Assembly: GCF_003725955.1 (NCBI RefSeq)
Contig: NZ_QIBZ01000012.1
Coordinates: 1 to 64,000, forward strand
Length of the DNA: 64,000 bases
Reading direction: 5' to 3'
Source: Slackia isoflavoniconvertens
Lineage (GTDB): Bacteria > Actinomycetota > Coriobacteriia > Coriobacteriales > Eggerthellaceae
Positions 1 to 64,000 of this stretch are shown here, one piece after another. Positions within the stretch are counted from its first letter, which is position 1; each line of letters opens with the position of its first letter. A program made the translations under genes and the position numbers. The notes beneath the pieces were generated by a model. The model ran no database searches. It saw nothing but the letters and a program-made list of their open reading frames with translations, and was not told the origin of the DNA.

Positions 1-9
1 CCATACGGC

Positions 10-50
10 GAGGGCCGCGCCCCCGGTCCCCGGGGCGCGGCCCTCTTGCT
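10..50 (+). terminator. Rho-independent terminator, weak T tract
   Basis: A perfect 14-bp GC-rich stem (10-23 with 32-45, 8-nt loop) is followed by ttgctt. It points to the plus strand and probably ends a gene that lies left of the window. Confidence 0.55.
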
Positions 51-95
51 TAAACTGCTCAATTTTTCGTGCTCACGGTGCTCATTTCCCAGTGA

Positions 96-947
96 TCACT
101 CGGACCACTTCTTAGTGAACATCAACACCACCAGGCAGGCCGCGTTCATGGCGGTGGACTTCAACGCCTCGAGAACCCCACCGGGATGCCACACGAGCGA
201 GAGCTCGATAACACCAACAGAGGCCACAAGCAGCGCCAGCTCAGCCAGTATTGAAAGCTTGACGGCCTTGAATTTGTCGAATCGCCGGGCCACCATGACG
301 CCAAGCCAGAACATCAGGCAAAGGCGCAGCGGAAAGTAGCCCGTCCAGTGCGAGACAAGCACCGCAATAAAGGTCGCAACAACCGCCAGACTCGTCCGGC
401 GAATCCTTGATATGCACCAGATGGCCAGCGGAAGCGTCAGGCTAAACCAGAGCTCCCAGCTCATGGACCAGACGGGAGAGTCAACGCGGACGAGCTGCGC
501 GCCAAAGAGGTTGTTGACGCCATCGGACACGTTGAATAGCACGTCGAACTGCATGAGGATGTCATGAACCGCAGTGGGAAGGCCCGCGTCGTAGGCGACG
601 GCAAGCGCGGAGCGCGACGTGGACCCCAGGCGCCAGGCCACGTAGCCCATAGGAAGGGCCAGCGCAATCGCCGCAAACAGCGGCCCGCAAAGGCGGACGA
701 CCCTTCTTGGGTAATAGCCAAGCCAGTCGTACCCGCCGTTTCCCATGTGCTTAAAGGGAACAAGAGACAGCACTATGCCAGACAGGATGAAGAACACCAT
801 AACCGACGCGGTGCCAGGGAAGAGGCTCGGACCCCCCGCGCCAAACGGCTTGACCATGATGTCGACGTGATACAGGAACACTATCAGCGCCGCGAGCCCT
901 CGCAGGCCGTCAAGCGACAAGACGCGCTTCTCGTGACCAGGCATCAT
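96..947 (-). CDS. Acyltransferase family 3 membrane protein (OafA/YrhL-like)
   Basis: This is an integral membrane O-acyltransferase of the acyltransferase 3 family, which moves acetyl or similar groups onto cell-envelope glycans. The N-terminus carries the family signature LDGLRGLAALIVFLYH, with the conserved Arg and His in the first membrane segment, followed by many hydrophobic segments. At about 283 residues it is shorter than the usual 330-400, so the last helices may be missing or the protein may be a compact member. GGAAGGA lies just upstream of tandem ATG codons (947 and 944), with a TTG at 950, so the exact start is uncertain by one or two codons. The acyl acceptor cannot be told from the sequence. 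It stands alone, without glycan biosynthesis neighbours. Confidence 0.85.
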   Translation of the reverse strand: MMPGHEKRVLSLDGLRGLAALIVFLYHVDIMVKPFGAGGPSLFPGTASVMVFFILSGIVLSLVPFKHMGNGGYDWLGYYPRRVVRLCGPLFAAIALALPMGYVAWRLGSTSRSALAVAYDAGLPTAVHDILMQFDVLFNVSDGVNNLFGAQLVRVDSPVWSMSWELWFSLTLPLAIWCISRIRRTSLAVVATFIAVLVSHWTGYFPLRLCLMFWLGVMVARRFDKFKAVKLSILAELALLVASVGVIELSLVWHPGGVLEALKSTAMNAACLVVLMFTKKWSE

Positions 948-950
948 CAA

Positions 951-1463
951 TCCTTCCTTCGTGCATTCGAGCAGAGCGTCCCATTATATACCCTCATGGA
1001 TTTAGCGTACATTTTGACGAGAAAGACCCCCCAAATCGGGCGGATTCGGGGGTCTGGCTCATCTTTACGTACGCTGTCCGGAGCCGCGACCGCCGGCAGC
1101 AAGGGCGCCGGCACCCGCCCTACTCGGCCTCGGCCGCCTCCTCGCGGCGGACGACCTCGTCAAGCCGCCGAGAAACCCAAGGCGAATCCTAGCGCGACCA
1201 GGCGCCTACCGAACGGCCACACCCCACAGAACGCAGTCTCGCACGAGCGCACACCTGCAAACCCGTCCGCACTCGCAAAATAAACCTGACGCGAGCGAGC
1301 ATCCACAAAACCGCACGCGACCCCATTATTGTTAAGGACAATGCCGTGATTGCCGCGAACGCCGTGGGGCCCAAGGGCTGCCGCGCGGGCGGACACGCCG
1401 CAACAAAGAAGGCTCCCCGCCTTGTAAGCGAGGAGCCCTCGATCGCCTTTATGAAGAAAACCG
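951..1463. other. Gene-poor interval with hairpin
   Basis: No convincing gene is visible. A hairpin (1024-1031 with 1048-1055, plus a short inner stem) lies about 75 bp upstream of the acyltransferase start, without a clear T tract. Minus-strand reading around 1120-1260 gives short protein-like tails (a hydrophobic stretch, then an RRLDEVVRREE-type charged end) in different frames. This could be a decayed gene end, but it is not good enough to call. Confidence 0.4.
1402..1436 (-). terminator. Intrinsic terminator of the lipoprotein gene
   Basis: On the minus strand a GC-rich stem (1431-1436 region with 1411-1420) is followed by TTCTTTGTTG. It lies 28 bp after the stop of the gene ending at 1464. 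Confidence 0.8.
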
Positions 1464-2192
1464 TTAGTCGACGCGTGCGTAGTCACCGCTGCCGTCAAAG
1501 CCCCAATCGAGCTTATCGGCCTTGCCGTTCGAATCGCAATGGATGGCATAGTTCCACGCCGGGTCTTCATCATCCCAATACAAGCCAACCTGGTCGACGG
1601 CGGTAATGGCCCAGGTACCCGCCTCAGCCTGCTTGCCATCGCGGCTCTCGACAAGCGTTCCATCTTCCCTCAGCTCGATTTCGATGGACTCGTTTGTGAG
1701 CGACTTCCATTTCGTATTGACGACCTTTGCCATCACGGCATTGTAGTCGCCACGCGAATACCAGGTATTGCTCACAGAGTCGTAGCAGGTCATGGGGTCA
1801 ACGAAAACGATATCGTAACCAGACTCGCATTCTTCGGAGGGCACCAGATGCTTATCTTTTATCGTGGCATCGCAGTCGGGATCGATGGGCTTGCCGCTCT
1901 CGTCGAAGAACACGGGCAAAACGACCGTCCACGCTTCTAGATAGAAGCCGGGGCGCGACGTGTCGCCATCGATATACCACACGTCAGCAGAGTATCCGAA
2001 GCCATTGTCAGCGAGGTAGCTTCCCGAGTCGATGCGGGAAGGGTCGACGTTCGCCTCGGGCACGCGTTCCTTCGATTCGACGGCTCCAGACCCGCCGCCG
2101 CAACCCGCAATCATGCATGAACACGCCAAAGCAAACGCAACGACTACCGACGTAAGGCATACGCGCCACCATTGCTTTTTCGAAGCCTTCAT
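1464..2192 (-). CDS. Predicted lipoprotein of unknown function
   Basis: This 242-residue secreted lipoprotein starts MKASKKQWWR, continues into a hydrophobic stretch and reaches a lipobox ending MIAGC at about residue 30, followed by a Gly-rich linker. The ATG at 2192 was chosen over upstream in-frame codons because GGAAGGAG lies 7-8 nt before it and the signal peptide then has normal length. The mature part is acidic and has a C-terminal portion of alternating short strands (TNESIEIELREDG, AGTWAITAVDQVG) that looks like a lipocalin/META-type or calycin-like small beta domain; this is inference only. No function is assigned. It has its own terminator and an AT-rich promoter region with repeats. 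Confidence 0.8.
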   Translation of the reverse strand: MKASKKQWWRVCLTSVVVAFALACSCMIAGCGGGSGAVESKERVPEANVDPSRIDSGSYLADNGFGYSADVWYIDGDTSRPGFYLEAWTVVLPVFFDESGKPIDPDCDATIKDKHLVPSEECESGYDIVFVDPMTCYDSVSNTWYSRGDYNAVMAKVVNTKWKSLTNESIEIELREDGTLVESRDGKQAEAGTWAITAVDQVGLYWDDEDPAWNYAIHCDSNGKADKLDWGFDGSGDYARVD

Positions 2193-2384
2193 TCGACGCT
2201 CCTTCCCCTTCGATGAATTTGAGGAAAGCGTACGAGAGGAAGGCGACGCCAACCAGAACAGAGCGGCCCAAATCGGCACCAAGAAAAAGACCACGCGTCC
2301 AAAATGACAGCGCGGCCTATGGTTTCATTACGATACTAATCTTAGTAACTTTTTGTTAGTTAATCTCTTTTAAAGAGTAATGCA

Positions 2385-2404
2385 ATATCAAAAAGAAAGT
2401 ATTA
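2385..2404 (+). repeat. 20-bp direct repeat, copy 1
   Basis: This matches 18 of 20 positions with 2429-2448. The core is AAGTATTA. The 44-bp spacing is about four helical turns, as expected for a tandem operator. Confidence 0.6.
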
Positions 2405-2428
2405 CAGTTTCTATTGGAACCTTATTCG

Positions 2429-2448
2429 ATATCTAAAAGGAAGTATTA
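2429..2448 (+). repeat. 20-bp direct repeat, copy 2
   Basis: This is the partner of 2385-2404. It ends 28 bp before the stop codon of the neighbouring methyltransferase gene. Confidence 0.6.
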
Positions 2449-2476
2449 TCGGTATCTTTTTAATACCAGCATCCCA

Positions 2477-3403
2477 CTATTTACAAAGCTCCCAAAAAGT
2501 AACCGCACTTGCCGCCGCTACATTCAGGCTATCGACCCCGGGGCGCATGGGAATGCGCACCGTGTAATCGCAGCCCGCGATAGTGCGGTTCGACAGCCCA
2601 TCGCCTTCGGTGCCGAACACGAGCGCGAGCTTGTCGATTTGCGCCAACTCAGGCGCGCCAAGCGGAAGGGAATCGTCGGACAAGGCCATGGCCGCCGTCT
2701 TATATCCAAGCGCGCCCAGGCGCTCAAGCCCCGCCGCGGGCCAATCGCGCACGCTTTCGCCAATGCGCGTCCACGGCACCTGAAACACGCAGCCCATCGA
2801 CACGCGCACCGCACGCCTATACAAAGGATCGCAGCACGTAGGCGTTACGAGCACTGCATCGATTCCCATGGCCGCCGCCGAGCGAAAAATGGCACCGACG
2901 TTCGTATGGTCGACGATGCCTTCGAGCACTGCGATACGCCTGCGGCTCGCATCGTGCATGTTGCCCACCTCGCCTGGATCAAGCTCGCCCGCCGCAACAG
3001 CCGCCGCGCGTGCGGCCTTTTCGGCGTCAACTCGAGCAAGCAGGTCTTCCACGCTCGGCAGCTGGGGACGACGGCACGCCAGGAGAATGCCACGCGTCAC
3101 CGCAAAGCCCGTAAGGCGCTCCGCCTCCTTCGCGGGAACCACGAACACGGGCATCCCACCAGGCTCTTCACACGCCGCCTCGGCACGCGACACGATTTCG
3201 CGCGTACGATCGACCCATTCAGGCGTCATGAGCATTGAAAGCGGCTGCACCCCACCGAGCAATGCCCGATCAATAACCTTCTCGCTTTCGACAATGAAAA
3301 TTCCTTTTTCGGGTTCGAGCTTGTTGCGAAGCTGAGCCTCGGTCAGGCGCGCGAACACATCGAGGCGCGCGTCGTCAAGCGATTCGAGTTCGATATAGGG
3401 CAT
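2477..3403 (-). CDS. TrmH/SpoU-family RNA 2'-O-methyltransferase
   Basis: This SAM-dependent SPOUT enzyme methylates a ribose 2'-OH in rRNA or tRNA. All three family motifs are present: NVGAIFRSA (about residues 168-176, catalytic Arg), VFGTEGDGLS (about 259-268) and IPMRPGVDSLNVAAASA near the C-terminus, where the SAM-binding trefoil knot forms. The first 110 residues resemble the substrate-binding domain of TsnR/RlmB-like members. The length (308) is typical, with an insert rich in Ala around 125-145. GAGGAG lies 6 nt before the ATG. The target nucleotide cannot be read from the sequence. Confidence 0.9.
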   Translation of the reverse strand: MPYIELESLDDARLDVFARLTEAQLRNKLEPEKGIFIVESEKVIDRALLGGVQPLSMLMTPEWVDRTREIVSRAEAACEEPGGMPVFVVPAKEAERLTGFAVTRGILLACRRPQLPSVEDLLARVDAEKAARAAAVAAGELDPGEVGNMHDASRRRIAVLEGIVDHTNVGAIFRSAAAMGIDAVLVTPTCCDPLYRRAVRVSMGCVFQVPWTRIGESVRDWPAAGLERLGALGYKTAAMALSDDSLPLGAPELAQIDKLALVFGTEGDGLSNRTIAGCDYTVRIPMRPGVDSLNVAAASAVTFWELCK

Positions 3404-3411
3404 GGGTACTC

Positions 3412-3445
3412 CTCAAACGAAAAGAGCCGATCATCAGACCGGCTC
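3412..3445 (-). terminator. Intrinsic terminator downstream of the CorC/HlyC-like gene
   Basis: The minus strand reads GAGCCG-N10-CGGCTC followed by TTTTCGTTT. It sits directly in front of the ribosome-binding site of the TrmH-like gene, so that gene probably has its own transcription start or depends on read-through. Confidence 0.75.
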
Positions 3446-3616
3446 ATTGTGACATTGAACTGCCCTGGCGGCAACGCAACGAAATGCTCGCACCAAAGCC
3501 AGTGAGCAGCAGGCTGGAAAATCTGATTACCCCGGATGAGAAGCAACGCACGCTTCAAAACGCGAGCGACGATTGAAAGCCAAGGCAAAGCCAGATTGCC
3601 ACGCAGCGTCAACGGC

Positions 3617-4939
3617 TTACGCCGGTTGATCGTCCGGCGTGGCCTCAGTCACCCAGAATTCGACCTGGTTGATTCGGCGCGCATCCATCGAACGTACCAC
3701 AAAACGTACCTTAGTGCCGTCTTCCTCATAGTTCGCTTCATCACCCACATCGGGAATTCGATCGAGCACGTCGAGCAGCAGGCCACCAAGCGTTTCGTAT
3801 TCGGTGAAATTCTCGTCTTTGAAGCCCATGCGCTCAGCGAAATCGTCAATAGGGCATGCGCCAGTGGTGATGAAGTGGTTCGGCGCAACCTCGGTAAGCA
3901 CATCGCTCAAGCCGTGGGCGTATTCGTCATCGAAATCGCCCACGATTTCCTCGAAGATATCGCCCATCGTCACCAGACCTGACGTTCCGCCGTGCTCGTC
4001 GACGACCAAAGCCATCTTCGTTTTCTCTCGCTTGAGCACCTTGAGCAGCTTCACCACGGGCATGCCCTCAGGCACCGCCACGATGCGGCGCACGCGCACG
4101 TCGTCCATGGTGCTTTCGGGCGACAAGTTGTACAAGTCTTTCACACTCACGAAGCCCACGATATCGTCTTTGTCGCGACGGTACACGGGAAAACGCGTGA
4201 ACTTCGCCTCGGTGACGATGCGCATGTTTTCTTCCAACGTGTCGTTCATGCACAGGCACACCATGTCGGGGCGCGGAGTCATGAGCGATTCGGCATCTTT
4301 GTCGGCGATGTCGAAAATATTGTCCACGAACTCGTTCTGCTCGGGCGCGATAAGGCCGCTTTCGGTGGACTCATCGATGAGCAGCTTGATTTCGTCGTCG
4401 GTGTACACCTCGTGCTCATTGGCGGGGTCGTGGCCCGCAATGCGCACCACCGCATTAGTGATGCCATTGAACAGCACCATAATGGGATAGGTAATCTTAT
4501 AGAACGCCATAAGCGGACGCGCAGTGAACAGCGCGTAACGCTCGGTGGCGAAAATCGCGAACGACTTAGGAATGAGCTCGCCCGTCACCACATGCAGCGT
4601 GGTCATGATGAAGTAGCCAATGGCCACCGCCACCACGGAAATCACGGCTTCGGGCAGACCGAACAACACGAACAGCGGTCGAATGAGAGCCGAAAACGCC
4701 GGCTCGCCCAACCAACCCAAGGCAAGCGATGCAAGCGTAATGCCCAGCTGGCAGGCCGACAGATACTTGTTCACGTTCAGGGCAATTTCCATGGCCGCCT
4801 TGGCGCCCGGCTTGCCCTCCTCTACGGCGAGCTCGAGCTGCGACTTGCGCACACGCACGAGCGCGAATTCGGCGATGACGAAGAATGCGTTCATGGCCAG
4901 GAAAAATACGACGAGGATAAGGCTTATGCCAATAGACAT
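3617..4939 (-). CDS. CorC/HlyC-type membrane protein with CBS pair (CNNM-like)
   Basis: The order of parts is an N-terminal DUF21/CNNM membrane domain with about four hydrophobic segments (1-190), a CBS-domain pair (about 205-330, including MTPRPDMVCL) and a C-terminal CorC_HlyC domain (about 350-430). The family acts at the membrane in Mg2+ or cation homeostasis and is often misnamed hemolysin. At 440 residues it is full length. The spacer between SD-like GAAAGGGTGA and ATG is somewhat long. It is flanked by terminators on both sides and is therefore monocistronic. The transported ion is inferred from the family only. Confidence 0.9.
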   Translation of the reverse strand: MSIGISLILVVFFLAMNAFFVIAEFALVRVRKSQLELAVEEGKPGAKAAMEIALNVNKYLSACQLGITLASLALGWLGEPAFSALIRPLFVLFGLPEAVISVVAVAIGYFIMTTLHVVTGELIPKSFAIFATERYALFTARPLMAFYKITYPIMVLFNGITNAVVRIAGHDPANEHEVYTDDEIKLLIDESTESGLIAPEQNEFVDNIFDIADKDAESLMTPRPDMVCLCMNDTLEENMRIVTEAKFTRFPVYRRDKDDIVGFVSVKDLYNLSPESTMDDVRVRRIVAVPEGMPVVKLLKVLKREKTKMALVVDEHGGTSGLVTMGDIFEEIVGDFDDEYAHGLSDVLTEVAPNHFITTGACPIDDFAERMGFKDENFTEYETLGGLLLDVLDRIPDVGDEANYEEDGTKVRFVVRSMDARRINQVEFWVTEATPDDQPA

Positions 4940-4959
4940 GAGCGGAAATTCACCCTTTC

Positions 4960-4983
4960 AAAAAGGCCGTCTCGCAGACGGCC
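4960..4983 (-). terminator. Intrinsic terminator between the TRIC-type and CorC-like genes
   Basis: A perfect 8-bp stem GGCCGTCT / AGACGGCC with a 3-nt loop is followed on the minus strand by five T. It ends transcription of the Tsa fusion/TRIC unit, 260 bp past the stop. Confidence 0.8.
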
Positions 4984-5243
4984 CAACCTTCGCAGATATG
5001 CGGTTCTTACTATTGCAATTCGTAACTATAACGAAAATGCGACCGACTCATGCCACGCGGGGCGAGACTTTGCCCAACCGTTACAAAAACAGCAGCAGCA
5101 CGAGAAATGCCGCAACAAAGAAATGAAGCGAAAAAGGAAAACAGAGGAATTCGCCTTAAGACAGGCCCGCAAATGCTCAATCCCCTGGCAGCAAGCGCCC
5201 AGAAGACGGAGCGCCATCGTACATTGCGGCCCCCGTACGTGCC

Positions 5244-5912
5244 CTAATGACGATGCATGAGCTTATCGCTGCCCGTTTTCCAATTGAACCGCACGCTCAG
5301 GCAGCGCAGCATGACCACGCAAACCACGCACAGAACCGCCGCGAGCGTATCCTGCGCGCCATATGCCACAAGCACCACGTACAAAAAAGAACCAGCCAGC
5401 GCAGCTACCGCATAAAAGTTGCTGGCTTTAAAAATACCCGGCACCTCGCCCAGCGCCACATCGCGCAACGCGCCGCCGCCAACTGCCGTGAGCACGCCCA
5501 ACGCTATGGACATCACAAAGCCGGCGCCGCAAGAGAAGGCCTTGCTCGCACCCGCCACGGCAAACAAGCCGACCGAAAGCGCATCGGCCACGAACACGCC
5601 GTAATCGATGCGGTCGAAAATCTGCCGAAAAAAGAACACCACCACGCACAAAGCAATGGCAGCAAGCAGCAAATACGGATGCGCCATGAAGTACACGCCA
5701 TGGCTTTGCAGCAAAAAGTCGCGGAACATGCCACCGCCATAGCCCGTGACCAGCCCCAGCACCGTAACGCCTATGATATCGAGCTTCCGATTGCACGCAA
5801 CGAGCGCACCCGTAAGCACGCCGGCGATAACCGACAAATAGTCGATGAATGCCGGAACTACGCCGCCGCTCGTCGAGATAAGCGTAAGTATATGTTGGGT
5901 GATGAAATCCAC
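5244..5912 (-). CDS. TRIC-type cation channel family protein (UPF0126)
   Basis: This 222-residue integral membrane protein is built of two homologous halves. Each half carries the family signature: TGYGGGMFRD around residue 56-65 and AVGGGALRD around 142-150. Seven membrane segments can be drawn. Prokaryotic members form trimeric monovalent-cation channels. The start is GTG at 5912 with GAGGGGG 5 nt upstream. It begins 35 bp after the stop of the large Tsa fusion gene and is very likely cotranscribed with it; no functional link is evident. Confidence 0.85.
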   Translation of the reverse strand: MDFITQHILTLISTSGGVVPAFIDYLSVIAGVLTGALVACNRKLDIIGVTVLGLVTGYGGGMFRDFLLQSHGVYFMAHPYLLLAAIALCVVVFFFRQIFDRIDYGVFVADALSVGLFAVAGASKAFSCGAGFVMSIALGVLTAVGGGALRDVALGEVPGIFKASNFYAVAALAGSFLYVVLVAYGAQDTLAAVLCVVCVVMLRCLSVRFNWKTGSDKLMHRH

Positions 5913-5947
5913 GATAGCCCCCTCGGAAGGTCAAAAGACCAACGGCC

Positions 5948-8554
5948 CTAGTACGGCTCGTCGAGCGGAGCGTGCGCTTTTACATCGAGTGAAAGATCGG
6001 CGAACCTGCCTTGCGCAAATCTGTCGCGCGCAACTTCAGCGATCATGGCCGCCTGGTCGCCGCATGCCGAAAGCGGCGGCATGGTCAGACGAACGCCGAG
6101 CTTTCTGCACATCTTCTCGTAAGCGCCGCGCAGCATGGGGTTCGCCGCCACGCCGCCGCCAAGGCAGAATTCCTTCGCGCCCGTCTCGATGAGCGCGGCC
6201 TTCGCCTTCGCCACCTGCACATCGACCACCGCCGCCTCGAAACTCGCAGCGATATCGGGCATGTTCAGCTCGCGACCAGCCTGTTGCTCCTTTTGAATAT
6301 ACGTGGTCACGGCGGTTTTCAAACCCGAGAGGCTGAAGCGTAAATCGCCCGAATGCATGAGCGCGCGCGGGAACGCGATGGCCTTGGGGTTGCCCTTCGC
6401 GGCGAGCTTGGAAATAATGGGGCCTCCGGGGTAGCCCAAGCCAAGCGCCTTCGCCACCTTGTCGAACGCCTCGCCCACCGCATCGTCGATGGTGGAGCCC
6501 ATGGTTTCGTAATCACCCCAATCGCGCACGTGCACGAGCATGGTATGGCCGCCACTTACGAGCGATACCACCATAGGGGGCTGCATGCCAGGTTCGGCAA
6601 TGCGGTTCGCATACAGATGGCCTTCCAGGTGATTTACGGCGATAAGCGGCTTATCGGCACCCCATGCCGCGCCCTTCGCGAACGCAAGACCCACAACGAG
6701 TGCGCCCACCAGGCCCGGAGCATACGTCACCGCCACGGCATCGAGATCGCGCCAGCGCAGGCTTCCAACGCCCAGCGAGGCTGCTGCCGTTGCCAAGCAC
6801 TCATCGCACACGCCACAAATCGCCTCGATATGCTTGCGACTCGCGATTTCGGGAACCACGCCGCCGAAGCGCGAATGGAAGTCAATCTGGCTGGCAACCA
6901 CATCGGAATGCAAGCCGCCTTGCCCGTCGATGATACTCGCCGCGGTTTCGTCGCACGAGCTCTCAATTGCCAGGATAAGCGGACGTTTCGAAGAATCAAG
7001 CTCGACCGCGGTCGCTGCCGCTTCGCGCGGCGCGCCCGACACGGCGCTCACCTGAAGTTCCATACCGGCAACAACGGGAGCCGCCGACTCATCATGCGCA
7101 GAAACACCCGACGCAGGCAGCGGGCCCGTCATGATGACAGCATTTTCGCGGTCAGAATAATAATGGGGACGCACGCCGATAATCGCCAAGCCGAGCTTTT
7201 CGTAGAACGCCTGGGCGCCCACGTTCGACTCGCGCACCTCGAGCGTCATTTCGGTAGCGCCCAAATTCCGCGCATCGGAAGCGACGAGCGAGATGAGCTC
7301 GGCGGCAATGCCGCGACGGCGATACGATGGGTCGGTAGCGATTTTCAGAATTTGCACCTGGCCAGCGACGATCCACCCGCCGCAATAGCCAACGAGCTTT
7401 TGTCCGTCGTATGCCGCCCACCACGTGCGGTCGCGGCGCGGCAGTTCGTCGGCAACAAGAGACGGGGACCACGCATCGCTTCCCATGCATTCGCGTTCCA
7501 TAGCGGCAACGCCGGCAGCGTGGGCAGCATCGAGCGGACGATACGAGATGTTGGCAGAAACGTCGGCGATTTCCGCAACCACGGCGGCACGATTCTCGAT
7601 TGCTGCCGAAACGACATTGGCATGCTGCACGCCCGTCGACAAATCGCGCGGCGAGAGCGCATCAGTTTTCTCGGAGGCTTCTTTCGCCAGGCGAATGCGC
7701 TCATTTTCCTCGGCATCGGAAAGGCGCGTATATACGGGCAGAAGCACCGAAGGGTCGCCCGGGCGCAACGCCACGGGGGCCGCGCCTGCGTTCGCGCGAG
7801 CGGCGGCGGCATTCGATTCTCCATGCCATGCGTCAGCCGAAAGATCGATATCGCCTGCAGCAAGGCCAGCCTGGGCCGCAAGCAGCAAACCCGCGCCCGA
7901 CACCGCCCACAGGCTTTCATCTGCGATGGCACCCAAAGGCTCGAAAATCTCTCGGTATTTCACCAAGGCGTCGCCAAGAATAGTCAAATCGCCGGCTCGC
8001 TCAGGAAGCTTCGCCTCCTGGTCGGCGACCCATTCGCACGCAATCGCAGCCTTCACCACGGCATCGGTCGTAAGGCGGGAAATCTCGGAATCCGAAATTT
8101 CAAACAGCGCGGGGTACACTTCCTTGCGCATGGCATCGGCCGCAACGAGCACGCGGCCACGCACCCCTTCCGCCCACGCGCGCCACGCGACGGCATCGAG
8201 CGTCGAGACGCCATACAGCGGCACTTCGAGCGCCGAAGCGGCACCTTTGGCCGTAGCCATGCAAATGCGCACGCCCGTAAAGCTGCCAGGACCGCGCCCG
8301 CACACGACCGCCGCGACATCGCCCTTGGGCACCCCCGCTTCGGCAAGCGTTGCGTCGACTTCATTCAAAAGAATGGTATTGCTCGCGCGATGCGCGGGAA
8401 TTTCCCGGCACGCAAGCGGTACCATACCAAATGTCGGATTCTCAGGGTCGCCGCCAGGAGCCTCGGTATACATCCCAACACCAACGGCCACGACTTCATT
8501 CGCCGTATCAAATGCTAAAATGCACGCGCCGCGCGCGGCAGATTCGTTTTGCAT
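5948..8554 (-). CDS. TsaB-RimI-TsaD fusion protein (t6A tRNA modification plus N-acetyltransferase)
   Basis: Three enzymes are joined in one 868-residue chain. Residues about 10-280 are TsaB (ILAFDTANE, GPGSFTGVRI), about 336-478 a GNAT acetyltransferase like RimI (ATDPSYRRRGIAAELI, ESNVGAQAFYEKLG), and about 525-868 TsaD (ILAIESSCDE, metal-binding HLEGH at about 642-646, SGGHT). Together they supply the scaffold and the transferase for N6-threonylcarbamoyladenosine at tRNA position 37, plus acetylation of a ribosomal protein N-terminus. The late TsaD motif reads CGDQAAMIA where CTDNAAMIA is usual; the Asp is kept. The ATG at 8554 was chosen because the TsaB core begins 10 residues later. Its SD (AAAGGTG) is 14 nt away, so upstream ATGs at 8578, 8602 or 8626 remain possible. 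Confidence 0.93.
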   Translation of the reverse strand: MQNESAARGACILAFDTANEVVAVGVGMYTEAPGGDPENPTFGMVPLACREIPAHRASNTILLNEVDATLAEAGVPKGDVAAVVCGRGPGSFTGVRICMATAKGAASALEVPLYGVSTLDAVAWRAWAEGVRGRVLVAADAMRKEVYPALFEISDSEISRLTTDAVVKAAIACEWVADQEAKLPERAGDLTILGDALVKYREIFEPLGAIADESLWAVSGAGLLLAAQAGLAAGDIDLSADAWHGESNAAAARANAGAAPVALRPGDPSVLLPVYTRLSDAEENERIRLAKEASEKTDALSPRDLSTGVQHANVVSAAIENRAAVVAEIADVSANISYRPLDAAHAAGVAAMERECMGSDAWSPSLVADELPRRDRTWWAAYDGQKLVGYCGGWIVAGQVQILKIATDPSYRRRGIAAELISLVASDARNLGATEMTLEVRESNVGAQAFYEKLGLAIIGVRPHYYSDRENAVIMTGPLPASGVSAHDESAAPVVAGMELQVSAVSGAPREAAATAVELDSSKRPLILAIESSCDETAASIIDGQGGLHSDVVASQIDFHSRFGGVVPEIASRKHIEAICGVCDECLATAAASLGVGSLRWRDLDAVAVTYAPGLVGALVVGLAFAKGAAWGADKPLIAVNHLEGHLYANRIAEPGMQPPMVVSLVSGGHTMLVHVRDWGDYETMGSTIDDAVGEAFDKVAKALGLGYPGGPIISKLAAKGNPKAIAFPRALMHSGDLRFSLSGLKTAVTTYIQKEQQAGRELNMPDIAASFEAAVVDVQVAKAKAALIETGAKEFCLGGGVAANPMLRGAYEKMCRKLGVRLTMPPLSACGDQAAMIAEVARDRFAQGRFADLSLDVKAHAPLDEPY

Positions 8555-8664
8555 GCTCAAGGTCCATGCACCTTTCATGGCGGCTCGGTGCCGCGAATTC
8601 ATACCATACATAAAACGTACTGGCATTCTACCATCGCCCTGGCGGCGAGGCGGCTCATCCCCAT

Positions 8665-8709
8665 CAATACAAAGAATCGCCCGCAGGCCACGCCCACGAG
8701 CGATTCTTT
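8665..8709 (-). terminator. Hairpin terminator after bioY
   Basis: Ten-bp arms AAAGAATCGC (8671-8680) and GCGATTCTTT (8700-8709) flank a 19-nt loop, followed on the minus strand by TGTATT. It lies between bioY and the Tsa fusion. Confidence 0.55.
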
Positions 8710-8805
8710 CGTCATATCAAAACGGCAGCTCCTTTTTTCGGAAAGCGCCGCCCAGTTTTCCCATTCTCGCCCGAAACGATTCCCAAGATAATTCCTGGGC
8801 ACCCC

Positions 8806-9381
8806 TTAATCGTTCGCGCGGCGAAGCGCCGGAACGGCCTGGCGAAGCGCGTGGGCCAAACTCACGCCGATCACGATTTTAATGGCGTCGAGCAGAATGA
8901 ACGGAGCGATGCCCGCAAGGAAAGCGGCCATGGGGCTCATTCCCGCAACAGCCATAAGCTGCGCCCAGCCACACACGTAAGAAATCGCGAGGAAAGCGAA
9001 TGCAGCGACGTACTCACGAACCAAGCCGAGAGCCTTCGACGAGGGAGCCTTCCATGCCTTAAGCACAAGCGCCGCAGCAACAGCGCCCAACACAAAGCCG
9101 ATGATAAAGCCGCCCGTGGGGCCCATGACCTTCGCAAGGCCGCCCGCCATGCCCGAGAACACCGGCACGCCAAGTGCGCCCAGAACAACATAGCCGGCAA
9201 CGCTTGCCACCGCTTCGCGCGCGGGGAACAGCAGCACCACGAACGCGAGCACCATGGTCTGCAGCGTGAAGGGCACAGGACCCAACGGCACCGTAACCCA
9301 TGCACCAATCGTGATGAGCGCGATCGCCAATCCGCAAAATGCGACCGATTCCGATCGCTTGAGCGTCTGCTTTTTCTGCAT
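8806..9381 (-). CDS. bioY: BioY-type biotin ECF transporter S component
   Basis: This small membrane protein binds biotin for an ECF-class importer. It has six hydrophobic segments and the family motifs VPLGPVPFTLQTM near residue 35 and GPTGGFIIGF in the middle. The length of 191 is normal. ATG at 9381 was preferred because GGAAGG lies 8 nt upstream; an in-frame start 13 codons earlier has none. No BioM/BioN genes are adjacent, so it must use a shared EcfAT module. The EcfT/EcfAA' pair at 49.5-52.0 kb is a candidate partner. A hairpin terminator follows. Confidence 0.9.
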   Translation of the reverse strand: MQKKQTLKRSESVAFCGLAIALITIGAWVTVPLGPVPFTLQTMVLAFVVLLFPAREAVASVAGYVVLGALGVPVFSGMAGGLAKVMGPTGGFIIGFVLGAVAAALVLKAWKAPSSKALGLVREYVAAFAFLAISYVCGWAQLMAVAGMSPMAAFLAGIAPFILLDAIKIVIGVSLAHALRQAVPALRRAND

Positions 9382-9490
9382 GAATGAAACCTTCCCTAGG
9401 TTCGAGAACCACACATTCACCGTGCGCGGCCCATTAACAAATGCCTTAGCACTTTACCATGCGATAGTGCCGAACGGAACCCCGGATCGT

Positions 9491-9526
9491 CAACAAATAA
9501 AGAAGCCGCCCATAACAGGCGGCTTC
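9491..9526 (-). terminator. Intrinsic terminator of the alanine symporter gene
   Basis: Stem GAAGCCGCC / GGCGGCTTC (9502-9510 with 9518-9526, 7-nt loop), then TTTATTTGTTG on the minus strand. Confidence 0.85.
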
Positions 9527-9585
9527 ATGCACGATTACAAGAGTTTGCGCCACTCCGTTCGCCAGATGGCAAACGTCTTCGAGAT

Positions 9586-11103
9586 TTACTCGAGCGGCTT
9601 GGCTTCCATCGCATCGGCGAAGTATTCCTTCACCGGCTGCTCTCCGACGTCTTTCAGGTCGTCCTCGCCAATGTGCCAGCACTGGGTTTTCGGCAGTCCT
9701 TCGACTTTGTCGGCGACGAAGACCGGGTCTTTGCCGGCATTGCGCTGCTCGGTGTAGTCGTCAAGCGCTTTAATGGCCCATTTGCCCAAAAGCAAAATAG
9801 CGATAAGGTTCACGATGGCCATGAAGCCCATGAAGATATCGGCAAGGTTCCATGCCAGATCGAAACTGTTCACAGCGCCGAAGTAGATGATGACCAGGCA
9901 CACGATGCGGAAAACCGTAAGCAGCACGGGGCTGTCATCCTTGATGAAGCGCAGATTGCTTTCGGCGTAGAAGTAGTTGCCGATAAGGCTCGAAAACGCG
10001 AACGCGAAAATGGCGAAGGTGATCACGTGAATGCCCCACTCGCCCACCGAGTTGTTCACGGCCATCTGCACGAGCGGCATGCCGTTGAGCGCGGTGGCCG
10101 TCTCGGGGTCTTGCACGTAGAACACGAGCACCATCATGGCCGAGCAGGTGCAAATGAGCAGCGTGTCGATGTAGACCGAAAGACTCTGGACCAGGCCCTG
10201 CTTAACCGGGTGCGAAACGCTTGCAGTAGCCGCGGCGTTAGGAGCGGAGCCCATGCCGGCTTCGTTGGAGTACAAGCCACGCTTGATGCCGAGCATAACG
10301 ACCGAGCCAGCAAAACCACCGAAGATCGACTGGAAATCGAACGCCGACGCGAACATAAGGCCGAACACCGCGGGGAGCTCGCCGATATTGCTCACGGTAG
10401 TCCACACAGCAATCGCGATGTAAATGAGCGCCATAACGGGAACAACGACCGAGGTGATGATGCTGATGCGCTTCGAGCCGCCAAAGATGACGATGGCGGT
10501 CATAGCCGCAAGCACGATACCGCTCGCGATGGCGGCCTTCGTAGACATTTCACCGTCGCCGGTGTAATACGTCAACGAGCTCGTAGCATTGAACGACTGC
10601 AGGCCGTTGAAGCCGAACGCGAAGCACAGGATGAGCAGCACGGCGAACACCACGCCCAGCCAGCGCTTGCCCAGACCCTGCTCGATGTAATAAGCCGGGC
10701 CGCCGCGAAATTCGCCGTCTTCGCCGCGAACCTTGAAAATCTGCGCCAAAGTCGATTCGACGAATGCCGACGCGGCACCGACAATCGCCATAAGCCACAT
10801 CCAGAACACCGCACCCGGGCCGCCCGTGGCGATTGCGGTTGCAACGCCGGCGATGTTGCCCGTGCCAACGCGGCTCGCAGTGGACACCATGAGCGCCTGG
10901 AACGACGAGATGGAATGCTTGCCGCCAACATGCTTCTTCTCGGTGAGCTGGGTGAACATGTCTTTGATGTAGCGAATTTGCACGGCCTTGGTACGAATGG
11001 TGTACCAAATGCCCGTTGCCACAAGCAGCGCCAGCAAGATGTAGGTATACATGAAGCCGTCGATTTCGCCTGTGACATCAATGAGGAATGCGTTGATGTC
11101 CAC
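9586..11103 (-). CDS. Sodium:alanine symporter (AGCS family)
   Basis: This secondary transporter imports alanine or glycine with Na+ (or H+). The 505-residue protein has about eleven membrane segments. Family hallmarks are ASRVGTGNIAGVATAIATGGPGA around residues 75-95, FRGGPAYYIEQGLG near 130-145, and GSAPNAAATAS around 280. The start is GTG at 11103, with AAAGAAAGG just upstream. It is monocistronic with its own terminator. Substrate choice among small neutral amino acids is inferred from the family. Confidence 0.92.
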   Translation of the reverse strand: MDINAFLIDVTGEIDGFMYTYILLALLVATGIWYTIRTKAVQIRYIKDMFTQLTEKKHVGGKHSISSFQALMVSTASRVGTGNIAGVATAIATGGPGAVFWMWLMAIVGAASAFVESTLAQIFKVRGEDGEFRGGPAYYIEQGLGKRWLGVVFAVLLILCFAFGFNGLQSFNATSSLTYYTGDGEMSTKAAIASGIVLAAMTAIVIFGGSKRISIITSVVVPVMALIYIAIAVWTTVSNIGELPAVFGLMFASAFDFQSIFGGFAGSVVMLGIKRGLYSNEAGMGSAPNAAATASVSHPVKQGLVQSLSVYIDTLLICTCSAMMVLVFYVQDPETATALNGMPLVQMAVNNSVGEWGIHVITFAIFAFAFSSLIGNYFYAESNLRFIKDDSPVLLTVFRIVCLVIIYFGAVNSFDLAWNLADIFMGFMAIVNLIAILLLGKWAIKALDDYTEQRNAGKDPVFVADKVEGLPKTQCWHIGEDDLKDVGEQPVKEYFADAMEAKPLE

Positions 11104-11205
11104 GTTGGGCCTTTCTTTGCTATGGAACGTAACTGAAACATTTTACTCCGCCGTCGACCATTTCATGAGCTGAAATGCCTACACTTTTGCGGGTTGATGA
11201 GCACG

Positions 11206-11234
11206 AAAAAAGGGCCGAACAAATGTTCGGCCCT
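11206..11234 (-). terminator. Strong intrinsic terminator of the UPF0210 gene
   Basis: A perfect 10-bp stem AGGGCCGAAC / GTTCGGCCCT with a 4-nt loop is followed by six T on the minus strand. Confidence 0.9.
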
Positions 11235-11280
11235 TCATGCGTTCCGTTTTGAAGGCGCGCGCCCTCGATTCGAAAGCGAT

Positions 11281-12645
11281 TTAGTTCTTGAAGCTGTGAA
11301 TCGGCGCGGGAATACGGCCGCCGCGGGTCACGAACGCCTCACAGCTCGTTTGATTCACCGGAATGATGGGAGCGTAGCCCATGAGGCCGCCGAATTCGGC
11401 CATGTCGCCCACGCTCTTGCCCTCGACGGGAATCACGCGCACGGCGGTGGTCTTCTGGTTCACCATGCCGATAGCCGCTTCATCGGCGATAATGCCCGAA
11501 ATGGTGGCTGCCGTGGTGTCGCCGGGAATGGCAATCATGTCCAAGCCCACCGAGCATACGCAGGTCATAGCCTCAAGCTTCTCGATGGTAAGGCATCCGT
11601 TGGCCGCAGCATCGATCATGTTCTTGTCTTCCGAAACGGGAATGAACGCGCCCGAAAGGCCGCCCACATAGCTCGACGCCATGATGCCGCCCTTTTTCAC
11701 CTGGTCGTTCAGCATGGCAAGCGCCGCCGTGGTGCCCGGAGCGCCCACCTGAGCCAAGCCGATTTTCTCGAGTACCTCGCCCACCGAGTCGCCTTGGGCG
11801 GGCGTGGGGGCAAGCGACAGGTCGATAATGCCAAACGGCACGCCCAAGCGGCGACTCGCCTCCTGCGCCACCAGCTGGCCCACGCGTGTGATTTTGAACG
11901 CGGTGCGCTTAATGGTTTCGCACAGGAATTCGAAATCGCGTCCGATGGCCTCATCGAGTGCACGGCTCACCACGCCCGGACCCGAAACGCCCACGTTGAT
12001 AACCGCGTCGCCTTCAGTCACGCCATGGAAACCGCCTGCCATAAACGGGTTGTCGTCAGGAGCGTTGCAGAATGCGACGAATTTCACACAACCGTACGAA
12101 TCATTGTCGGCGGTGGCATGCGCAATGTCTTTGATGATGTGGCCCAACAGCTCCACGGCGTTCATGTCGATGCCGGTTTTCGTGGAGCCCACGTTCACAC
12201 TCGAACACACGATGTCGGTTTCGGCGAGAGCCTGCGGAAGCGATCGGATGAGCAGCTCTTCGGCAGGAGTCATGGCCTTGTTCACGAGCGCCGAATAGCC
12301 GCCCAGCAAGTCAACGCCCACTTCCTTGCCCGCACGGTCGAGCGTATGAGCGATTTTCACGAAGTCTTCCGACGTTTTGCAGGCCGAGGCGCCCACAAGC
12401 GAGATGGGAGTCACGGTGATGCGCTTGTTAACGATGGGGATGCCGAATTCACGCTCGATGGCTTCGCCCGTGGCGACCAGATCGCGAGCGCGCGTCGTAA
12501 TTTTGGCATAGATGCTGTCGCAGAGTTCATCCACGTTGTCGCACGCGCAATCGAGCAAGCTGATGCCCATGGTGATGGTACGCACGTCGAGCTTTTCCTG
12601 CTCAATCATTTCATTGGTCTCGTGGACCTCTTGGATATTAATCAT
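11281..12645 (-). CDS. UPF0210 (DUF711) family protein
   Basis: This 454-residue conserved soluble protein belongs to the UPF0210/PFL family. Structures of homologues show a pyruvate formate-lyase-like barrel, but I know of no established reaction. Recognisable parts are [14 protein letters not shown] at the N-terminus, the repeated Gly-rich loops ([22 protein letters not shown]) and the C-terminal end [13 protein letters not shown]. The ATG at 12645 has GGAG 11 nt upstream and matches the family start; an in-frame upstream ATG would add an unrelated basic leader. It follows the ACT-domain gene by 162 bp, a pairing conserved in many anaerobes. That suggests an amino-acid-regulated function. 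Confidence 0.9.
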
Positions 12646-12807
12646 AGATATACGTCTCCAAAATGATGAATTTGGGGTGGGCCGAGGCAGCTTCGCCTCA
12701 TCGAAAATGCTCGGACTTCCGCGAAGCCTCGCGACGCGGGCGCGCGAAACGCACATGCGCCCTTCGCCAAGGTCCCAGCCTTCTTGCCAACGAAAGCGGT
12801 CGCCAGC

Positions 12808-13080
12808 TTAGATTCGATGCATGGCGGTGAAGATTTCCTCACGCTGGGCACGCACGCGCACGCCGATTTCCTCGCCCAGACTTTCCAGTTCAACGGCCAT
12901 CGCGCCGAAGCTTTCATCGGCGGCCGAATAGTCGACAATCATCATCATGTTGAAGTAACCGTCGATGATGGTCTGCGAGATGTCGAGCACGTTCACCTTG
13001 TGATTCGAGAGATACGTGCACACGCGGGCAATGATGCCCACAGTGTCTTGACCGACCACGGTGATGATGGCTTTGTTCAT
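12808..13080 (-). CDS. UPF0237 ACT-domain protein
   Basis: This 90-residue protein consists almost only of one ACT domain (about residues 4-85), starting AIITVVGQDTVGIIARVCTYL. Free-standing ACT proteins bind small ligands such as amino acids and control a partner. It lies directly upstream of the UPF0210 gene on the same strand, the usual genomic partner. AAAGG 7 nt upstream supports the ATG at 13080 rather than an in-frame ATG ten codons earlier. The ligand is unknown. Confidence 0.9.
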   Translation of the reverse strand: MNKAIITVVGQDTVGIIARVCTYLSNHKVNVLDISQTIIDGYFNMMMIVDYSAADESFGAMAVELESLGEEIGVRVRAQREEIFTAMHRI

Positions 13081-13347
13081 GGCATACCTTTCCAAAGGTT
13101 CTTTGAGCACTTTAGCGTAGTGTAGTATAGCGGTTCTTCGCTCATGTGCAGTTTATCGCCCAACCACGCAGAATGCACGAGTTGCACGAGCAGAGCGCCG
13201 CAGCCTTCGGTAGCTGGGCGCTCGAGCAGCGCGGACGCTTTTTGCATGAGCTCGTTTTGCTGCGTATAATGCTCGGGTTTGCACATTCTCGATGGTGGCG
13301 TTCGCGTGGCCATCGTTTTCATTTTCGATTCCGACAGGAGCGCACGC

Positions 13348-14772
13348 ATGAGCACTACGCCCAAAACCACCGAAGGCCGCGAGAAATTCGGCTCGCGCAT
13401 CGGCTTCATTCTTATTTCGGCCGGATGCGCCATTGGCCTTGGCAATGTATGGCGTTTCCCGTATGTATGCGGCGAATATGGCGGCGCGGCGTTTGTGCTG
13501 CTCTACCTGGTGTTCTTGGTGATTCTCGGCCTGCCCATCTTGGTCATGGAATATGCCGTGGGCCGCGCGAGCCAGAAAAGCTGCGCGCGAAGCTACAACA
13601 TTTTGGAACCCGAAGGCACCAAATGGCATTGGTATAAATGGTTTGCGTTCGCCGGCAACTTCATTTTGATGATGTTCTACACCACCGTCGCCGGCTGGAT
13701 GATCGCCTACGCGTTCAAAATGGCGACCGGCCAGCTCACAGGGCTCGGCACCTCTGCTTCCGCAAGCGCGTCGGGCGCCGCCGAGCAGGCGTTCACGGCA
13801 CTGCTCGCCGACCCGTTCCAAATGCTGTTCTGGATGGTCATTATTTGCGGCATCGGCTTTTTCATCGTTGGCCTGGGCCTGCAAAACGGCGTCGAGCGCG
13901 TGACGAAGGTCATGATGGCGTGCCTGTTCGTGGCCATTGTGATTCTGGCCATCAATTCGGTCATGCTGCCCGGCGCACATGCCGGCCTTGAGTTCTACCT
14001 CATGCCCGATTTCGGGAAGATGATCGAAAACGGCTTCGGCGATGCGGTATACGCCGCCATGGGCCAGGCATTCTTCACGCTTTCCATCGGCGCTTCGGGC
14101 ATGGCGATTTTCGGCAGTTACATCGGCCGCGACCGTCGCCTGACGGGCGAAGCGGCAAGCGTCGCCGGCCTTTCCACGCTCATTTCGCTGCTCGCAGGCC
14201 TGATTATTTTCCCCGCATGCTTCGCCTATGGCGTTTCGCCCGATTCAGGCCCCAACCTGGTATTCGTCACGCTGCCGAGCGTATTCGACCAAATGTGGGG
14301 CGGCCAGCTGTGGGGCACGCTGTTCTTCATTTTCATGAGCTTCGCCGCGCTTTCCACCGTCATTGGCGTGTTCGAAAACATCGTGGCGTTCTGCATGGAC
14401 CAATGGGGCGCCTCGCGCCGCTCGGCCGTGGCGATCAACGCCGTGCTCATCATCGTGCTTTCGGTGCCGTGCATTCTGGGCTTCAACGTGTGGCAGGGAG
14501 TGCAATTCCCCGGCATCGGCGACATTCAGAGCCTAGAAGATTTCATTGTCTCGAATAACGTGCTTCCGCTGGGTGGCCTGGTGTATGTGCTGTTCTGCAC
14601 AAGCCGCTACGGCTGGGGCTGGAAGAATTTCCTCACCGAAGCAAACACCGGCGCCGGCCCGCGCTTCCCGAAGTGGGCGCATGCATGGATTGCCTATGGC
14701 ATCCCCGTGCTCATGGTGGTGATTTTCATCATGGGATACATTCCGAAGTTCCAAATCTGGCTCGGATTGTAG
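13348..14772 (+). CDS. Neurotransmitter:sodium symporter (NSS) family transporter
   Basis: This 474-residue Na+-coupled amino-acid transporter is related to LeuT/TnaT. The first helix carries the unwound substrate/Na+ site motif GLGNVWRFPY (about residues 30-39), followed by GGAAF. Eleven to twelve membrane segments can be counted. AGGAG lies 8 nt before the ATG at 13348; an in-frame ATG 23 codons upstream lacks a ribosome-binding site. It points away from the UPF0237/UPF0210 pair. The substrate (an aromatic, aliphatic or small amino acid) cannot be decided from sequence. Confidence 0.92.
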   Translation: MSTTPKTTEGREKFGSRIGFILISAGCAIGLGNVWRFPYVCGEYGGAAFVLLYLVFLVILGLPILVMEYAVGRASQKSCARSYNILEPEGTKWHWYKWFAFAGNFILMMFYTTVAGWMIAYAFKMATGQLTGLGTSASASASGAAEQAFTALLADPFQMLFWMVIICGIGFFIVGLGLQNGVERVTKVMMACLFVAIVILAINSVMLPGAHAGLEFYLMPDFGKMIENGFGDAVYAAMGQAFFTLSIGASGMAIFGSYIGRDRRLTGEAASVAGLSTLISLLAGLIIFPACFAYGVSPDSGPNLVFVTLPSVFDQMWGGQLWGTLFFIFMSFAALSTVIGVFENIVAFCMDQWGASRRSAVAINAVLIIVLSVPCILGFNVWQGVQFPGIGDIQSLEDFIVSNNVLPLGGLVYVLFCTSRYGWGWKNFLTEANTGAGPRFPKWAHAWIAYGIPVLMVVIFIMGYIPKFQIWLGL

Positions 14773-14829
14773 AAGAGCACCTGCAACACCAGTGTGACTG
14801 GGCCCCTTGCGGACCACGGCTCGTCAAAA

Positions 14830-15014
14830 GCATGATGAAAAACGGCTTTCATTCATCATGCGTCCAGCCTGGCGCCTGACGGATGACTGACAATCGTCTG
14901 CGCTCAAATCCTTCTTTCCAAAGTTAAACGCAGCCAGGCGAGCGCATAGCGAACGAAGTGAGCGGTAGCGAGCCGTGATTGCAAGGCATCCGCCAGGCGC
15001 CAGGCTGGACGCAT
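14830..15014. repeat. Structured inverted-repeat element between convergent genes
   Basis: A short hairpin (14830-14839 with 14852-14861) overlaps the left arm of a longer inverted repeat, 14858-14885 with 14987-15014 (28 bp, one mismatch). Inside are smaller pairings (CAATC 14891-14895 with GATTG 14977-14981; TGCGCTC with GAGCGCA). No T tract follows on either strand. It occupies the gap between the NSS gene and the convergent MBL gene and may act as a bidirectional transcription barrier or a mobile palindromic unit. Confidence 0.65.
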
Positions 15015-15021
15015 TAACGGT

Positions 15022-16095
15022 CTACAGCAGCGTGTAGTGGTGAATGTTGTTGGCGTCGGGCTCGCGCGCAATGCGATGCTCGGCGATAAGGTGATTCAGG
15101 ATAATAATGCCGCCTTCGACAATGCACCACTTTTGGGCTGGGTAAATATCTTCCCAAGCCTGCGGCACATTCCACGTAAGGTTTTTCACCACGTCGGCGC
15201 CCGTTGCACCAGGATGCTCGGCAATGTACGCCGCCGCTTGTTCAATGCGTTCACAATGATGGTTTTTAAGCCACGCCACACGTTCGCGCCAATCGGGGCG
15301 TATTTCGCCATGGGAATGCAGCAACCGCGAAATACCCAGGTCACACACCTTTTGCAGGTTCGCAAGATACACGCCCATGGTATCGACGACCCCCAAGCGC
15401 AGGCCCAAACCGGGCGAGATGGCGAACAGGATGTGGTCGCCGGAAAACAACAAGCCCGACCCACGGTGGAAAAGCGCGAGGTGGCCGGGCGTGTGGCCCG
15501 CGGTATCGACGACCTCGAGCTTCGTTTGCCCCACTGCAATAACGTCGCCTTCTGCAACGAATTTCAAGTTGCGCCCCTCGGGCTTGAAGCTGGGAATACC
15601 CATGCCGTAACGAGCCGATTTATGCACAAGGTCGCAATCGAGCCCCTCGGCGCTTACCTGGGCTTCGGTGATGCGCAGGTATTCGGCGTCGCTTGAAGCG
15701 GCCATGAGGTTGAAGTCGGTGAGGCTCAGGGCAATGGGTGCTTCCTTGGGAGCCACATGATCGATGAGACCGGCATGGTCCATATGCAAATGCGTCAAGA
15801 AAAACGACATGCGCGCCTTATCAATGCCGAGCTCGTCGATTGCCGCGTCGAGCAGAGCGGCGCCTTCGGGCGTCGGCGCCCCCGTATCGACGGCCAAGCA
15901 TTCGCCCCCGTCGCAAATAAGGTAGCAATTCGTCTCTGACGTGGAGATATTCAAAAACGGCACGCGCACGAGATATACATCAGGGCTCGAGCTGATTTGG
16001 CGATAATGTTTGCCTACCGCATAGGGGGTTTCGTGGGCAAACGCGCCCGCACCCTTCAGCATGCGTTCGCTCGCCTCGGCAACGCCCTCGTTCAT
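15022..16095 (-). CDS. MBL-fold metallo-hydrolase
   Basis: This 357-residue cytosolic metallo-beta-lactamase-fold enzyme has the metal motif THLHMDH at residues 101-107, later ligands in TAGHTPGH and SGDH, and a C-terminal helical segment with GATGADVVKNL. This layout resembles the lactonase/glyoxalase II-like and LACTB2-like groups, where the C-terminal winged-helix-like tail follows the MBL core. No substrate can be assigned. GGAGGGGG lies 6 nt before the ATG. It is downstream of tilS on the same strand, with a 165-bp gap. Confidence 0.88.
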   Translation of the reverse strand: MNEGVAEASERMLKGAGAFAHETPYAVGKHYRQISSSPDVYLVRVPFLNISTSETNCYLICDGGECLAVDTGAPTPEGAALLDAAIDELGIDKARMSFFLTHLHMDHAGLIDHVAPKEAPIALSLTDFNLMAASSDAEYLRITEAQVSAEGLDCDLVHKSARYGMGIPSFKPEGRNLKFVAEGDVIAVGQTKLEVVDTAGHTPGHLALFHRGSGLLFSGDHILFAISPGLGLRLGVVDTMGVYLANLQKVCDLGISRLLHSHGEIRPDWRERVAWLKNHHCERIEQAAAYIAEHPGATGADVVKNLTWNVPQAWEDIYPAQKWCIVEGGIIILNHLIAEHRIAREPDANNIHHYTLL

Positions 16096-16260
16096 ACGCA
16101 GCCCCCTCCGTTATCATGCGCGGCACGAACCACGCCCAGTTCATTCATCTTACGCAAACAATTCGAACTCGAGGTACATGGGCAAAAAGCGCGCAATAAA
16201 TGGCGACGAGCGGTGTTTTGCATTTCGAGCTGGCCACCTGCGCCCATCGAAGTACGCAAC

Positions 16261-17343
16261 CTAAAGCTTTTTCCTGCGGGCACGGAAGGCATCCATGGGC
16301 TCAATTCGCAGGCCATTCTTGTTGTAGCTCACCGCTAAATTTCCCTGGATGTTCGACACGAAGCCCGATTTGCCTAAGCCGTCGAGACAGGTTTCGATGG
16401 AGGCCGTTTCGATGCGGGCATCGCGACCAAGCGCGAGTGAAAGCACTCGGTCGATTACGCGACGAGCAAGTGGACGCTCAACATGCGCCATATCGGACGA
16501 AATCAAGAAACCCTCGCTCGGGAGCTGGCCCAACGGTCGCACCCTGGAAAGAAGCAGTTCGCGCGCCTGGCCGGCGAGCATATCATCTTCTTCGGCGATA
16601 AGGTTCATCGTGCGCGTGAGCGTTTCGAGCAGGCGTGGGTTACGCTCTTTGGCGCGAGGCACGATTTCGTGACGCACGAACGCGCGGAAGTGATCGGTAT
16701 CGGCATTGGTGGCATCTTCGCGCCACAGCTCGCCCAATTCATCTCGCACGGGGCACGGGCGCCCCGCGATGAACGCGCGCAAGTCATCACGCCCCAACTC
16801 GAGCAGCGGGTGGCACACACGCATGCCATCGATATTCACGCAGTAATTCATGGAACGGAACCCGCCCGGGCCCGTGCCCACAATCGAGCGCATATAGAAG
16901 TTCTCCACGCGGTCGTCTGCGGTATGCGCTGTGTATACGCGCGCCGAATCTTCAGAAAAGCCCAGGTGAGAACAGGTGCTTTCAATCGCCTGACGCGCGG
17001 CTTTATACCGCTCGTCGCGGGCGATGGCCTCCATGTTGCCGCCCTGTCGCACGAGCGCCGACACGTCGATTTCGCACATGAACAGCGGCAGGCCGAGCGC
17101 TTCCGCCAGCTTCACAACAAATCGGGCGTCGCCTTCGGACGCCTCACCGCGCAGCTTGTGGTTCACATGCAGCATAACCGCTGCGCCCAAATCGCCGGCT
17201 GCCACCATATCGGCAACCATGTATGCCAGCGCACAGCTGTCGGAGCCGCCGCTCACCATGGCCACCGCAAAGGCGTCGGCTCCCGCCATCTTGTGCGCGC
17301 GCACCGTATCAAGCGCGCAATCGTATACGGTTTTTTGTGCCAT
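16261..17343 (-). CDS. tilS: tRNA(Ile)-lysidine synthetase
   Basis: TilS attaches lysine to C34 of the CAU-anticodon tRNA(Ile) using ATP, which changes its reading from AUG to AUA. The PP-loop motif SGGSDS is at residues 31-36. LRGEASEGDARFV and AHTADDRVENFYMR are family motifs. The 360-residue length includes a C-terminal part but is shorter than E. coli TilS. ATG at 17343 has AGGGG at good distance; an ATG 5 codons upstream has a poor site. A terminator hairpin lies right in front of the start, so tilS probably has its own promoter or relies on read-through from maf. Confidence 0.92.
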   Translation of the reverse strand: MAQKTVYDCALDTVRAHKMAGADAFAVAMVSGGSDSCALAYMVADMVAAGDLGAAVMLHVNHKLRGEASEGDARFVVKLAEALGLPLFMCEIDVSALVRQGGNMEAIARDERYKAARQAIESTCSHLGFSEDSARVYTAHTADDRVENFYMRSIVGTGPGGFRSMNYCVNIDGMRVCHPLLELGRDDLRAFIAGRPCPVRDELGELWREDATNADTDHFRAFVRHEIVPRAKERNPRLLETLTRTMNLIAEEDDMLAGQARELLLSRVRPLGQLPSEGFLISSDMAHVERPLARRVIDRVLSLALGRDARIETASIETCLDGLGKSGFVSNIQGNLAVSYNKNGLRIEPMDAFRARRKKL

Positions 17344-17360
17344 GGCGGCCCCTATCATTC

Positions 17361-17392
17361 AAAAGCGCCCGGCCGATGAATCGGCCAGGCGC
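17361..17392 (-). terminator. Terminator of the maf gene, adjacent to the tilS start
   Basis: A nearly perfect 13-bp stem (17365-17377 with 17380-17392) is followed by TTTTGA on the minus strand. It sits about 20 bp before the tilS start codon. Confidence 0.7.
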
Positions 17393-17412
17393 CTATTTTC
17401 GAAAAACACTCG

Positions 17413-18045
17413 TTACTGCGCGGCTTCAAAAATCTCGGAGAATTCGTTCATCAGGCGCTTTACTGGCAGACCGACGATATTGTCGAAGTCGCCATCGATA
17501 CTCTCGACCAAGGCACGGCCGTCACCTTGAATGCCGTAAGCACCAGCCTTGTCCATGGGCTCGCCGCCAGCAACGTATTCGGCAATAACCTCGTCGGTGA
17601 GTTCCTTAAACGTCACACGGCTCGTTTCGGTGAACGTGCGGAAACCCAACGAAACTTCTTTATTGGGCGGCGCGCTCACAAGCCACACCGAAACGCCCGT
17701 AATAACCTGATGGGGACGGCCAGAAAGCTCGCCCAAAATGCGACACGCGTCGTCTTCGTCGACGGGCTTGCCGTAGATCTTTCCGTTCGCCGCAACCACG
17801 GTGTCGGCACCGATGATCGCCGCAGCACCCACGTATTCAGGATCGCCAAGCACCTGCTGCACAATGGCGCCCGCCTTGCGCTCGGCGAGCTTTTTGGCGG
17901 CCTCCTCGGGCTGGCGCAGCAAATCGGGCTCGAGGGATTCATCAACATCGGCGCTCAGCACCGTGAACGAAACGCCCTCTCGCTCGAGCAGTTCGCGGCG
18001 GCGGGGGCTTCCGCTTGCAAGAATGATTTCAACTTTCTGGGGCAT
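17413..18045 (-). CDS. Maf-family nucleoside triphosphate pyrophosphatase
   Basis: Maf proteins hydrolyse noncanonical or modified NTPs (often dTTP/UTP type) to NMP plus pyrophosphate and affect septation when overproduced. Motifs: ASGSPRRRELL at the N-terminus, VDESLEP near residue 43, GADTVV in the middle and GGEPMDKAGAYGIQG with the catalytic Asp region. Length 210 is typical. It has its own terminator. Confidence 0.9.
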   Translation of the reverse strand: MPQKVEIILASGSPRRRELLEREGVSFTVLSADVDESLEPDLLRQPEEAAKKLAERKAGAIVQQVLGDPEYVGAAAIIGADTVVAANGKIYGKPVDEDDACRILGELSGRPHQVITGVSVWLVSAPPNKEVSLGFRTFTETSRVTFKELTDEVIAEYVAGGEPMDKAGAYGIQGDGRALVESIDGDFDNIVGLPVKRLMNEFSEIFEAAQ

Positions 18046-18213
18046 GAACTTTCCTTTCCGGCGTTCTTTCGAACGAAGACCATGTCAATATCGCACGGCA
18101 GCGAGGCGCGACGGCTCCCTTCAATGGGCCTGCGCATCACAATGCACTTGGACGCATTCCTGAAACGCACCACCCGCGAATCGCCGCACCAATCTCGTCT
18201 TACCTATATATAT

Positions 18214-19815
18214 CTATCGCCGTTCGAGCAAAATAATATTCTCGGCATGGCTCGTGTGCGGGAACATATCCACCGGCTGCATTTCCACTATGCGCCAACC
18301 GCGTTCGACGAGAAATGCCGCGTCGCGCGCCTGTGTTTGCGGATTGCACGAAATGTAGACGATGCGCTTGGGCGCAAGCTCGCATGCAGCCTTCAGGAAT
18401 TCCGGCGTGGAACCCGCACGAGGCGGATCCATCATAAGCACGTCGAGCGGCGCCCCCTCGTCGGCCATGCGGTGCATGTATTCGCCCGCGTCGGCCGCAA
18501 CGAATTCGGCGCGCTTGATGCCGTTGTGGCGCGCGTTGTTGCGGGCGTCGGCCACGGCATCGGGGCGCTCTTCGACGCCAATCACGCGCGCAGCACCCGG
18601 GTTGCCATCGACGCCACGCGCAGCCACAAGTCCAATCGTGCCCGTGCCGCAGTACGCGTCCATAAGCACCTCGGTGCCCGCAAGCTTTGCCATCTCAATC
18701 GCGCGACAATACAGCACTTCCGTTTGCGTTGAGTTGACCTGGTAAAACGATTTCGAGGAAATGCGGAAACTCAGCCCGCACAACTCATCGAGAATAAAGC
18801 CTGGGCCAAACAGCGTGCGTTCCTTATCGCCCAAAATCACATTCGTTTGACGCGCGTTCACATTCTGCACGACCGTCGTGATGGACGGGTGCTTCTCGCG
18901 CAACGCGCGCACGAAGCCTTTCGCGCCAGGAAATTGATCTTCGCGCGTGACCACCGTGACCATGATTTCACCCGACGTATGCCCGACGCGCACCTGCACA
19001 TGGCGAAGGAAGCCCTCGTCGGTGTCTTCGTCGTATGGCTCAATGCGGAAACGGCGCATGAGGTCGCGAATCGTAAGAATAATGCGCTTGGCTTCGCGAT
19101 TTTCGAGCAGGCATTCGTCAGAATCAATCACGCGGTGCGTTCCTCGTTCGTACATACCGCACAAAACACGCATTTGACGTGCTTTTTTGTCCCATATGCC
19201 AACATAAGGCGACACGACCTTGTTGCGATAGTAACGCGGGTCGTCCATGCCTAAAATAGGCCGCACCGCCGTTTCGGAATCGAGCAAACCGTCGAAAAGC
19301 CCTTCGACTTCATGCTGTTTGCGTTTCAGCTGTTCGGCATAAGGCACGGCAAGCCATTCGCAACCGCCGCATTTGCTATCGATGGGACAGAAAAACGCCC
19401 CTGGCGCAACGCTCCCCCGAGCACAGCCCGCACGAAGCCCACCGTCGCGACGAACTGGTGCGGCCTTGGCGAACTTTGTCGATTTGCCCGATTTGGATGC
19501 CTTTCCCGATCTGTTCGACTTGTTCGGCCTGTTCGGCTTATTCGACCTGCTCGCATCGCTCGGCTCACCCGACTTGCCTGGCTTGTCCAGATTGTTTTTG
19601 CCGAAACGGGCGTCCATCGAGCGATTTCCGCCCTTGCGGTTCGGCTTCGTACCGTCGAAGGTGGCCAATTCGTTTTTCGCGGGCGCACCGCCCTTCGCGC
19701 CACGGCTTTTCGACGCGCGACGCTCGTCGGCCTTTCCTGGTCGAGCACTCGGCTTGCGACGCTGAGCAGCAGCACCGCGCGCCGTAGATGAGTTTTTGTG
19801 ATTTCCGCTTTTCAT
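18214..19815 (-). CDS. 23S rRNA (uracil-5)-methyltransferase, RumA/RlmD-like
   Basis: This SAM-dependent RNA m5U methyltransferase carries the Fe-S cluster motif CPIDSKCGGCEWL after a roughly 150-residue Lys/Arg/Ser-rich N-terminal extension. The catalytic core follows: SFYQVNSTQTEVLY, the SAM motif DAYCGTGTIGLVA, DPPRAG and the catalytic Cys in ISCNPQTQARD. The extension has low-complexity repeats (SRSNKPNRPNKSN-type) and is likely disordered and RNA binding; it is unusual for the family. I chose the ATG at 19815 (533 residues) because sequence upstream lies in the divergent promoter region. The exact start is uncertain. The modified position (747 or 1939) cannot be assigned. Confidence 0.85.
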   Translation of the reverse strand: MKSGNHKNSSTARGAAAQRRKPSARPGKADERRASKSRGAKGGAPAKNELATFDGTKPNRKGGNRSMDARFGKNNLDKPGKSGEPSDASRSNKPNRPNKSNRSGKASKSGKSTKFAKAAPVRRDGGLRAGCARGSVAPGAFFCPIDSKCGGCEWLAVPYAEQLKRKQHEVEGLFDGLLDSETAVRPILGMDDPRYYRNKVVSPYVGIWDKKARQMRVLCGMYERGTHRVIDSDECLLENREAKRIILTIRDLMRRFRIEPYDEDTDEGFLRHVQVRVGHTSGEIMVTVVTREDQFPGAKGFVRALREKHPSITTVVQNVNARQTNVILGDKERTLFGPGFILDELCGLSFRISSKSFYQVNSTQTEVLYCRAIEMAKLAGTEVLMDAYCGTGTIGLVAARGVDGNPGAARVIGVEERPDAVADARNNARHNGIKRAEFVAADAGEYMHRMADEGAPLDVLMMDPPRAGSTPEFLKAACELAPKRIVYISCNPQTQARDAAFLVERGWRIVEMQPVDMFPHTSHAENIILLERR

Positions 19816-19887
19816 GCCTGCCATTCTACTATGCGTCGCCCACGCGCGGCACCGTCCATCCGCGGCAACACGCCCCGTACACAGGCA

Positions 19888-19953
19888 TTTTCGCCACACG
19901 CGCAACTCGCGTATAATTGGCGGCTGAAAAACCACGCCGCGTGACGGCGTTTT
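19888..19953 (+). promoter_or_regulatory. Promoter and leader hairpin of the HNH-protein gene
   Basis: A perfect -10 TATAAT (19912-19917) has a weak -35 TTTTCG 18 bp upstream. Just after the expected start, ACGCCG-N5-CGGCGT followed by TTT (19934-19953) forms a terminator-like hairpin before the SD AGAAAGG. This may be a small attenuator. Confidence 0.55.
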
Positions 19954-19976
19954 AAGGCCACCCAGAAAGGCCACCC

Positions 19977-22610
19977 ATGTCATCATTTTTCAAAGACCTT
20001 CGCGAATTCTTATGGCTCTACCGCCAAGGATTCCGGCCAACCGAATATCTTCGCAACTCCGACCGCATCTCATTGCACGCCTGTGGATGGCGCGCAAACG
20101 GAAGCGGGCGCATGAAAACGGCCCGCGACGCCGTCGCCTACCTCGAAGGATCGATGCCTGAGCAGTGGCGCCAGGTGTACTGCGGCCTCACGCCGTTTCT
20201 CGTATCGGATCGAGGCAACGTGCGTCTTATCGACGGGTCCGAGCCGCGCATGATGCTCGCAAACGGGCGCTACCAAATCGCCTACAAGCCCGAAGAGCAG
20301 CACCCTTCGCGACGCGGTCGCCGCGGTGGCATGGCCCACAAGAAACGAGTATACCGTTCGGTGCTCGTAGCCATGGCATTCCTCGATTTCAAAAAAGGCG
20401 ATGCCGAACATGAGGTTCATCACGTTAACGGATACCGCACCGACGATCGCCTGGTAAACCTCATGGTGCTCACGCACGACGAGCACACGCGCATCCACAA
20501 CATGGGGCCCTGTGGCCTAACAGCGCCGCTCGACGATGCCGTGCGCGACGCTGGGCTTCTCGCAGAAGTGAAGCCTATGGGCACAATGAAGCTGCGCCGC
20601 ATAAAGAAGAAGGCGCTCAAACGCGCGCTCGAGACGCCCAAGGCGGCCAAAAACGCGATTGCAAACGACAATGCGAATAATGGCGAGGCGCTCGACGCCC
20701 CAGAGATTTCGGGCGACGAATCGCAAAAACCGAACCGCGCGGAAATAATCCCCGCTGAAGCGCCTGCTGGCACGTTTGCCTGCAATCCCCTGCCCGTGCT
20801 TGACGAGACGGGCGTATTCGTCACACCCGAAGCGCCTGAAATTCTCGCCATTAAGCGCGCGGAAGAAGCCCAGCACGAGGCCGAGAAACGTGCCGCCGAA
20901 GAAAAAGCTGCGGCAGAAGAGGCCGAGCTAGCGGCGATTCCCGCACGCGGCAACCATAAGGCCGAAGAGAAATCGAGCCTTCAAGCGGCCGCCGAAGAGG
21001 GCATGGCCGAAGTAGCCGAAAAAATCGACGCCGCCTGTGTGCGTTCGGGCGCCCGCGCGCAGGAAATGATTAATGGAGAAGGCCCGACCAAGGCAGCCAA
21101 ACGGCGCGCGAGCAAAAAGCGCGCCGAAGCCCGTCGAGCTGAAGAAAAAGCAGCCCGGCGCGAGGCTCAAAAGCAGATTGCTCGCAAAGAATCGCAGGTC
21201 GAAAGCGAGATCCTCGACGAGGCAAGCGCAGAGGCCGAGCGTGTAAGCGAATACCCCCAGAACGCCTTCATCGCCGCAGAGGGCGAAGCCGTGATTGAAG
21301 AAGGCACCGCCGCAGAGGGCGAATCTGCCATCGATGAAACCGCCGCCGAAGCAGGCGAAACCGCCATCGACGAGGTCGCCGTCGCAGAGGGCAAAGCCGC
21401 TATCAACGAAGCCTTCATCGTCGAAGTATTGACGGAAGCGGAGGTTTCCGAACGCAACGAGCTCTCTGGCCAGAGTGTGCCGTCTTGCCAGAATATACCC
21501 TCTGAGCAGGGCGTTTCTGCAGAGCAGCGTACCCCTTCCGATGAGGTCGCCCCCGAAAAGCAGGCATCTCCTTCGCAGCAGGCTCCCCTTTCGAGACAGG
21601 CTTTCCCTTCAAAGGGGGCCGATTCTTCAAAGGAGGCTGCTGTTTCAAAACGACCCATTCCTTCAGATCGGGCTGATTCTTCAGAACAAGCCACTTCTTC
21701 AAGACGAACCTCTTCTTCGAAGCAATCCTCTTCTTCGAGTCAGTCCGACCGGGAATCTGTTAAATGCTCGCAGCATTTAACAGATTCGGGAGAAGCCGAT
21801 TCTTCAAAGGGAGATGCATCTTCAAAACAACCCAACCCTTCGGAGCAGGTCGATTCCTCAAAACAAGACGTCTCTTCAAGACGGACCTCTTCTTCGAGGC
21901 AGGCCGAGCAAAAATCTGTTAAACGCCGCGAGCATTTAACAGATTCGAAGCGTGATACGGCAGAGGCCGATTGGGCCGCCGCGCGTGAAGTGCTTGCGCG
22001 CGAGACCAGGGCCTACCTGAAAGCGGCACGTAAGCTTTCTCGCAAAGACGACGCCGGCAGCAAACAGTTCGCTTCCGCTGCGAAACCGGTGTATAAGGCG
22101 CTCAAGCCTTTCCTCACCTGCTCCGACGAAGTGTGCGCTTTCGACGCGTGCCTTGTCTGCATTCGCCTTATCGCGCAAGATGCGCAAACCCGCACACAAC
22201 ACGGCCAACCGGAGTTGCCGCAAACAACGCATTCGTTGCTCGGCAATTTCCAAAAGCTTATGAAGGCTTCTGTGCGCAAGCTCATTCGCGCTGACGAAAT
22301 CGTTGCCGCGTGCACTGAAGAGCTGCTGCGCGAAGAGGCGGCCAAGCCGGTTTACAAATCGCTTCCAAATAGCCCGTTGAAGCAATGCCTTGATATCATC
22401 AGCTCAAAGAACCCGAAGGAAGCCGCCGAGCCGGACGAGGCGCCTCGGGCCAAGCCCGAAGAAAACACGACAACGGAAGGTAAGGCTTCCGAGGGCAAGC
22501 GCCGCCGAAGGAGGCGCCGCAAGAAAGAACACGCCGAAAACAAGGGGCCCGAAAAGCAAAACCGAAGCGCGGAATCCGAAGAAGAAACCGAAGCAGAAGC
22601 AGCCCAGTAA
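19977..22610 (+). CDS. Large HNH-domain protein with hexapeptide repeats and in-frame palindromic inserts
   Basis: The 877-residue protein begins with a NUMOD4-like stretch (WRQVYCGLTPFLVSDRGNVR, about residues 64-83) and an HNH motif (EVHHVNG...NL...HDEHTRIH, His148/His149, Asn161, His170, His174). That arrangement is typical of phage-type homing endonucleases. A long acidic Ala/Glu-rich stretch follows, then an array of six-residue units of the form xSxxAx (about 505-660; 18-bp minisatellite), interrupted by two palindromic elements. A helical domain (about 660-810) and a basic RRRRRRKK tail end the chain. No function is known to me. The nuclease core is inferred from the motif, and nothing shows mobility. 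The SD AGAAAGG supports the start. It is cotranscribed with the next gene. Confidence 0.8.
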   Translation: MSSFFKDLREFLWLYRQGFRPTEYLRNSDRISLHACGWRANGSGRMKTARDAVAYLEGSMPEQWRQVYCGLTPFLVSDRGNVRLIDGSEPRMMLANGRYQIAYKPEEQHPSRRGRRGGMAHKKRVYRSVLVAMAFLDFKKGDAEHEVHHVNGYRTDDRLVNLMVLTHDEHTRIHNMGPCGLTAPLDDAVRDAGLLAEVKPMGTMKLRRIKKKALKRALETPKAAKNAIANDNANNGEALDAPEISGDESQKPNRAEIIPAEAPAGTFACNPLPVLDETGVFVTPEAPEILAIKRAEEAQHEAEKRAAEEKAAAEEAELAAIPARGNHKAEEKSSLQAAAEEGMAEVAEKIDAACVRSGARAQEMINGEGPTKAAKRRASKKRAEARRAEEKAARREAQKQIARKESQVESEILDEASAEAERVSEYPQNAFIAAEGEAVIEEGTAAEGESAIDETAAEAGETAIDEVAVAEGKAAINEAFIVEVLTEAEVSERNELSGQSVPSCQNIPSEQGVSAEQRTPSDEVAPEKQASPSQQAPLSRQAFPSKGADSSKEAAVSKRPIPSDRADSSEQATSSRRTSSSKQSSSSSQSDRESVKCSQHLTDSGEADSSKGDASSKQPNPSEQVDSSKQDVSSRRTSSSRQAEQKSVKRREHLTDSKRDTAEADWAAAREVLARETRAYLKAARKLSRKDDAGSKQFASAAKPVYKALKPFLTCSDEVCAFDACLVCIRLIAQDAQTRTQHGQPELPQTTHSLLGNFQKLMKASVRKLIRADEIVAACTEELLREEAAKPVYKSLPNSPLKQCLDIISSKNPKEAAEPDEAPRAKPEENTTTEGKASEGKRRRRRRRKKEHAENKGPEKQNRSAESEEETEAEAAQ
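21753..21787 (+). repeat. Palindromic element copy A (inside CDS)
   Basis: A perfect 16-bp inverted repeat, GAATCTGTTAAATGCT / AGCATTTAACAGATTC, with loop cgc. It is read in frame as ESVKCSQHLTDS within the HNH protein. Confidence 0.85.
21913..21945 (+). repeat. Palindromic element copy B (inside CDS)
   Basis: The same element, with arms 21913-21927 and 21931-21945 and two mismatches. It is read in frame as KSVKRREHLTDS. The reading phase is the same as in copy A. Confidence 0.85.
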
Positions 22611-22631
22611 GACTCGCAGAAAGGCACCATC

Positions 22632-22994
22632 ATGAATTTCATCGTTCGCTGGCTCATTACCGCCCTTGCCGTTGCGTTTACCGTTTGGCTCGTTCCTGGC
22701 ATCGGCTTCGCCACAGCAGGCAATTCCGTCATCGACGTCGTGGCGTTCGCGATTGTGCTTGCCCTGCTCAATATGGCCGTGAAGCCTATTCTCCAAGCGC
22801 TAAGCCTGCCTATCACAGTGCTCACATTTGGCCTGTTTTATCTGGTCGTGAATACGGCAATGCTGTACTTGGCATCGGGTATCTCGGGTGGGCTGTTCGG
22901 CGTTGATTTTTATATCGCGTCATTCGGCAGCGCGTTCATCGCAAGCATCGTGATTAGCATCGCAAGTTCGGTTTTGAACTCCATCATCGAATAG
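22632..22994 (+). CDS. YvlD/phage-holin-IV-like small membrane protein
   Basis: This 120-residue protein has four hydrophobic segments and belongs to the DUF360/phage holin superfamily IV group (YvlD-like). The N-terminus FIVRWLITALAVAFTVWLVPGI and the middle NMAVKPILQALSLPITVLTFGLF match the family. Members are linked to envelope stress in Firmicutes, but no precise role is established. It starts 21 bp after the HNH-protein stop, with SD AGAAAGG, so it is in the same operon. A strong bidirectional terminator follows. Confidence 0.88.
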   Translation: MNFIVRWLITALAVAFTVWLVPGIGFATAGNSVIDVVAFAIVLALLNMAVKPILQALSLPITVLTFGLFYLVVNTAMLYLASGISGGLFGVDFYIASFGSAFIASIVISIASSVLNSIIE

Positions 22995-23058
22995 GAGCCC
23001 GGCAAAAGCGTCTACCCCGCAAAGCGACGTCAATACCGCACGCGTCATCGCTGCAAAC

Positions 23059-23087
23059 AAAAAAGGAGCCTTTCGGCTCCTTTTTTT
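23059..23087. terminator. Bidirectional intrinsic terminator
   Basis: Stem GGAGCC / GGCTCC (23065-23070 with 23075-23080) is flanked by six A on the left and seven T on the right. It serves both the plus-strand YvlD-like gene and the minus-strand ilv operon. Confidence 0.92.
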
Positions 23088-23101
23088 AATGCGCGTCGTA
23101 C

Positions 23102-24272
<1,171 letters not shown>

Positions 24273-24401
24273 CCTCCATGGTCTCAAAACTCGCAGCGAT
24301 ACAGCTCATAGCTGCGTCGCGCGTTTTCCTTCCCCAACGCAACCCTTCTTGCAAATCATTCGACCGGCAAGGCGGCCAATGCGCAGAGGAATCGGCCCAA
24401 T

Positions 24402-24884
24402 CTAGTCCTTCGAATTCCTGGACATGGCGATTTTGCCAGTTCGAACGAGCTGCTTCAGACCATAGGCTCGGAAGAGATCCTCCATCGCCTCAAGCTTGCT
24501 TTCGTCACCCGTCGCCTCAATCGTGAGCGAGTTTTTACCCACGTCCACGATATTGGCTCGGAAGACGTTCGCAATCTCGATAATCTCGTGACGGCGATCG
24601 GGCGGTGCGCTCACCTTGAACAAGGCTAGCTCGCGCTCGATAGCGTCTTCGTCGGTGAGGTCGGTGATCTTGTACACGCTTACCAGCTTGTGCAGCTGCT
24701 TGGTGATTTGCTCGTAGCCAACCTCGTCGGCGTTCACGATTGCCGTAAGGCGGCTCATCGTAGAATCTTCGGTAGGGGCAACGGTAAGCGACTCAATGTT
24801 GAAGCCACGGCGTGAAATCATGCCAGTCACGCGCGAGAGCACGCCCGACTTGTTTTCGACCAACACGGAAAGGATGTGCTTCAT
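24402..24884 (-). CDS. ilvH: Acetolactate synthase small (regulatory) subunit
   Basis: This is the ACT-domain regulatory subunit that confers valine feedback on acetolactate synthase. The N-terminal ACT domain begins HILSVLVENKSGVLSRVTGMISRRGFNIESL, and a second, C-terminal ferredoxin-like domain follows (GKIAMSR near the end). Length 160 is typical of IlvH/IlvN. It overlaps the last base of the ilvB stop codon, so it is translationally coupled. Confidence 0.95.
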   Translation of the reverse strand: MKHILSVLVENKSGVLSRVTGMISRRGFNIESLTVAPTEDSTMSRLTAIVNADEVGYEQITKQLHKLVSVYKITDLTDEDAIERELALFKVSAPPDRRHEIIEIANVFRANIVDVGKNSLTIEATGDESKLEAMEDLFRAYGLKQLVRTGKIAMSRNSKD

Positions 24885-26746
24885 TATTCCTCGCCCTCCT
24901 TTTCGTCCTTCTTACCAACGCCCTTGCCATTCACGCGAACAGCGCCAAGCGTAACGTCAATCGCGCCAATCACGTTGTCAAGCGCAGCGCCTGGCGCAAC
25001 CATGGGATACACGTTCTGGTCGGGCGAAATGGCAACATCCAGCAAATACGGCTTCTCGCTCGCAAGCATGCGTGCAATCGCGGGAGCCACGTCTTCGGGC
25101 TTCTCGATGCGCTCGCCTTCCCAACCGTATGCGTCGGCGAGCTTCACGAAGTCGGGCACCGGATCGAGAATCGTGGACGAATAGCGCTCGTGGTAGAACA
25201 GCTTCTGCCACTGATGCACCATGCCCAGCGCGCGATTGTCGAGCAGGAACACTTTCACGGCGGTGTTGTTGATGGCCGCGGTCGCCATTTCCTGGCTGTT
25301 CATCTGGAATGACCCATCGCCAGCAACACAGACAACCTGCTTGTCGGGGCAACCGAACTTGGCGCCGATAGCAGCGGGGAAACCGAAGCCCATGGTACCC
25401 AAGCCGCCGCTCGAAAGGAACGAGCGCGCATGCTCACGGCCAATGTGCTGGTGAGCCCACATCTGATGCTGGCCAACCTCAGTCGTTACAATGGAGTTGT
25501 CGGGGTCGAGCTGCTTGGAAAGCTCGTCGAGCGCAACTTCAGGAACGATCTGGTTCGGATAGTCGTTGAACTGGTCGTCGTAATACGGCCAGCGCTCACG
25601 CCATTCGTTTACCGTTTCGACCCATTCGGCATCGACGGGCGTAGCGCCCGATTTCTCGAGCTGGGCCACGATGCCGCCCAAAATGCCCTGAGCATCGCCG
25701 ACGATTGGCACGTTCGCTTCACGAATCTTGCCAATTTCGGCCGGGTCGATATCAATATGGATGACCTTGGCGTTCGGCGCAAATTCATCAAGCTTTCCGG
25801 TCACGCGATCGCTGAAGCGGGCACCGGCAGCAATGATGAGGTCGCATTCCGTCATGGCCATGTTGGCGTATTTGGAACCATGCATGCCCACAGGACCCAA
25901 GCTCAGCGGATGCGAGCTGGGGAAACAACCTTTACCGAGCAGCGTGGTGACCACGGGGATCTGCATAGCTTCCGCAAGCGCCTCCAATTCCTGGCACGCA
26001 TGGGAGCTCACGATGCCGCCGCCTGCGTAGAGCAGCGGGCGCTTCGAGGTCTCGATGAGCGCGGTCGCCTGCTTGATTTGCTTGGCATTGCCCTTATACG
26101 TGGGGCGATAGCTGGGAATGTTCACGCTATCGGGATAGTGGAACACCATTTCAGCGCCCTGCAAATCGCTCGGAATATCGATGAGCACAGGGCCCGGACG
26201 GCCAGTCGAAGCAATGTAGAATGCCTCGCGGAACGTCTCGGTAAGGTCGTCGGTCGACTGCAGAAGGAAGCTGTGCTTCACGATGGGCATGGTGATGCCC
26301 ACGATGTCAGACTCCTGGAACGAGTCGGTGCCGATGACGCCGCGCGTGACCTGGCCCGTGATAACCACCATGGGAATGGAATCCATGTATGCGGTCGCGA
26401 TGCCCGTCACCGTGTTCGTGGCACCCGGGCCGCTCGTTACCAGCACAACGCCAACCTTGCCCGTGGCGCGCGCGTAGCCGTCGGCCATGTGAGTGGCGCC
26501 CTGTTCGTGGCGGGCGAGCACATGGTGCAGCTTCTTGCTGTCGTACAGCGCGTCGTAAATTTTGATGGCCTGGCCACCGGGGTAGCCGAACACGGTGTCG
26601 ACGCCTTCAGCCTCAAGCGAAGCGATAATCGCCTGGGCGCCCGTCATCGTTTTGCCCTCGTGCTCGGTGTGGCTGCCAGGTCCAAGCGGCTTGCCTTCAA
26701 TGGCGAGCTGCTTTTGAGCCAGCTTGTCAGTCAAGGTGTTCATCAT
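24884..26746 (-). CDS. ilvB: Acetolactate synthase large (catalytic) subunit
   Basis: This ThDP-, Mg- and FAD-dependent enzyme makes 2-acetolactate or 2-aceto-2-hydroxybutyrate from pyruvate. Features in order: the PYR-domain start [23 protein letters not shown] with the catalytic Glu in [16 protein letters not shown], the central FAD-binding domain, and the ThDP motif [19 protein letters not shown] near residue 475. At 620 residues it is slightly longer than usual, owing to an N-terminal extension. Its ATG overlaps the ilvD stop (ATGA-type), indicating coupling. Confidence 0.96.
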
Positions 26747-28419
26747 GAGACATACGCTCCCTTGTCGGCGCTTGAAACGAGTTTCGCGTACTTGGCAAGC
26801 ACGCCGTGGTTATGCTTGGGGGCAGGCGCCACGAAAGCGGCACGGCGAGCAGCGAGTTCTTCGTCGCTTACGTGCAACTCGAGCTTGCCGCCTTCAATAT
26901 CAACGGTGACCTGGTCGCCGTCTTCAATAAGGGCGATTGGGCCGCCAGCTGCAGCTTCGGGGCTTACATGGCCAACGCAGGGGCCCTTCGAGGCGCCGGA
27001 GAAGCGGCCGTCGGTCAGAAGCGCAACGCTCTTGGACAGGCCCATGCCAACAATGGCGCTCGTGGGCGTGAGCATCTCACGCATGCCCGGGCCGCCCTTC
27101 GGGCCCTCGTAGCGAATAACGACCACGTCGCCGGGCTTAATTTCGCCAGCGAAAATCGCCTCGCAAGCCTCTTCCTCGCTATTGAAGCAACGAGCGGGGC
27201 CGGTATGCGTGAGCATGCTGGGGTCGACGGCGCTCTTCTTCACGATGCCGCCATCAGGGGCGATGTTTCCGTGGAGCACGCGCAGGGCGCCCACCTTGGA
27301 GAACGGATTGTCATGTTTGCGGCATACCTCGCCGTCGGCGGGCTTGGTGCAGTTGGCGATATATTCGGGAAGCGGGCCCATGCAGGTAATCGCGCTTTCG
27401 TCGAGCAGGCCCAGCTCGTTGAGCTCATGCATGACAACCGGCACGCCGCCCACGGCATACAAGTCGATAAGCGGGCGCGGGCCAGAGGGCTGCAGCTTCA
27501 CCAAGTGCGGCGTGCGGGCGCTTGCGGCATCCCAATCGTCCATGGTGATGGGGTGGCCGGCCGCCATGGCAATAGCGGTCAGATGGAGCACCGTATTGGT
27601 AGAGCCGCCGAATGCCATGTCGCATTCCATGGCGTTGTGAATCGCCGCCTCAGAAATGATGTCCTTGATGCAAATGCCCTTTTCGAGCAGCTCCATGACC
27701 TTCATGCCCGCATGCTTCGCCAAGCGCAGACGCTCGGAGTACACCGCAGGGATGGTGCCGTTGCCGGGAAGCGCGATGCCCAAAGCCTCGCACAGGCAGT
27801 TCATCGAATTCGCAGTGAACATGCCCGAGCAGCTGCCACACGTGGGGCATGCGGTGTCTTCGTAGTACTTGAGCTGCTCTTCGGTCATCGTGCCAGCACT
27901 CACCTGGCCCGCGCCGTCGAACAGGGTGTTCAGATCGGTCGTGGGACCGCAGTTGCAACCAGCTTCATGACCGGGAAGCATGGGGCCGCCGGAAACGAAA
28001 ACCGTAGGAATGTTCACGCGCAGGGCGCCGAGCACCATGCCAGGAACAATCTTGTCGCAGTTGGGAATGCATACGGCAGCGTCGAATTGATGGCCTTGAA
28101 CAGCGCATTCGAAGCTGTCGGCGATAGCTTCGCGGGAAACGAGCGAGTAATGCATGCCGTCATGGTTCATGGCAATGCCGTCGCACACGCCGATGGTGGA
28201 AATTTCGAACGGAACGCCACCGGCCATATAAATGCCGGCCTTCACAGCTTCGCAAATTTTATCGAGATTATTGTGACCCGGAATAATGTCGTTGCGGGAA
28301 TTGAACACCGCGACGAGGGGCTTCTTCATTTCTTCATCGGTAAGGCCGTCGGCCTTCAGCAAGCTGCGGTGGGGAGCACGCGCCACGCCAACTTTAACGG
28401 CATCGCTACGAAGTTGCAT
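26743..28419 (-). CDS. ilvD: Dihydroxy-acid dehydratase
   Basis: IlvD dehydrates 2,3-dihydroxy acids to 2-keto acids, the precursors of valine, leucine and isoleucine, using an Fe-S cluster. Cluster and family motifs visible are [10 protein letters not shown] (about residue 119), [20 protein letters not shown] (about 190) and [12 protein letters not shown]. Length 558 is standard. It is the first gene of the ilv unit. The SD region is AAGGAAGAAGGAAACG just upstream. Expression starts from a clear promoter 270 bp upstream, with a long leader. Confidence 0.96.
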
Positions 28420-28683
28420 CGTTTCTTCCTTCTTCCTTCAAGCGTTATCGCTAACCCAAGGAATGCGGTCGACCGAAGAGACTTCGCTCTCGATGCCTTA
28501 TCACGGAAGGCGCCGGCGTTGCATACTGACGGTGGCGCGCGGTGGGTGTTCCGCGTTGACCAGCTGCGTTCAGCTTCGCTGCTCGAGGGAGTTTTCGGAG
28601 CCGTCCACCGCAGGTTCTCAGTCCGCCTGCTTGCTGTGGGATGGGTTCGTTCCTACTCGCCCTGTCGTCGCATTTATTGAGTG
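28420..28683 (-). promoter_or_regulatory. Long structured 5' leader of the ilv operon
   Basis: About 265 nt separate the predicted transcription start from ilvD. The RNA can form several hairpins, including CAGC-GAA-GCUG and CGCGG-N8-CCGCG. CGGUGG can pair with either of two CCACCG copies, and an AGUAG and a CUGGUC...ACGCGG segment recall T-box elements. No canonical AGGGUGGNACCGCG is present and no poly-U follows. No leader peptide rich in Ile, Val or Leu was found. Regulatory RNA is likely; its class is unknown. Confidence 0.5.
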
Positions 28684-28689
28684 ACGTTG

Positions 28690-28717
28690 ATTATACGGGG
28701 CGCGACCCCAAGTGCAA
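28690..28717 (-). promoter_or_regulatory. Sigma70-type promoter of the ilv operon
   Basis: On the minus strand, -35 TTGCAC and a perfect -10 TATAAT are separated by 16 bp. The expected start is near 28683. Confidence 0.8.
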
Positions 28718-28727
28718 GGGGCTATCG

Positions 28728-28747
28728 CACTTTAATGCGATAAAGTG
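28728..28747. promoter_or_regulatory. Operator-like palindrome upstream of the ilv promoter
   Basis: CACTTTA-N6-TAAAGTG is a perfect 7-bp inverted repeat. It overlaps a second one, TATCGCA-N6-TGCGATA (28723-28742). It lies 11 bp upstream of the ilv -35 box and may bind a regulator of ilv or of the divergent gene. Confidence 0.45.
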
Positions 28748-28790
28748 AACGAATTTCACAAAATAGTTGCGTGAGTTGCGAACAGGCAAC

Positions 28791-28833
28791 TTTTCGCTGC
28801 GAGCGGAAACCAGTCAGCTGCTCGCAGCGAAAA
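28791..28833. repeat. Perfect 14-bp inverted repeat upstream of the LanC-like gene
   Basis: TTTTCGCTGCGAGC (28791-28804) pairs with GCTCGCAGCGAAAA (28820-28833) over a 15-nt loop. It lies between the ilv promoter and the divergent LanC-like gene. It looks terminator-like in both directions. Confidence 0.6.
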
Positions 28834-28965
28834 CGCGCGCCACTGGCCGTGAAGCGTCCAAATACGGGCGCCAAACAATTGGCAAGCGAAAAATTTTCGT
28901 CAATCAAAGCCCCGCTGCGTCACAATGTCCTCGTGAAAAATATTGAGGAAGTCAAAGGAAGCACC

Positions 28966-29142
28966 ATGTGCGAAGCATGCTCAACCGAATCGAATCAGGC
29001 GCCGCAGGGCATGGCCTACACCCCCGGAAAACCGTTCCCAACACATCACGCGCAAAACGCAAGTGATTACCTGAATGCGGCGCTATCGGCCGAACGCTGG
29101 ATTGCAACCTTCGAGCACAAGACGCCCGAAGGCATCTTCTGA
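28966..29142 (+). pseudogene. N-terminal part of a LanC-like protein, ended by an in-frame TGA
   Basis: An ATG with an excellent site (AAAGGA, 6-nt spacer) opens a 58-residue reading frame that ends at TGA 29140-29142. The same frame continues without another stop into the LanC-like gene at 29152. The sequence before the stop (ASDYLNAALSAERWIATF...PEGIF) matches the beginning of LanC-like proteins, where I expect Trp at the stop position (G-x-W). A TGG to TGA change, a sequencing error or read-through are the options. Read together, 28966-30390 would give an ordinary full-length protein of about 474 residues. Confidence 0.7.
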
Positions 29143-29151
29143 CAGCAGGAC

Positions 29152-30390
29152 GTGAGCCAGTCAATCGACCTATCGCTGTACAGCGGGTCGGCCGGTGTAG
29201 CGTATTTCTATCTGAAACTCACCGAGGTCACCGGCAACGCCGAGTTCGCCGAGAAAGCACGCTGCGGGCTTTCCTACGCAGCCGCGCATTGGCGCGACCT
29301 GCTGCTTCCCGAGCAGGCCGCCTTCCAAGATAACCGCGAGGGCGTGCCTGGCGTGCATCTAGGCGCCCACATGGGCGTTGGCGGTGTGGGCCTCGTGCTC
29401 ATCGAAGGCGCTAAAACCTTCGCGGAAAGCAGAGACGCCGAAAAGTATCGCCGGGCGGCACAAGCAATCGGACGCTTCTATACCGACGAATCTGCGCAAC
29501 AAGGCGAAAGCGGCCCCTATTGGACCGGCAGCCCCGCGTTACTGATGGACGGCGGCATTATGCTATTCCTCATCGCACTCTACGAAACGTTCGGCGATCA
29601 GCAGTTGCTTGAATTCATCAAGGCCGCTGGCGCACAATACCTGCGCTGGAGCGCGGAAAGCCCGCGCGGCGGCGTCGATTTCAACGGTGCGGGCATCGAA
29701 ACCCCATTCGATTGGCCGAATTTCGCCTTCGGGAGTGCTGGATCGGGATATCTGCTCGCGCATCTTTTCCGCATCACGGGCGATGCCCGTTATCTTGAAG
29801 TTGCACGCAGATGTGCCGATTTCCTCGACGCCGTAGCCGTGCCGCAAAAACGAGGCAAGCTCATCCCCCACAAATTGGGCGGAGATGACGAATTCACCGT
29901 CTTCTACTTGGGATATTGCCACGGCATCGCAGGAACATTGCGCTTCCCCACCCTGATGGGGACCCTCGACAACGATATTCGTTGGGCAACGATGGTCAAT
30001 CAACTCGCCGACGGAGCCGAAGCGCTCGGCGCACCCGAGCATATGTCGGCTGGCCTCTGGAATACCGTATGCTACTGCTGCGGTCACGCCGGCATGGCGC
30101 ATACATTCTTGGGTCTGTACTGCATCGATGGGTCGCCGCGCTGGCGCGAGTTCGCCACACGCTGCAGCGATATATTGCTGGGCTCGATGAAAACGCACGC
30201 CGACGGGTCGGCCTCTTGGCCTTTCGCATGGGAGCGAGTACACCCCGAAGAGCTCTCGCAGCGCATCGGTTTCTACGACGGCGCAGCCGGCATCGCATCC
30301 ACGTTGCTCGAACTGTTCATGCTTGAACGCGACGATTATCACTGGCCACGCATGATCGACGACCCCTTTCCCGAGGACCCGCGCCGCTAA
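29152..30390 (+). CDS. Lanthionine synthetase C-like protein (main part after the in-frame stop)
   Basis: This alpha-toroid protein of the LanC-like family starts at a GTG ten bases after the TGA and has 412 residues. The repeated helical-hairpin loops GSAGVAYFYL, GVGGVGLVL, GSAGSGYLLAH, CHGIAGTLRF, CCGHAGMAHTF and GAAGIASTL are clear. Zn-ligand-type cysteines occur in YCHG and CCGH, the His being offset from the usual CHG. LanC enzymes add Cys thiols to dehydrated residues, but no lanthipeptide precursor or dehydratase is nearby, so a stand-alone LanC-like role is more likely. Translation of this part would need re-initiation (AGGA only 1 nt before GTG) or read-through. Confidence 0.8.
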   Translation: MSQSIDLSLYSGSAGVAYFYLKLTEVTGNAEFAEKARCGLSYAAAHWRDLLLPEQAAFQDNREGVPGVHLGAHMGVGGVGLVLIEGAKTFAESRDAEKYRRAAQAIGRFYTDESAQQGESGPYWTGSPALLMDGGIMLFLIALYETFGDQQLLEFIKAAGAQYLRWSAESPRGGVDFNGAGIETPFDWPNFAFGSAGSGYLLAHLFRITGDARYLEVARRCADFLDAVAVPQKRGKLIPHKLGGDDEFTVFYLGYCHGIAGTLRFPTLMGTLDNDIRWATMVNQLADGAEALGAPEHMSAGLWNTVCYCCGHAGMAHTFLGLYCIDGSPRWREFATRCSDILLGSMKTHADGSASWPFAWERVHPEELSQRIGFYDGAAGIASTLLELFMLERDDYHWPRMIDDPFPEDPRR

Positions 30391-30563
30391 ACGCAAGCCC
30401 ATCCCAAGTCGCGCCGCCGGTAAAACATTCCACGTGCGCCTCGTACTCAAGCGTCTTGCCAGCATCTGAACGCCAGGCATCGGATTGGCAACGCCCGCAT
30501 CGCCCCAACATTTCGCGCGTGAGCCGCCAGGTACCATAGTAGGCGCGCGGAAAGGAAGCTTAC

Positions 30564-31430
30564 ATGCAGCCATCGAGCACTCTTCAACCCGTCGGCACGC
30601 AGCAGCACGTCGGAACCCACCCAGACACCACCGAGGCCGAAGAGCAATCTCTTCCCTCGATCGATTTGCCGCCCGATGCCGATTTCTACGGCGATTACTT
30701 ACAGAAACTAAAGGAAATTACCTGGCGTTTTGAGATATCTCTCGAGACGTATTTAATGGAGCGCGGCATAAACCGCGAACGCAAGCCCATTTCATCGTGG
30801 AAAACGCGCATCAAGTCGCCCGACAGCATGAGGGAAAAACTCATCAAGCGAGGATACGAGCCTACTGCCGAAAATGCCGTATACGCCGTGCACGATGCAG
30901 CTGGAGTGCGCGTGATTTGCCCACTCGTCGACGACGTCGCATCGGTCGCGCAGTTCATTCGCGAGCTCCCATGCTTCGAGGTCGTGCAGGAAAAAGACTA
31001 CATTTTGCACCCAAAGCCAAACGGATATCGCAGCTACCACATGATTCTTGCGCGCACGAACGATTCGGAACTCGACCCCGATGCAACGAGGCGAGCCGCG
31101 GCCAAGGCGGCCATTGAAGCGCAAGAGATTTCCCTGTCGCAGCTTATCGACCAACTGAATACATCGGGCACATTCGATGCCGTCGAGTCAAAGGGGGCCG
31201 AAGCGCAGACTGGCGATAATCGCTTCGAATTCGGCCGTCGCGTGTGCGTCGAAGTTCAACTTCGCACCATCGCGATGGATAGCTGGGCAAGCATCGAGCA
31301 CGACCTCAAATACAAGAAAGATGTGCCTAACCAGGAGTTTTTGCAGGCCGAGCTCAAACGCTGCGCCGACGAGATGGCGGCGACCGATCTGTCGTTGCAA
31401 ACTATCGCCGACTTGATCAACGTAAAGTAA
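30564..31430 (+). CDS. Small alarmone synthetase (RelA/SpoT synthetase domain)
   Basis: The protein carries only the (p)ppGpp synthetase domain, which transfers pyrophosphate from ATP to GDP/GTP. Visible motifs: RIKSPDSMREKL (about 85-96), the HDAAGVRVICPL segment (about 112-123), PKPNGYRSYH (about 152-161) and VEVQLRTIAMDSWASIEHDLKYKK (about 223-246). The first 35 residues are low complexity. There is no HD hydrolase, TGS or ACT domain. The length (288) is above YjbM/YwaC (about 210), with an insert around 170-215. SD GGAAAGGAAG is upstream. It lies alone before a palindrome-rich gap. Confidence 0.9.
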   Translation: MQPSSTLQPVGTQQHVGTHPDTTEAEEQSLPSIDLPPDADFYGDYLQKLKEITWRFEISLETYLMERGINRERKPISSWKTRIKSPDSMREKLIKRGYEPTAENAVYAVHDAAGVRVICPLVDDVASVAQFIRELPCFEVVQEKDYILHPKPNGYRSYHMILARTNDSELDPDATRRAAAKAAIEAQEISLSQLIDQLNTSGTFDAVESKGAEAQTGDNRFEFGRRVCVEVQLRTIAMDSWASIEHDLKYKKDVPNQEFLQAELKRCADEMAATDLSLQTIADLINVK

Positions 31431-31446
31431 ATCGGCAAAAAGTGAC

Positions 31447-31609
31447 AAAAGTTGCGAATTCGGGGGCGTATTTGCCAGAATCGCCGCACTTCGAGGACCC
31501 ATAAAACCGTTTCAGAGTAGAGGTTGGCCCTATTTGCAAGATATATCTTGCAAATAGGGCCAACCTCCCTTGCTTTTAGTGCTGAAAAGCCCCCGGATTC
31601 GCAACTTTT
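31447..31609. repeat. Nested palindromic element (MITE-like)
   Basis: Outer arms 31447-31467 and 31589-31609 are inverted copies matching 20 of 21 bases. They enclose the 48-bp perfect palindrome at 31520-31567. GGCAAAAA occurs just outside on both sides (31434-31441 and 31610-31617) like a target duplication, although the left copy is separated from its arm by 5 nt. It begins right after the alarmone synthetase stop. It carries no coding capacity. Confidence 0.65.
31520..31567. repeat. 48-bp perfect palindrome without loop
   Basis: The arms 31520-31543 and 31544-31567 are exact reverse complements. It can form a cruciform or a very stable RNA hairpin. It lies between convergent genes and may double as a bidirectional terminator, although flanking T tracts are poor. 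Confidence 0.85.
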
Positions 31610-31712
31610 GGCAAAAATGGATGCCTCGCTTTACGCTGGCCCAATTCTCGGAGCATCAATCAAGTTCGCACTCCTCGTCGCACGAAATGCAAGCCCATAC
31701 GCCAACTACGCT

Positions 31713-33131
31713 CTAGTTGCAAACCTTACCGGGGTTCAAAATGCCCTTCGGGTCAAACGCCTGTTTAATGCTCGACAACAGGGAGAATGCCGTATCGCCC
31801 ACCGATTCGCGCAGGTATTCCTTTTTCGCATGCCCAATGCCGTGCTCGCCAGAAACCTGGCCGCCCAGCTCGTTGCATTTCGCGTACGCCGCATGCATAA
31901 CGCGCGTCGACTTCTCAAGGAACGCCTCACGCTCAATATTGTTTCCGCAGCAATAAATATGCAGGTTGCCGTCACCCGCATGACCGAACGAGCGAATGAG
32001 CACGTCGTTCTCGACGCCCGTATCATGAATAAAGCCCAGGAATTCGGCGATTTTATCGACGGGAACCACCACGTCCATCTCATCGAGATGCTCGGTTTCG
32101 GCCTCGATTACCGTGAGAAACGCGCTGCGCGCCGCCCATACCGCCGCCTTGTCGGCTGGGTGCTCGATAACGAGCGTGTCGAAGGCGCCCGCTTCTTCGC
32201 CAATTTCGGCCAGCGTTTCGGCGCGCTGAAAAATCTCGTCCTCGTCGTTGCCATCGAGCGTGACCAGGATATATGCGCCGCATTCATTGCCGTCGACCAC
32301 CGTGGGGATAATTTTGTTCCCCGTGTATTCAGCCGAAGAGTCCACGATATCGCGCTCCATGAACTCGATAGACTGCGGATTTAAACCTGCAAGCTTGATT
32401 TTCGGTACAGCGGCAATGGCGGTTTGAATATCGCTGAACGAGAGAATGAAACTCATGTCTTCTTTGGGATTAGGGATAAGCTTCATGGAGAGCTCGGTGA
32501 TAATGCCTAACGTGCCCTCCGAGCCAACCATCAAGTGCAGCAGGCTGTAGCCCGAACTCGTTTTCGCGACCTCGCGGCCCAGTCGCAGCACCTCACCGCT
32601 TGGCAGAACCACCGTCATGGCAAGCACATAGTCGCGCGTAGTGCCGTATTTCACGGCTCGCATGCCGCCGGCATTCGTGGACACGTTTCCGCCGATAGAC
32701 CCCGTTTTCTCACCCGGATCGGGCGGATACATGAAGCCATGGTCGATTGCATCGGCCGCCAAATCGCACAAGCGCACGCCCGGCTGTACGCGCACGAACA
32801 GGTTGTTCTCGTCGTATTCGAGAATTTTGTCCATGCGCATGGTGCACAGCGCAATGCCGCCCGCCAATGGCGTGCTGCCACCCACCAAACCCGTTCCCGC
32901 ACCGCGCACCGTTACGGGGATATTGTTTGCACTCGCAAGCTTCATAATGGCCGACACTTCATCGGTGTTTGCAGGAAGAACCACAGCGTCAGGCATGTGC
33001 GTGCCGTAAATAGGCATCTCATCGTGCGAATAGTCTTCGTTGATATCTTCGCCAGTCAGACAATTATCGCCCCCAACAATATTCTCGAGCTCGGCGATGA
33101 GCTCCGGGGTGAGTTGATTGTACTCGGCCAT
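31713..33131 (-). CDS. FAD-linked oxidase, GlcD/D-lactate dehydrogenase type
   Basis: This flavoenzyme of the VAO/PCMH family oxidises 2-hydroxy acids such as glycolate or D-lactate. The N-terminal FAD-binding domain has VTVRGAGTGLVGGSTPLAGGI (about residues 72-92) and PPDPGEKTGSIGGNVSTNAGG (about 135-155). The C-terminal FAD-oxidase_C domain ends with SGEHGIGHAKKEYL and NPGK. Length 472 is typical. AAAGGG lies 5-6 nt before ATG 33131. No GlcE/GlcF or electron-transfer partner is adjacent, so the electron acceptor is open. Confidence 0.9.
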   Translation of the reverse strand: MAEYNQLTPELIAELENIVGGDNCLTGEDINEDYSHDEMPIYGTHMPDAVVLPANTDEVSAIMKLASANNIPVTVRGAGTGLVGGSTPLAGGIALCTMRMDKILEYDENNLFVRVQPGVRLCDLAADAIDHGFMYPPDPGEKTGSIGGNVSTNAGGMRAVKYGTTRDYVLAMTVVLPSGEVLRLGREVAKTSSGYSLLHLMVGSEGTLGIITELSMKLIPNPKEDMSFILSFSDIQTAIAAVPKIKLAGLNPQSIEFMERDIVDSSAEYTGNKIIPTVVDGNECGAYILVTLDGNDEDEIFQRAETLAEIGEEAGAFDTLVIEHPADKAAVWAARSAFLTVIEAETEHLDEMDVVVPVDKIAEFLGFIHDTGVENDVLIRSFGHAGDGNLHIYCCGNNIEREAFLEKSTRVMHAAYAKCNELGGQVSGEHGIGHAKKEYLRESVGDTAFSLLSSIKQAFDPKGILNPGKVCN

Positions 33132-33457
33132 GGATCCCTTTCCGTGCATTGTGGCGCATAGCGGCACTCGTACGACCAAACCCCGGCCGCGATACCCGTC
33201 AATAACATGCGCTCTCATCTTGCGTTCGCGAACTCTAGCACAGTAAAGTGCCAATGCATCCAGCCGATAACGCTTCACGAATGAGCGGCACATTGCAGCG
33301 GCGAACGGCGGATTGTCAGCCGCGGATGGAAGAGACGACCACAAACAGAAAGCGGGTCCAACGCATATCGACAATCGGCCGAGAAGATAACGGTGCCCGC
33401 TTCGCCGGCCAACGCTAGGCATTACAATATTCAGCTAAGCCCAGAGAGGAGGCCGGG
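33132..33457. other. Divergent promoter region
   Basis: This 326-bp gap separates the minus-strand oxidase and a plus-strand lipoprotein. A TACAAT -10 (33423-33428) with weak TTCGCC 16 bp upstream can serve the lipoprotein. No further gene or repeat was seen. Confidence 0.4.
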
Positions 33458-33946
33458 TTGACTAATCTTCGAATTCCTTTTCTTACGCTCACCGCGCTTG
33501 CGGTGCTACTTCTTTCTTGCGGTTGCTCACCCCAGCAAGAAAAGCTTGGCCCTCGCCCGAACGAATTCGAATCGCACACGCCCATTTACGATCGCGACAC
33601 TATTTTGTTCCATTACGAATCGTTCAACCATGAGGCAATCGATGAAATCCCTCCCACGCCTGAAGGAAGCGGCGGCGACCCCTTCGCCGTCCCCTGGGCA
33701 CTCGTAGGCACCGTTGAGGATTTCGATGGCGCCGGCATCGCAAAGATTAAAGTCGACAGGGACCAATCAAGCGGCTTCATTCTCGACACTGCATATCTCA
33801 ACGCAAACGCGCCTATCGAAGGCGGCGACGTCATCGCCATCGGAGACAAAATAGAATGCCGTTTTCTCTACGATACCAACTCGGAAATAATCGATCCCGA
33901 GAAAAGCGGCTACATCAGAATCGTAGATTCGGGGTCGGCCTCGTAA
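33458..33946 (+). CDS. Small predicted lipoprotein, function unknown
   Basis: This 162-residue protein has a hydrophobic signal (FLTLTALAVLLLS) and a lipobox-like CGC at about residue 21-23. The mature part is acidic, with alternating strands that look like a small OB- or beta-barrel-type domain (ALVGTVEDFDGAGIAKIKVDR, GDVIAIGDKIECRFLYD); this is inference. The start is TTG at 33458, with a strong SD GAGGAGG 5 nt upstream. No relative was recognised. It is read on the same strand as the phosphoesterase 97 bp downstream. Confidence 0.8.
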   Translation: MTNLRIPFLTLTALAVLLLSCGCSPQQEKLGPRPNEFESHTPIYDRDTILFHYESFNHEAIDEIPPTPEGSGGDPFAVPWALVGTVEDFDGAGIAKIKVDRDQSSGFILDTAYLNANAPIEGGDVIAIGDKIECRFLYDTNSEIIDPEKSGYIRIVDSGSAS

Positions 33947-34042
33947 AGAAGTCGGCTTTTCGTGGTATCCACCAGCCGATAAACCGCGCGGCCATTACAA
34001 TAGCCACATCCAAACCCGATAAATCCCCCCTGGAGGCCGCCC

Positions 34043-34606
34043 ATGATGTGGTTCACCGCCGATTTGCACTTCGGCCATTCGAGCATTCTTTCGAAAATGA
34101 ATCGCCCGTTTGAAACCATCGAACGCATGAATCAAGGGCTCATTGCGGCGATTAATGAACGGGTAGCGCCCAGCGACTCGCTCTATGTGCTGGGTGACTT
34201 CGCGTATCAAACAACTGCCGAAAACGCACGCCGCCTACGCGAGCAAATCACTTGCGAGCACGTGCATCTCATTCGCGGCAACCATGACGATTCGTGGTCG
34301 ACGGGCGCGGGCGCGGGGATTTTCGAAACCGAGCAGGACTATCTCGAAATCGCCCCCGGCTACGCGCGCGGCCATAAGCTCGTTTTGTTCCACTACCCCA
34401 TCATGAGCTGGAATGGAAAACGCCGCGACGCCATCGCCCTGCACGGCCACGTCCACTCCAAAGGACCCACCAACAACGAACGCAACCGCGAGCGCGGCAT
34501 TCTTCGATACGACGTGGGCGTTGACGCGAACGGCTATGCGCCCGTAAGCCTCGCTGAAATTTTGAAATTCTTCGAGGGCGCTCAGTCGCACTCTCGAATG
34601 GGGTAA
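34043..34606 (+). CDS. Calcineurin-like metallophosphoesterase
   Basis: All five metallophosphoesterase signature blocks are present in 187 residues: DLHFGH (about 6-11), GDF (about 51), GNHDD (about 78-82), HYPIM (about 115) and HGHVHSKGP (about 131-139). It is similar in layout to small cytosolic YfcE/phage-type phosphoesterases, but the substrate is unknown. GGAGG lies 6 nt before ATG ATG. It is followed after 53 bp by trmO on the same strand. Confidence 0.9.
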   Translation: MMWFTADLHFGHSSILSKMNRPFETIERMNQGLIAAINERVAPSDSLYVLGDFAYQTTAENARRLREQITCEHVHLIRGNHDDSWSTGAGAGIFETEQDYLEIAPGYARGHKLVLFHYPIMSWNGKRRDAIALHGHVHSKGPTNNERNRERGILRYDVGVDANGYAPVSLAEILKFFEGAQSHSRMG

Positions 34607-34659
34607 GAAGGAACCAAGAGAACGTCCGACGTCACAAGCACCACAGGAGACCCCGCAGC

Positions 34660-35391
34660 ATGAAACCCATCGCGCATATTCGCACCGACCTTCCCCAGAA
34701 GTTCGGCATTCCGCGCAACAGCTTTCTGGCGCCACATTTGCAAGGGCGCATCGTTTTCGAGCCCGAGTTCGCGTTGAATAGCGCCGTCGCGGGACTCGAC
34801 GGCTTCTCGCACGCATGGCTGCTTTGGGAATTTGAAAACGGCACGCCAGGCGGAACCGCGCAAGACATTGCAGCAGATGCCGCCACCGACGACAAAAGCG
34901 GCACGAACACGAAATGGTCGCCCACGGTGAGGCCTCCGCGCTTGGGCGGATCAGAGCGCATGGGAGTGTTCGCAACCCGAAGCCCATTCCGCCCCAACCC
35001 CATTGGATTGACCTGCGTCAAAATCGACCACGTCGAGCTCACCGACGACGGCCCGATTATCCATGTGTTGGGCGCCGACCTGCGCGATGGAACGCCCATC
35101 TTTGACATCAAGCCCTATATTCCCTTCGCCGACTGCCACCCCGATGCGACGGGCGGCTTCATCGACGAAGCACCCTGGCACGAACTAGACGTCGACTTCC
35201 CCGAAACGCTGCAGGCGCATATCGAGGGCGACAAGCTCGAGGGTCTCGTGGAGGTGCTGCGCCAAGACCCGCGCCGCGCCGGAAGCAAGCACGACCCAAG
35301 CCGCGTCTACCATTTGGCCTTTGCCGCATATGACATCGCTTTCACCGTAGACGGCGATGCGCTGCATGTGGTTGGGGTCGCAAGCGCATAG
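34660..35391 (+). CDS. trmO: tRNA (t6A37) N6-methyltransferase TrmO (YaeB/TsaA-like)
   Basis: TrmO methylates threonylcarbamoyladenosine at position 37 of certain tRNAs to m6t6A, using SAM bound to a beta-barrel fold unrelated to other methyltransferases. Family motifs: the start KPIAHIRTDLPQKFGIPRN, FSHAWLLWEF, and RPNPIGLTCVKI plus GADLRDGTPIFDIKPYIPFAD in the second part. Length 243 is typical. The SD AGGAG is 10 nt upstream. It acts on the product of the Tsa fusion at 5.9-8.6 kb. Confidence 0.93.
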   Translation: MKPIAHIRTDLPQKFGIPRNSFLAPHLQGRIVFEPEFALNSAVAGLDGFSHAWLLWEFENGTPGGTAQDIAADAATDDKSGTNTKWSPTVRPPRLGGSERMGVFATRSPFRPNPIGLTCVKIDHVELTDDGPIIHVLGADLRDGTPIFDIKPYIPFADCHPDATGGFIDEAPWHELDVDFPETLQAHIEGDKLEGLVEVLRQDPRRAGSKHDPSRVYHLAFAAYDIAFTVDGDALHVVGVASA

Positions 35392-35459
35392 GCGATATGA
35401 CGAGGGCACAAAAAGCTGGACGCCCCTCTTGCATACGCTTCTACAGATTGGGCCGACAA

Positions 35460-35495
35460 TAGAGAAAAGGCCAAGGACCGAAGCCCTTGGCCTTT
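35460..35495 (-). terminator. Intrinsic terminator of the first MFS gene
   Basis: An 11-bp stem (35466-35476 with 35485-35495) is followed on the minus strand by TCTCTATT. It can also serve trmO from the other side. Confidence 0.75.
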
Positions 35496-35535
35496 CGATT
35501 CATTCCGAATGGAAACCGTACGCCAAATGAAAGGC

Positions 35536-36813
35536 CTACTTCTTCCAAAGTTTATTGCCCGCCTTGAGCGTGAACGGAACGAGAACCGCAGCGACAACAT
35601 ACAGCGCGATAACCACCATGAAGCAGCCATCATACGATCCGGTGTTGTCGTAAATCAGGCCATATACCGTGAAGGAAATAGCGGTTGCGATGAAAATTCC
35701 CGTGGAAACCCAGGAATAAATCTGGGAATAATTGCGCGGGCCGAACGTGCCGCGAGTGAGCATCGGCGCGATAACAGTAAGACCTGCGTAGCCGAAGCCG
35801 AAGATCGCCATGCCTGCATAGAATACTGCCTCGTTTGCGCCCGATTGCCATGCGAGCGTGATGCCCAAAGCGCCACCAATCGTCGCGATAAGGCCCGTCC
35901 ACTGAATGCCGATTTTGTCATTCAGCGCGCCCAACAGCAACTTGCCTACGATGCCGCCGACCATGATGATTGAAACGGCCATAGCGCCAACGGAAGCACC
36001 GAGCTCGCCATGCGCACAGAAAGCCGGAATCTGCTGGAAGAACGCCGCGCACATGCAGAAGATGCCTGCCACAAGAATCAGCGTGTACATCGCGGGAGAC
36101 TTGCGAGCCTCTTCGATAGTGGCGCCTTCGTTCTCGGCAGCAGCAACCGCAGCCGCAGCTTCCTCGGCGCTACGCTCTTCGGCATCTTCCCCAGTCTGGG
36201 AAGCGCCAAAAGGCAGAACGTTCATGACGGAAGGCGACTTGCGCACAAACGCGGCGCACAGCACGACCGAAGCGACCGTGGTAACGAGAGAAAGTACCAA
36301 GCGCGCCGTCTGCCAGCCATATGCGCTAATGAGGGCCTGGCCAACTGGGCTCGCAATGACGGCGAGCAGGGAAAGCGTTGCGGCAGAGATGCTCACGGCA
36401 ATGCCCGCGCCCTTCTCGAACCAAATGTTGATAAGCACCGGAGCCGCCAGATACATGAAGAACGCGGCGGTCACGCCGAACACAACGCCGTACAAATTCC
36501 ACTGCCACAACTCAGTGGCAAAAGCGGACGCAACCGAGGCCAAGCCAAAAACAGCCGACACGGCGGTCATAATCCAGCGCGGATCGTACTTCTCCAGCAA
36601 CTTGCCAGCGAACGGTGCGCAAATCGCCGAAACGATAGGCTGAATCGTTCGATACATCGTGGTATCGGTCTGGCTCCAACCAAACTGATCCATAACGGGA
36701 GCAACAAAAATACCCGACGTGTTGGCGATGATGCCCGTCGGAATGGAATAAAAACCTATGCAGCCAATGAGCACGAGCCATGCCCAAACCGACCCGCTTT
36801 TCACCTTTGACAT
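35536..36813 (-). CDS. MFS transporter 1 (OFA-like group)
   Basis: This 425-residue major facilitator protein has twelve hydrophobic segments. The repeated pattern FGWSQTDTTMYRTIQP...APFAGKLLEKYDPRWIM is the MFS motif A region. The central loop is long, acidic and Ala-rich (EDAEERSAEEAAAAVAAAE). It is closely similar in architecture to MFS 2 in this window. I infer relation to oxalate/formate-antiporter-like carriers that often pair with CoA-transferases; the substrate is unknown. AAAGGGGA lies 5 nt before ATG 36813. It is divergent from the SARP gene, with SARP-type repeats in the gap. Confidence 0.9.
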   Translation of the reverse strand: MSKVKSGSVWAWLVLIGCIGFYSIPTGIIANTSGIFVAPVMDQFGWSQTDTTMYRTIQPIVSAICAPFAGKLLEKYDPRWIMTAVSAVFGLASVASAFATELWQWNLYGVVFGVTAAFFMYLAAPVLINIWFEKGAGIAVSISAATLSLLAVIASPVGQALISAYGWQTARLVLSLVTTVASVVLCAAFVRKSPSVMNVLPFGASQTGEDAEERSAEEAAAAVAAAENEGATIEEARKSPAMYTLILVAGIFCMCAAFFQQIPAFCAHGELGASVGAMAVSIIMVGGIVGKLLLGALNDKIGIQWTGLIATIGGALGITLAWQSGANEAVFYAGMAIFGFGYAGLTVIAPMLTRGTFGPRNYSQIYSWVSTGIFIATAISFTVYGLIYDNTGSYDGCFMVVIALYVVAAVLVPFTLKAGNKLWKK

Positions 36814-36984
36814 ACGGTCCCCTTTCGAACTTTGCGCAACACGCGCAACCCTCTTCATGCTCAAAAACTATACGAATCGGCCTTTAACAAACTAAACACG
36901 GCCATATGCCGAAAACCAACGCGTATACCTTGTTTTCAAGCAATTAACGTGCCACTTCCCCCTGAAAAACGGCTGGACGATATG

Positions 36985-37023
36985 CTATAAATGCTTTTGT
37001 TAGCTTTTTGTTTAGGTTTCGTT
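36985..37023 (-). promoter_or_regulatory. SARP-type binding repeats and -10 for MFS 1
   Basis: On the minus strand three repeats with core CGAAA, CAAAA and CAAAA (plus-strand positions 37017, 37006 and 36995) lie exactly 11 bp apart. Four bp further is TTATAG (36985-36990). Direct heptamers at 11-bp spacing just upstream of the -10 are the hallmark of SARP-activated promoters. Confidence 0.65.
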
Positions 37024-37074
37024 TCAACCATCATAGTCAGCACGAGGACACAACCCACCACACGAAGGAAAATC

Positions 37075-40053
37075 ATGGCCGATGACGTCATTCGCGTAGA
37101 AGTTCTTGGAACTCCACGCATCCTTAAAAATGGAGTCGAAACATCCTTCTCGCGCAAACGCGTACGAGCCCTTTTGTTCTATTTGGCCACCGAACTCAAG
37201 CCCGTTCCGCGCACCACGCTCGCATGGCTTTTCTGGCCCGACAAAAGCCCGCAGGTCGCAAGCCGCAACCTCAGCATTCATCTTTCGTATTTGAAAAATG
37301 CCCTTTCGGAAGACGCCGTCATCTCATCGCAAGGCACCATCGCCCTTACCGAAGATGTCGAAAGCGATGCGCGCGATTACTTCGCGTTTGCCAATAACCC
37401 GAACCGAAATGGCGACCATAACCCCCTCGGGTTGTTCCGCGGGCCATTTCTGGACGGCTTTTCTATCAAAGACGCTGACCCGTTCGACCAATGGGTGAGC
37501 TCTGAAGCTCAGCAATGGAGGAATCGTTCAATTGACGCCGCACTCGAGCGCTCATTTGACCTCGAAATCCAAAAGCGATACACCGACGCACTTGCCACTA
37601 TCGAACGAGCCATTTCGGAAAACGAAATTCGCGAAGACCTCTACCGGCGCGCCATGTCAATCATGGAAAAGGCCGGCATGCGCGCCCAGGTTGGCGAATT
37701 GTATCGAGAGCTCACCACGCGCCTTAACGACGAACTGGGCCTGCCTCCCTCAATCCAAACCGTCGAATGCTATCAATCAATCATCGGGTCTAACGATTCA
37801 TTCACCGCGCATGTCAAGAAATCGGGGCAACGCGCACTCAAAGAAAAGGATATGCCCTTCATCGACCGGCAAGAACGCGTCGACCGCGCCCTTGCCGCGC
37901 CAAACGGGTCGTTCGTGCTCGTTACCGGCGAAACGGGAATCGGCAAAACCCGCTTTCTCAAAGAGCTCCCGCGCCAAACGGACGAACGGCGCATCGTCGT
38001 AAAATTCACCCAGCAAACGCGTGAGATACCTTTTGGCGGCCTCATCGATTCGATTAAAGGGCTTACCACCGCTTCCGACTGGCCCAAAATCGCCCTGCGC
38101 GCACAACGCATCATGGGCGACGAGCAATGGGGGCGGCTGCGCTGTCTCATTCCTTCAATTGACATCAACGTTGAACGCCCCGCGTCCACGTTTGGCCTCT
38201 CAACCTCCCAAATTCAAGAAACCATCGAGAACTTTTTTCGCGTTTTAGGCGCAGATTGCCATCTTCTTTTCATGTGCGATGACATCCACTACGCCGACGC
38301 AGCCTCCCTCAAGGTTCTCTCACGCGCCATAAACGATCAAACATTTCTCTCTGCGCGATTCATTGCAACGTTCAACCCGATCATTCCAGCACCGCGCACC
38401 ATGGCCCTGTTCAACGAACTCCAGCGCAAGGGCATTTTGATCAGAATCGAGCTCACCAAAATTAGCGACGAACGCATGATGGACATCTTACTGTTCTTCT
38501 TCCCCGATATCGATGAGCAAACCGCCCGCAAACTCATCACCTTGGCCGACGGAAACCCCTTCTTGATGAAGACAATCATTCAGGGACTCGATTCCGGCTA
38601 TACGGAGTTTTCGGGAAAGGCATCGCTTCAGAATCTGTTCGAGTACACGTTCAAATCGCTTACGACCGACGCCGCCCTCATCGCCACCCTGCTCGCAGTG
38701 CACAACGCGCCCTGTGATGCCGAGCTATTCGGCGCTCTTTGCGAAAACGGCACGGGCGAAGCGCTATTTGACGAACTCTCGTCAACGGGCATCGCCGCCC
38801 GCGACGGCTCGGGCCGAATCGTGCTCCTCAATAAGCGCATGCAGGAATTTCTCGTTTCCCGCCTTGCCCGAGATTCGCGCAGGCTCGAGTCAGCGCATTT
38901 TCGTTTGGCCCAAACAATGGATGCACTCTACGGTCACGCCTCGTCGAACATGCAGGATATCGCCATTTGTCGCCACTACAGTTTAAGCACCCAACCACAA
39001 AAATGTGGCCCCTATGCGGCGAAGGCTGGCGATTATCTGCTGCAAATTGACGAAATCGAGGCGGCGATCAAGTATTACAAGCTCGCCGTAAAACACCTCG
39101 AAGGACCCGAGAAACTCGACGCTTCCCTTATTCTGTATATCAATATGATCCATTTGGGCAAAACGTATGAAGCCGATTTGTATCTGCAAAGCGCGATTTC
39201 CATTGCCCAAGCCATGGGACGAGACGACTATGCACTTACATTTGAGGCCGCAAGGAAGCTCAACGGCGTTCCCGAGAATGAAGAAGTGCGCGCCGGCGTT
39301 ATTCCGTGCTACAAAAAAGCCCTCGACCCCGAGATTCGCGCATCGCTCCTCAAGGCCGAGCAGCTCGCAACCTGCAATGGCGCGTCACCGCTCCTCATAA
39401 GCTATATCCTAGGATTTCTTTCATCGTGGTATATGATTGTCGGCGATTTCGATTCCTCCATCGAATGCCTCAACCGTATCGTCGGTTTAAGCCTCTGCCA
39501 GATCCCAACAACGAATACCAGCTCAGGCCTATCGTTGTTCTTCTCGGCCCTCGTTACGCTCATCTCGCTCATGAAAGAAGGCCCCAATCCGCGAATCTTC
39601 GATTTGGTCAAGCTCGCAGAAGAGTCGTTCGAAGAAACGCCCATTCGAAGCTTTTCGTCCTCATCGGAGGGCATCAAATCGATGCTCGCCTACATCATGG
39701 GCAATAAAGAAGAGGGCGACCGCATGACTGAAAAGGCGATTGCGCTGCTCGAAACAGGCCACAACGAGCCCATGCATGCCGCAATGCTGGCAACCAAGGG
39801 AATGCTGCAGCACAAAAGCAATCCTGCTCAAGCATACCTCGCAAATCACGAGGCCTATCGTATCGCGAAACGAATCGGGGCGAACTATTCGCTCATCAGG
39901 TCGCTTATCGGCCTTGTAGTCACAAGCCCAACGAAGCAGGAAGCCGCAACGTATTTGGCAGAGCTTCGAGAACTCGCTGGCAGCATCGGAGATGCAAACC
40001 TCTATGAGCGCATTGCACATTGCGCCGCAGCGGTAAACGCGAAGGGCGAATAG
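37075..40053 (+). CDS. SARP/BTAD transcriptional regulator with AAA ATPase and TPR-like region
   Basis: This 992-residue AfsR-like activator starts with an OmpR-type winged-helix DNA-binding domain (about 1-95) and a bacterial transcriptional activator domain (about 100-245, ELTTRLNDELGLPPS). An AAA/STAND-type ATPase follows, with P-loop GETGIGKT near residue 285 and Walker B LLFMCDDIHYADA near 400. The C-terminal half is all helical and TPR-like. ATP or a ligand may gate activation. AAGGA lies 5 nt before ATG 37075. It stands between MFS 1 (divergent) and MFS 2, so it is very likely the local regulator. Targets are supported by 11-bp repeats at two promoters. Confidence 0.93.
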   Translation: MADDVIRVEVLGTPRILKNGVETSFSRKRVRALLFYLATELKPVPRTTLAWLFWPDKSPQVASRNLSIHLSYLKNALSEDAVISSQGTIALTEDVESDARDYFAFANNPNRNGDHNPLGLFRGPFLDGFSIKDADPFDQWVSSEAQQWRNRSIDAALERSFDLEIQKRYTDALATIERAISENEIREDLYRRAMSIMEKAGMRAQVGELYRELTTRLNDELGLPPSIQTVECYQSIIGSNDSFTAHVKKSGQRALKEKDMPFIDRQERVDRALAAPNGSFVLVTGETGIGKTRFLKELPRQTDERRIVVKFTQQTREIPFGGLIDSIKGLTTASDWPKIALRAQRIMGDEQWGRLRCLIPSIDINVERPASTFGLSTSQIQETIENFFRVLGADCHLLFMCDDIHYADAASLKVLSRAINDQTFLSARFIATFNPIIPAPRTMALFNELQRKGILIRIELTKISDERMMDILLFFFPDIDEQTARKLITLADGNPFLMKTIIQGLDSGYTEFSGKASLQNLFEYTFKSLTTDAALIATLLAVHNAPCDAELFGALCENGTGEALFDELSSTGIAARDGSGRIVLLNKRMQEFLVSRLARDSRRLESAHFRLAQTMDALYGHASSNMQDIAICRHYSLSTQPQKCGPYAAKAGDYLLQIDEIEAAIKYYKLAVKHLEGPEKLDASLILYINMIHLGKTYEADLYLQSAISIAQAMGRDDYALTFEAARKLNGVPENEEVRAGVIPCYKKALDPEIRASLLKAEQLATCNGASPLLISYILGFLSSWYMIVGDFDSSIECLNRIVGLSLCQIPTTNTSSGLSLFFSALVTLISLMKEGPNPRIFDLVKLAEESFEETPIRSFSSSSEGIKSMLAYIMGNKEEGDRMTEKAIALLETGHNEPMHAAMLATKGMLQHKSNPAQAYLANHEAYRIAKRIGANYSLIRSLIGLVVTSPTKQEAATYLAELRELAGSIGDANLYERIAHCAAAVNAKGE

Positions 40054-40119
40054 GACAACGCGTTTACCGCTCAAACGCCGGCTGAAAACATGAGGTATCG
40101 TTTTCGCCCCCAAACGCAA

Positions 40120-40150
40120 GAAAGCCCTCGATAACGAGGGCTTTCTTTGT
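40120..40150 (+). terminator. Intrinsic terminator between the SARP gene and MFS 2 (convergent)
   Basis: A perfect 11-bp stem (40120-40130 with 40135-40145, loop ataa) is followed by TTTGTTGG. It probably works in both directions for the convergent genes. Confidence 0.85.
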
Positions 40151-40224
40151 TGGTTCGAGTTTGCAGCCCCGAACCACGCATTCCTTATGCCTGCCCGCCT
40201 AAGCGACGGGCATACGTGGGGTGT

Positions 40225-41490
40225 TTATTTCGCCCAGGACTTGCGGCCCATGGGGACAATAACCAGCGACAGGACGATGACGAGCACGTAGAAGACGATG
40301 ATCATCCAGAAGGCACCAGCGAAGGAGCCCGTGATGTCGAAGATCTGAGCGTAGATCAGTGCGGAGAAGCCGGAGAACACGTTCAGGCCGGTAGCGACCA
40401 TCGAGAAGATATTCGCGTAGTCCTTGTTGCCGAAGGCCTGACGGCAGGTCATCGGGGGAACGATGTTCAGCGCGGAGTAGCCAACGCCAAACAGGGCAAC
40501 GCCAACGTAGAAGCCCATGACATTCGCGCCAGAGAAGAAGGCGATAGCGGCACCAGCGCCACCCAGAACGCCAGCGATAACGCCAGTCGCGCGGGCACCA
40601 ATGTGGTCGCACAGCCAGCCCAGGCCGAACTTGCCGATGATGGAAGCGACCATGGCGACGGAAACAGCCATTGCGCCGACGGCAGCGCCGAGTTCGCCCG
40701 TGGAAGCGTAAGAGGCGAGCTGCTGAACGAAGGAAGCGGAAATGACGAAGAAGCCAGCCATGACGATGAGCAGCCACAGAGCAGGGTTCTTGCGAGCCTG
40801 AGCAACGGTTGCGCCCTCATCGGCACCAACGGCGATCTGGGAAGCAGCCTCGGACTTCTTCTCCTCGACGGTGCCGTAGCCCCAAGGCAGAACGCCCATT
40901 TTCTCGGGGGACTCACGCAGCAGGGCCGCGGTCAGGCCACCGCCAACGACGATAACAATCACAGAGCAGATGATACGAGCGGTCTGCCAACCCATGCTCG
41001 CAATCCAGCCATTGATGATGGGCGACATGATGGCGCCGAACAGCGACACCATAACGCCGATAACGCCAATCACGGTGCCGTTGGACTTAGCGAACCAGCG
41101 GTTGACCATGGTCGGGGTAGCGATGTACATCCAGAATGCTGCGGAAGCACCATACAGCACACCGTAAATGTTCCACTGCCACGGCGCGGTGAACCAAGCG
41201 CAAGCGAGGTTGGCCAAGCCGAAGACCAGCACGGAGGCGGTCATGATCCAGCGGGGGTTGTACTTGGAAATAAGCTTGCCAGCGAGCGGGGTGCACAGGG
41301 CGGCAACCCAAGGCTGGATGGACATGAACAGGGTGGCGTCGGTACGAGACCAGCCAAACTCATTCATAACCGGGGTAATGAACAGGCCCGCATGGTTGGC
41401 AGCAAAGCCCAGCGGAACAGCGTAGAACGCAATACACGCAATGGCGACTGCCCACGCGTAATTGCTGCCCTTCACATTCTCAGTTCCCAT
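40225..41490 (-). CDS. MFS transporter 2 (OFA-like group)
   Basis: This 421-residue, twelve-helix major facilitator is a paralogue of MFS 1: WAVAIACIAFYAVPLGFAAN, FGWSRTDATLFMSIQPWVAALCTPLAGKLISKYNPRWIM. It has a charged central loop (EEKKSEAASQIAVGADEGATVAQARKNP). AAGGAG lies 5 nt before ATG 41490. It follows CoA-transferase 1 by 199 bp on the same strand, so the two may be cotranscribed. An 18-bp palindrome lies 29 bp upstream of the start. The substrate is unknown; a carboxylic acid handled by the neighbouring CoA-transferases is inferred. Confidence 0.9.
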   Translation of the reverse strand: MGTENVKGSNYAWAVAIACIAFYAVPLGFAANHAGLFITPVMNEFGWSRTDATLFMSIQPWVAALCTPLAGKLISKYNPRWIMTASVLVFGLANLACAWFTAPWQWNIYGVLYGASAAFWMYIATPTMVNRWFAKSNGTVIGVIGVMVSLFGAIMSPIINGWIASMGWQTARIICSVIVIVVGGGLTAALLRESPEKMGVLPWGYGTVEEKKSEAASQIAVGADEGATVAQARKNPALWLLIVMAGFFVISASFVQQLASYASTGELGAAVGAMAVSVAMVASIIGKFGLGWLCDHIGARATGVIAGVLGGAGAAIAFFSGANVMGFYVGVALFGVGYSALNIVPPMTCRQAFGNKDYANIFSMVATGLNVFSGFSALIYAQIFDITGSFAGAFWMIIVFYVLVIVLSLVIVPMGRKSWAK

Positions 41491-41518
41491 TTTTCTCTCC
41501 TTGTTTCGAGCTTTCTCT

Positions 41519-41536
41519 GATGCATCGGAATGCATC
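41519..41536. promoter_or_regulatory. Palindrome upstream of MFS 2
   Basis: GATGCAT-N4-ATGCATC lies 29 bp before the MFS 2 start. It is operator-like in size and symmetry. Confidence 0.4.
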
Positions 41537-41689
41537 CAAACATCAGCAAAAACCGTGCCCATTTCTCGCTGCAACGAAAAATCGGAACCCGTTTTCGCCG
41601 ACCATCTCACGGGGCCGCATGTCCAAGCACGCGGCCCGGGGGATCAAACTTCAACGCCTGTCAAAAACCCGACAGGACTTTCGATGGGC

Positions 41690-42934
41690 CTATTTGCCCT
41701 TCTTCAAAACGCCCTTCTCATAGAGCGCCTCGACTTCCTCGGGGGTGTAACCGAGTTCGGCCATCACATCAGCGGTATCGGCGTCGTATTTCGCGCCGCC
41801 ACGCACGATTTGGCCCGGATGCTTGGTGAACTTCGGGAACATGTTCACCTGCTTGACGGTGGTTTCGGTCACTTCGTCGAAGCAATCGACAAACACTTCG
41901 CGCGCCTGATACTGCGGGTCTTTCAGCATGCGCTCATACGTCATGTGAGGGCTCACCGGCACGCCCATGGAGCTGAACTGCTGGTTCACCTCATCGACGG
42001 TATGAGACAGGCAGTACTCGTCGAGCGCCGCGCGGAACTTAGCCGCACGTGCCGGCAGAGGATCGTTGATGTCTTTGCAACCCGGAGCGCGGGTAATCGA
42101 CGGATAGGTTCCGAAGGGCTGGAAGTCGGGGTCGTCTTTGAAGCCAAAGAATTCCACGAGCTTCGAGACGGGACCAACGCCGCCGACCGCGACCTGCACA
42201 TAGCCGTCTTTGCACTTCTGCGAACCGGCGCATGCGCCCACGAAGTCTTCGTTGCCGATGGGAGTCGGCTGAATGCCATGGTTAATGCCGTCGGAAAGCG
42301 TCGCGCCCTGAACGCGAACAAGCGATTCGAACTGCGTGCAGTCGATGGACTCGCCTTCGCCCGTTTCTTTGGCATGGATAACAGCGGCGAGCGTCGCCCA
42401 TGCGCCCATGAGGCCAGTCATGTAGTCGCCCGTGAAAGGTTTGGTAACCGAGGGAGGCGTGCCCGGGAAGCCATTGAGGCTCGCGTAGCCCGAGAAAGCC
42501 TGGCCGATGGGATCGAAGCTTGCCTTCTTTACGTAATCGGGATCGCCCGTCTGGCCAAAGCCCGAAATATGCAGAATGACAAGTGCAGGGTTGTGCTCCC
42601 ACAGAACCTCGTCGGTGAGGCCCCACTTCTTCCACGTGCCGCCCTTGGACGACTCGACGAGCACATCGGCGTCTTTGATGAGTCTGAACAGCACTTCCTT
42701 GCCTTCGTCGCTCGGAATGTTCAGCGTCATCATGCGCTGGTTGCGGCGCTCCGCCGACCATGCGTCGCCATACATGCGATACATATCGGGAGCCTTCACG
42801 CTTTCCAGCTCAATAACGTCAGCGCCCTGCTCGGCGAAAAGGCCACACACAAACGGGCCCGCAATAACAGACGCCGCGTTGATGACCTTCAAGCCATGAA
42901 GGTTGCCGAATTTCGGCAGATCAGTTGACTTCAT
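41690..42934 (-). CDS. CaiB-type family III CoA-transferase 1
   Basis: This enzyme moves CoA between an acyl-CoA and a carboxylic acid through a covalent Asp intermediate. The sequence follows E. coli CaiB closely in order: PKFGNLHGLKV, RRNQRMMTLNI, LTDEVLWEHNPALVILHISGFGQTG, and the catalytic Asp170 in FTGDYMTGL, then ETGEGESID. Length 414 is standard. A strong SD AAGGAGG lies 7 nt before ATG 42934, in the loop of a small CAACA/TGTTG hairpin. Carnitine, crotonobetaine or another acid could be the substrate; none is proven. Its promoter carries SARP-like 11-bp repeats. Confidence 0.93.
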   Translation of the reverse strand: MKSTDLPKFGNLHGLKVINAASVIAGPFVCGLFAEQGADVIELESVKAPDMYRMYGDAWSAERRNQRMMTLNIPSDEGKEVLFRLIKDADVLVESSKGGTWKKWGLTDEVLWEHNPALVILHISGFGQTGDPDYVKKASFDPIGQAFSGYASLNGFPGTPPSVTKPFTGDYMTGLMGAWATLAAVIHAKETGEGESIDCTQFESLVRVQGATLSDGINHGIQPTPIGNEDFVGACAGSQKCKDGYVQVAVGGVGPVSKLVEFFGFKDDPDFQPFGTYPSITRAPGCKDINDPLPARAAKFRAALDEYCLSHTVDEVNQQFSSMGVPVSPHMTYERMLKDPQYQAREVFVDCFDEVTETTVKQVNMFPKFTKHPGQIVRGGAKYDADTADVMAELGYTPEEVEALYEKGVLKKGK

Positions 42935-43010
42935 GCAACAACCTCCTTGTGTTGTGTCCCAGTTCTCACGCTTCACCGCTTTTGGTAAAGTCGAGAACTT
43001 TCATGACGAC

Positions 43011-43037
43011 TTATAAGCAACTTTTGTGCCAGTTTTG
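43011..43037 (-). promoter_or_regulatory. SARP-like promoter of CoA-transferase 1
   Basis: On the minus strand two CAAAA cores (plus positions 43033-43037 and 43022-43026) are 11 bp apart, and TTATAA (43011-43016) follows after 5 bp. This is the same layout as before MFS 1. Confidence 0.55.
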
Positions 43038-44282
43038 CTAATTTGCGAAAGATTCCTTGTACGATTTTTTGCCGAGAAGATCGCATTCGTACATCTCGGC
43101 AATCGCATCCGAAGAAAAGCCGAGCTCGGTAAGGATGTCATCGTTATCTTGGCCCGTGCATGGGGCTCCGCGCCATACGCGCCCGGGGTAGTTCGCAAGG
43201 TCGGGAACAACCTTCACGCCCGATATCTCATGCACGCCATCGACGGCAGGCCATGTCTCGATAACACCTCGCGCTTGGTAATGGGGATCGGCCGCGGCCT
43301 GCTCGTAGTTCATCAGACGTGAACACGGCACACCCGCCTCGTTCAGAATCGTCTCGACTTCCTCTGCAGTGTGCTGCGCAAGGAAATTCGCGAACGCCTC
43401 TTCGGCAACATCGCCCGCATGGCTTCCGTAAGGAATAATGCCCTCCCCTTCGGGGAAGAGCTCGCTGGCGTACTCCAGGCCAAGCAACGGCAGGCCAGCT
43501 TTCAAAACGCCCGGCCCCAAGAACAGCACATACACTTCTTCGCAGTCGTTGCATACATACGTCCCGTACAGCGCGCAAATAAGGCTATGCGTACCTTCCT
43601 TCACATATTCCTCGCCGTACGTCCAGCCTTTAATGGGGTATTGCGACTGGATGCGCATCATGGTTTCGAATTGCGCCACGTCGATAGATTCGCCGCGGCC
43701 GGTTTCCTGGCGCTTCAACAAAGCAGCGAGCGTCATGCCAAACGCGTAGAATGCCGCGGAATAATCACCCGGGAACGGCATGGCGGGAATCGACGGCTGG
43801 CCTTCAATGCCGTTCATGCGCATCGCGCAGCCAAACGCCTGGGCAATCGGATCGTAGCTCGCGCGCTTCACATAGCTTTCGATGCCCGTTTGCCCGAAGC
43901 CGGAAATATGGGCGATGACCAGGCGCGGGTTCACTTCCCACAATTTCTCATCGCCGAGCCCCTTGCTTGCAAAGCGCCCTCCCACCGATGCCTCTATGAG
44001 CACGTCGGCGGTTTCGATAAGCTTCAAGAACGCACTGCGCCCCTCGCCCTTCAGATAATTCATAGCGAGGCTTCTCATATTGCGGCGGTCTTGCTGCGTC
44101 GAAGCGCCATGCTGAGAAAAGCGCCCCATGTCGGGATTGATGGGGTTTTCGACCCATATGACATCGGCGCCATGTTCGGCGTAAAGCTCAGAGGCAAAAG
44201 GAGCCGCAACCGACAGGCCCACCATCACAACGCGATAACCGCTCAAGAGCCCGAATCGGGGTATGTCGTTCGTTTTCGCCAT
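43038..44282 (-). CDS. CaiB-type family III CoA-transferase 2
   Basis: A second 414-residue CoA-transferase, clearly diverged from number 1: RFGLLSGYRVVMVGLSVAAPFASELYAEHGADVIWVEN at the N-terminus, LWEVNPRLVIAHISGFGQTG, and catalytic Asp173 in PFPGDYSAAF. AAGGAGG lies 6 nt before ATG 44282, directly after a 10-bp hairpin. It is divergent from the PuuD-like gene. The stop is 103 bp upstream of CoA-transferase 1. Different N-terminal and C-terminal halves suggest a different acid substrate; this is inference. Confidence 0.92.
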   Translation of the reverse strand: MAKTNDIPRFGLLSGYRVVMVGLSVAAPFASELYAEHGADVIWVENPINPDMGRFSQHGASTQQDRRNMRSLAMNYLKGEGRSAFLKLIETADVLIEASVGGRFASKGLGDEKLWEVNPRLVIAHISGFGQTGIESYVKRASYDPIAQAFGCAMRMNGIEGQPSIPAMPFPGDYSAAFYAFGMTLAALLKRQETGRGESIDVAQFETMMRIQSQYPIKGWTYGEEYVKEGTHSLICALYGTYVCNDCEEVYVLFLGPGVLKAGLPLLGLEYASELFPEGEGIIPYGSHAGDVAEEAFANFLAQHTAEEVETILNEAGVPCSRLMNYEQAAADPHYQARGVIETWPAVDGVHEISGVKVVPDLANYPGRVWRGAPCTGQDNDDILTELGFSSDAIAEMYECDLLGKKSYKESFAN

Positions 44283-44296
44283 GCGATGCCTCCTTG

Positions 44297-44335
44297 CGCG
44301 TTTTGCCGTCCAAACGAGATGCGTAGCAAAACGCG
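44297..44335 (-). promoter_or_regulatory. Leader hairpin next to the SD of CoA-transferase 2
   Basis: A perfect 10-bp inverted repeat, CGCGTTTTGC / GCAAAACGCG, with a 19-nt loop ends 1 nt before AAGGAGG on the mRNA. It may influence ribosome access. Confidence 0.45.
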
Positions 44336-44475
44336 TGCCATGGCCAAACGTTCCAACTGGCATACTTCTTGCTTTTAGCGAAGGGACCCACTATTTGCCC
44401 TAGAATGTGGCAACCACTTTGCAGCGCCGCAACAACAAGCGCGCATGCATTAAGACATGGAAGGACCGAGCGACC

Positions 44476-45210
44476 ATGAAGCCGCTTATTGGAATAACCG
44501 CAGAAATCAATCCCGCGACGAACATGTGCGAAGTTAATCATGAATACGCGCTCGCCGTCGCAGCAGCTGGCGGCACGCCCGTCATGCTGGCGCCCCTCTC
44601 AGATTCCCCTTCTTATGTCGAAGACGTGCTCGCCTCGCTTGACGGGGTTCTTCTTTCAGGAGGCGGCGACATTTCTCCTCGTGCATACGGAGAAACGCTC
44701 AGACATCCGTCAATTCTTGGCGTCAACGAGCAAAGGGACTATTTCGAGCTTCAGCTTGCTCGACGAGCCTTCGTGTTAAACATGCCGACGCTTGGCATTT
44801 GCCGGGGTTTGCAAATCATGAACGTCGCACTTGGCGGAACTCTTTATCAAGACCTCGCTCTTATCGAGGGCATCGCCGACGAGCAGGCTCACCTTCATCG
44901 GCAGCCAAAACCCTTCGAACGAGGGCAACACGAGGTGAATATTTCGCCCAGATCGACGCTCCACGCCATATACCGCGAAGAGCACGCCGAACAAGCGGAC
45001 GACCCCCTGCCGCTCTTCGTCAATTCCATGCACCATCAGGCAATTCGCAATATTGCCCCTTTGCTTGAAATAACCGGGACGTGCGGCCCTGTTATCGAAG
45101 CGGTCGAAAGTCACACCTCGGCCTTTTACGTAGGCGTGCAATGGCATCCGGAATATTTGGGCAACGCCACGCCACTCTTCCGCGCGTTTCTAAACGCAGC
45201 GCGCGCTTAA
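44476..45210 (+). CDS. Class I glutamine amidotransferase-like hydrolase (PuuD-like)
   Basis: This 244-residue member of peptidase C26, the group of gamma-glutamyl-gamma-aminobutyrate hydrolase, cleaves gamma-glutamyl amides. The nucleophile Cys is in LGICRGLQIMN (about residue 114) and the His-Glu pair in VGVQWHPEYLG near the C-terminus. The GGGDISP loop is typical. The ATG at 44476 has AAGGA 10 nt upstream. It lies on the plus strand inside the CoA-transferase/MFS island, divergent from CoA-transferase 2. It may remove a glutamyl group from a compound taken up by the island; this is inference. Confidence 0.9.
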   Translation: MKPLIGITAEINPATNMCEVNHEYALAVAAAGGTPVMLAPLSDSPSYVEDVLASLDGVLLSGGGDISPRAYGETLRHPSILGVNEQRDYFELQLARRAFVLNMPTLGICRGLQIMNVALGGTLYQDLALIEGIADEQAHLHRQPKPFERGQHEVNISPRSTLHAIYREEHAEQADDPLPLFVNSMHHQAIRNIAPLLEITGTCGPVIEAVESHTSAFYVGVQWHPEYLGNATPLFRAFLNAARA

Positions 45211-45275
45211 AACGATGGAGCCGCCGAAGCGACCCCATGGCATCACGAATCCTCTTTAAGCAGAAAGCCGCATTC

Positions 45276-46637
45276 TTATTTCGCCTTATCGCCCTCGAGG
45301 AAACGCTTGATGTCGCGACTCTGAAAATAAGCAAGTCCCAGCGTGCAGGCAATCGCGCAGGCGATGAGCAGCGCAGCGCCCACAAAGGCAACCTCGAAGC
45401 CGGCGATATCGATTACGGCGCCCCATAAAAATCCCGAGCATACGCCCGCAACATTCGCTGCCATGGAAATGCGCGCATACACAATAGGATATTCAAGGCC
45501 GCCGAATGTTTTACGGGCAAACGACGGCGTCATGACATTGGTGACGCCGTAATAGACGCCATACGCGAATGCGCCCACCGCGATAACGACGGCCGCATTG
45601 CCGGCGCCGCCTACCAAAATAAGCACAGCACCCACGATGCCCATGGCGATGCACGCAACCGTGCCCGAGAATGGATGCTTTTCGCCCACGTATCCAAGCC
45701 CGAGCTTTGTGCCCGTTTGAGCCGCCATGGAAAGCGACGTGGCCCACGCACCAAGCATGGGAACAGCAGATCCAACCGCCAGCGTATGCACATACGAGGG
45801 AACCATGCCGTTGAGGTACATGCCGAAATTCAAGCAGAAGCAAAAGCCCATAATGAGATAGAACTGGGGCATTTTGAACGCTTCCTTCGCCGCGATGCCC
45901 TTGCGGGCGCGAGGATGCTCGCCTGGCGCAAGTTGAGCGACAAGGGCAGCGGCATCAATCGGCGCAGAAGCTTGGCCCCTTTCATCGGTCGAAGCACTCT
46001 GCGCATTTGTCCCATAGGGCAAAAGTCCTTTGTCGGAAGGACGGCTTGCGATGCATGCAATCATAATCGGCACGCATGCGAGCGTAATGGCGGCAAACAC
46101 GCGATAGGTCGCCTGCCACCCGAGCGCTTGAATGAGGGCGCCACCAACGGCTGCCCACACCATGCCGCCAACACCCGTAAAAGCCGCAACCAAACCAATA
46201 TAGAAGCCCGCATTCTTATCGAACCAACGCGTGATAAGCGTCGCGGGCGCCAGATAAATAAGCGTGCACGTGCCAAATCCCATAAGCACGCCGCACGCGA
46301 GGTATTGCCACAATTGCGTCGAAAACGATACCAGAAAAAACGCGAGCGCCGCCACAAAACACGACCCTCCGATGCATGCACGCGCATCGCAACCGTTCAG
46401 CAAACGGCCCGCAAAGGGGAGAAATACGAGACCAGATAGGCACGCAAGGGGTGTGAAGTAGCTCAGCACGCCCGTTCCCACGCCTAAATCGGCGGCGGCA
46501 TAGGGATAGAAGATTCCGGCACAGCTATGCCCAAACGAAACAGGGCAAAACATGCATATGACAAGAGCGAAAACAACGAAGAAACCAAAATGAGGACGCG
46601 CGTTCCGAGCATTTCCCGATGGGGATTCAGTCACCAT
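45276..46637 (-). CDS. MFS transporter 3
   Basis: This 453-residue twelve-helix major facilitator is more distant from MFS 1 and 2. The N-terminus GFFVVFALVICMFCPVSFGHSCAGIFYP, the conserved first-half loop GRLLNGCDARACIGG and the long central loop with ASTDERGQASAPIDAAAL are visible. AGAGGTG lies 4 nt before the ATG. It is downstream of CoA-transferase 3 on the same strand, but a terminator hairpin intervenes, so it may have its own promoter. The substrate is unknown. Confidence 0.9.
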   Translation of the reverse strand: MVTESPSGNARNARPHFGFFVVFALVICMFCPVSFGHSCAGIFYPYAAADLGVGTGVLSYFTPLACLSGLVFLPFAGRLLNGCDARACIGGSCFVAALAFFLVSFSTQLWQYLACGVLMGFGTCTLIYLAPATLITRWFDKNAGFYIGLVAAFTGVGGMVWAAVGGALIQALGWQATYRVFAAITLACVPIMIACIASRPSDKGLLPYGTNAQSASTDERGQASAPIDAAALVAQLAPGEHPRARKGIAAKEAFKMPQFYLIMGFCFCLNFGMYLNGMVPSYVHTLAVGSAVPMLGAWATSLSMAAQTGTKLGLGYVGEKHPFSGTVACIAMGIVGAVLILVGGAGNAAVVIAVGAFAYGVYYGVTNVMTPSFARKTFGGLEYPIVYARISMAANVAGVCSGFLWGAVIDIAGFEVAFVGAALLIACAIACTLGLAYFQSRDIKRFLEGDKAK

Positions 46638-46800
46638 AAAACACCTCTAAACGAAAACAACCATTCCGCTGAAGCAAAAACCATGCCACAGCGGCCAGAA
46701 GAAGACGAGGGCCGTGCGCGACATAACGCAACAGGCCAATCGGCGCGTTTCCCTGAGCCAAAAACAGCAGCAATTGAACGCTCGACTTTCGGCCGACGCG

Positions 46801-46841
46801 AAAAAAGAAAGCCCGCATCCAGGGGAAATGGAGTGCGGGCT
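46801..46841 (-). terminator. Intrinsic terminator of CoA-transferase 3
   Basis: Stem AGCCCGCA / TGCGGGCT (46810-46817 with 46834-46841, 16-nt loop) is followed by TTCTTTTTT on the minus strand. Confidence 0.85.
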
Positions 46842-46913
46842 CGCAAAAAGGAGATGCGGCGGCATGAGAGAGGAATGGGAAGATGAGCCGCCGCCGAATA
46901 TGCGGAAAGGCAA

Positions 46914-48155
46914 TTACTTGCCGGTAAGTGTCGTTTCTTGACGAATAAGGCCCTCGTCATAAAGCTGGGCAATTTCCTCGTCGCTCACGCCGAGACCATG
47001 CAGGATCTCTTCGTTGTGCTGGCCGACAAGCGGCATGCCGCGCTGAATCTTGCCCGGGTTCTTCTTCAACTTCGGAACCACGTTCACACCGCGCATCGTT
47101 TCGTCATCGTGGGCGTTTTTCCACGTGGTAAACGTTTCACGCGCTTTGTAGTGAGGGTCGGCATCGCAATCGGCGAACGTATAAATGCGGCTGCAGGGAA
47201 CGCCTGCTTCGAGCAGGATTTCCTCAGCCTCGGCACCCGTATGCGTACCGAAGAATTCGGCGAGCTTGCCCTCCAAAATATCGCCAGCGGGCGTACCCAT
47301 GCCGCACAGGCCCATGCCGTCATAGAACGGATCTTCGGCAATGTCGATGCCGAGCACCTTGCATGCGTTGCGCACAACGCCGGCACCCAGAATGAGGATG
47401 TACAGATTCACGCCATCTTTGCAGGTATAGGTGCCGTATCCCGCAGAGCTCGTCGAGTGGGACCCCTCGCGCTTGGGCAGCACGCCGGCATTGAGGTAAT
47501 TCACCACATAGAAGCCCGAGCAGCGCACCATAGCCTCATACTGTGCAGCATCGATTGAATCGCCCTGACCGGTTTCCTTGGCGCGGTTAAGGGCGGCCAA
47601 CGCTCCGACGATGGCAAACAGGCCAACAAAGTAGTCGGAAGGCTGCGGGAACGCGGGCACGGGAGCTCGATCGGGGAAGCCGTTCATTTCCATATAGCCC
47701 GAAAACGCCTGACCGATGGCATCAAAGCTCGCGCGGCTTACGTAGCCGGGGTCGCCCGTTTGACCAAAACCCGAAATATGAACAATGACGAGCGCCGGAT
47801 TGACCTCCCACAACGCCTCGTCGCTCATGCCCCACTTGTCCATCTGGCCGCCACGGAAACCGTCAACCAGAATGTCGGCGTTTTCAAGCAGCTTGTAGAA
47901 CAGCTCACGGCCACGGCCATGGCGCACGTCCATGCATAGCGATCGGGAGTTGCGACGATCCATGCGCGTGCCCCAACCGGGGAGCGCTGGGTTCGGACGG
48001 CTTGTGTCGCGGCCTTTGGGATTCTCAATGCCAATAACATCGGCGCCCAAATCGCCCAACATAGCGCAAGCAAACGGCCCAGCAATTGCCTGCGAAAGAT
48101 TAAGAACCTTCACGCCCTGCAGCGGGCCAAATGGTTCGAACGTTTCTTCTGCCAT
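46914..48155 (-). CDS. CaiB-type family III CoA-transferase 3
   Basis: A third 413-residue family III CoA-transferase. Landmarks are FGPLQGVKVLNLSQAIAGPFACAMLGDLGADVIGIEN, DRRNSRSLCMD, LWEVNPALVIVHISGFGQTGDPGY and the catalytic Asp174 in QPSDYFVGLF. The SD is very strong (AAGGAGGAGG). It is transcribed alone and ended by a terminator. Three non-identical CoA-transferases within 6.5 kb without acyl-CoA dehydrogenase, hydratase or ligase is unusual. This suggests that CoA activation happens here and further steps are encoded elsewhere. Confidence 0.93.
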   Translation of the reverse strand: MAEETFEPFGPLQGVKVLNLSQAIAGPFACAMLGDLGADVIGIENPKGRDTSRPNPALPGWGTRMDRRNSRSLCMDVRHGRGRELFYKLLENADILVDGFRGGQMDKWGMSDEALWEVNPALVIVHISGFGQTGDPGYVSRASFDAIGQAFSGYMEMNGFPDRAPVPAFPQPSDYFVGLFAIVGALAALNRAKETGQGDSIDAAQYEAMVRCSGFYVVNYLNAGVLPKREGSHSTSSAGYGTYTCKDGVNLYILILGAGVVRNACKVLGIDIAEDPFYDGMGLCGMGTPAGDILEGKLAEFFGTHTGAEAEEILLEAGVPCSRIYTFADCDADPHYKARETFTTWKNAHDDETMRGVNVVPKLKKNPGKIQRGMPLVGQHNEEILHGLGVSDEEIAQLYDEGLIRQETTLTGK

Positions 48156-48585
48156 GTTTCCTCCTCCTTGCATGTGGATACGGAAGGAAAAGCAAAAACC
48201 ATGCCAGAAGCTAGCCGCGCCGCCGAAAACGCCGTTTCCGCCGAGCCGCTACAGGTGGCGTTTATCGCCCGATGCGCCCACGCCGCGTGGGACCGACGTA
48301 TTGCGTGCCGTGACCCGCGACGAACGGCCGCTTAAACAAGTAGATGATAACCCGGGAATATCGCTTCGTATGGCCCAGCGCTGCCTTACGAGCATTTGCA
48401 AGAAAACCGATGCACAAACGTGCGTTGGGTTTACGAAGGTCATGGGGGAGATAAACTCGATTAGACACGAAGAACCTCGGCCCCTCCCTCCGAGACGTAT
48501 TCGCTTAAAGGGGGTACAATGGGGGTCGTTTGGAAAGCCGCGCAACGCGCGACTGTAGCCACGTTCGCAGAGAGAGGAACTTTCC
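48156..48585. other. Divergent 430-bp intergenic region
   Basis: The interval lies between CoA-transferase 3 and the DDAH-like gene. A TACAAT (48515-48520) can be the -10 of the plus-strand gene; a matching -35 is not evident. No SARP-like 11-bp repeats, gene or clear hairpin terminator were found here. Confidence 0.4.
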
Positions 48586-49362
48586 ATGGCTAAGTTTTCC
48601 CACGTTATTGTCCGCCGCCCCGGCAAATCGCTGTGCGACGGCATCACCAGCGCACCCGAGCTGGGCAAGCCGATTTACGAGAAGGCGATTAAGCAGCATG
48701 ACGCCTACATCGAAGCCTTGAAGCAGTGTGGCGTGGACGTTACCGTGCTTCCCGCAATGGAAGAGTATCCCGACAGCTGCTTCGTCGAGGACACCGCCGT
48801 TATCACCCGCTGCGGCGCCATCATCGACAACCCAGGCGCTGGCACCCGCAATGGCGAGGCCAAGGAAATGGAGCCCACCATTCGCCAGTTCTTCGACGAC
48901 GATCACATCGCCCACATCACCGCTCCTGGCACGCTCGAGGGTGGCGACGTCATGATGGTCGGCGACCACTTCTATGTGGGCCGCTCCGCCCGCACCAACG
49001 AAGAGGGCATTCGCCAGTTCATCGAAATTCTCGAGGGCTGGGGCCTTTCGGGCAGCGAGGTGCCGCTGGAGTACGTGCTGCACCTGAAGACCGGCGTGAA
49101 CTACCTGGAAGACAACAACATGCTCGTTTCTGGCGAGTTCAAGACCAAGCCCGACTTCGAGAAGTACAACAAGGTTGAAATTCCCGAGGACGAGGCTTAT
49201 GCCGCCAACTGCATTTGGGTCAACGGCACCGTCATCGTGCCCGAGGGCTACCCCACCGTGCTCAAGGCCGTGCAGGATCTGGGCTACAAAACGCTCACCG
49301 TTGATACGTCTGAGTACCGCAAAATCGACGGCGGCCTGAGCTGCCTGAGCCTGCGCTTCTAA
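48586..49362 (+). CDS. Dimethylargininase/arginine deiminase-like amidinohydrolase (DDAH family)
   Basis: This 258-residue beta-propeller enzyme of the amidinotransferase superfamily matches N(omega)-dimethylarginine dimethylaminohydrolase in length and layout. Landmarks: FSHVIVRRPGKSL, the acidic pair region SCFVEDTAVI (about 63-72), GTLEGGDVM, the catalytic His in LHLKTGVNYL (about 165-174) and the catalytic Cys in GGLSCLSLRF at the very end. It would hydrolyse methylarginines (or arginine) to citrulline plus amine. SD AGAGGAA lies 7 nt upstream. It is monocistronic with a strong terminator. Confidence 0.9.
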   Translation: MAKFSHVIVRRPGKSLCDGITSAPELGKPIYEKAIKQHDAYIEALKQCGVDVTVLPAMEEYPDSCFVEDTAVITRCGAIIDNPGAGTRNGEAKEMEPTIRQFFDDDHIAHITAPGTLEGGDVMMVGDHFYVGRSARTNEEGIRQFIEILEGWGLSGSEVPLEYVLHLKTGVNYLEDNNMLVSGEFKTKPDFEKYNKVEIPEDEAYAANCIWVNGTVIVPEGYPTVLKAVQDLGYKTLTVDTSEYRKIDGGLSCLSLRF

Positions 49363-49405
49363 TTCGCGCATCTCACTTGTAAACGTGCCATTCGCGCACA
49401 TGCAC

Positions 49406-49435
49406 AAAGGGAGTCGAGCAATCGACTCCCTTTTT
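49406..49435 (+). terminator. Intrinsic terminator of the DDAH-like gene
   Basis: A perfect 11-bp stem (49406-49416 with 49421-49431), loop gcaa, then a six-T tract. Confidence 0.92.
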
Positions 49436-49484
49436 TAATGAGGCAAGCCATTTCGCGCATTCGCACAGGCACCAGTGGCGCCGA

Positions 49485-50231
49485 CTAAAACGCAACACCC
49501 AGCATAATGAGCGCAACGCACAGAGCGAAGGCCGCATAGTCTCGCGCCACGAACGGGTGGCGATCGTAGGCGCTCTCACGCGTGCGCAAGTAAAACCCCC
49601 GCTGCTCGGCAGCAAGCGCCGTGGCGTCGGTTTTGCCCACCGAAGAAAGCAATAGCGGCACGCACAAAGGCAGCATGAGACGCATTCTCTTGAAAGGGTT
49701 CTTCGTATCGTATTCGACGCCGCGCGCGGTTTGGGCCTCCATGATGGCAGTCATTTCCTGCGAGAAAATAGGCACAAAACGCAGTGCCGTGGTAAACGTG
49801 AACGCATAGCGATACGGAATATGCAGCTTCTCGACGCAGGCGTTCGCAAGATCGCCAAGCGGAGTAACCATGAGCATGAGCAACAGCGGCGTCGCCACGC
49901 CGAGCAGGCGAAGGCACGCCTTGCTGCCCGTAATAAGACCCTCATCGGTGGCAAACCCAAACACAGGCGTGCCCGCACGCATGAAAAGAACTTGCAGCAC
50001 AAATAAGATGAGCGCAAGCGGCACGAGCAGTTTCATGAGCACGACCAAACGGCCCGCAACACCCGCGTAAGCCCCCATAAGCAACGTGAACGCGAGCAGC
50101 CCTACAAGCATGGCGTAAGAATTGGTCAGAAACATCGCCGCGATAATGGAGGCGGCAAGCGCCACCTTCACCACGGGGTTCAGCTTATGCAGCAGCGTGT
50201 CGCCCGGCATATAGTCGATGACGTTAAGCAC
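49485..50231 (-). CDS. ecfT: ECF transporter T component
   Basis: This transmembrane coupling subunit holds the S component and transmits ATP hydrolysis. The 248-residue protein has about five membrane segments and two coupling motifs of the Ala-Arg-Gly type (EAQTARGVEYD and AAEQRGFYLR) in the C-terminal cytoplasmic helices. The start is GTG 50231, overlapping the end of the ATPase gene by 8 bases, with AAGGAG 10 nt upstream; this removes a long unrelated N-terminus. It is last in the S-AA'-T operon, in which transcription is controlled by a Trp-codon leader. Confidence 0.9.
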   Translation of the reverse strand: MLNVIDYMPGDTLLHKLNPVVKVALAASIIAAMFLTNSYAMLVGLLAFTLLMGAYAGVAGRLVVLMKLLVPLALILFVLQVLFMRAGTPVFGFATDEGLITGSKACLRLLGVATPLLLMLMVTPLGDLANACVEKLHIPYRYAFTFTTALRFVPIFSQEMTAIMEAQTARGVEYDTKNPFKRMRLMLPLCVPLLLSSVGKTDATALAAEQRGFYLRTRESAYDRHPFVARDYAAFALCVALIMLGVAF

Positions 50232-52020
50232 GGCAAGCCAGCTCCTTCGAAACGGCAACAATGTCCGACACTTCGGAAAGCCCCGCGAACGCCGGCGATA
50301 CCTCGGCCGCGAGCCTTTTCGCAAGTGCGATGGCCTGAGGAGGCTCGACGAAGGCGCTCTGCATGAGGCCGTCGTTCGCGAACACATCGGCGCACGTTCC
50401 GCGCCCAAGAATTTCCCCGTTCGCCATGACCACCAGGCGGTCGGCGAAATCGCTCACCACTTCCATGTCGTGGCACACCATGACCACCGCGCTTCCCGCC
50501 GCCGCCATGTCGCGCACGGTTTCCATGACCGTCATGCACTCGCGGTAGTCAAGCCCGCTCGTGGGCTCGTCGAGCACGATGATCTGCGGCTCGCCCACCA
50601 CGACCGACGCAAGCGCAACCATCTGGCGCTGGCCGCGCGACAGCGAAAACGGCGCTTCATCGAGCGGAAGGCCGAACCGCTCGCACGTCGCTTTGGCGCG
50701 CGCAGATGCCTCGTCCAGCGAAACACCCTGCAACAGCAGCCCGAACGCAACTTCGTCGAGCACGGTATCTTTGCAAATTTGACGATCAGGATTTTGGAAC
50801 AGCGTGGACACGTGACGGGCAATGCGGCTCGTGGGAACCTCGCGCGTATTCAAGCCAGCAACAACCACGTTGCCCTCAGCGGGCTTGAGCAAACCATTGA
50901 GCAACTTGGTGAACGTGGTTTTGCCCGCGCCATTCTGCCCCACAATACCGACGATTTCGCCAGGGAATACTTCAAAATCGAGCGCTCGCACCGAAGCGCC
51001 GCCGCCTGGATAGGAATAGCCCACGCCTTCAAAACGAGCCACCGGCTCGCCAGTGCGCGCAGAGGAGGCGGCGGCAACAACGGAATCACCGTCAATCGAT
51101 GAGTCGCACGGCGAACTCGGCACGACAGGCACCGCACAAGCCCCTTCAACGACGGCGCCGCGCACGCCCTCGCCCACGATGCGGGCAACAAGCGCCGCCA
51201 CCTCATCGACGGAAAGCGCCGGCCCACCCGGCTCGCACAGCCCCGCCGCCGCAAGCGAGTTCGACACGCGGGCGACGCGCGGGCTATCAACGCCAATCTC
51301 ACGCAGTCGCTCGCCATGCGAGAACACCTTGCGCGGCGTATCGTCGAATATCAGTTTTCCCTGTTCAAACACCACAACCCGACTGCAGTATTCCGAAAGC
51401 AACGCAACCTTCTGCTCAATAACCACCACGGTGATGCCGGCCGATCGGTTCACTTCGCGCAGCGTTTCGAACACAAGCGTTGAAGACGCCGGGTCGAGCG
51501 CTGCGGTGGGTTCATCGAGCACCAGAACGCGCGGGCGCAACGCCAGAATAGCCGCAATGGCAACCTTTTGCTTTTGACCACCCGAAAGCGTTGCGATTTC
51601 GCGATCGCACAAATCTTCGATGCCCACCGTTTCGAGCGCCTGCTGCATACGAGCGGGGATTTCATCGCGCGTCACGCCGAAATTCTCCAGCCCGAACAGC
51701 AACTCGTCACGCACATTCGATGCCACGAACTGAGCATCGGTATCTTGCAACACGCTTCCTACCAGGCGTGATACATCGGTTAGGGTAACCTCGCATGTAT
51801 CTTTGCCATCGACCAGGCACGCCCCGTACAGCTCGCCCGTGAAGTGGTGTGGCACCGCGCCCGACATAACGCCCGCCAGAGTCGACTTGCCGGCACCCGA
51901 CGGCCCAATGACCCCCACGAATTCGCCCTCGGCAACGGCGAGTGATACCCGTTCGAGCGCGTGACGTTGCGCGCCTGAATACGTGAACGTTACGTCTTTA
52001 ACTTCGATGATCGAATTCAT
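50224..52020 (-). CDS. ECF transporter duplicated ATPase (EcfA-EcfA' fusion)
   Basis: Two ABC ATPase domains lie in one 598-residue chain. Domain 1 (about 1-240) has Walker A GPSGAGKST, signature LSGGQKQK and Walker B VLVLDEP. Domain 2 (about 330-570) has GQNGAGKTT, LSRGQRQM and IIVLDEPTSGLD. A Ser/Ala/Val-rich linker joins them. Each domain's ATP sites form with the other, so no partner is needed. Fused EcfAA' is known in Actinobacteria. AAAGGT lies 5 nt before the ATG. It follows the S component after 84 bp. Confidence 0.93.
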   Translation of the reverse strand: MNSIIEVKDVTFTYSGAQRHALERVSLAVAEGEFVGVIGPSGAGKSTLAGVMSGAVPHHFTGELYGACLVDGKDTCEVTLTDVSRLVGSVLQDTDAQFVASNVRDELLFGLENFGVTRDEIPARMQQALETVGIEDLCDREIATLSGGQKQKVAIAAILALRPRVLVLDEPTAALDPASSTLVFETLREVNRSAGITVVVIEQKVALLSEYCSRVVVFEQGKLIFDDTPRKVFSHGERLREIGVDSPRVARVSNSLAAAGLCEPGGPALSVDEVAALVARIVGEGVRGAVVEGACAVPVVPSSPCDSSIDGDSVVAAASSARTGEPVARFEGVGYSYPGGGASVRALDFEVFPGEIVGIVGQNGAGKTTFTKLLNGLLKPAEGNVVVAGLNTREVPTSRIARHVSTLFQNPDRQICKDTVLDEVAFGLLLQGVSLDEASARAKATCERFGLPLDEAPFSLSRGQRQMVALASVVVGEPQIIVLDEPTSGLDYRECMTVMETVRDMAAAGSAVVMVCHDMEVVSDFADRLVVMANGEILGRGTCADVFANDGLMQSAFVEPPQAIALAKRLAAEVSPAFAGLSEVSDIVAVSKELACRA

Positions 52021-52104
52021 GGCTGACCTTTCGGAAACCTATATGCGAGATAGTACTTAATTACTTTTAGATACTTGATAACCTTTAGAAAGGTTAAGTG
52101 AGGC

Positions 52105-52677
52105 CTAATCTTCGACCTTCAGAGCCTTCTTAATGGGCACATAAAGCGCCTGGCACAGAATGGCGTTGAACACCGCCGTGGCGATAACAACGGGAAGCAT
52201 TGCAGCAGCAAGTTCCCCCACCACGCCGATCATGGCCATCTTGATAACCATGAAAATGCAGCCCGAAAGCACCGTGGTCACAAACGTGCCGACCAAAGGA
52301 ATAATCTTTTTCGCCGGCGTCTTCATGCCCGCCTTTACGATGAGCGCCATAACCACCGCGGCAACGCCTTCCGCTGCGAAATCGATAAACGGCGACGTGG
52401 TGGTAATTTGAATAACAGCCGCAGAAATAAGGCCAATGGCCAGGGCTTGGCCGATATTTGGACGAACCACCAAAATAGTCAGGCAGAACGCCGAGATAAT
52501 GAACTCGGGCGAAATCATGCCGCCCGTGGCGCCAGAAATCGCCTTACCCACAAACATATTCAGAATAAAGCCCGCCGCGAGCAAAATGGCGAGCAGCACG
52601 AGCGCTTTAATGTCGAGCTTTCCGCGATCGACGGTTGCGACGGTACGGGGCTGGGCGGTAGTAGCATTTTCAGACAT
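52105..52677 (-). CDS. ECF transporter S component, predicted tryptophan-specific (TrpP-like)
   Basis: This 190-residue membrane protein has five to six hydrophobic segments. The stretch GGMISPEFIISAFCLTILV followed by ALAIGLISAAVIQITTTSPF recalls the TrpP group of small tryptophan uptake proteins; this is my recollection, not a search. It is first in an operon with a fused ATPase and EcfT, which is a dedicated (group I) ECF layout. The upstream leader peptide with three Trp codons makes tryptophan or a Trp-linked compound the likely substrate. GAAAGGA lies 8 nt before the ATG. Confidence 0.85.
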   Translation of the reverse strand: MSENATTAQPRTVATVDRGKLDIKALVLLAILLAAGFILNMFVGKAISGATGGMISPEFIISAFCLTILVVRPNIGQALAIGLISAAVIQITTTSPFIDFAAEGVAAVVMALIVKAGMKTPAKKIIPLVGTFVTTVLSGCIFMVIKMAMIGVVGELAAAMLPVVIATAVFNAILCQALYVPIKKALKVED

Positions 52678-52738
52678 GAGATGCGTCCTTTCGAGGAAAG
52701 CCTGTCAAAGTCGCCCGTTAGCACTATTCGCTAATGCC

Positions 52739-52769
52739 ACCTGTTAAATGCTACGAGCATTTAACAGGT
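52739..52769. repeat. Palindromic element copy C
   Basis: A perfect 14-bp inverted repeat, ACCTGTTAAATGCT / AGCATTTAACAGGT, with loop acg. It lies 62 bp upstream of the S-component gene, in its mRNA leader. Confidence 0.85.
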
Positions 52770-52822
52770 CGGGGGCAGGTTGAGTAACAGGCTGAATGAG
52801 CATTGTTCGAAGAAGTAGAGGC

Positions 52823-52842
52823 GCGTGATGCGAATGCGGTCG
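52823..52842. repeat. Inverted copy of the leader-peptide segment
   Basis: This is the reverse complement of 52957-52976 at 19 of 20 positions. On the operon mRNA it lies downstream of the terminator and could pair with codons 13-20 of the leader peptide. Confidence 0.65.
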
Positions 52843-52884
52843 ATGCCTTTTACGTTGGGGCGCCCAAGGAAGTTCGGCGCATAC

Positions 52885-52912
52885 AAAAAGGCCCTCGGTC
52901 TAACCGAGGGCC
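52885..52912 (-). terminator. Attenuator terminator of the ECF operon
   Basis: A perfect 10-bp GC-rich stem (52890-52899 with 52903-52912), loop of three, is followed by five U on the mRNA. It lies 33 nt after the stop of the Trp leader peptide and before the structural genes, as in a classical attenuator. Confidence 0.9.
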
Positions 52913-52945
52913 CCTATTCGCCAAACTATAAAAGGCGTGAGGAAC

Positions 52946-53014
52946 TCACAGTCGACCGACCGTATTCGCATCACGCCACCACCAGTTCATGAGGTTGTTC
53001 TGAATGCTGTTCAT
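52946..53014 (-). CDS. Trp-rich leader peptide (attenuation control of the ECF operon)
   Basis: This 22-codon reading frame starts MNSIQNNLMNWWWRD and has an ideal ribosome-binding site (GAAAGGAG, 8 nt before ATG). Codons 11-13 are three consecutive TGG. The mRNA around codons 13-15 (GGCGUGA, 52971-52977) can pair with UCACGCC just after the stop (52934-52940). UCGGUC in codons 19-21 can pair with GACCGA inside the terminator. A ribosome stalled at the Trp codons would break the first pairing and permit the second, preventing termination. The function is regulatory; the peptide itself is probably not active. Confidence 0.88.
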   Translation of the reverse strand: MNSIQNNLMNWWWRDANTVGRL

Positions 53015-53076
53015 GCTGGTGGCTCCTTTCGGAAAATCGTCTGCAGCGCGTGAGCGCTGCGTTTTCGCTGCCACGC

Positions 53077-53104
53077 ACTATAGCACACTAAAGCACGCTA
53101 GCAA
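53077..53104 (-). promoter_or_regulatory. Promoter of the Trp leader/ECF operon with tandem 10-mers
   Basis: The -35 TTGCTA and -10 TATAGT are 16 bp apart on the minus strand. The spacer and -10 are made of two tandem 10-mers, GTGCTTTAGT and GTGCTATAGT, which could also be an operator. Shortly downstream the leader can form a 7-bp hairpin (53043-53049 with 53054-53060). Confidence 0.7.
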
Positions 53105-53589
53105 TAAAAATTTCGTGAATTGTTTTCCGCCTGCGCTTCGTTCGCGCATTGCCAGGCATAATAGCCAACGTTGTTTTTAACCGCGCTTTATTCGATCGCA
53201 TATCGATTGCGCCCAAGAGCCTTGGCGGCTCGGTGAATGCGGATTGACTCCCCGCTTCCCATGTAACTCGCCCGGGGCTCCGCACACGACGATTGGCCTC
53301 ACATGGCGGGTTGTTCTCGCGTTTCGCGCAACAGTCCAAAAGAAATGGCATACAAGGCAAGCGTCTCGCTCGCCTGACTTTCGCTGCGGCTTTATGCCGC
53401 TTGGCACTTTGCGACCTTTCGGCCGTAGCACCCGTATGCCGCTCTGCGGCTGCAGGCGCCACGTCCATCATGCCCGCAGAAACGGCTGCGCACGCATCCA
53501 TTTCGCCCGCATGCCTGCTCGCCTCGTGCCACGTGCGACCTCGCATTCAATTCGCATCGCGTTAAAGCACCTGACCAAAGGAGCACGTC
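53105..53589 (+). other. Long 5' region of the DEAD-box helicase gene
   Basis: About 480 bp without a gene precede the helicase. The plus-strand RNA would contain several GC-rich hairpins (for example GCGGC-N5-GCCGC near 53383-53400). No clear promoter was identified. Long untranslated leaders are known for cold-shock DEAD-box helicase genes; relevance here is inference. Confidence 0.4.
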
Positions 53590-55713
53590 ATTACTACGTT
53601 CGCTGAGCTCGGCCTTTCCGAGCAGACCCTCGAAGCCGTTGACACCCTCGGCTACACCGATTCAACCCCCATCCAGGAGCAGGCCATTCCGCTGGTGCTC
53701 CAGGGCCGCGACCTTATCGCCGCCGCAAAAACCGGCACGGGCAAAACCGCCGCGTTCTCGCTTCCTTCCATGGACCAACTGGGCCATCGCGAAGGCAACG
53801 ACCGCGGCCCCTTCATGCTCATCGTGACCCCCACCCGCGAGCTGGCCAGCCAGATCGCTGACACGTGCATGCCCATCGGCAAGCACACGCACCACTTCGT
53901 GGGCACATTCGTGGGCGGCGTGGCCTACGGCCCGCAGATCAAGAAGCTCGAGCGCGGTCTCGACGTGGCCATCGTGACCCCCGGCCGCATGATCGACCTT
54001 ATGGAGCGCGGCGCCGCCGACCTCTCGCAGGTTCAAGTGCTCGTTCTCGACGAGGCCGATCGCATGCTCGACATGGGCTTTTGGCCCCAAGTCCAGCGCA
54101 TTGTCGAGGCCACGCCCAAAAACCGCCAGACGCTGCTGTTCTCGGCGACCATCGACCGCAGCCAGGACAAAACCATGTTCAGCATCCTGAACGACCCCGC
54201 GATCGTCGAAATCGCCCACCGCGGCGAAACGGCCGACAAAGTCAATCAGTACGTGATTAAAACAACGCGTCGCCAGAAGCCCGAGCTGCTCAACTCCTTC
54301 ATCAAGGAAAAAGGCGGCTACCGCGTTATCGTGTTCACCCGCACCAAGGGCGGCGCCGACAACTGCTGCAAGCGCCTTCGCCGCATCGGCATTCCCGCCG
54401 AGGCCATTCACGCCGACCGCAGCCAGGCCCAGCGTAGCCGCGCGCTGACCAATTTCCGCGAGGGCAAGACCAACGTGCTCGTCGCCACCGACGTGCTCGC
54501 CCGCGGCATCGACGTGCCCGAGGTCGACTACGTCGTGAACTACGATCTGCCCATGATGCCCGAAGATTACGTGCACCGCATTGGCCGCACGGGCCGCGCG
54601 GGCGCCGATGGCTTCGCCGTGTCGCTCGTGACGCCTGACACGCGCAACCTGTTGCGTAACATTCAGAAGTTCACGGGTCAGGAAATTCCCGAGATGAACT
54701 TCGAGGTTTCGGCCGATGCGTTCGAGCCGGTTGAAGGCGCCGATGAACGCCTGCTCGCCGACGACGAGAGCTACTTCTTCGAAGAGAAGAAGGGCCGCGG
54801 CAAGAAGGGCGGCAAAAGCCGCGGCGAAGGCAAGTTCGATCGCGGCAAGGGCAAAGGCGGCAAGAAGGGCGCCCGCAAGCGCGACCTGGAGCGTTCCGCC
54901 GAGCACAAGCGTAAGCTCGAAGCCGAAGCGAACGGCGAGGAGTACATTCCCGCCAATCCGCACCACAACAACGGCGGCGAGAAGAAGCGCAGCCTGAGCG
55001 AGCGCCAAGCCGCAGCCGACGCAGCTTACGCAGCCATGTTCGACACGCCGAATATGGAAGGCGGCAAGAAGAAGTCCAAAAAGCGCGACAACGGCGAGGG
55101 CGGCTATTCGTACGATTCCTTCTCGAAGAAGGGCGGCGCGAAGGGCAAGCCCGGTAAGCGCAGCCGCATGGCCAACCATGACAACCGCGACCTCGACGGC
55201 TTCCGCGACGAGCGCCGTGGCGGCGGCCGCGTGCGCAAGTACAACGACCGCGACGATCGCCGTGGCAGCAACGACCGCAACGGCGGCAAGCGTGGCAGCT
55301 GGGATACCCCGCGCAACGAAGGCTACCAGGGCAGTTTCTTCGACGACGAGCGCGGCAGCCGCGGCGCCCGCGGCAAGAAGTACGCCGACAAGCAGTACTC
55401 CGACGGCCGCGGCAGCAAGCCCGGCAAGAAGAACTACGGCATCGGCGGCCGCAGCGGCAACAACCGCAGCAACGGTTTCGGCGGCAAGGGCTTCGGTGAC
55501 CGTCCGAGCAACGGCGGCGGACGCCCCGGCAACGGCGGCCATTCTGATGGCTTCCAGCGCTCCGGCAAGGGCGGCGCGAGCCGCAACAACGGCGGCAACT
55601 TCGGCGGTCGCGGCGGCAACAACCGTGGCGGCAACTTCGGCGGCGGCCGTTCCAATGGCAACAACCGTGGTGGCAAGGGCGGCAATCGTCCCGGTCGCGG
55701 CGGACGTCGCTAA
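53590..55713 (+). CDS. DEAD-box RNA helicase with RGG-like basic tail, apparent ATT start
   Basis: This ATP-dependent RNA helicase is related to DeaD/CshA. The Q motif (Phe4, then TPIQEQAIP), motif I AAKTGTGKT, Ia PTRELASQI, II DEAD in VLVLDEADRMLDMGF, III SAT and VI HRIGRTGRAG are all present. Residues from about 365 to the end are Lys/Gly/Arg/Asn-rich with many RGG/GGN units, an RNA-binding tail. The conserved Q motif lies upstream of every ATG, GTG or TTG in frame, and a TGA stands at 53572. The only codon with a proper SD (AAAGGAG, 6-nt spacer) is ATT 53590. The GTG at 53695 would delete the Q motif. A strong terminator follows. Confidence 0.93.
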   Translation: MTTFAELGLSEQTLEAVDTLGYTDSTPIQEQAIPLVLQGRDLIAAAKTGTGKTAAFSLPSMDQLGHREGNDRGPFMLIVTPTRELASQIADTCMPIGKHTHHFVGTFVGGVAYGPQIKKLERGLDVAIVTPGRMIDLMERGAADLSQVQVLVLDEADRMLDMGFWPQVQRIVEATPKNRQTLLFSATIDRSQDKTMFSILNDPAIVEIAHRGETADKVNQYVIKTTRRQKPELLNSFIKEKGGYRVIVFTRTKGGADNCCKRLRRIGIPAEAIHADRSQAQRSRALTNFREGKTNVLVATDVLARGIDVPEVDYVVNYDLPMMPEDYVHRIGRTGRAGADGFAVSLVTPDTRNLLRNIQKFTGQEIPEMNFEVSADAFEPVEGADERLLADDESYFFEEKKGRGKKGGKSRGEGKFDRGKGKGGKKGARKRDLERSAEHKRKLEAEANGEEYIPANPHHNNGGEKKRSLSERQAAADAAYAAMFDTPNMEGGKKKSKKRDNGEGGYSYDSFSKKGGAKGKPGKRSRMANHDNRDLDGFRDERRGGGRVRKYNDRDDRRGSNDRNGGKRGSWDTPRNEGYQGSFFDDERGSRGARGKKYADKQYSDGRGSKPGKKNYGIGGRSGNNRSNGFGGKGFGDRPSNGGGRPGNGGHSDGFQRSGKGGASRNNGGNFGGRGGNNRGGNFGGGRSNGNNRGGKGGNRPGRGGRR

Positions 55714-55751
55714 GCGGAAACGGGTTTGATTCCTATTTTCCGTAAGCACAC

Positions 55752-55785
55752 GAAAGGGCTGGTCAAACGACCAGCCCTTTCTTTA
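55752..55785 (+). terminator. Intrinsic terminator of the helicase gene
   Basis: A perfect 13-bp stem (55752-55764 with 55769-55781), loop aaac, then TTTATCC. Confidence 0.9.
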
Positions 55786-55878
55786 TCCTCAGACCAGAAC
55801 ACAACCCACAGCGACTCTACGATGACCACGCCATAAAGTCGTTTGCAATCGCGCATTTCCGCAACATTGCCCGCAACG

Positions 55879-57015
55879 TTACTCGCCCCACACCTCGGCG
55901 GCGATTTCTTGGATGAGAGCGATTTTCGCCCACTGTTCTTCCTCAGTGAGCTTATTGCCAATCTCGCAGCTCGCGAAGCCGCATTGCGGCGAAAGATAGA
56001 GGTTCTCGAGCGGCACGTACTTCGACGCTTCCTTGATGCGCGCCTTCACCACTTCCTTGTCCTCCAAGCCGGGCTGCTTGGACGTGATAAGGCCGAGCAC
56101 GACCTTCTTACCCTCGGCGACGTGAGCCAAAGGCTCGAAACCGCCCGCGCGCGGAGTGTCGAATTCCAGATAGAACGCGTTGACGTTTTCATGGGCGAAC
56201 AAATACGGCGCCACCGGGTCGTAGCCGCCCTCGAACGCATAGGTGGAGTGGTAATTGCCGCGGCATACGTGGGTGTTAATCACAAGGTCTTCGGGCGCGC
56301 CTTCGATAGCGGCGTTGTTCAGCGCTACGCCGAGCTCACTCACCTTTTGGATATCGACGGCCTGCATGCCCGTTTTCGCCACGAAATCGGTGTCGCAGTA
56401 GATGCCCCACGTGCAGTCGTCGAACTGAATATTGCGGCAACCCGCGGCATACAAATCGGCAATCACCTGGCGATATGCGGCAGCAATCGCATCGGCAAGC
56501 TCCTCCTCGGTCGCGTACACGCTGCGCAGGCTTTCCTGCTGGCCGTCGCAACGATCGAGCGTCACTTCCGAAAACGTCTGGATAGGCGCAGGAATGGTCT
56601 GGCGCGCAACGTGGTCGTCACCAGCGAGCGCCTTCACGAACTTGAAATGCTCAACGAACGGGTGGTTCTCGCCAGAAATCGAACCCGTGACCACCGCGGT
56701 ATCTGCCGTGGTTTCCTCATCGTGGAACATATAACCCTCGCGGCTCGTGCGGCGCTCAATGCCCTGAAGGCCCCACATGAAGTCGAGGTGCCAATAGCTG
56801 CGACGAAATTCGCCATCGGTCACAACCTTCAGACCCGCAGCCTTCTGCTTGGCGACAAGGTCGCGAATGGCCACGTCTTCCACAGTCTTGAGCTGGGCGG
56901 CGTCGATGATGCCCGCGTTGAAATCGGCGCGCGCTTGCTTCAGCACGTCGGGACGAAGAAAGCTGCCAACGATATCGCAGCGAAACGGCGCATTAGTTAC
57001 AGAATTCGCAGTCAT
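55879..57015 (-). CDS. MetE-like (cobalamin-independent methionine synthase C-terminal domain) protein
   Basis: This 378-residue single-barrel protein matches the C-terminal catalytic domain of MetE, like YxjG/YxjH or core-MetE. Such short forms transfer a methyl group to a thiol but may not use methyltetrahydrofolate polyglutamate directly. Zn ligands are visible in THVCRGN (His and Cys) and SPQCGFAS (Cys), and the catalytic loop in QFDDCTWG. AGAGGG lies 6 nt before the ATG. A LysR regulator gene lies upstream on the same strand, and two 14-bp direct repeats sit in its promoter region. The methyl donor and acceptor are open. Confidence 0.9.
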   Translation of the reverse strand: MTANSVTNAPFRCDIVGSFLRPDVLKQARADFNAGIIDAAQLKTVEDVAIRDLVAKQKAAGLKVVTDGEFRRSYWHLDFMWGLQGIERRTSREGYMFHDEETTADTAVVTGSISGENHPFVEHFKFVKALAGDDHVARQTIPAPIQTFSEVTLDRCDGQQESLRSVYATEEELADAIAAAYRQVIADLYAAGCRNIQFDDCTWGIYCDTDFVAKTGMQAVDIQKVSELGVALNNAAIEGAPEDLVINTHVCRGNYHSTYAFEGGYDPVAPYLFAHENVNAFYLEFDTPRAGGFEPLAHVAEGKKVVLGLITSKQPGLEDKEVVKARIKEASKYVPLENLYLSPQCGFASCEIGNKLTEEEQWAKIALIQEIAAEVWGE

Positions 57016-57387
57016 GTTTAACCCTCTGTTCGAATTGGTTTAATGTCTGCCGAACAGTATGCGGGTTTGCTTTGCGATTGTGAAATACGAATAACTTTGC
57101 TTTTGTGATAGTCTTTTCCTATGGCTGGACAAAGAGCGATGCAGACAGCCAGCCTGTCGAAAACCGAGCTGCCGGATGCCAGCCCTCGAAATGCGCCGCG
57201 AGCTCACGGTACTAAGACGAACCGCCGAGGCAATGAGTCGATGCCACGGCGCTACCGAGCCAAGCTACCCAAGAGCGCCGTCACACAAACCAGAACGGAA
57301 GCATGGGGGCCACCGTTGGACGACCTGCGAGAATGCGCCACAAAGTGGCAAGTCACCGCGCGCGCTTCGCTTCGCGCCACCTCGACC
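57016..57387. other. Regulatory gap between the LysR and MetE-like genes
   Basis: A 372-bp region without a gene. The right three quarters is GC-rich and featureless. The 100 bp next to the MetE-like gene is AT-rich and holds direct repeats and a CATACT-type -10 on the minus strand. Confidence 0.4.
57070..57108 (-). promoter_or_regulatory. Direct repeats upstream of the MetE-like gene
   Basis: TCACAATCGCAAAG (57070-57083) and TCACAAAAGCAAAG (57095-57108) on the minus strand match at 12 of 14 positions and are 25 bp apart. This is a plausible regulator binding pair. Confidence 0.5.
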
Positions 57388-58290
57388 CTATTGCGGAATA
57401 TGTCGTCGAATCGCTTCAACATACGCCGCGCCGTATACCGAACGCTGCGTGCCCTTGCGCGTGACCAGACCCACTTCCATATACTCATCGATATCGAGCG
57501 GAACTGAAATAATCGACGCTCCATTGAGCTCAGCGCTAATCACGCCCGAGCACACCGTATAGCCATTCAGGCCGATGAGCAGGTTGAACAGCGTCGCCCT
57601 ATCGCGCACGCGAATATTTTTGTTGCGATCGAGCGTGGATGTAAGCTCTTCGGAGTAGTAGAACGAGTTGAAACTGCCCTGCTCATATGACAGAAACGGA
57701 TAATCGGCCATGTCGTCGAGCGTGACCGACGCGCGAGACGCCAAAGGGTGGCTCGAACACACGAAGACATGCGGCTCGGCTCGAAACAATGGCTCGAAAG
57801 CCAACTCGTTGGCGACAAGCATCTTCCCGATGACCTCGCGATTGCGCGCCGACAAGTAGAGCACGCCAAGCTCGCTTTTCATGTGGGCGACGTCTTCGAT
57901 AATCTCGTGCGTTTGCTCCTCACGAAGCGTGAAATCGTAGCGTGCGGCATCGAACTCGCGAATCACGTCGACGAACGCGTTTACCGCGAACGAATAGTGC
58001 TGGCACGACACGCTAAAATGGGGCACGCGCTGTGCGGGGTTTTTGTATTTGCCCTCAAGCAATTCCGTCTGTTCGAGTACCTGACGTGCATAGCCCAGGA
58101 AGGTTTCGCCCTCTTCCGAAACTACCACACCCTTATTCGTGCGGTCGAAAATATGCACGTTCATTTCCTGCTCAAGGTCGTGAATCGCGCTCGTAATAGA
58201 GGGCTGCGAAACATACAGCCTGCGCGCGGCCTCGGTAATGCTGCCGCATTCCGCGACTTTCGTAACATAAACGAGCTGCTGGAGCTTCAT
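57388..58290 (-). CDS. LysR-family transcriptional regulator
   Basis: This 300-residue regulator has the N-terminal winged helix MKLQQLVYVTKVAECGSITEAARRLYVSQPSITSAIHDLE and a C-terminal periplasmic-binding-protein-like ligand domain. The ATG at 58290 with GGAAGG 6 nt upstream fits the family start. It lies 372 bp upstream of the MetE-like gene on the same strand. I infer that it controls that gene in response to a sulfur compound or homocysteine, like CmbR or MetR. Confidence 0.92.
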   Translation of the reverse strand: MKLQQLVYVTKVAECGSITEAARRLYVSQPSITSAIHDLEQEMNVHIFDRTNKGVVVSEEGETFLGYARQVLEQTELLEGKYKNPAQRVPHFSVSCQHYSFAVNAFVDVIREFDAARYDFTLREEQTHEIIEDVAHMKSELGVLYLSARNREVIGKMLVANELAFEPLFRAEPHVFVCSSHPLASRASVTLDDMADYPFLSYEQGSFNSFYYSEELTSTLDRNKNIRVRDRATLFNLLIGLNGYTVCSGVISAELNGASIISVPLDIDEYMEVGLVTRKGTQRSVYGAAYVEAIRRHIPQ

Positions 58291-58343
58291 GGGCGGACCT
58301 TCCGACGAGTGCGTGCGCCCATGGTAGCGCAAGAACCCGCCAA

Positions 58344-58376
58344 AACCTGTTAAATGCTCGTAGCGTTTAACAGGTT
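58344..58376. repeat. Palindromic element copy D
   Basis: Arms AACCTGTTAAATGCT (58344-58358) and AGCGTTTAACAGGTT (58362-58376), loop cgt, one G-T type mismatch. It lies just upstream of the LysR gene. Confidence 0.85.
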
Positions 58377-58439
58377 GCGTGCGACGAAAACCAAGGCAAA
58401 GTTAAAAGGAACAAGGCTGCCTCGCCCCTCGTCTCAAAG

Positions 58440-58472
58440 AATGTGTTAAATGCTACGAGCATTGAACACATT
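58440..58472. repeat. Palindromic element copy E
   Basis: Arms AATGTGTTAAATGCT and AGCATTGAACACATT, loop acg. Relative to the other copies the outer bases change on both arms in a compensating way (CCTG/CAGG becomes TGTG/CACA). Confidence 0.85.
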
Positions 58473-58480
58473 CCCCGCGC

Positions 58481-58515
58481 AAAAAATGGGACAGGGGATA
58501 AACCCCTGTCCCATT
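58481..58515 (-). terminator. Intrinsic terminator of the EF-G-like gene
   Basis: A perfect 13-bp stem AATGGGACAGGGG / CCCCTGTCCCATT (58485-58497 with 58503-58515) is followed by six T in all on the minus strand. It sits between palindromic copies E and F. Confidence 0.9.
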
Positions 58516-58534
58516 GCCCACTCGCGAGCAAGAA

Positions 58535-58567
58535 AAGCTGTTAAACGCTGCGAGCATTTAACAGGTT
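58535..58567. repeat. Palindromic element copy F
   Basis: Arms AAGCTGTTAAACGCT and AGCATTTAACAGGTT, loop gcg, two mismatches. It lies 15 bp after the EF-G-like stop codon. Confidence 0.85.
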
Positions 58568-58581
58568 CCATTCGCGAATCG

Positions 58582-60648
58582 TTAGTTGCCGACGGCTCGC
58601 TTGGCTTCGTATTCGGCGACGAGCTTTTTCTGCACGTCGGCTGGAGCCTGCTCATAGCCGTCGAGCTCAATGGTGTAGCTACCCGATCCGCGCGAAATGC
58701 TGCGCAAATCTTTCGTGTAGCTCACGACCTCGGCATACGGCACGCGCACCATAATGACCGTCTCGCCGGCATCGTTTGAGTCGGTGCCGATGATGCGACC
58801 ACGACGCGTGGAGATATCACCCATTACCGCGCCCGCGTACGACTCGCCTACAGCGATGCTCATCGTGGCCATGGGCTCAAGCACCACGGGAGTCGCCTGT
58901 TCGCATGCCGCGCGGAAACCGATGCGCGCCGCCGTCTTGAACGCCATCTCGTTGGAATCGACCGGATGATACGAACCGTCGAACACGGTGCATTTCACAT
59001 CGACCATGGGGTAGCCTGCGATAACGCCCTCGGCCATGGCCTCCTGCACGCCCTTGTCGACCGCGGGGACCAAGCCGCCCGGAATCGCACCGCCCTTAAT
59101 GGCGTCGACGAATTCATAACCGCACCCGGGGTTGGGCTCAAGACGCAGCCAGCAATCGCCGAACTGGCCCGCGCCGCCGGTCTGCTTCTTATGACGGCCC
59201 TCGGCTTCAGCCGTCTTGCGAATGGTCTCGCGATACGGAATGCGCACGGGAACAAGCTTCGTCTCAACCTTTGCCTGAGCGGCCAAGCGGCTCAAAATAG
59301 TATCGATCTGAGCCTCGCCCATCGCCGTAACCACCGTTTGGTGCGTATCTTCATGGCGTTCGATGCGAACAGTCGGATCGTTTTCCGCAACACGCGCAAG
59401 GAAAGTTCCCAGCTTGTCTTCCTCCTTCTTATTCACAGCTTCAATGGCGACAGGATACTGCGGAATGGGGAACGGCAACGGGGCAATGGCAATGCTGCCG
59501 CTTTCCGAAAGCGTGTCGCCCGTGCGCGTTTCGACGAGCTTCGGCACCACCACGATGTCGCCCGCCATAGCGCTTTTCACCGGCGTGGTTTCTTTGCCCT
59601 TCATCACGCACACATGGCCCAGGCGCTCCTTTTTGCCCGTGCGCGCGTTCAGTAGCTCGAGGCCCGGCACCAGCGTGCCCGAAAGCACCTTCACGAAGCT
59701 CAGGCGGCCAACATAGGGGTCGGCCAAGGTCTTGAACACGAAGCACGCAGGCTCGCCTTCTTTGGAAACCTTCACTTCACCGCCGTCGGCCGTGGGAATG
59801 GGGCCATGCGCTGTGGGGTGCGGGAAGTAGGTGCAAATGTCTTCCATAAGGCCCTGAATGCCCTGTTTGATGATGGTAGAACCCACGAACACGGGAATGA
59901 ACAGCTCCTGCGCGATGGCCTTGTCGAACAGGCCCTCGAGTTCTGCCTGGGTGAGCTGCTCTTCGCCATCGAGGTATTTCATCATAAGATCATCATCGGC
60001 TTCAGCGACCAGGTCGCACAGCTTGTCGCGCGCCACCTGGGCCTGCTCAAGGTATTCATCGGGAATTTCTTCCACGCGCTCAGAATCGCCTTCGAAGTAG
60101 CGCGCCTTCATGCGCAGAATATCGATGACGCCCTTGAAATCTTTGTCAACGCCAATAGGAATGGTCACCACGCCCAAACGCGCGCCGAAGCGGGCGTGCA
60201 GCGCGGCCATGATAACGTCGAAGTTCGCATGCTCGCGATCGATGTGGTTAATGAACACCGAGCGCGACAGGCGCATAGTTTCGGCCTCGCGCCACAGCTT
60301 CGTGGTCATGACCTGCGGTCCCTCTACGGCGTCAACCACGAACATGGCCATTTCGGCGGCGTGCATGGTTGCGAGCGTATCGCCAATGAAGTCGGGATGG
60401 CCCGACGTGTCGAGCAGGTTGATCTTGTAATCTTTATACGGAATGGGCGCGACCGATGTGCCCATAGTGAACTTGCGTTTGATTTCCTCGGCATCGTAGT
60501 CGAGGTACGATTTTCCGTCGTGCGTAGTGCCCATGCGCGGCGTTTGGCCGGAAATGTAGAGCATGGCTTCGGCCAGTGAAGTTTTGCCCGCACCATCTTG
60601 TCCGACCAACACGATGTTGCGGACATGCAACGTCTCGGGAGCTGCCAT
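58582..60648 (-). CDS. EF-G-like GTPase (FusA2/EF-G2 type)
   Basis: This 688-residue protein has the five-domain layout of elongation factor G. G1 is GQDGAGKTS, G3 is DTSGHPD (canonical EF-G has DTPGH) and G4 reads NHID instead of NKMD, so it belongs to the EF-G-like side group and not the main translocase. Domain IV carries the segment AEGRHKKQTGGAGQFGDCWLRLEP, and the C-terminus has the domain V ferredoxin fold. The ATG at 60648 has GGTGG 5 nt upstream; a GTG three codons earlier is possible. The role may be translation under stress; this is not established. Confidence 0.9.
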   Translation of the reverse strand: MAAPETLHVRNIVLVGQDGAGKTSLAEAMLYISGQTPRMGTTHDGKSYLDYDAEEIKRKFTMGTSVAPIPYKDYKINLLDTSGHPDFIGDTLATMHAAEMAMFVVDAVEGPQVMTTKLWREAETMRLSRSVFINHIDREHANFDVIMAALHARFGARLGVVTIPIGVDKDFKGVIDILRMKARYFEGDSERVEEIPDEYLEQAQVARDKLCDLVAEADDDLMMKYLDGEEQLTQAELEGLFDKAIAQELFIPVFVGSTIIKQGIQGLMEDICTYFPHPTAHGPIPTADGGEVKVSKEGEPACFVFKTLADPYVGRLSFVKVLSGTLVPGLELLNARTGKKERLGHVCVMKGKETTPVKSAMAGDIVVVPKLVETRTGDTLSESGSIAIAPLPFPIPQYPVAIEAVNKKEEDKLGTFLARVAENDPTVRIERHEDTHQTVVTAMGEAQIDTILSRLAAQAKVETKLVPVRIPYRETIRKTAEAEGRHKKQTGGAGQFGDCWLRLEPNPGCGYEFVDAIKGGAIPGGLVPAVDKGVQEAMAEGVIAGYPMVDVKCTVFDGSYHPVDSNEMAFKTAARIGFRAACEQATPVVLEPMATMSIAVGESYAGAVMGDISTRRGRIIGTDSNDAGETVIMVRVPYAEVVSYTKDLRSISRGSGSYTIELDGYEQAPADVQKKLVAEYEAKRAVGN

Positions 60649-61165
60649 TGATACCACCGTCTCTTCCTGGGTTATCCCCTACTCGCAGGTTAACGATGCA
60701 ACGAATGCTTTTTCAGTGTAACGCAGCGAAACCCCAGGATAAACGGGCATTTCAAGAACTGGCTCCACGCCCCCGGGCGGCTCCATCGAAGCCTTCCGCG
60801 GCGAGTTCCCTATTCGGGCGCGGCCGCTCGAAAATAAATGCACCATTCAGGCAGAGACGCTCAGAGGCAATCTCCCCCGTTTGGCTCCCTTCATCGCAAA
60901 CCTTCTTTCCTCCGTTTTCTTCATCATGCCCTTGTTAGACGGGCAGCACAATTCGTGCCATGCGCCACGCTCCTCCGTTTTCCTTGAAGAAAGGGCCTTT
61001 CCCGCAGTAACTGGTGCAGAATTCGCGCCATACGGCGAAGCGTGTTCGCCCCATGCGCCGCGAGCGGCTATACTTGCGCAGAAACCTCGGACAGTAATTG
61101 CGGAAAGCGGGCGCGCGGGCGTCGCAGCGAGGCGCAAGGGCTGCCCGTCTATTAAGGGAGCGACC
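60649..61165 (+). other. Upstream region of thiC
   Basis: About 517 bp without a gene. A TATACT (61069-61074) with TTCGCC 18 bp upstream is a candidate promoter. Three degenerate units with core CCATGCGCC/CCATACGGCG (near 60958, 61029 and 61051) resemble repeats at the right end of the window. I found no CUGAGA...ACCUGAUCUGG of a TPP riboswitch. Confidence 0.45.
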
Positions 61166-62473
61166 ATGACCCAAACCTATTCAACCCAAATGGAAGCCGC
61201 CAAGCTCGGCATCGTCACGCCGCAAATGGCACAAGTCGCCGAAGACGAAGGCATCGACGCCGAAGTCATTCGCGAGCGCGTCGCGCGCGGCACCATTGCC
61301 ATTCCCGCCAACCACAATCACCCTGCGCTCCACGCGCATGGCGTTGGCGAAGGGCTGCGCACGAAAATCAACGTGAACCTGGGCATTTCCGGCGACGAGC
61401 GCGACTACGAATGCGAGATGCAGAAGGTGCGCACCGCGCTTGAGTTCGACGCCGAGGCCATTATGGACCTGTCGAACTACGGCAAAACGCACGATTTCCG
61501 CCGCGCACTCGTGGATATGTCGCCCGCGATGATCGGCACCGTTCCCATGTACGACGCCGTCGGCTACCTGGAAAAAGACCTGGGTAACATCACCGCGCAA
61601 GATTTCCTTGACGTCGTGCGCGCGCATGCCGAAGAAGGCGTGGACTTCGTGACCATTCACGCCGGCCTCAACCGCAAGAGCATCGATAGCTTCAAGCGCA
61701 GCGGCCGCATGATGAACATTGTGAGCCGCGGCGGCAGCCTGATTTACGCCTGGATGGAAATGACGGGCAACGAGAACCCGTTCTTCGAGCACTACGACGA
61801 ACTGCTCGACATTCTGTACGAATACGACGTCACCATTTCGCTCGGCGACGCGCTGCGCCCTGGCTGCGTGAGCGACTCCACCGACGCGGGCCAGGTAAGC
61901 GAGCTCATTGAGCTGGGCCTTCTTACCACGCGCGCATGGGAGCGCAACGTGCAGGTCATGATTGAGGGCCCGGGCCACATGGCGCTCAACGAAATCGCGG
62001 CCAACATGCAAATCGAGAAAACCCTGTGCCACAACGCGCCGTTCTACGTGCTGGGGCCGCTGGTGACTGATATCGCGCCTGGCTACGACCACATTACGTC
62101 AGCCATTGGCGGCGCGATCGCCGCAGCAAACGGCGCCGACTTCCTGTGCTATGTGACTCCCGCCGAGCACCTGCGCCTGCCGAGCGTGCAGGATGTACGC
62201 GAGGGCGTCATCGCCTCGAAAATTGCCGCCCACGCCGCCGACTTGGCGAACGGCGTTCCTGGCGCTCGCGATTGGGACGACCGCATGGCTCGCGCCCGCC
62301 AGCGCCTCGACTGGCCCGCGATGTTCGACGAGGCCATCGACCGCAAGAAGGCCGAAGAATACGTGGCGAGCACCAACCCGCACGACCCGAGCACCTGCAC
62401 CATGTGCGGCGCCATGTGCTCAGTGCGCACCATGAACAAAGCCATGAAGGGCGAAAACGTCAGCCTGCTGTAG
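61166..62473 (+). CDS. thiC: Phosphomethylpyrimidine synthase
   Basis: ThiC is a radical SAM enzyme that turns aminoimidazole ribotide into hydroxymethylpyrimidine phosphate for thiamine. Characteristic stretches are [40 protein letters not shown] and [14 protein letters not shown]. The C-terminal cluster motif CTMCGAMC is CX2CX3C; E. coli ThiC has CX2CX4C. At 435 residues it is the short form common in anaerobes, lacking the N-terminal extension. AAGGGAG lies 5 nt before ATG 61166. It is monocistronic with a strong terminator. No TPP riboswitch was seen. Confidence 0.95.
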
Positions 62474-62528
62474 GCGAAGAGCGCGGGTGAAGCACCCCAG
62501 GAGGCACTCGACGCATGCAACACCAAGA

Positions 62529-62562
62529 AGGCCAAGGGCACGAACCCTTGGCCTCCTTTTTT
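62529..62562 (+). terminator. Intrinsic terminator of thiC
   Basis: A 10-bp stem (62529-62538 with 62545-62554) is followed by CC and six T. Confidence 0.9.
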
Positions 62563-62619
62563 GAGCGAACCCACCGCTTGGCAACGCCCTCAATCGCCTC
62601 TTTCGCTTTAGTCGCAGCG

Positions 62620-63270
62620 CTACTCGGCAATGCCCTCGAGCGCTTCTTTCGCCGCGGCCGCGATGCGCGAGACGTCATCCTCGCTCGGATGGATTTGCGC
62701 CTTGTTCCAATTGTCAATCAGCATGCGAGCCTGAGCGTTCTCAGGATCTTTCTCGAGCATGCCCTCGTAGCGGCGCTTCACGCCCATACCCATCTTGCCT
62801 TGGCACATCGCGCCGCCAATATACTGCGCATCCACGGGCAAATATGCGCGGACTCTCTCGAGAATTTGCGCGAAATACTCGTCGCTTTCACCGAAGCCGC
62901 AGGTGCCGAACAGAAAAACGCGCTTTCCCACAAGGCCCTGAAGAAAATACTGAACAGCGGGGCTGCATGAGCCCTTGTCGCACCAAAAGCCGACGAATAC
63001 TACGTCGGCCTCACTCGCTTGCGTGGCAATCGTCGATGCGGCGGCGTTGGCGCTTTGGCCATTTTCGACGGCCTCGTCCCCTTCAGCGCCTTCGACATTT
63101 TCAGCACCTTTAACGCCTTCCGACTGCGCCGATTCCGCATCCGCGTCATCCAAATCGATAAAGGTCGCAAAGCGCACTCCAGCGTAAGACAATTCGCGCT
63201 GCAGCGCATCAGCCACCAATTTGGTGTTTCCACTTTTGCTGCTCACAGCCATAGAACACGTGATATTCAA
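62620..63270 (-). CDS. Flavodoxin-like protein
   Basis: This 216-residue FMN-binding electron carrier domain has the phosphate loop SSKSGNTKLVADALQ at about residues 9-23. Typical flavodoxin strands follow: DVVFVGFWCDKGSCSPAVQYFL and KRVFLFGTCGFG. An acidic Ala/Glu-rich insert (about 48-85) separates the first and second strands and is unusual. The start is taken as TTG 63270 (GGAGC 5 nt upstream), because the first strand begins right there; the ATG 7 codons later would cut it. The C-terminal 60 residues form helices beyond the standard fold. The partner enzyme is unknown. Confidence 0.85.
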   Translation of the reverse strand: MNITCSMAVSSKSGNTKLVADALQRELSYAGVRFATFIDLDDADAESAQSEGVKGAENVEGAEGDEAVENGQSANAAASTIATQASEADVVFVGFWCDKGSCSPAVQYFLQGLVGKRVFLFGTCGFGESDEYFAQILERVRAYLPVDAQYIGGAMCQGKMGMGVKRRYEGMLEKDPENAQARMLIDNWNKAQIHPSEDDVSRIAAAAKEALEGIAE

Positions 63271-64000
63271 AACAGCTCCAATCTCTTGACGCAGACACCT
63301 TACGCCGAAACGCGTGGTAAGAAAACCGTGCAGCGTCTCGAGCCCTAGATGACAGAAAACGCGACAAGGGGGCCTCTCTGCAGACCTTATTACGGAGGAA
63401 AAAGCCCGCAAAAGCCCGAACGGAGTAACTAAGTTCAACAAAAGGCCAGGTCACGTAATTTTCCGAAAAGAGAGCCGAGAATATCCGCCCGAGAAAAGGC
63501 CCCATCGTGGCGTTTCCTGGCAGCACGTTCCCAAATTCATGCAATCGGGCCCCATTACGGCGTTTTCTGCCAACGCCGCAAAGAATGCGTGCTTCGACAG
63601 GCCTCCATACGCCGAGCAAGGCGCACTTTCCGAGAGGTCCGAGAGGTCCCATACGCCGAGCAAGGCACACCTTTCGGCGGGCTTCCGTATGGCGAACAGG
63701 ACCCACTTTCTCAACAAGCTCCATATGCCGAACGGAACGCACGCCTCCGACAGGCCTCCATACGCCGAGCGGGAAGGTGTCAACCACCTGAACGTCGTTT
63801 GACTGCCCGAACGTGCGTTTCATGCAGGATCGATGCCATGTTCGCATAATGGGCTGCTCTTCGTTTCTCACATTTCATGCTGGCGTCGAAAGCGTAGGCC
63901 CTTTAAGTCGAGATCGCCGACCCCTCAAAAGAAACCAACTTCAAAAGAAAGCTGATTTCCTCCTTTTGAAAACGGGAGCGCGGCCGAAGCGGAATTCGCG
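63271..64000. other. Repeat-bearing intergenic region at window end
   Basis: About 730 bp without a convincing gene. It contains the degenerate repeat array described separately. The final 150 bp is ordinary sequence with no recognisable feature. Confidence 0.4.
63508..63780. repeat. Degenerate short tandem repeat array
   Basis: Seven copies of a core like CCATACGCCGAGC start near 63511, 63553, 63605, 63649, 63685, 63721 and 63758. The spacing is 36-52 bp, settling at 36-37 bp for the last three. Flanking parts such as AAGGCRCACTTTC and GACAGGCCT are also shared. The units are too divergent for CRISPR and contain no conserved spacers. Confidence 0.65.

Follow-up and report, generated by a model that had tools for sequence, protein, structure and literature searches.

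An ECF importer operon of Slackia isoflavoniconvertens is very probably controlled by a ribosome-mediated attenuator that senses charged tRNA-Trp, the importer being predicted to carry tryptophan and the organism predicted to be a Trp auxotroph. The operon is encoded on the minus strand of the window, by which we mean the whole stretch of DNA that was analysed (64,000 nucleotides). Sequence comparison establishes the parts of the attenuator, their fixed geometry, the covariation of a protector hairpin (P1), the restriction of the leader to this operon and the absence of markers of Trp biosynthesis. Related genomes show the switch to be conserved across the class Coriobacteriia, many of whose members add a conserved piece after the terminator. 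The features of the locus, in the direction of transcription, are as follows.

53077 to 53104, minus strand: promoter, TTGCTA, 16 nt, TATAGT (sequence reading and promoter scan)
53023 to 53030, minus strand: Shine-Dalgarno (SD) sequence GAAAGGAG of the leader ORF (sequence reading)
52946 to 53014, minus strand: leader ORF of 22 codons, MNSIQNNLMNWWWRDANTVGRL (ATG at 53014, TGA at 52948-52946)
52976 to 52984, minus strand: tandem control codons TGG TGG TGG (sequence reading)
52934 to 52977, minus strand: protector hairpin P1, GGCGTGA (52977-52971) with TCACGCC (52940-52934) (folding and covariation)
52910 to 52945, minus strand: predicted antiterminator (stalled-state folds and complementarity)
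52885 to 52912, minus strand: intrinsic terminator, GGCCCTCGGT-TAG-ACCGAGGGCC followed by TTTTT (reading and folding)
52818 to 52847, minus strand: post-terminator element complementary to the leader (complementarity, swap test and compensatory pairs)
52105 to 52677, minus strand: S component, TrpP-like, 190 aa (Pfam TrpP; predicted substrate tryptophan)
50224 to 52020, minus strand: fused ECF ATPase AA', 598 aa (ECF_ATPase_1/2, two stretches each)
49485 to 50408, minus strand: ECF T component, CbiQ family (Pfam CbiQ, 92 bits)

The promoter, the SD sequence, the 22-codon leader with three consecutive Trp codons (WWW) and the GC-rich terminator with five T residues, all described in a first-pass annotation of this DNA, can be read directly on the minus strand. 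The -35 hexamer TTGCTA occupies 53104-53099 and the -10 hexamer TATAGT occupies 53082-53077, with a TG preceding the latter (an extended -10). A scan of the region found one promoter-like site against 0.5 expected. A TGCTATAGTGC-type -10 is also present upstream in Collinsella and at loci L003 and L006. The terminator stem (52912-52903 with 52899-52890) is complementary at 10/10 positions and is followed by the T-run at 52889-52885. The leader RNA folds at -81.3, compared with -55.4 in dinucleotide shuffles (z -6.2). The spacer between leader and S gene is 268 nt, longer than that of most relatives, and a 14-bp perfect hairpin, ACCTGTTAAATGCT-CGT-AGCATTTAACAGGT (52739-52769), lies between the attenuator and the S gene.

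That an S-AA'-T operon follows the leader, as the same annotation had proposed, is confirmed by Pfam and ECF ATPase matches. The three genes form a complete ECF set, in which the S gene stands together with A, A' and T genes, although the T-component ORF as listed probably starts too far upstream (the matched part is residues 71-274). The S protein has a single Pfam match, to TrpP (PF17099), at 27.0 bits (E 4.6e-6), which is 0.2 bits short of the curated cut-off of 27.2, and 9/13 aligned S homologues match TrpP at E 0.01 or better. None of the solved structures searched was related to it in sequence. The arrangement is shared by relatives with the leader: an ECF AA' gene lies downstream in 69/71 leader loci and a T gene in 66/71, most exceptions lying on short contigs. 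Around 17 of the 69 leader loci have an extra stretch of about 600 nt between S and AA', so that AA' follows about 1200 nt after the S start. At L003/L029 (genome G045) and L005/L030 (genome G060) this stretch is an additional S gene that has diverged (44-47% identity), and one attenuator may therefore serve two S components.

TrpA was found neither in the window's genome nor in 12 relatives, and chorismate-binding enzymes (TrpE) were not found in the window's genome; both were found in 14/14 control genomes. Since the genome is 97.6% complete, Trp auxotrophy of the source organism is probable. The genome has two tRNA-synt_1b genes (TrpRS/TyrRS type). A predicted auxotroph would need an importer controlled by Trp codons, which favours tryptophan as the S substrate; we infer this substrate from the protein family, the WWW leader and the missing TrpA and TrpE. 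In this way the attenuator helps to assign a substrate to an ECF transporter family with weak profile matches.

We examined conservation in one genome per species, which gave 80 named S loci, nearly all from Coriobacteriia and including the genera Collinsella, Enorma, Olsenella, Thermophilibacter, Parafannyhessea, Tractidigestivibacter and Atopobium. S homologues were present in 27/61 related genomes. The first-pass annotation had taken the region for a classical tryptophan attenuator, and alignment of the upstream regions of homologous ECF operons bears this out, as the three consecutive Trp codons and the terminator are kept. An ATG-started, SD-preceded WWW leader occurs at 71/80 named loci, all 71 of which have an SD-like sequence at the leader start. 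The leader at L080 has WW only, the region is cut off by a contig end at L094 and L108, and no WWW leader was found at L096, L105-L107, L109 or L110. A terminator was detected in all but six of the 71 leader loci, those six having shorter T-runs. The geometry is close to fixed: the first W is 13 codons from the stop (stop included) in 75/76 loci, and 51-63 nt separate the stop codon from the terminator T-run. The N-terminal half of the leader peptide is variable, while WWW and its spacing to the stop are kept. GGTCGA, which ends the leader ORF, is conserved in all loci, third codon positions included; the terminator keeps GACC around its loop, and further pairing between the two is possible.

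An independent search with a 14-nt leader pattern, AACTGGTGGTGGCG, found it in 116/397 genomes of the order. All but one of the 30 pattern loci fetched lie directly upstream of an S homologue, which indicates that the WWW leader is dedicated to the S-AA'-T operon. Twelve of 14 further pattern matches (in other families or as second copies) were chance occurrences inside genes. Among Eggerthellaceae, most S homologues (about 40% identical) lack a WWW leader, and this control is thus not a general feature of the family.

The S phylogeny places the window protein inside a Coriobacteriaceae/Atopobiaceae clade (support 100/99), whereas its genome belongs to a different family of the same order, in which members, its own genus included, carry a different S. 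The window S shares 81% identity with an S protein of another family within the order but only 37-41% with those of its own genus. This nesting suggests that importer and attenuator were probably acquired together by horizontal transfer. The flanking DEAD-box gene has relatives throughout the window's genus. The leaders that precede the other S lineage (L008, L018 and L021) suggest either an old association or repeated transfer.

Fold and covariation tests of P1 and the antiterminator covered 44 non-redundant loci. P1 has the consensus GGCGYRA, starting in the third Trp codon, paired with UYRCGCC behind the stop. RNAalifold on the whole alignment overlooked it because gaps misplace the post-stop strand, and gap-free segments with swap tests were used instead. 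P1 covaries: pairing between strands of the same locus averaged -12.79, compared with -11.52 for strands swapped between loci (sd 0.24), and none of 2000 permutations was as good. The hairpin adjoining the Trp codons is thereby upheld as part of the attenuator. A candidate pairing of the Trp codons with CCACCAG upstream of the ATG (I7, I14) was rejected, as it did not covary (142/2000 permutations were as good).

In folds of the RNA downstream of a stalled ribosome, the terminator 5' arm pairs upstream in 43/44 non-redundant loci. Its partner is often GAGYCY overlapping the UGA stop, with a small GCGC helix closing inside. In the window, GTTCCT (52945-52940) pairs with AGGGGC (52915-52910) and the inner CGCC (52937-52934) with GGCG (52922-52919). 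This predicted antiterminator competes with both P1 and the terminator, and when a ribosome is placed at the stop it covers the antiterminator strand, leaving only the terminator in the fold. The competing pairings proposed in the first-pass annotation thus agree with the predicted folds, which suit stalled and non-stalled ribosomes. Complementarity of the antiterminator strands was -11.1, compared with -7.75 in shuffles (sd 0.41). Their covariation was not detectable by the swap test (z 0.1 and -1.0) because both strands are nearly invariant, and the evidence for this helix is accordingly its position and complementarity. The exact pairs vary from clade to clade.

We infer that these structures switch the operon between termination and read-through. 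When tryptophan is present, the ribosome would pass WWW and reach the stop codon, which lies beside and partly inside the antiterminator strand; with that strand covered, the terminator would form and transcription would end. Scarcity of charged tRNA-Trp would stall the ribosome on WWW, where it would mask the P1 5' strand that immediately follows the Trp codons. This would leave the RNA around and past the stop codon free to pair with the base of the terminator 5' arm as the antiterminator, and RNA polymerase would continue into S-AA'-T. If the leader were not translated, P1 would form and termination would follow. Collinsella and its relatives rely on host and dietary tryptophan, and such a switch would therefore read the gut supply of tryptophan directly.

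The post-terminator element lies just outside the region covered by the first-pass annotation and is absent from it. Its core (52842-52823) is 95% complementary over 20 nt to the leader from the Trp codons onward (52976-52957). The element occurs in Coriobacteriaceae and some Eggerthellaceae; across loci of these two families (n = 29), element and leader of the same locus pair at -42.2, compared with -36.9 when swapped (z -8.8, 0/2000 permutations as good). In Atopobiaceae no element-leader pairing signal was found (swap z 0). Among 27 anchored loci, several helix pairs are altered on both sides (T-A to C-G, A-T to G-C and G-C to T-A), and L008 and L018 keep long leader-element helices of quite different sequence. 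Per-locus shuffles are clearly exceeded in only 10/29 loci, and the claim rests on the group swap test and the compensatory pairs. In 16 loci of the Collinsella aerofaciens group the element is nearly invariant, while the spacer that follows directly ranks with the most variable stretches. Folds of the whole 5' UTR predict the leader-element pairing in most of these loci. The element is apparently under purifying selection. The two arms could also stay alike if replication corrected them as an inverted repeat, but this fails to explain an invariant element next to a variable spacer. A second intrinsic terminator was rejected, as most loci have no T-run after the element.

Being downstream of the terminator, the element cannot influence that termination event and would act only after read-through. 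Its partner is the segment held by a ribosome stalled on WWW, and the element-leader helix excludes P1. We tentatively raise the possibility, which we regard as doubtful at present, that the attenuator has a second, post-transcriptional stage in which the element and the Trp-codon region form a helix of about 20-25 bp. The pairing might take place within the read-through mRNA, or in trans if the terminated leader RNA served as an antisense sRNA. Because ribosomes stalled on WWW would obstruct it, the helix could form only after tryptophan has returned, and would then silence existing importer mRNA or target it for cleavage. The conserved complement makes this second control layer testable. To our knowledge, this complement has no counterpart among known attenuators.

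Could the Trp-rich leader instead act on how S is translated, on decay of the mRNA or by Rho-dependent termination, the terminator hairpin being no more than a structural element? The element would fit such a route, as it is conserved beyond the terminator, is relevant only in read-through RNA and pairs with the leader, and the actinobacterial ilvB and leuA leaders depart from classical attenuation (PMC1262725). We consider it unlikely, given that relatives keep a strong T-run terminator at a nearly constant distance, that the stop codon adjoins the antiterminator strand, and that Atopobiaceae keep leader and terminator with no post-terminator element.

Control by a T-box or a ligand riboswitch, with the WWW ORF incidental, is highly improbable. 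T-boxes commonly control amino-acid transporters in Firmicutes, and the leader is structured; however, WWW, its frame and its distance to the stop are conserved. No Rfam family was found at threshold in the window or upstream of S in 20 related loci, and the T-box model had no match upstream of the operon. A T-box leader (109 bits) does lie near an S homologue in a related genome (L010, 2838-3085).

Although the named loci are kin and many Collinsella loci are near copies, chance resemblance or conservation solely through recent common descent has a negligible probability and is contradicted by sequence comparison, because a WWW leader and a terminator reappear with fixed spacing at 71/80 named loci, WWW is in frame in all 44 non-redundant leaders despite widely differing N-terminal parts of the peptide, P1 and the post-terminator helix show compensatory changes, and leaders precede S proteins that are only about 40% identical (L008, L018 and L021).

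Attenuation through charged tRNA-Trp, the preferred reading, has well-known parallels. The window matches classical Trp attenuators in its SD-led ORF with tandem codons, intrinsic terminator, protector and predicted antiterminator. In E. coli trpL, control codons are followed by protector, antiterminator and terminator, with a stall logic; the window has the same order of parts and the same logic. It differs from trpL in that its three Trp codons adjoin each other and keep a fixed distance to the stop, in having no Rfam match and in serving an importer rather than biosynthesis. The TrpP tryptophan transporters of Firmicutes are under TRAP or T-box control. The window shares with them a TrpP-family S component under Trp-responsive RNA control, here predicted, but its proposed sensor is the translating ribosome instead of TRAP or a tRNA-binding RNA, and its operon supplies AA'-T genes dedicated to the S component.

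Classical Trp attenuators are known for the trp operons of Corynebacterium and Streptomyces and for Streptomyces trpS, and double or triple UGG codons occur in Trp attenuators of other Actinobacteria (PMC1262725). The window resembles these in its leader ORF with two to three tandem UGG codons, GC-rich T-run terminator and competing antiterminator; it differs in its ECF importer target, a genome without TrpA and TrpE, and the additional element after the terminator. According to PMC7298713, which cites Melior 2019, rnTrpL of Sinorhizobium meliloti is an attenuator-derived sRNA that targets the trpDC mRNA of another operon. A trans-acting leader RNA has a precedent there (PMC7298713). As with rnTrpL, termination in the window would release a trp leader RNA that may have a target for base pairing; here, however, the complementary site belongs to the same transcript and follows the terminator directly, and action in trans is hypothetical.

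In the open-access literature, whose coverage is incomplete, we found no ECF transporter described as being under leader-peptide control, in agreement with the initial remark that such control is not commonly described, and no Trp attenuator described in Coriobacteriia. Set against these systems, the proposed mechanism is a known one, whereas its type of target is new and it carries one more conserved part; leader-peptide attenuation would here have shifted from amino acid synthesis to import across a class of apparently Trp-auxotrophic gut bacteria.
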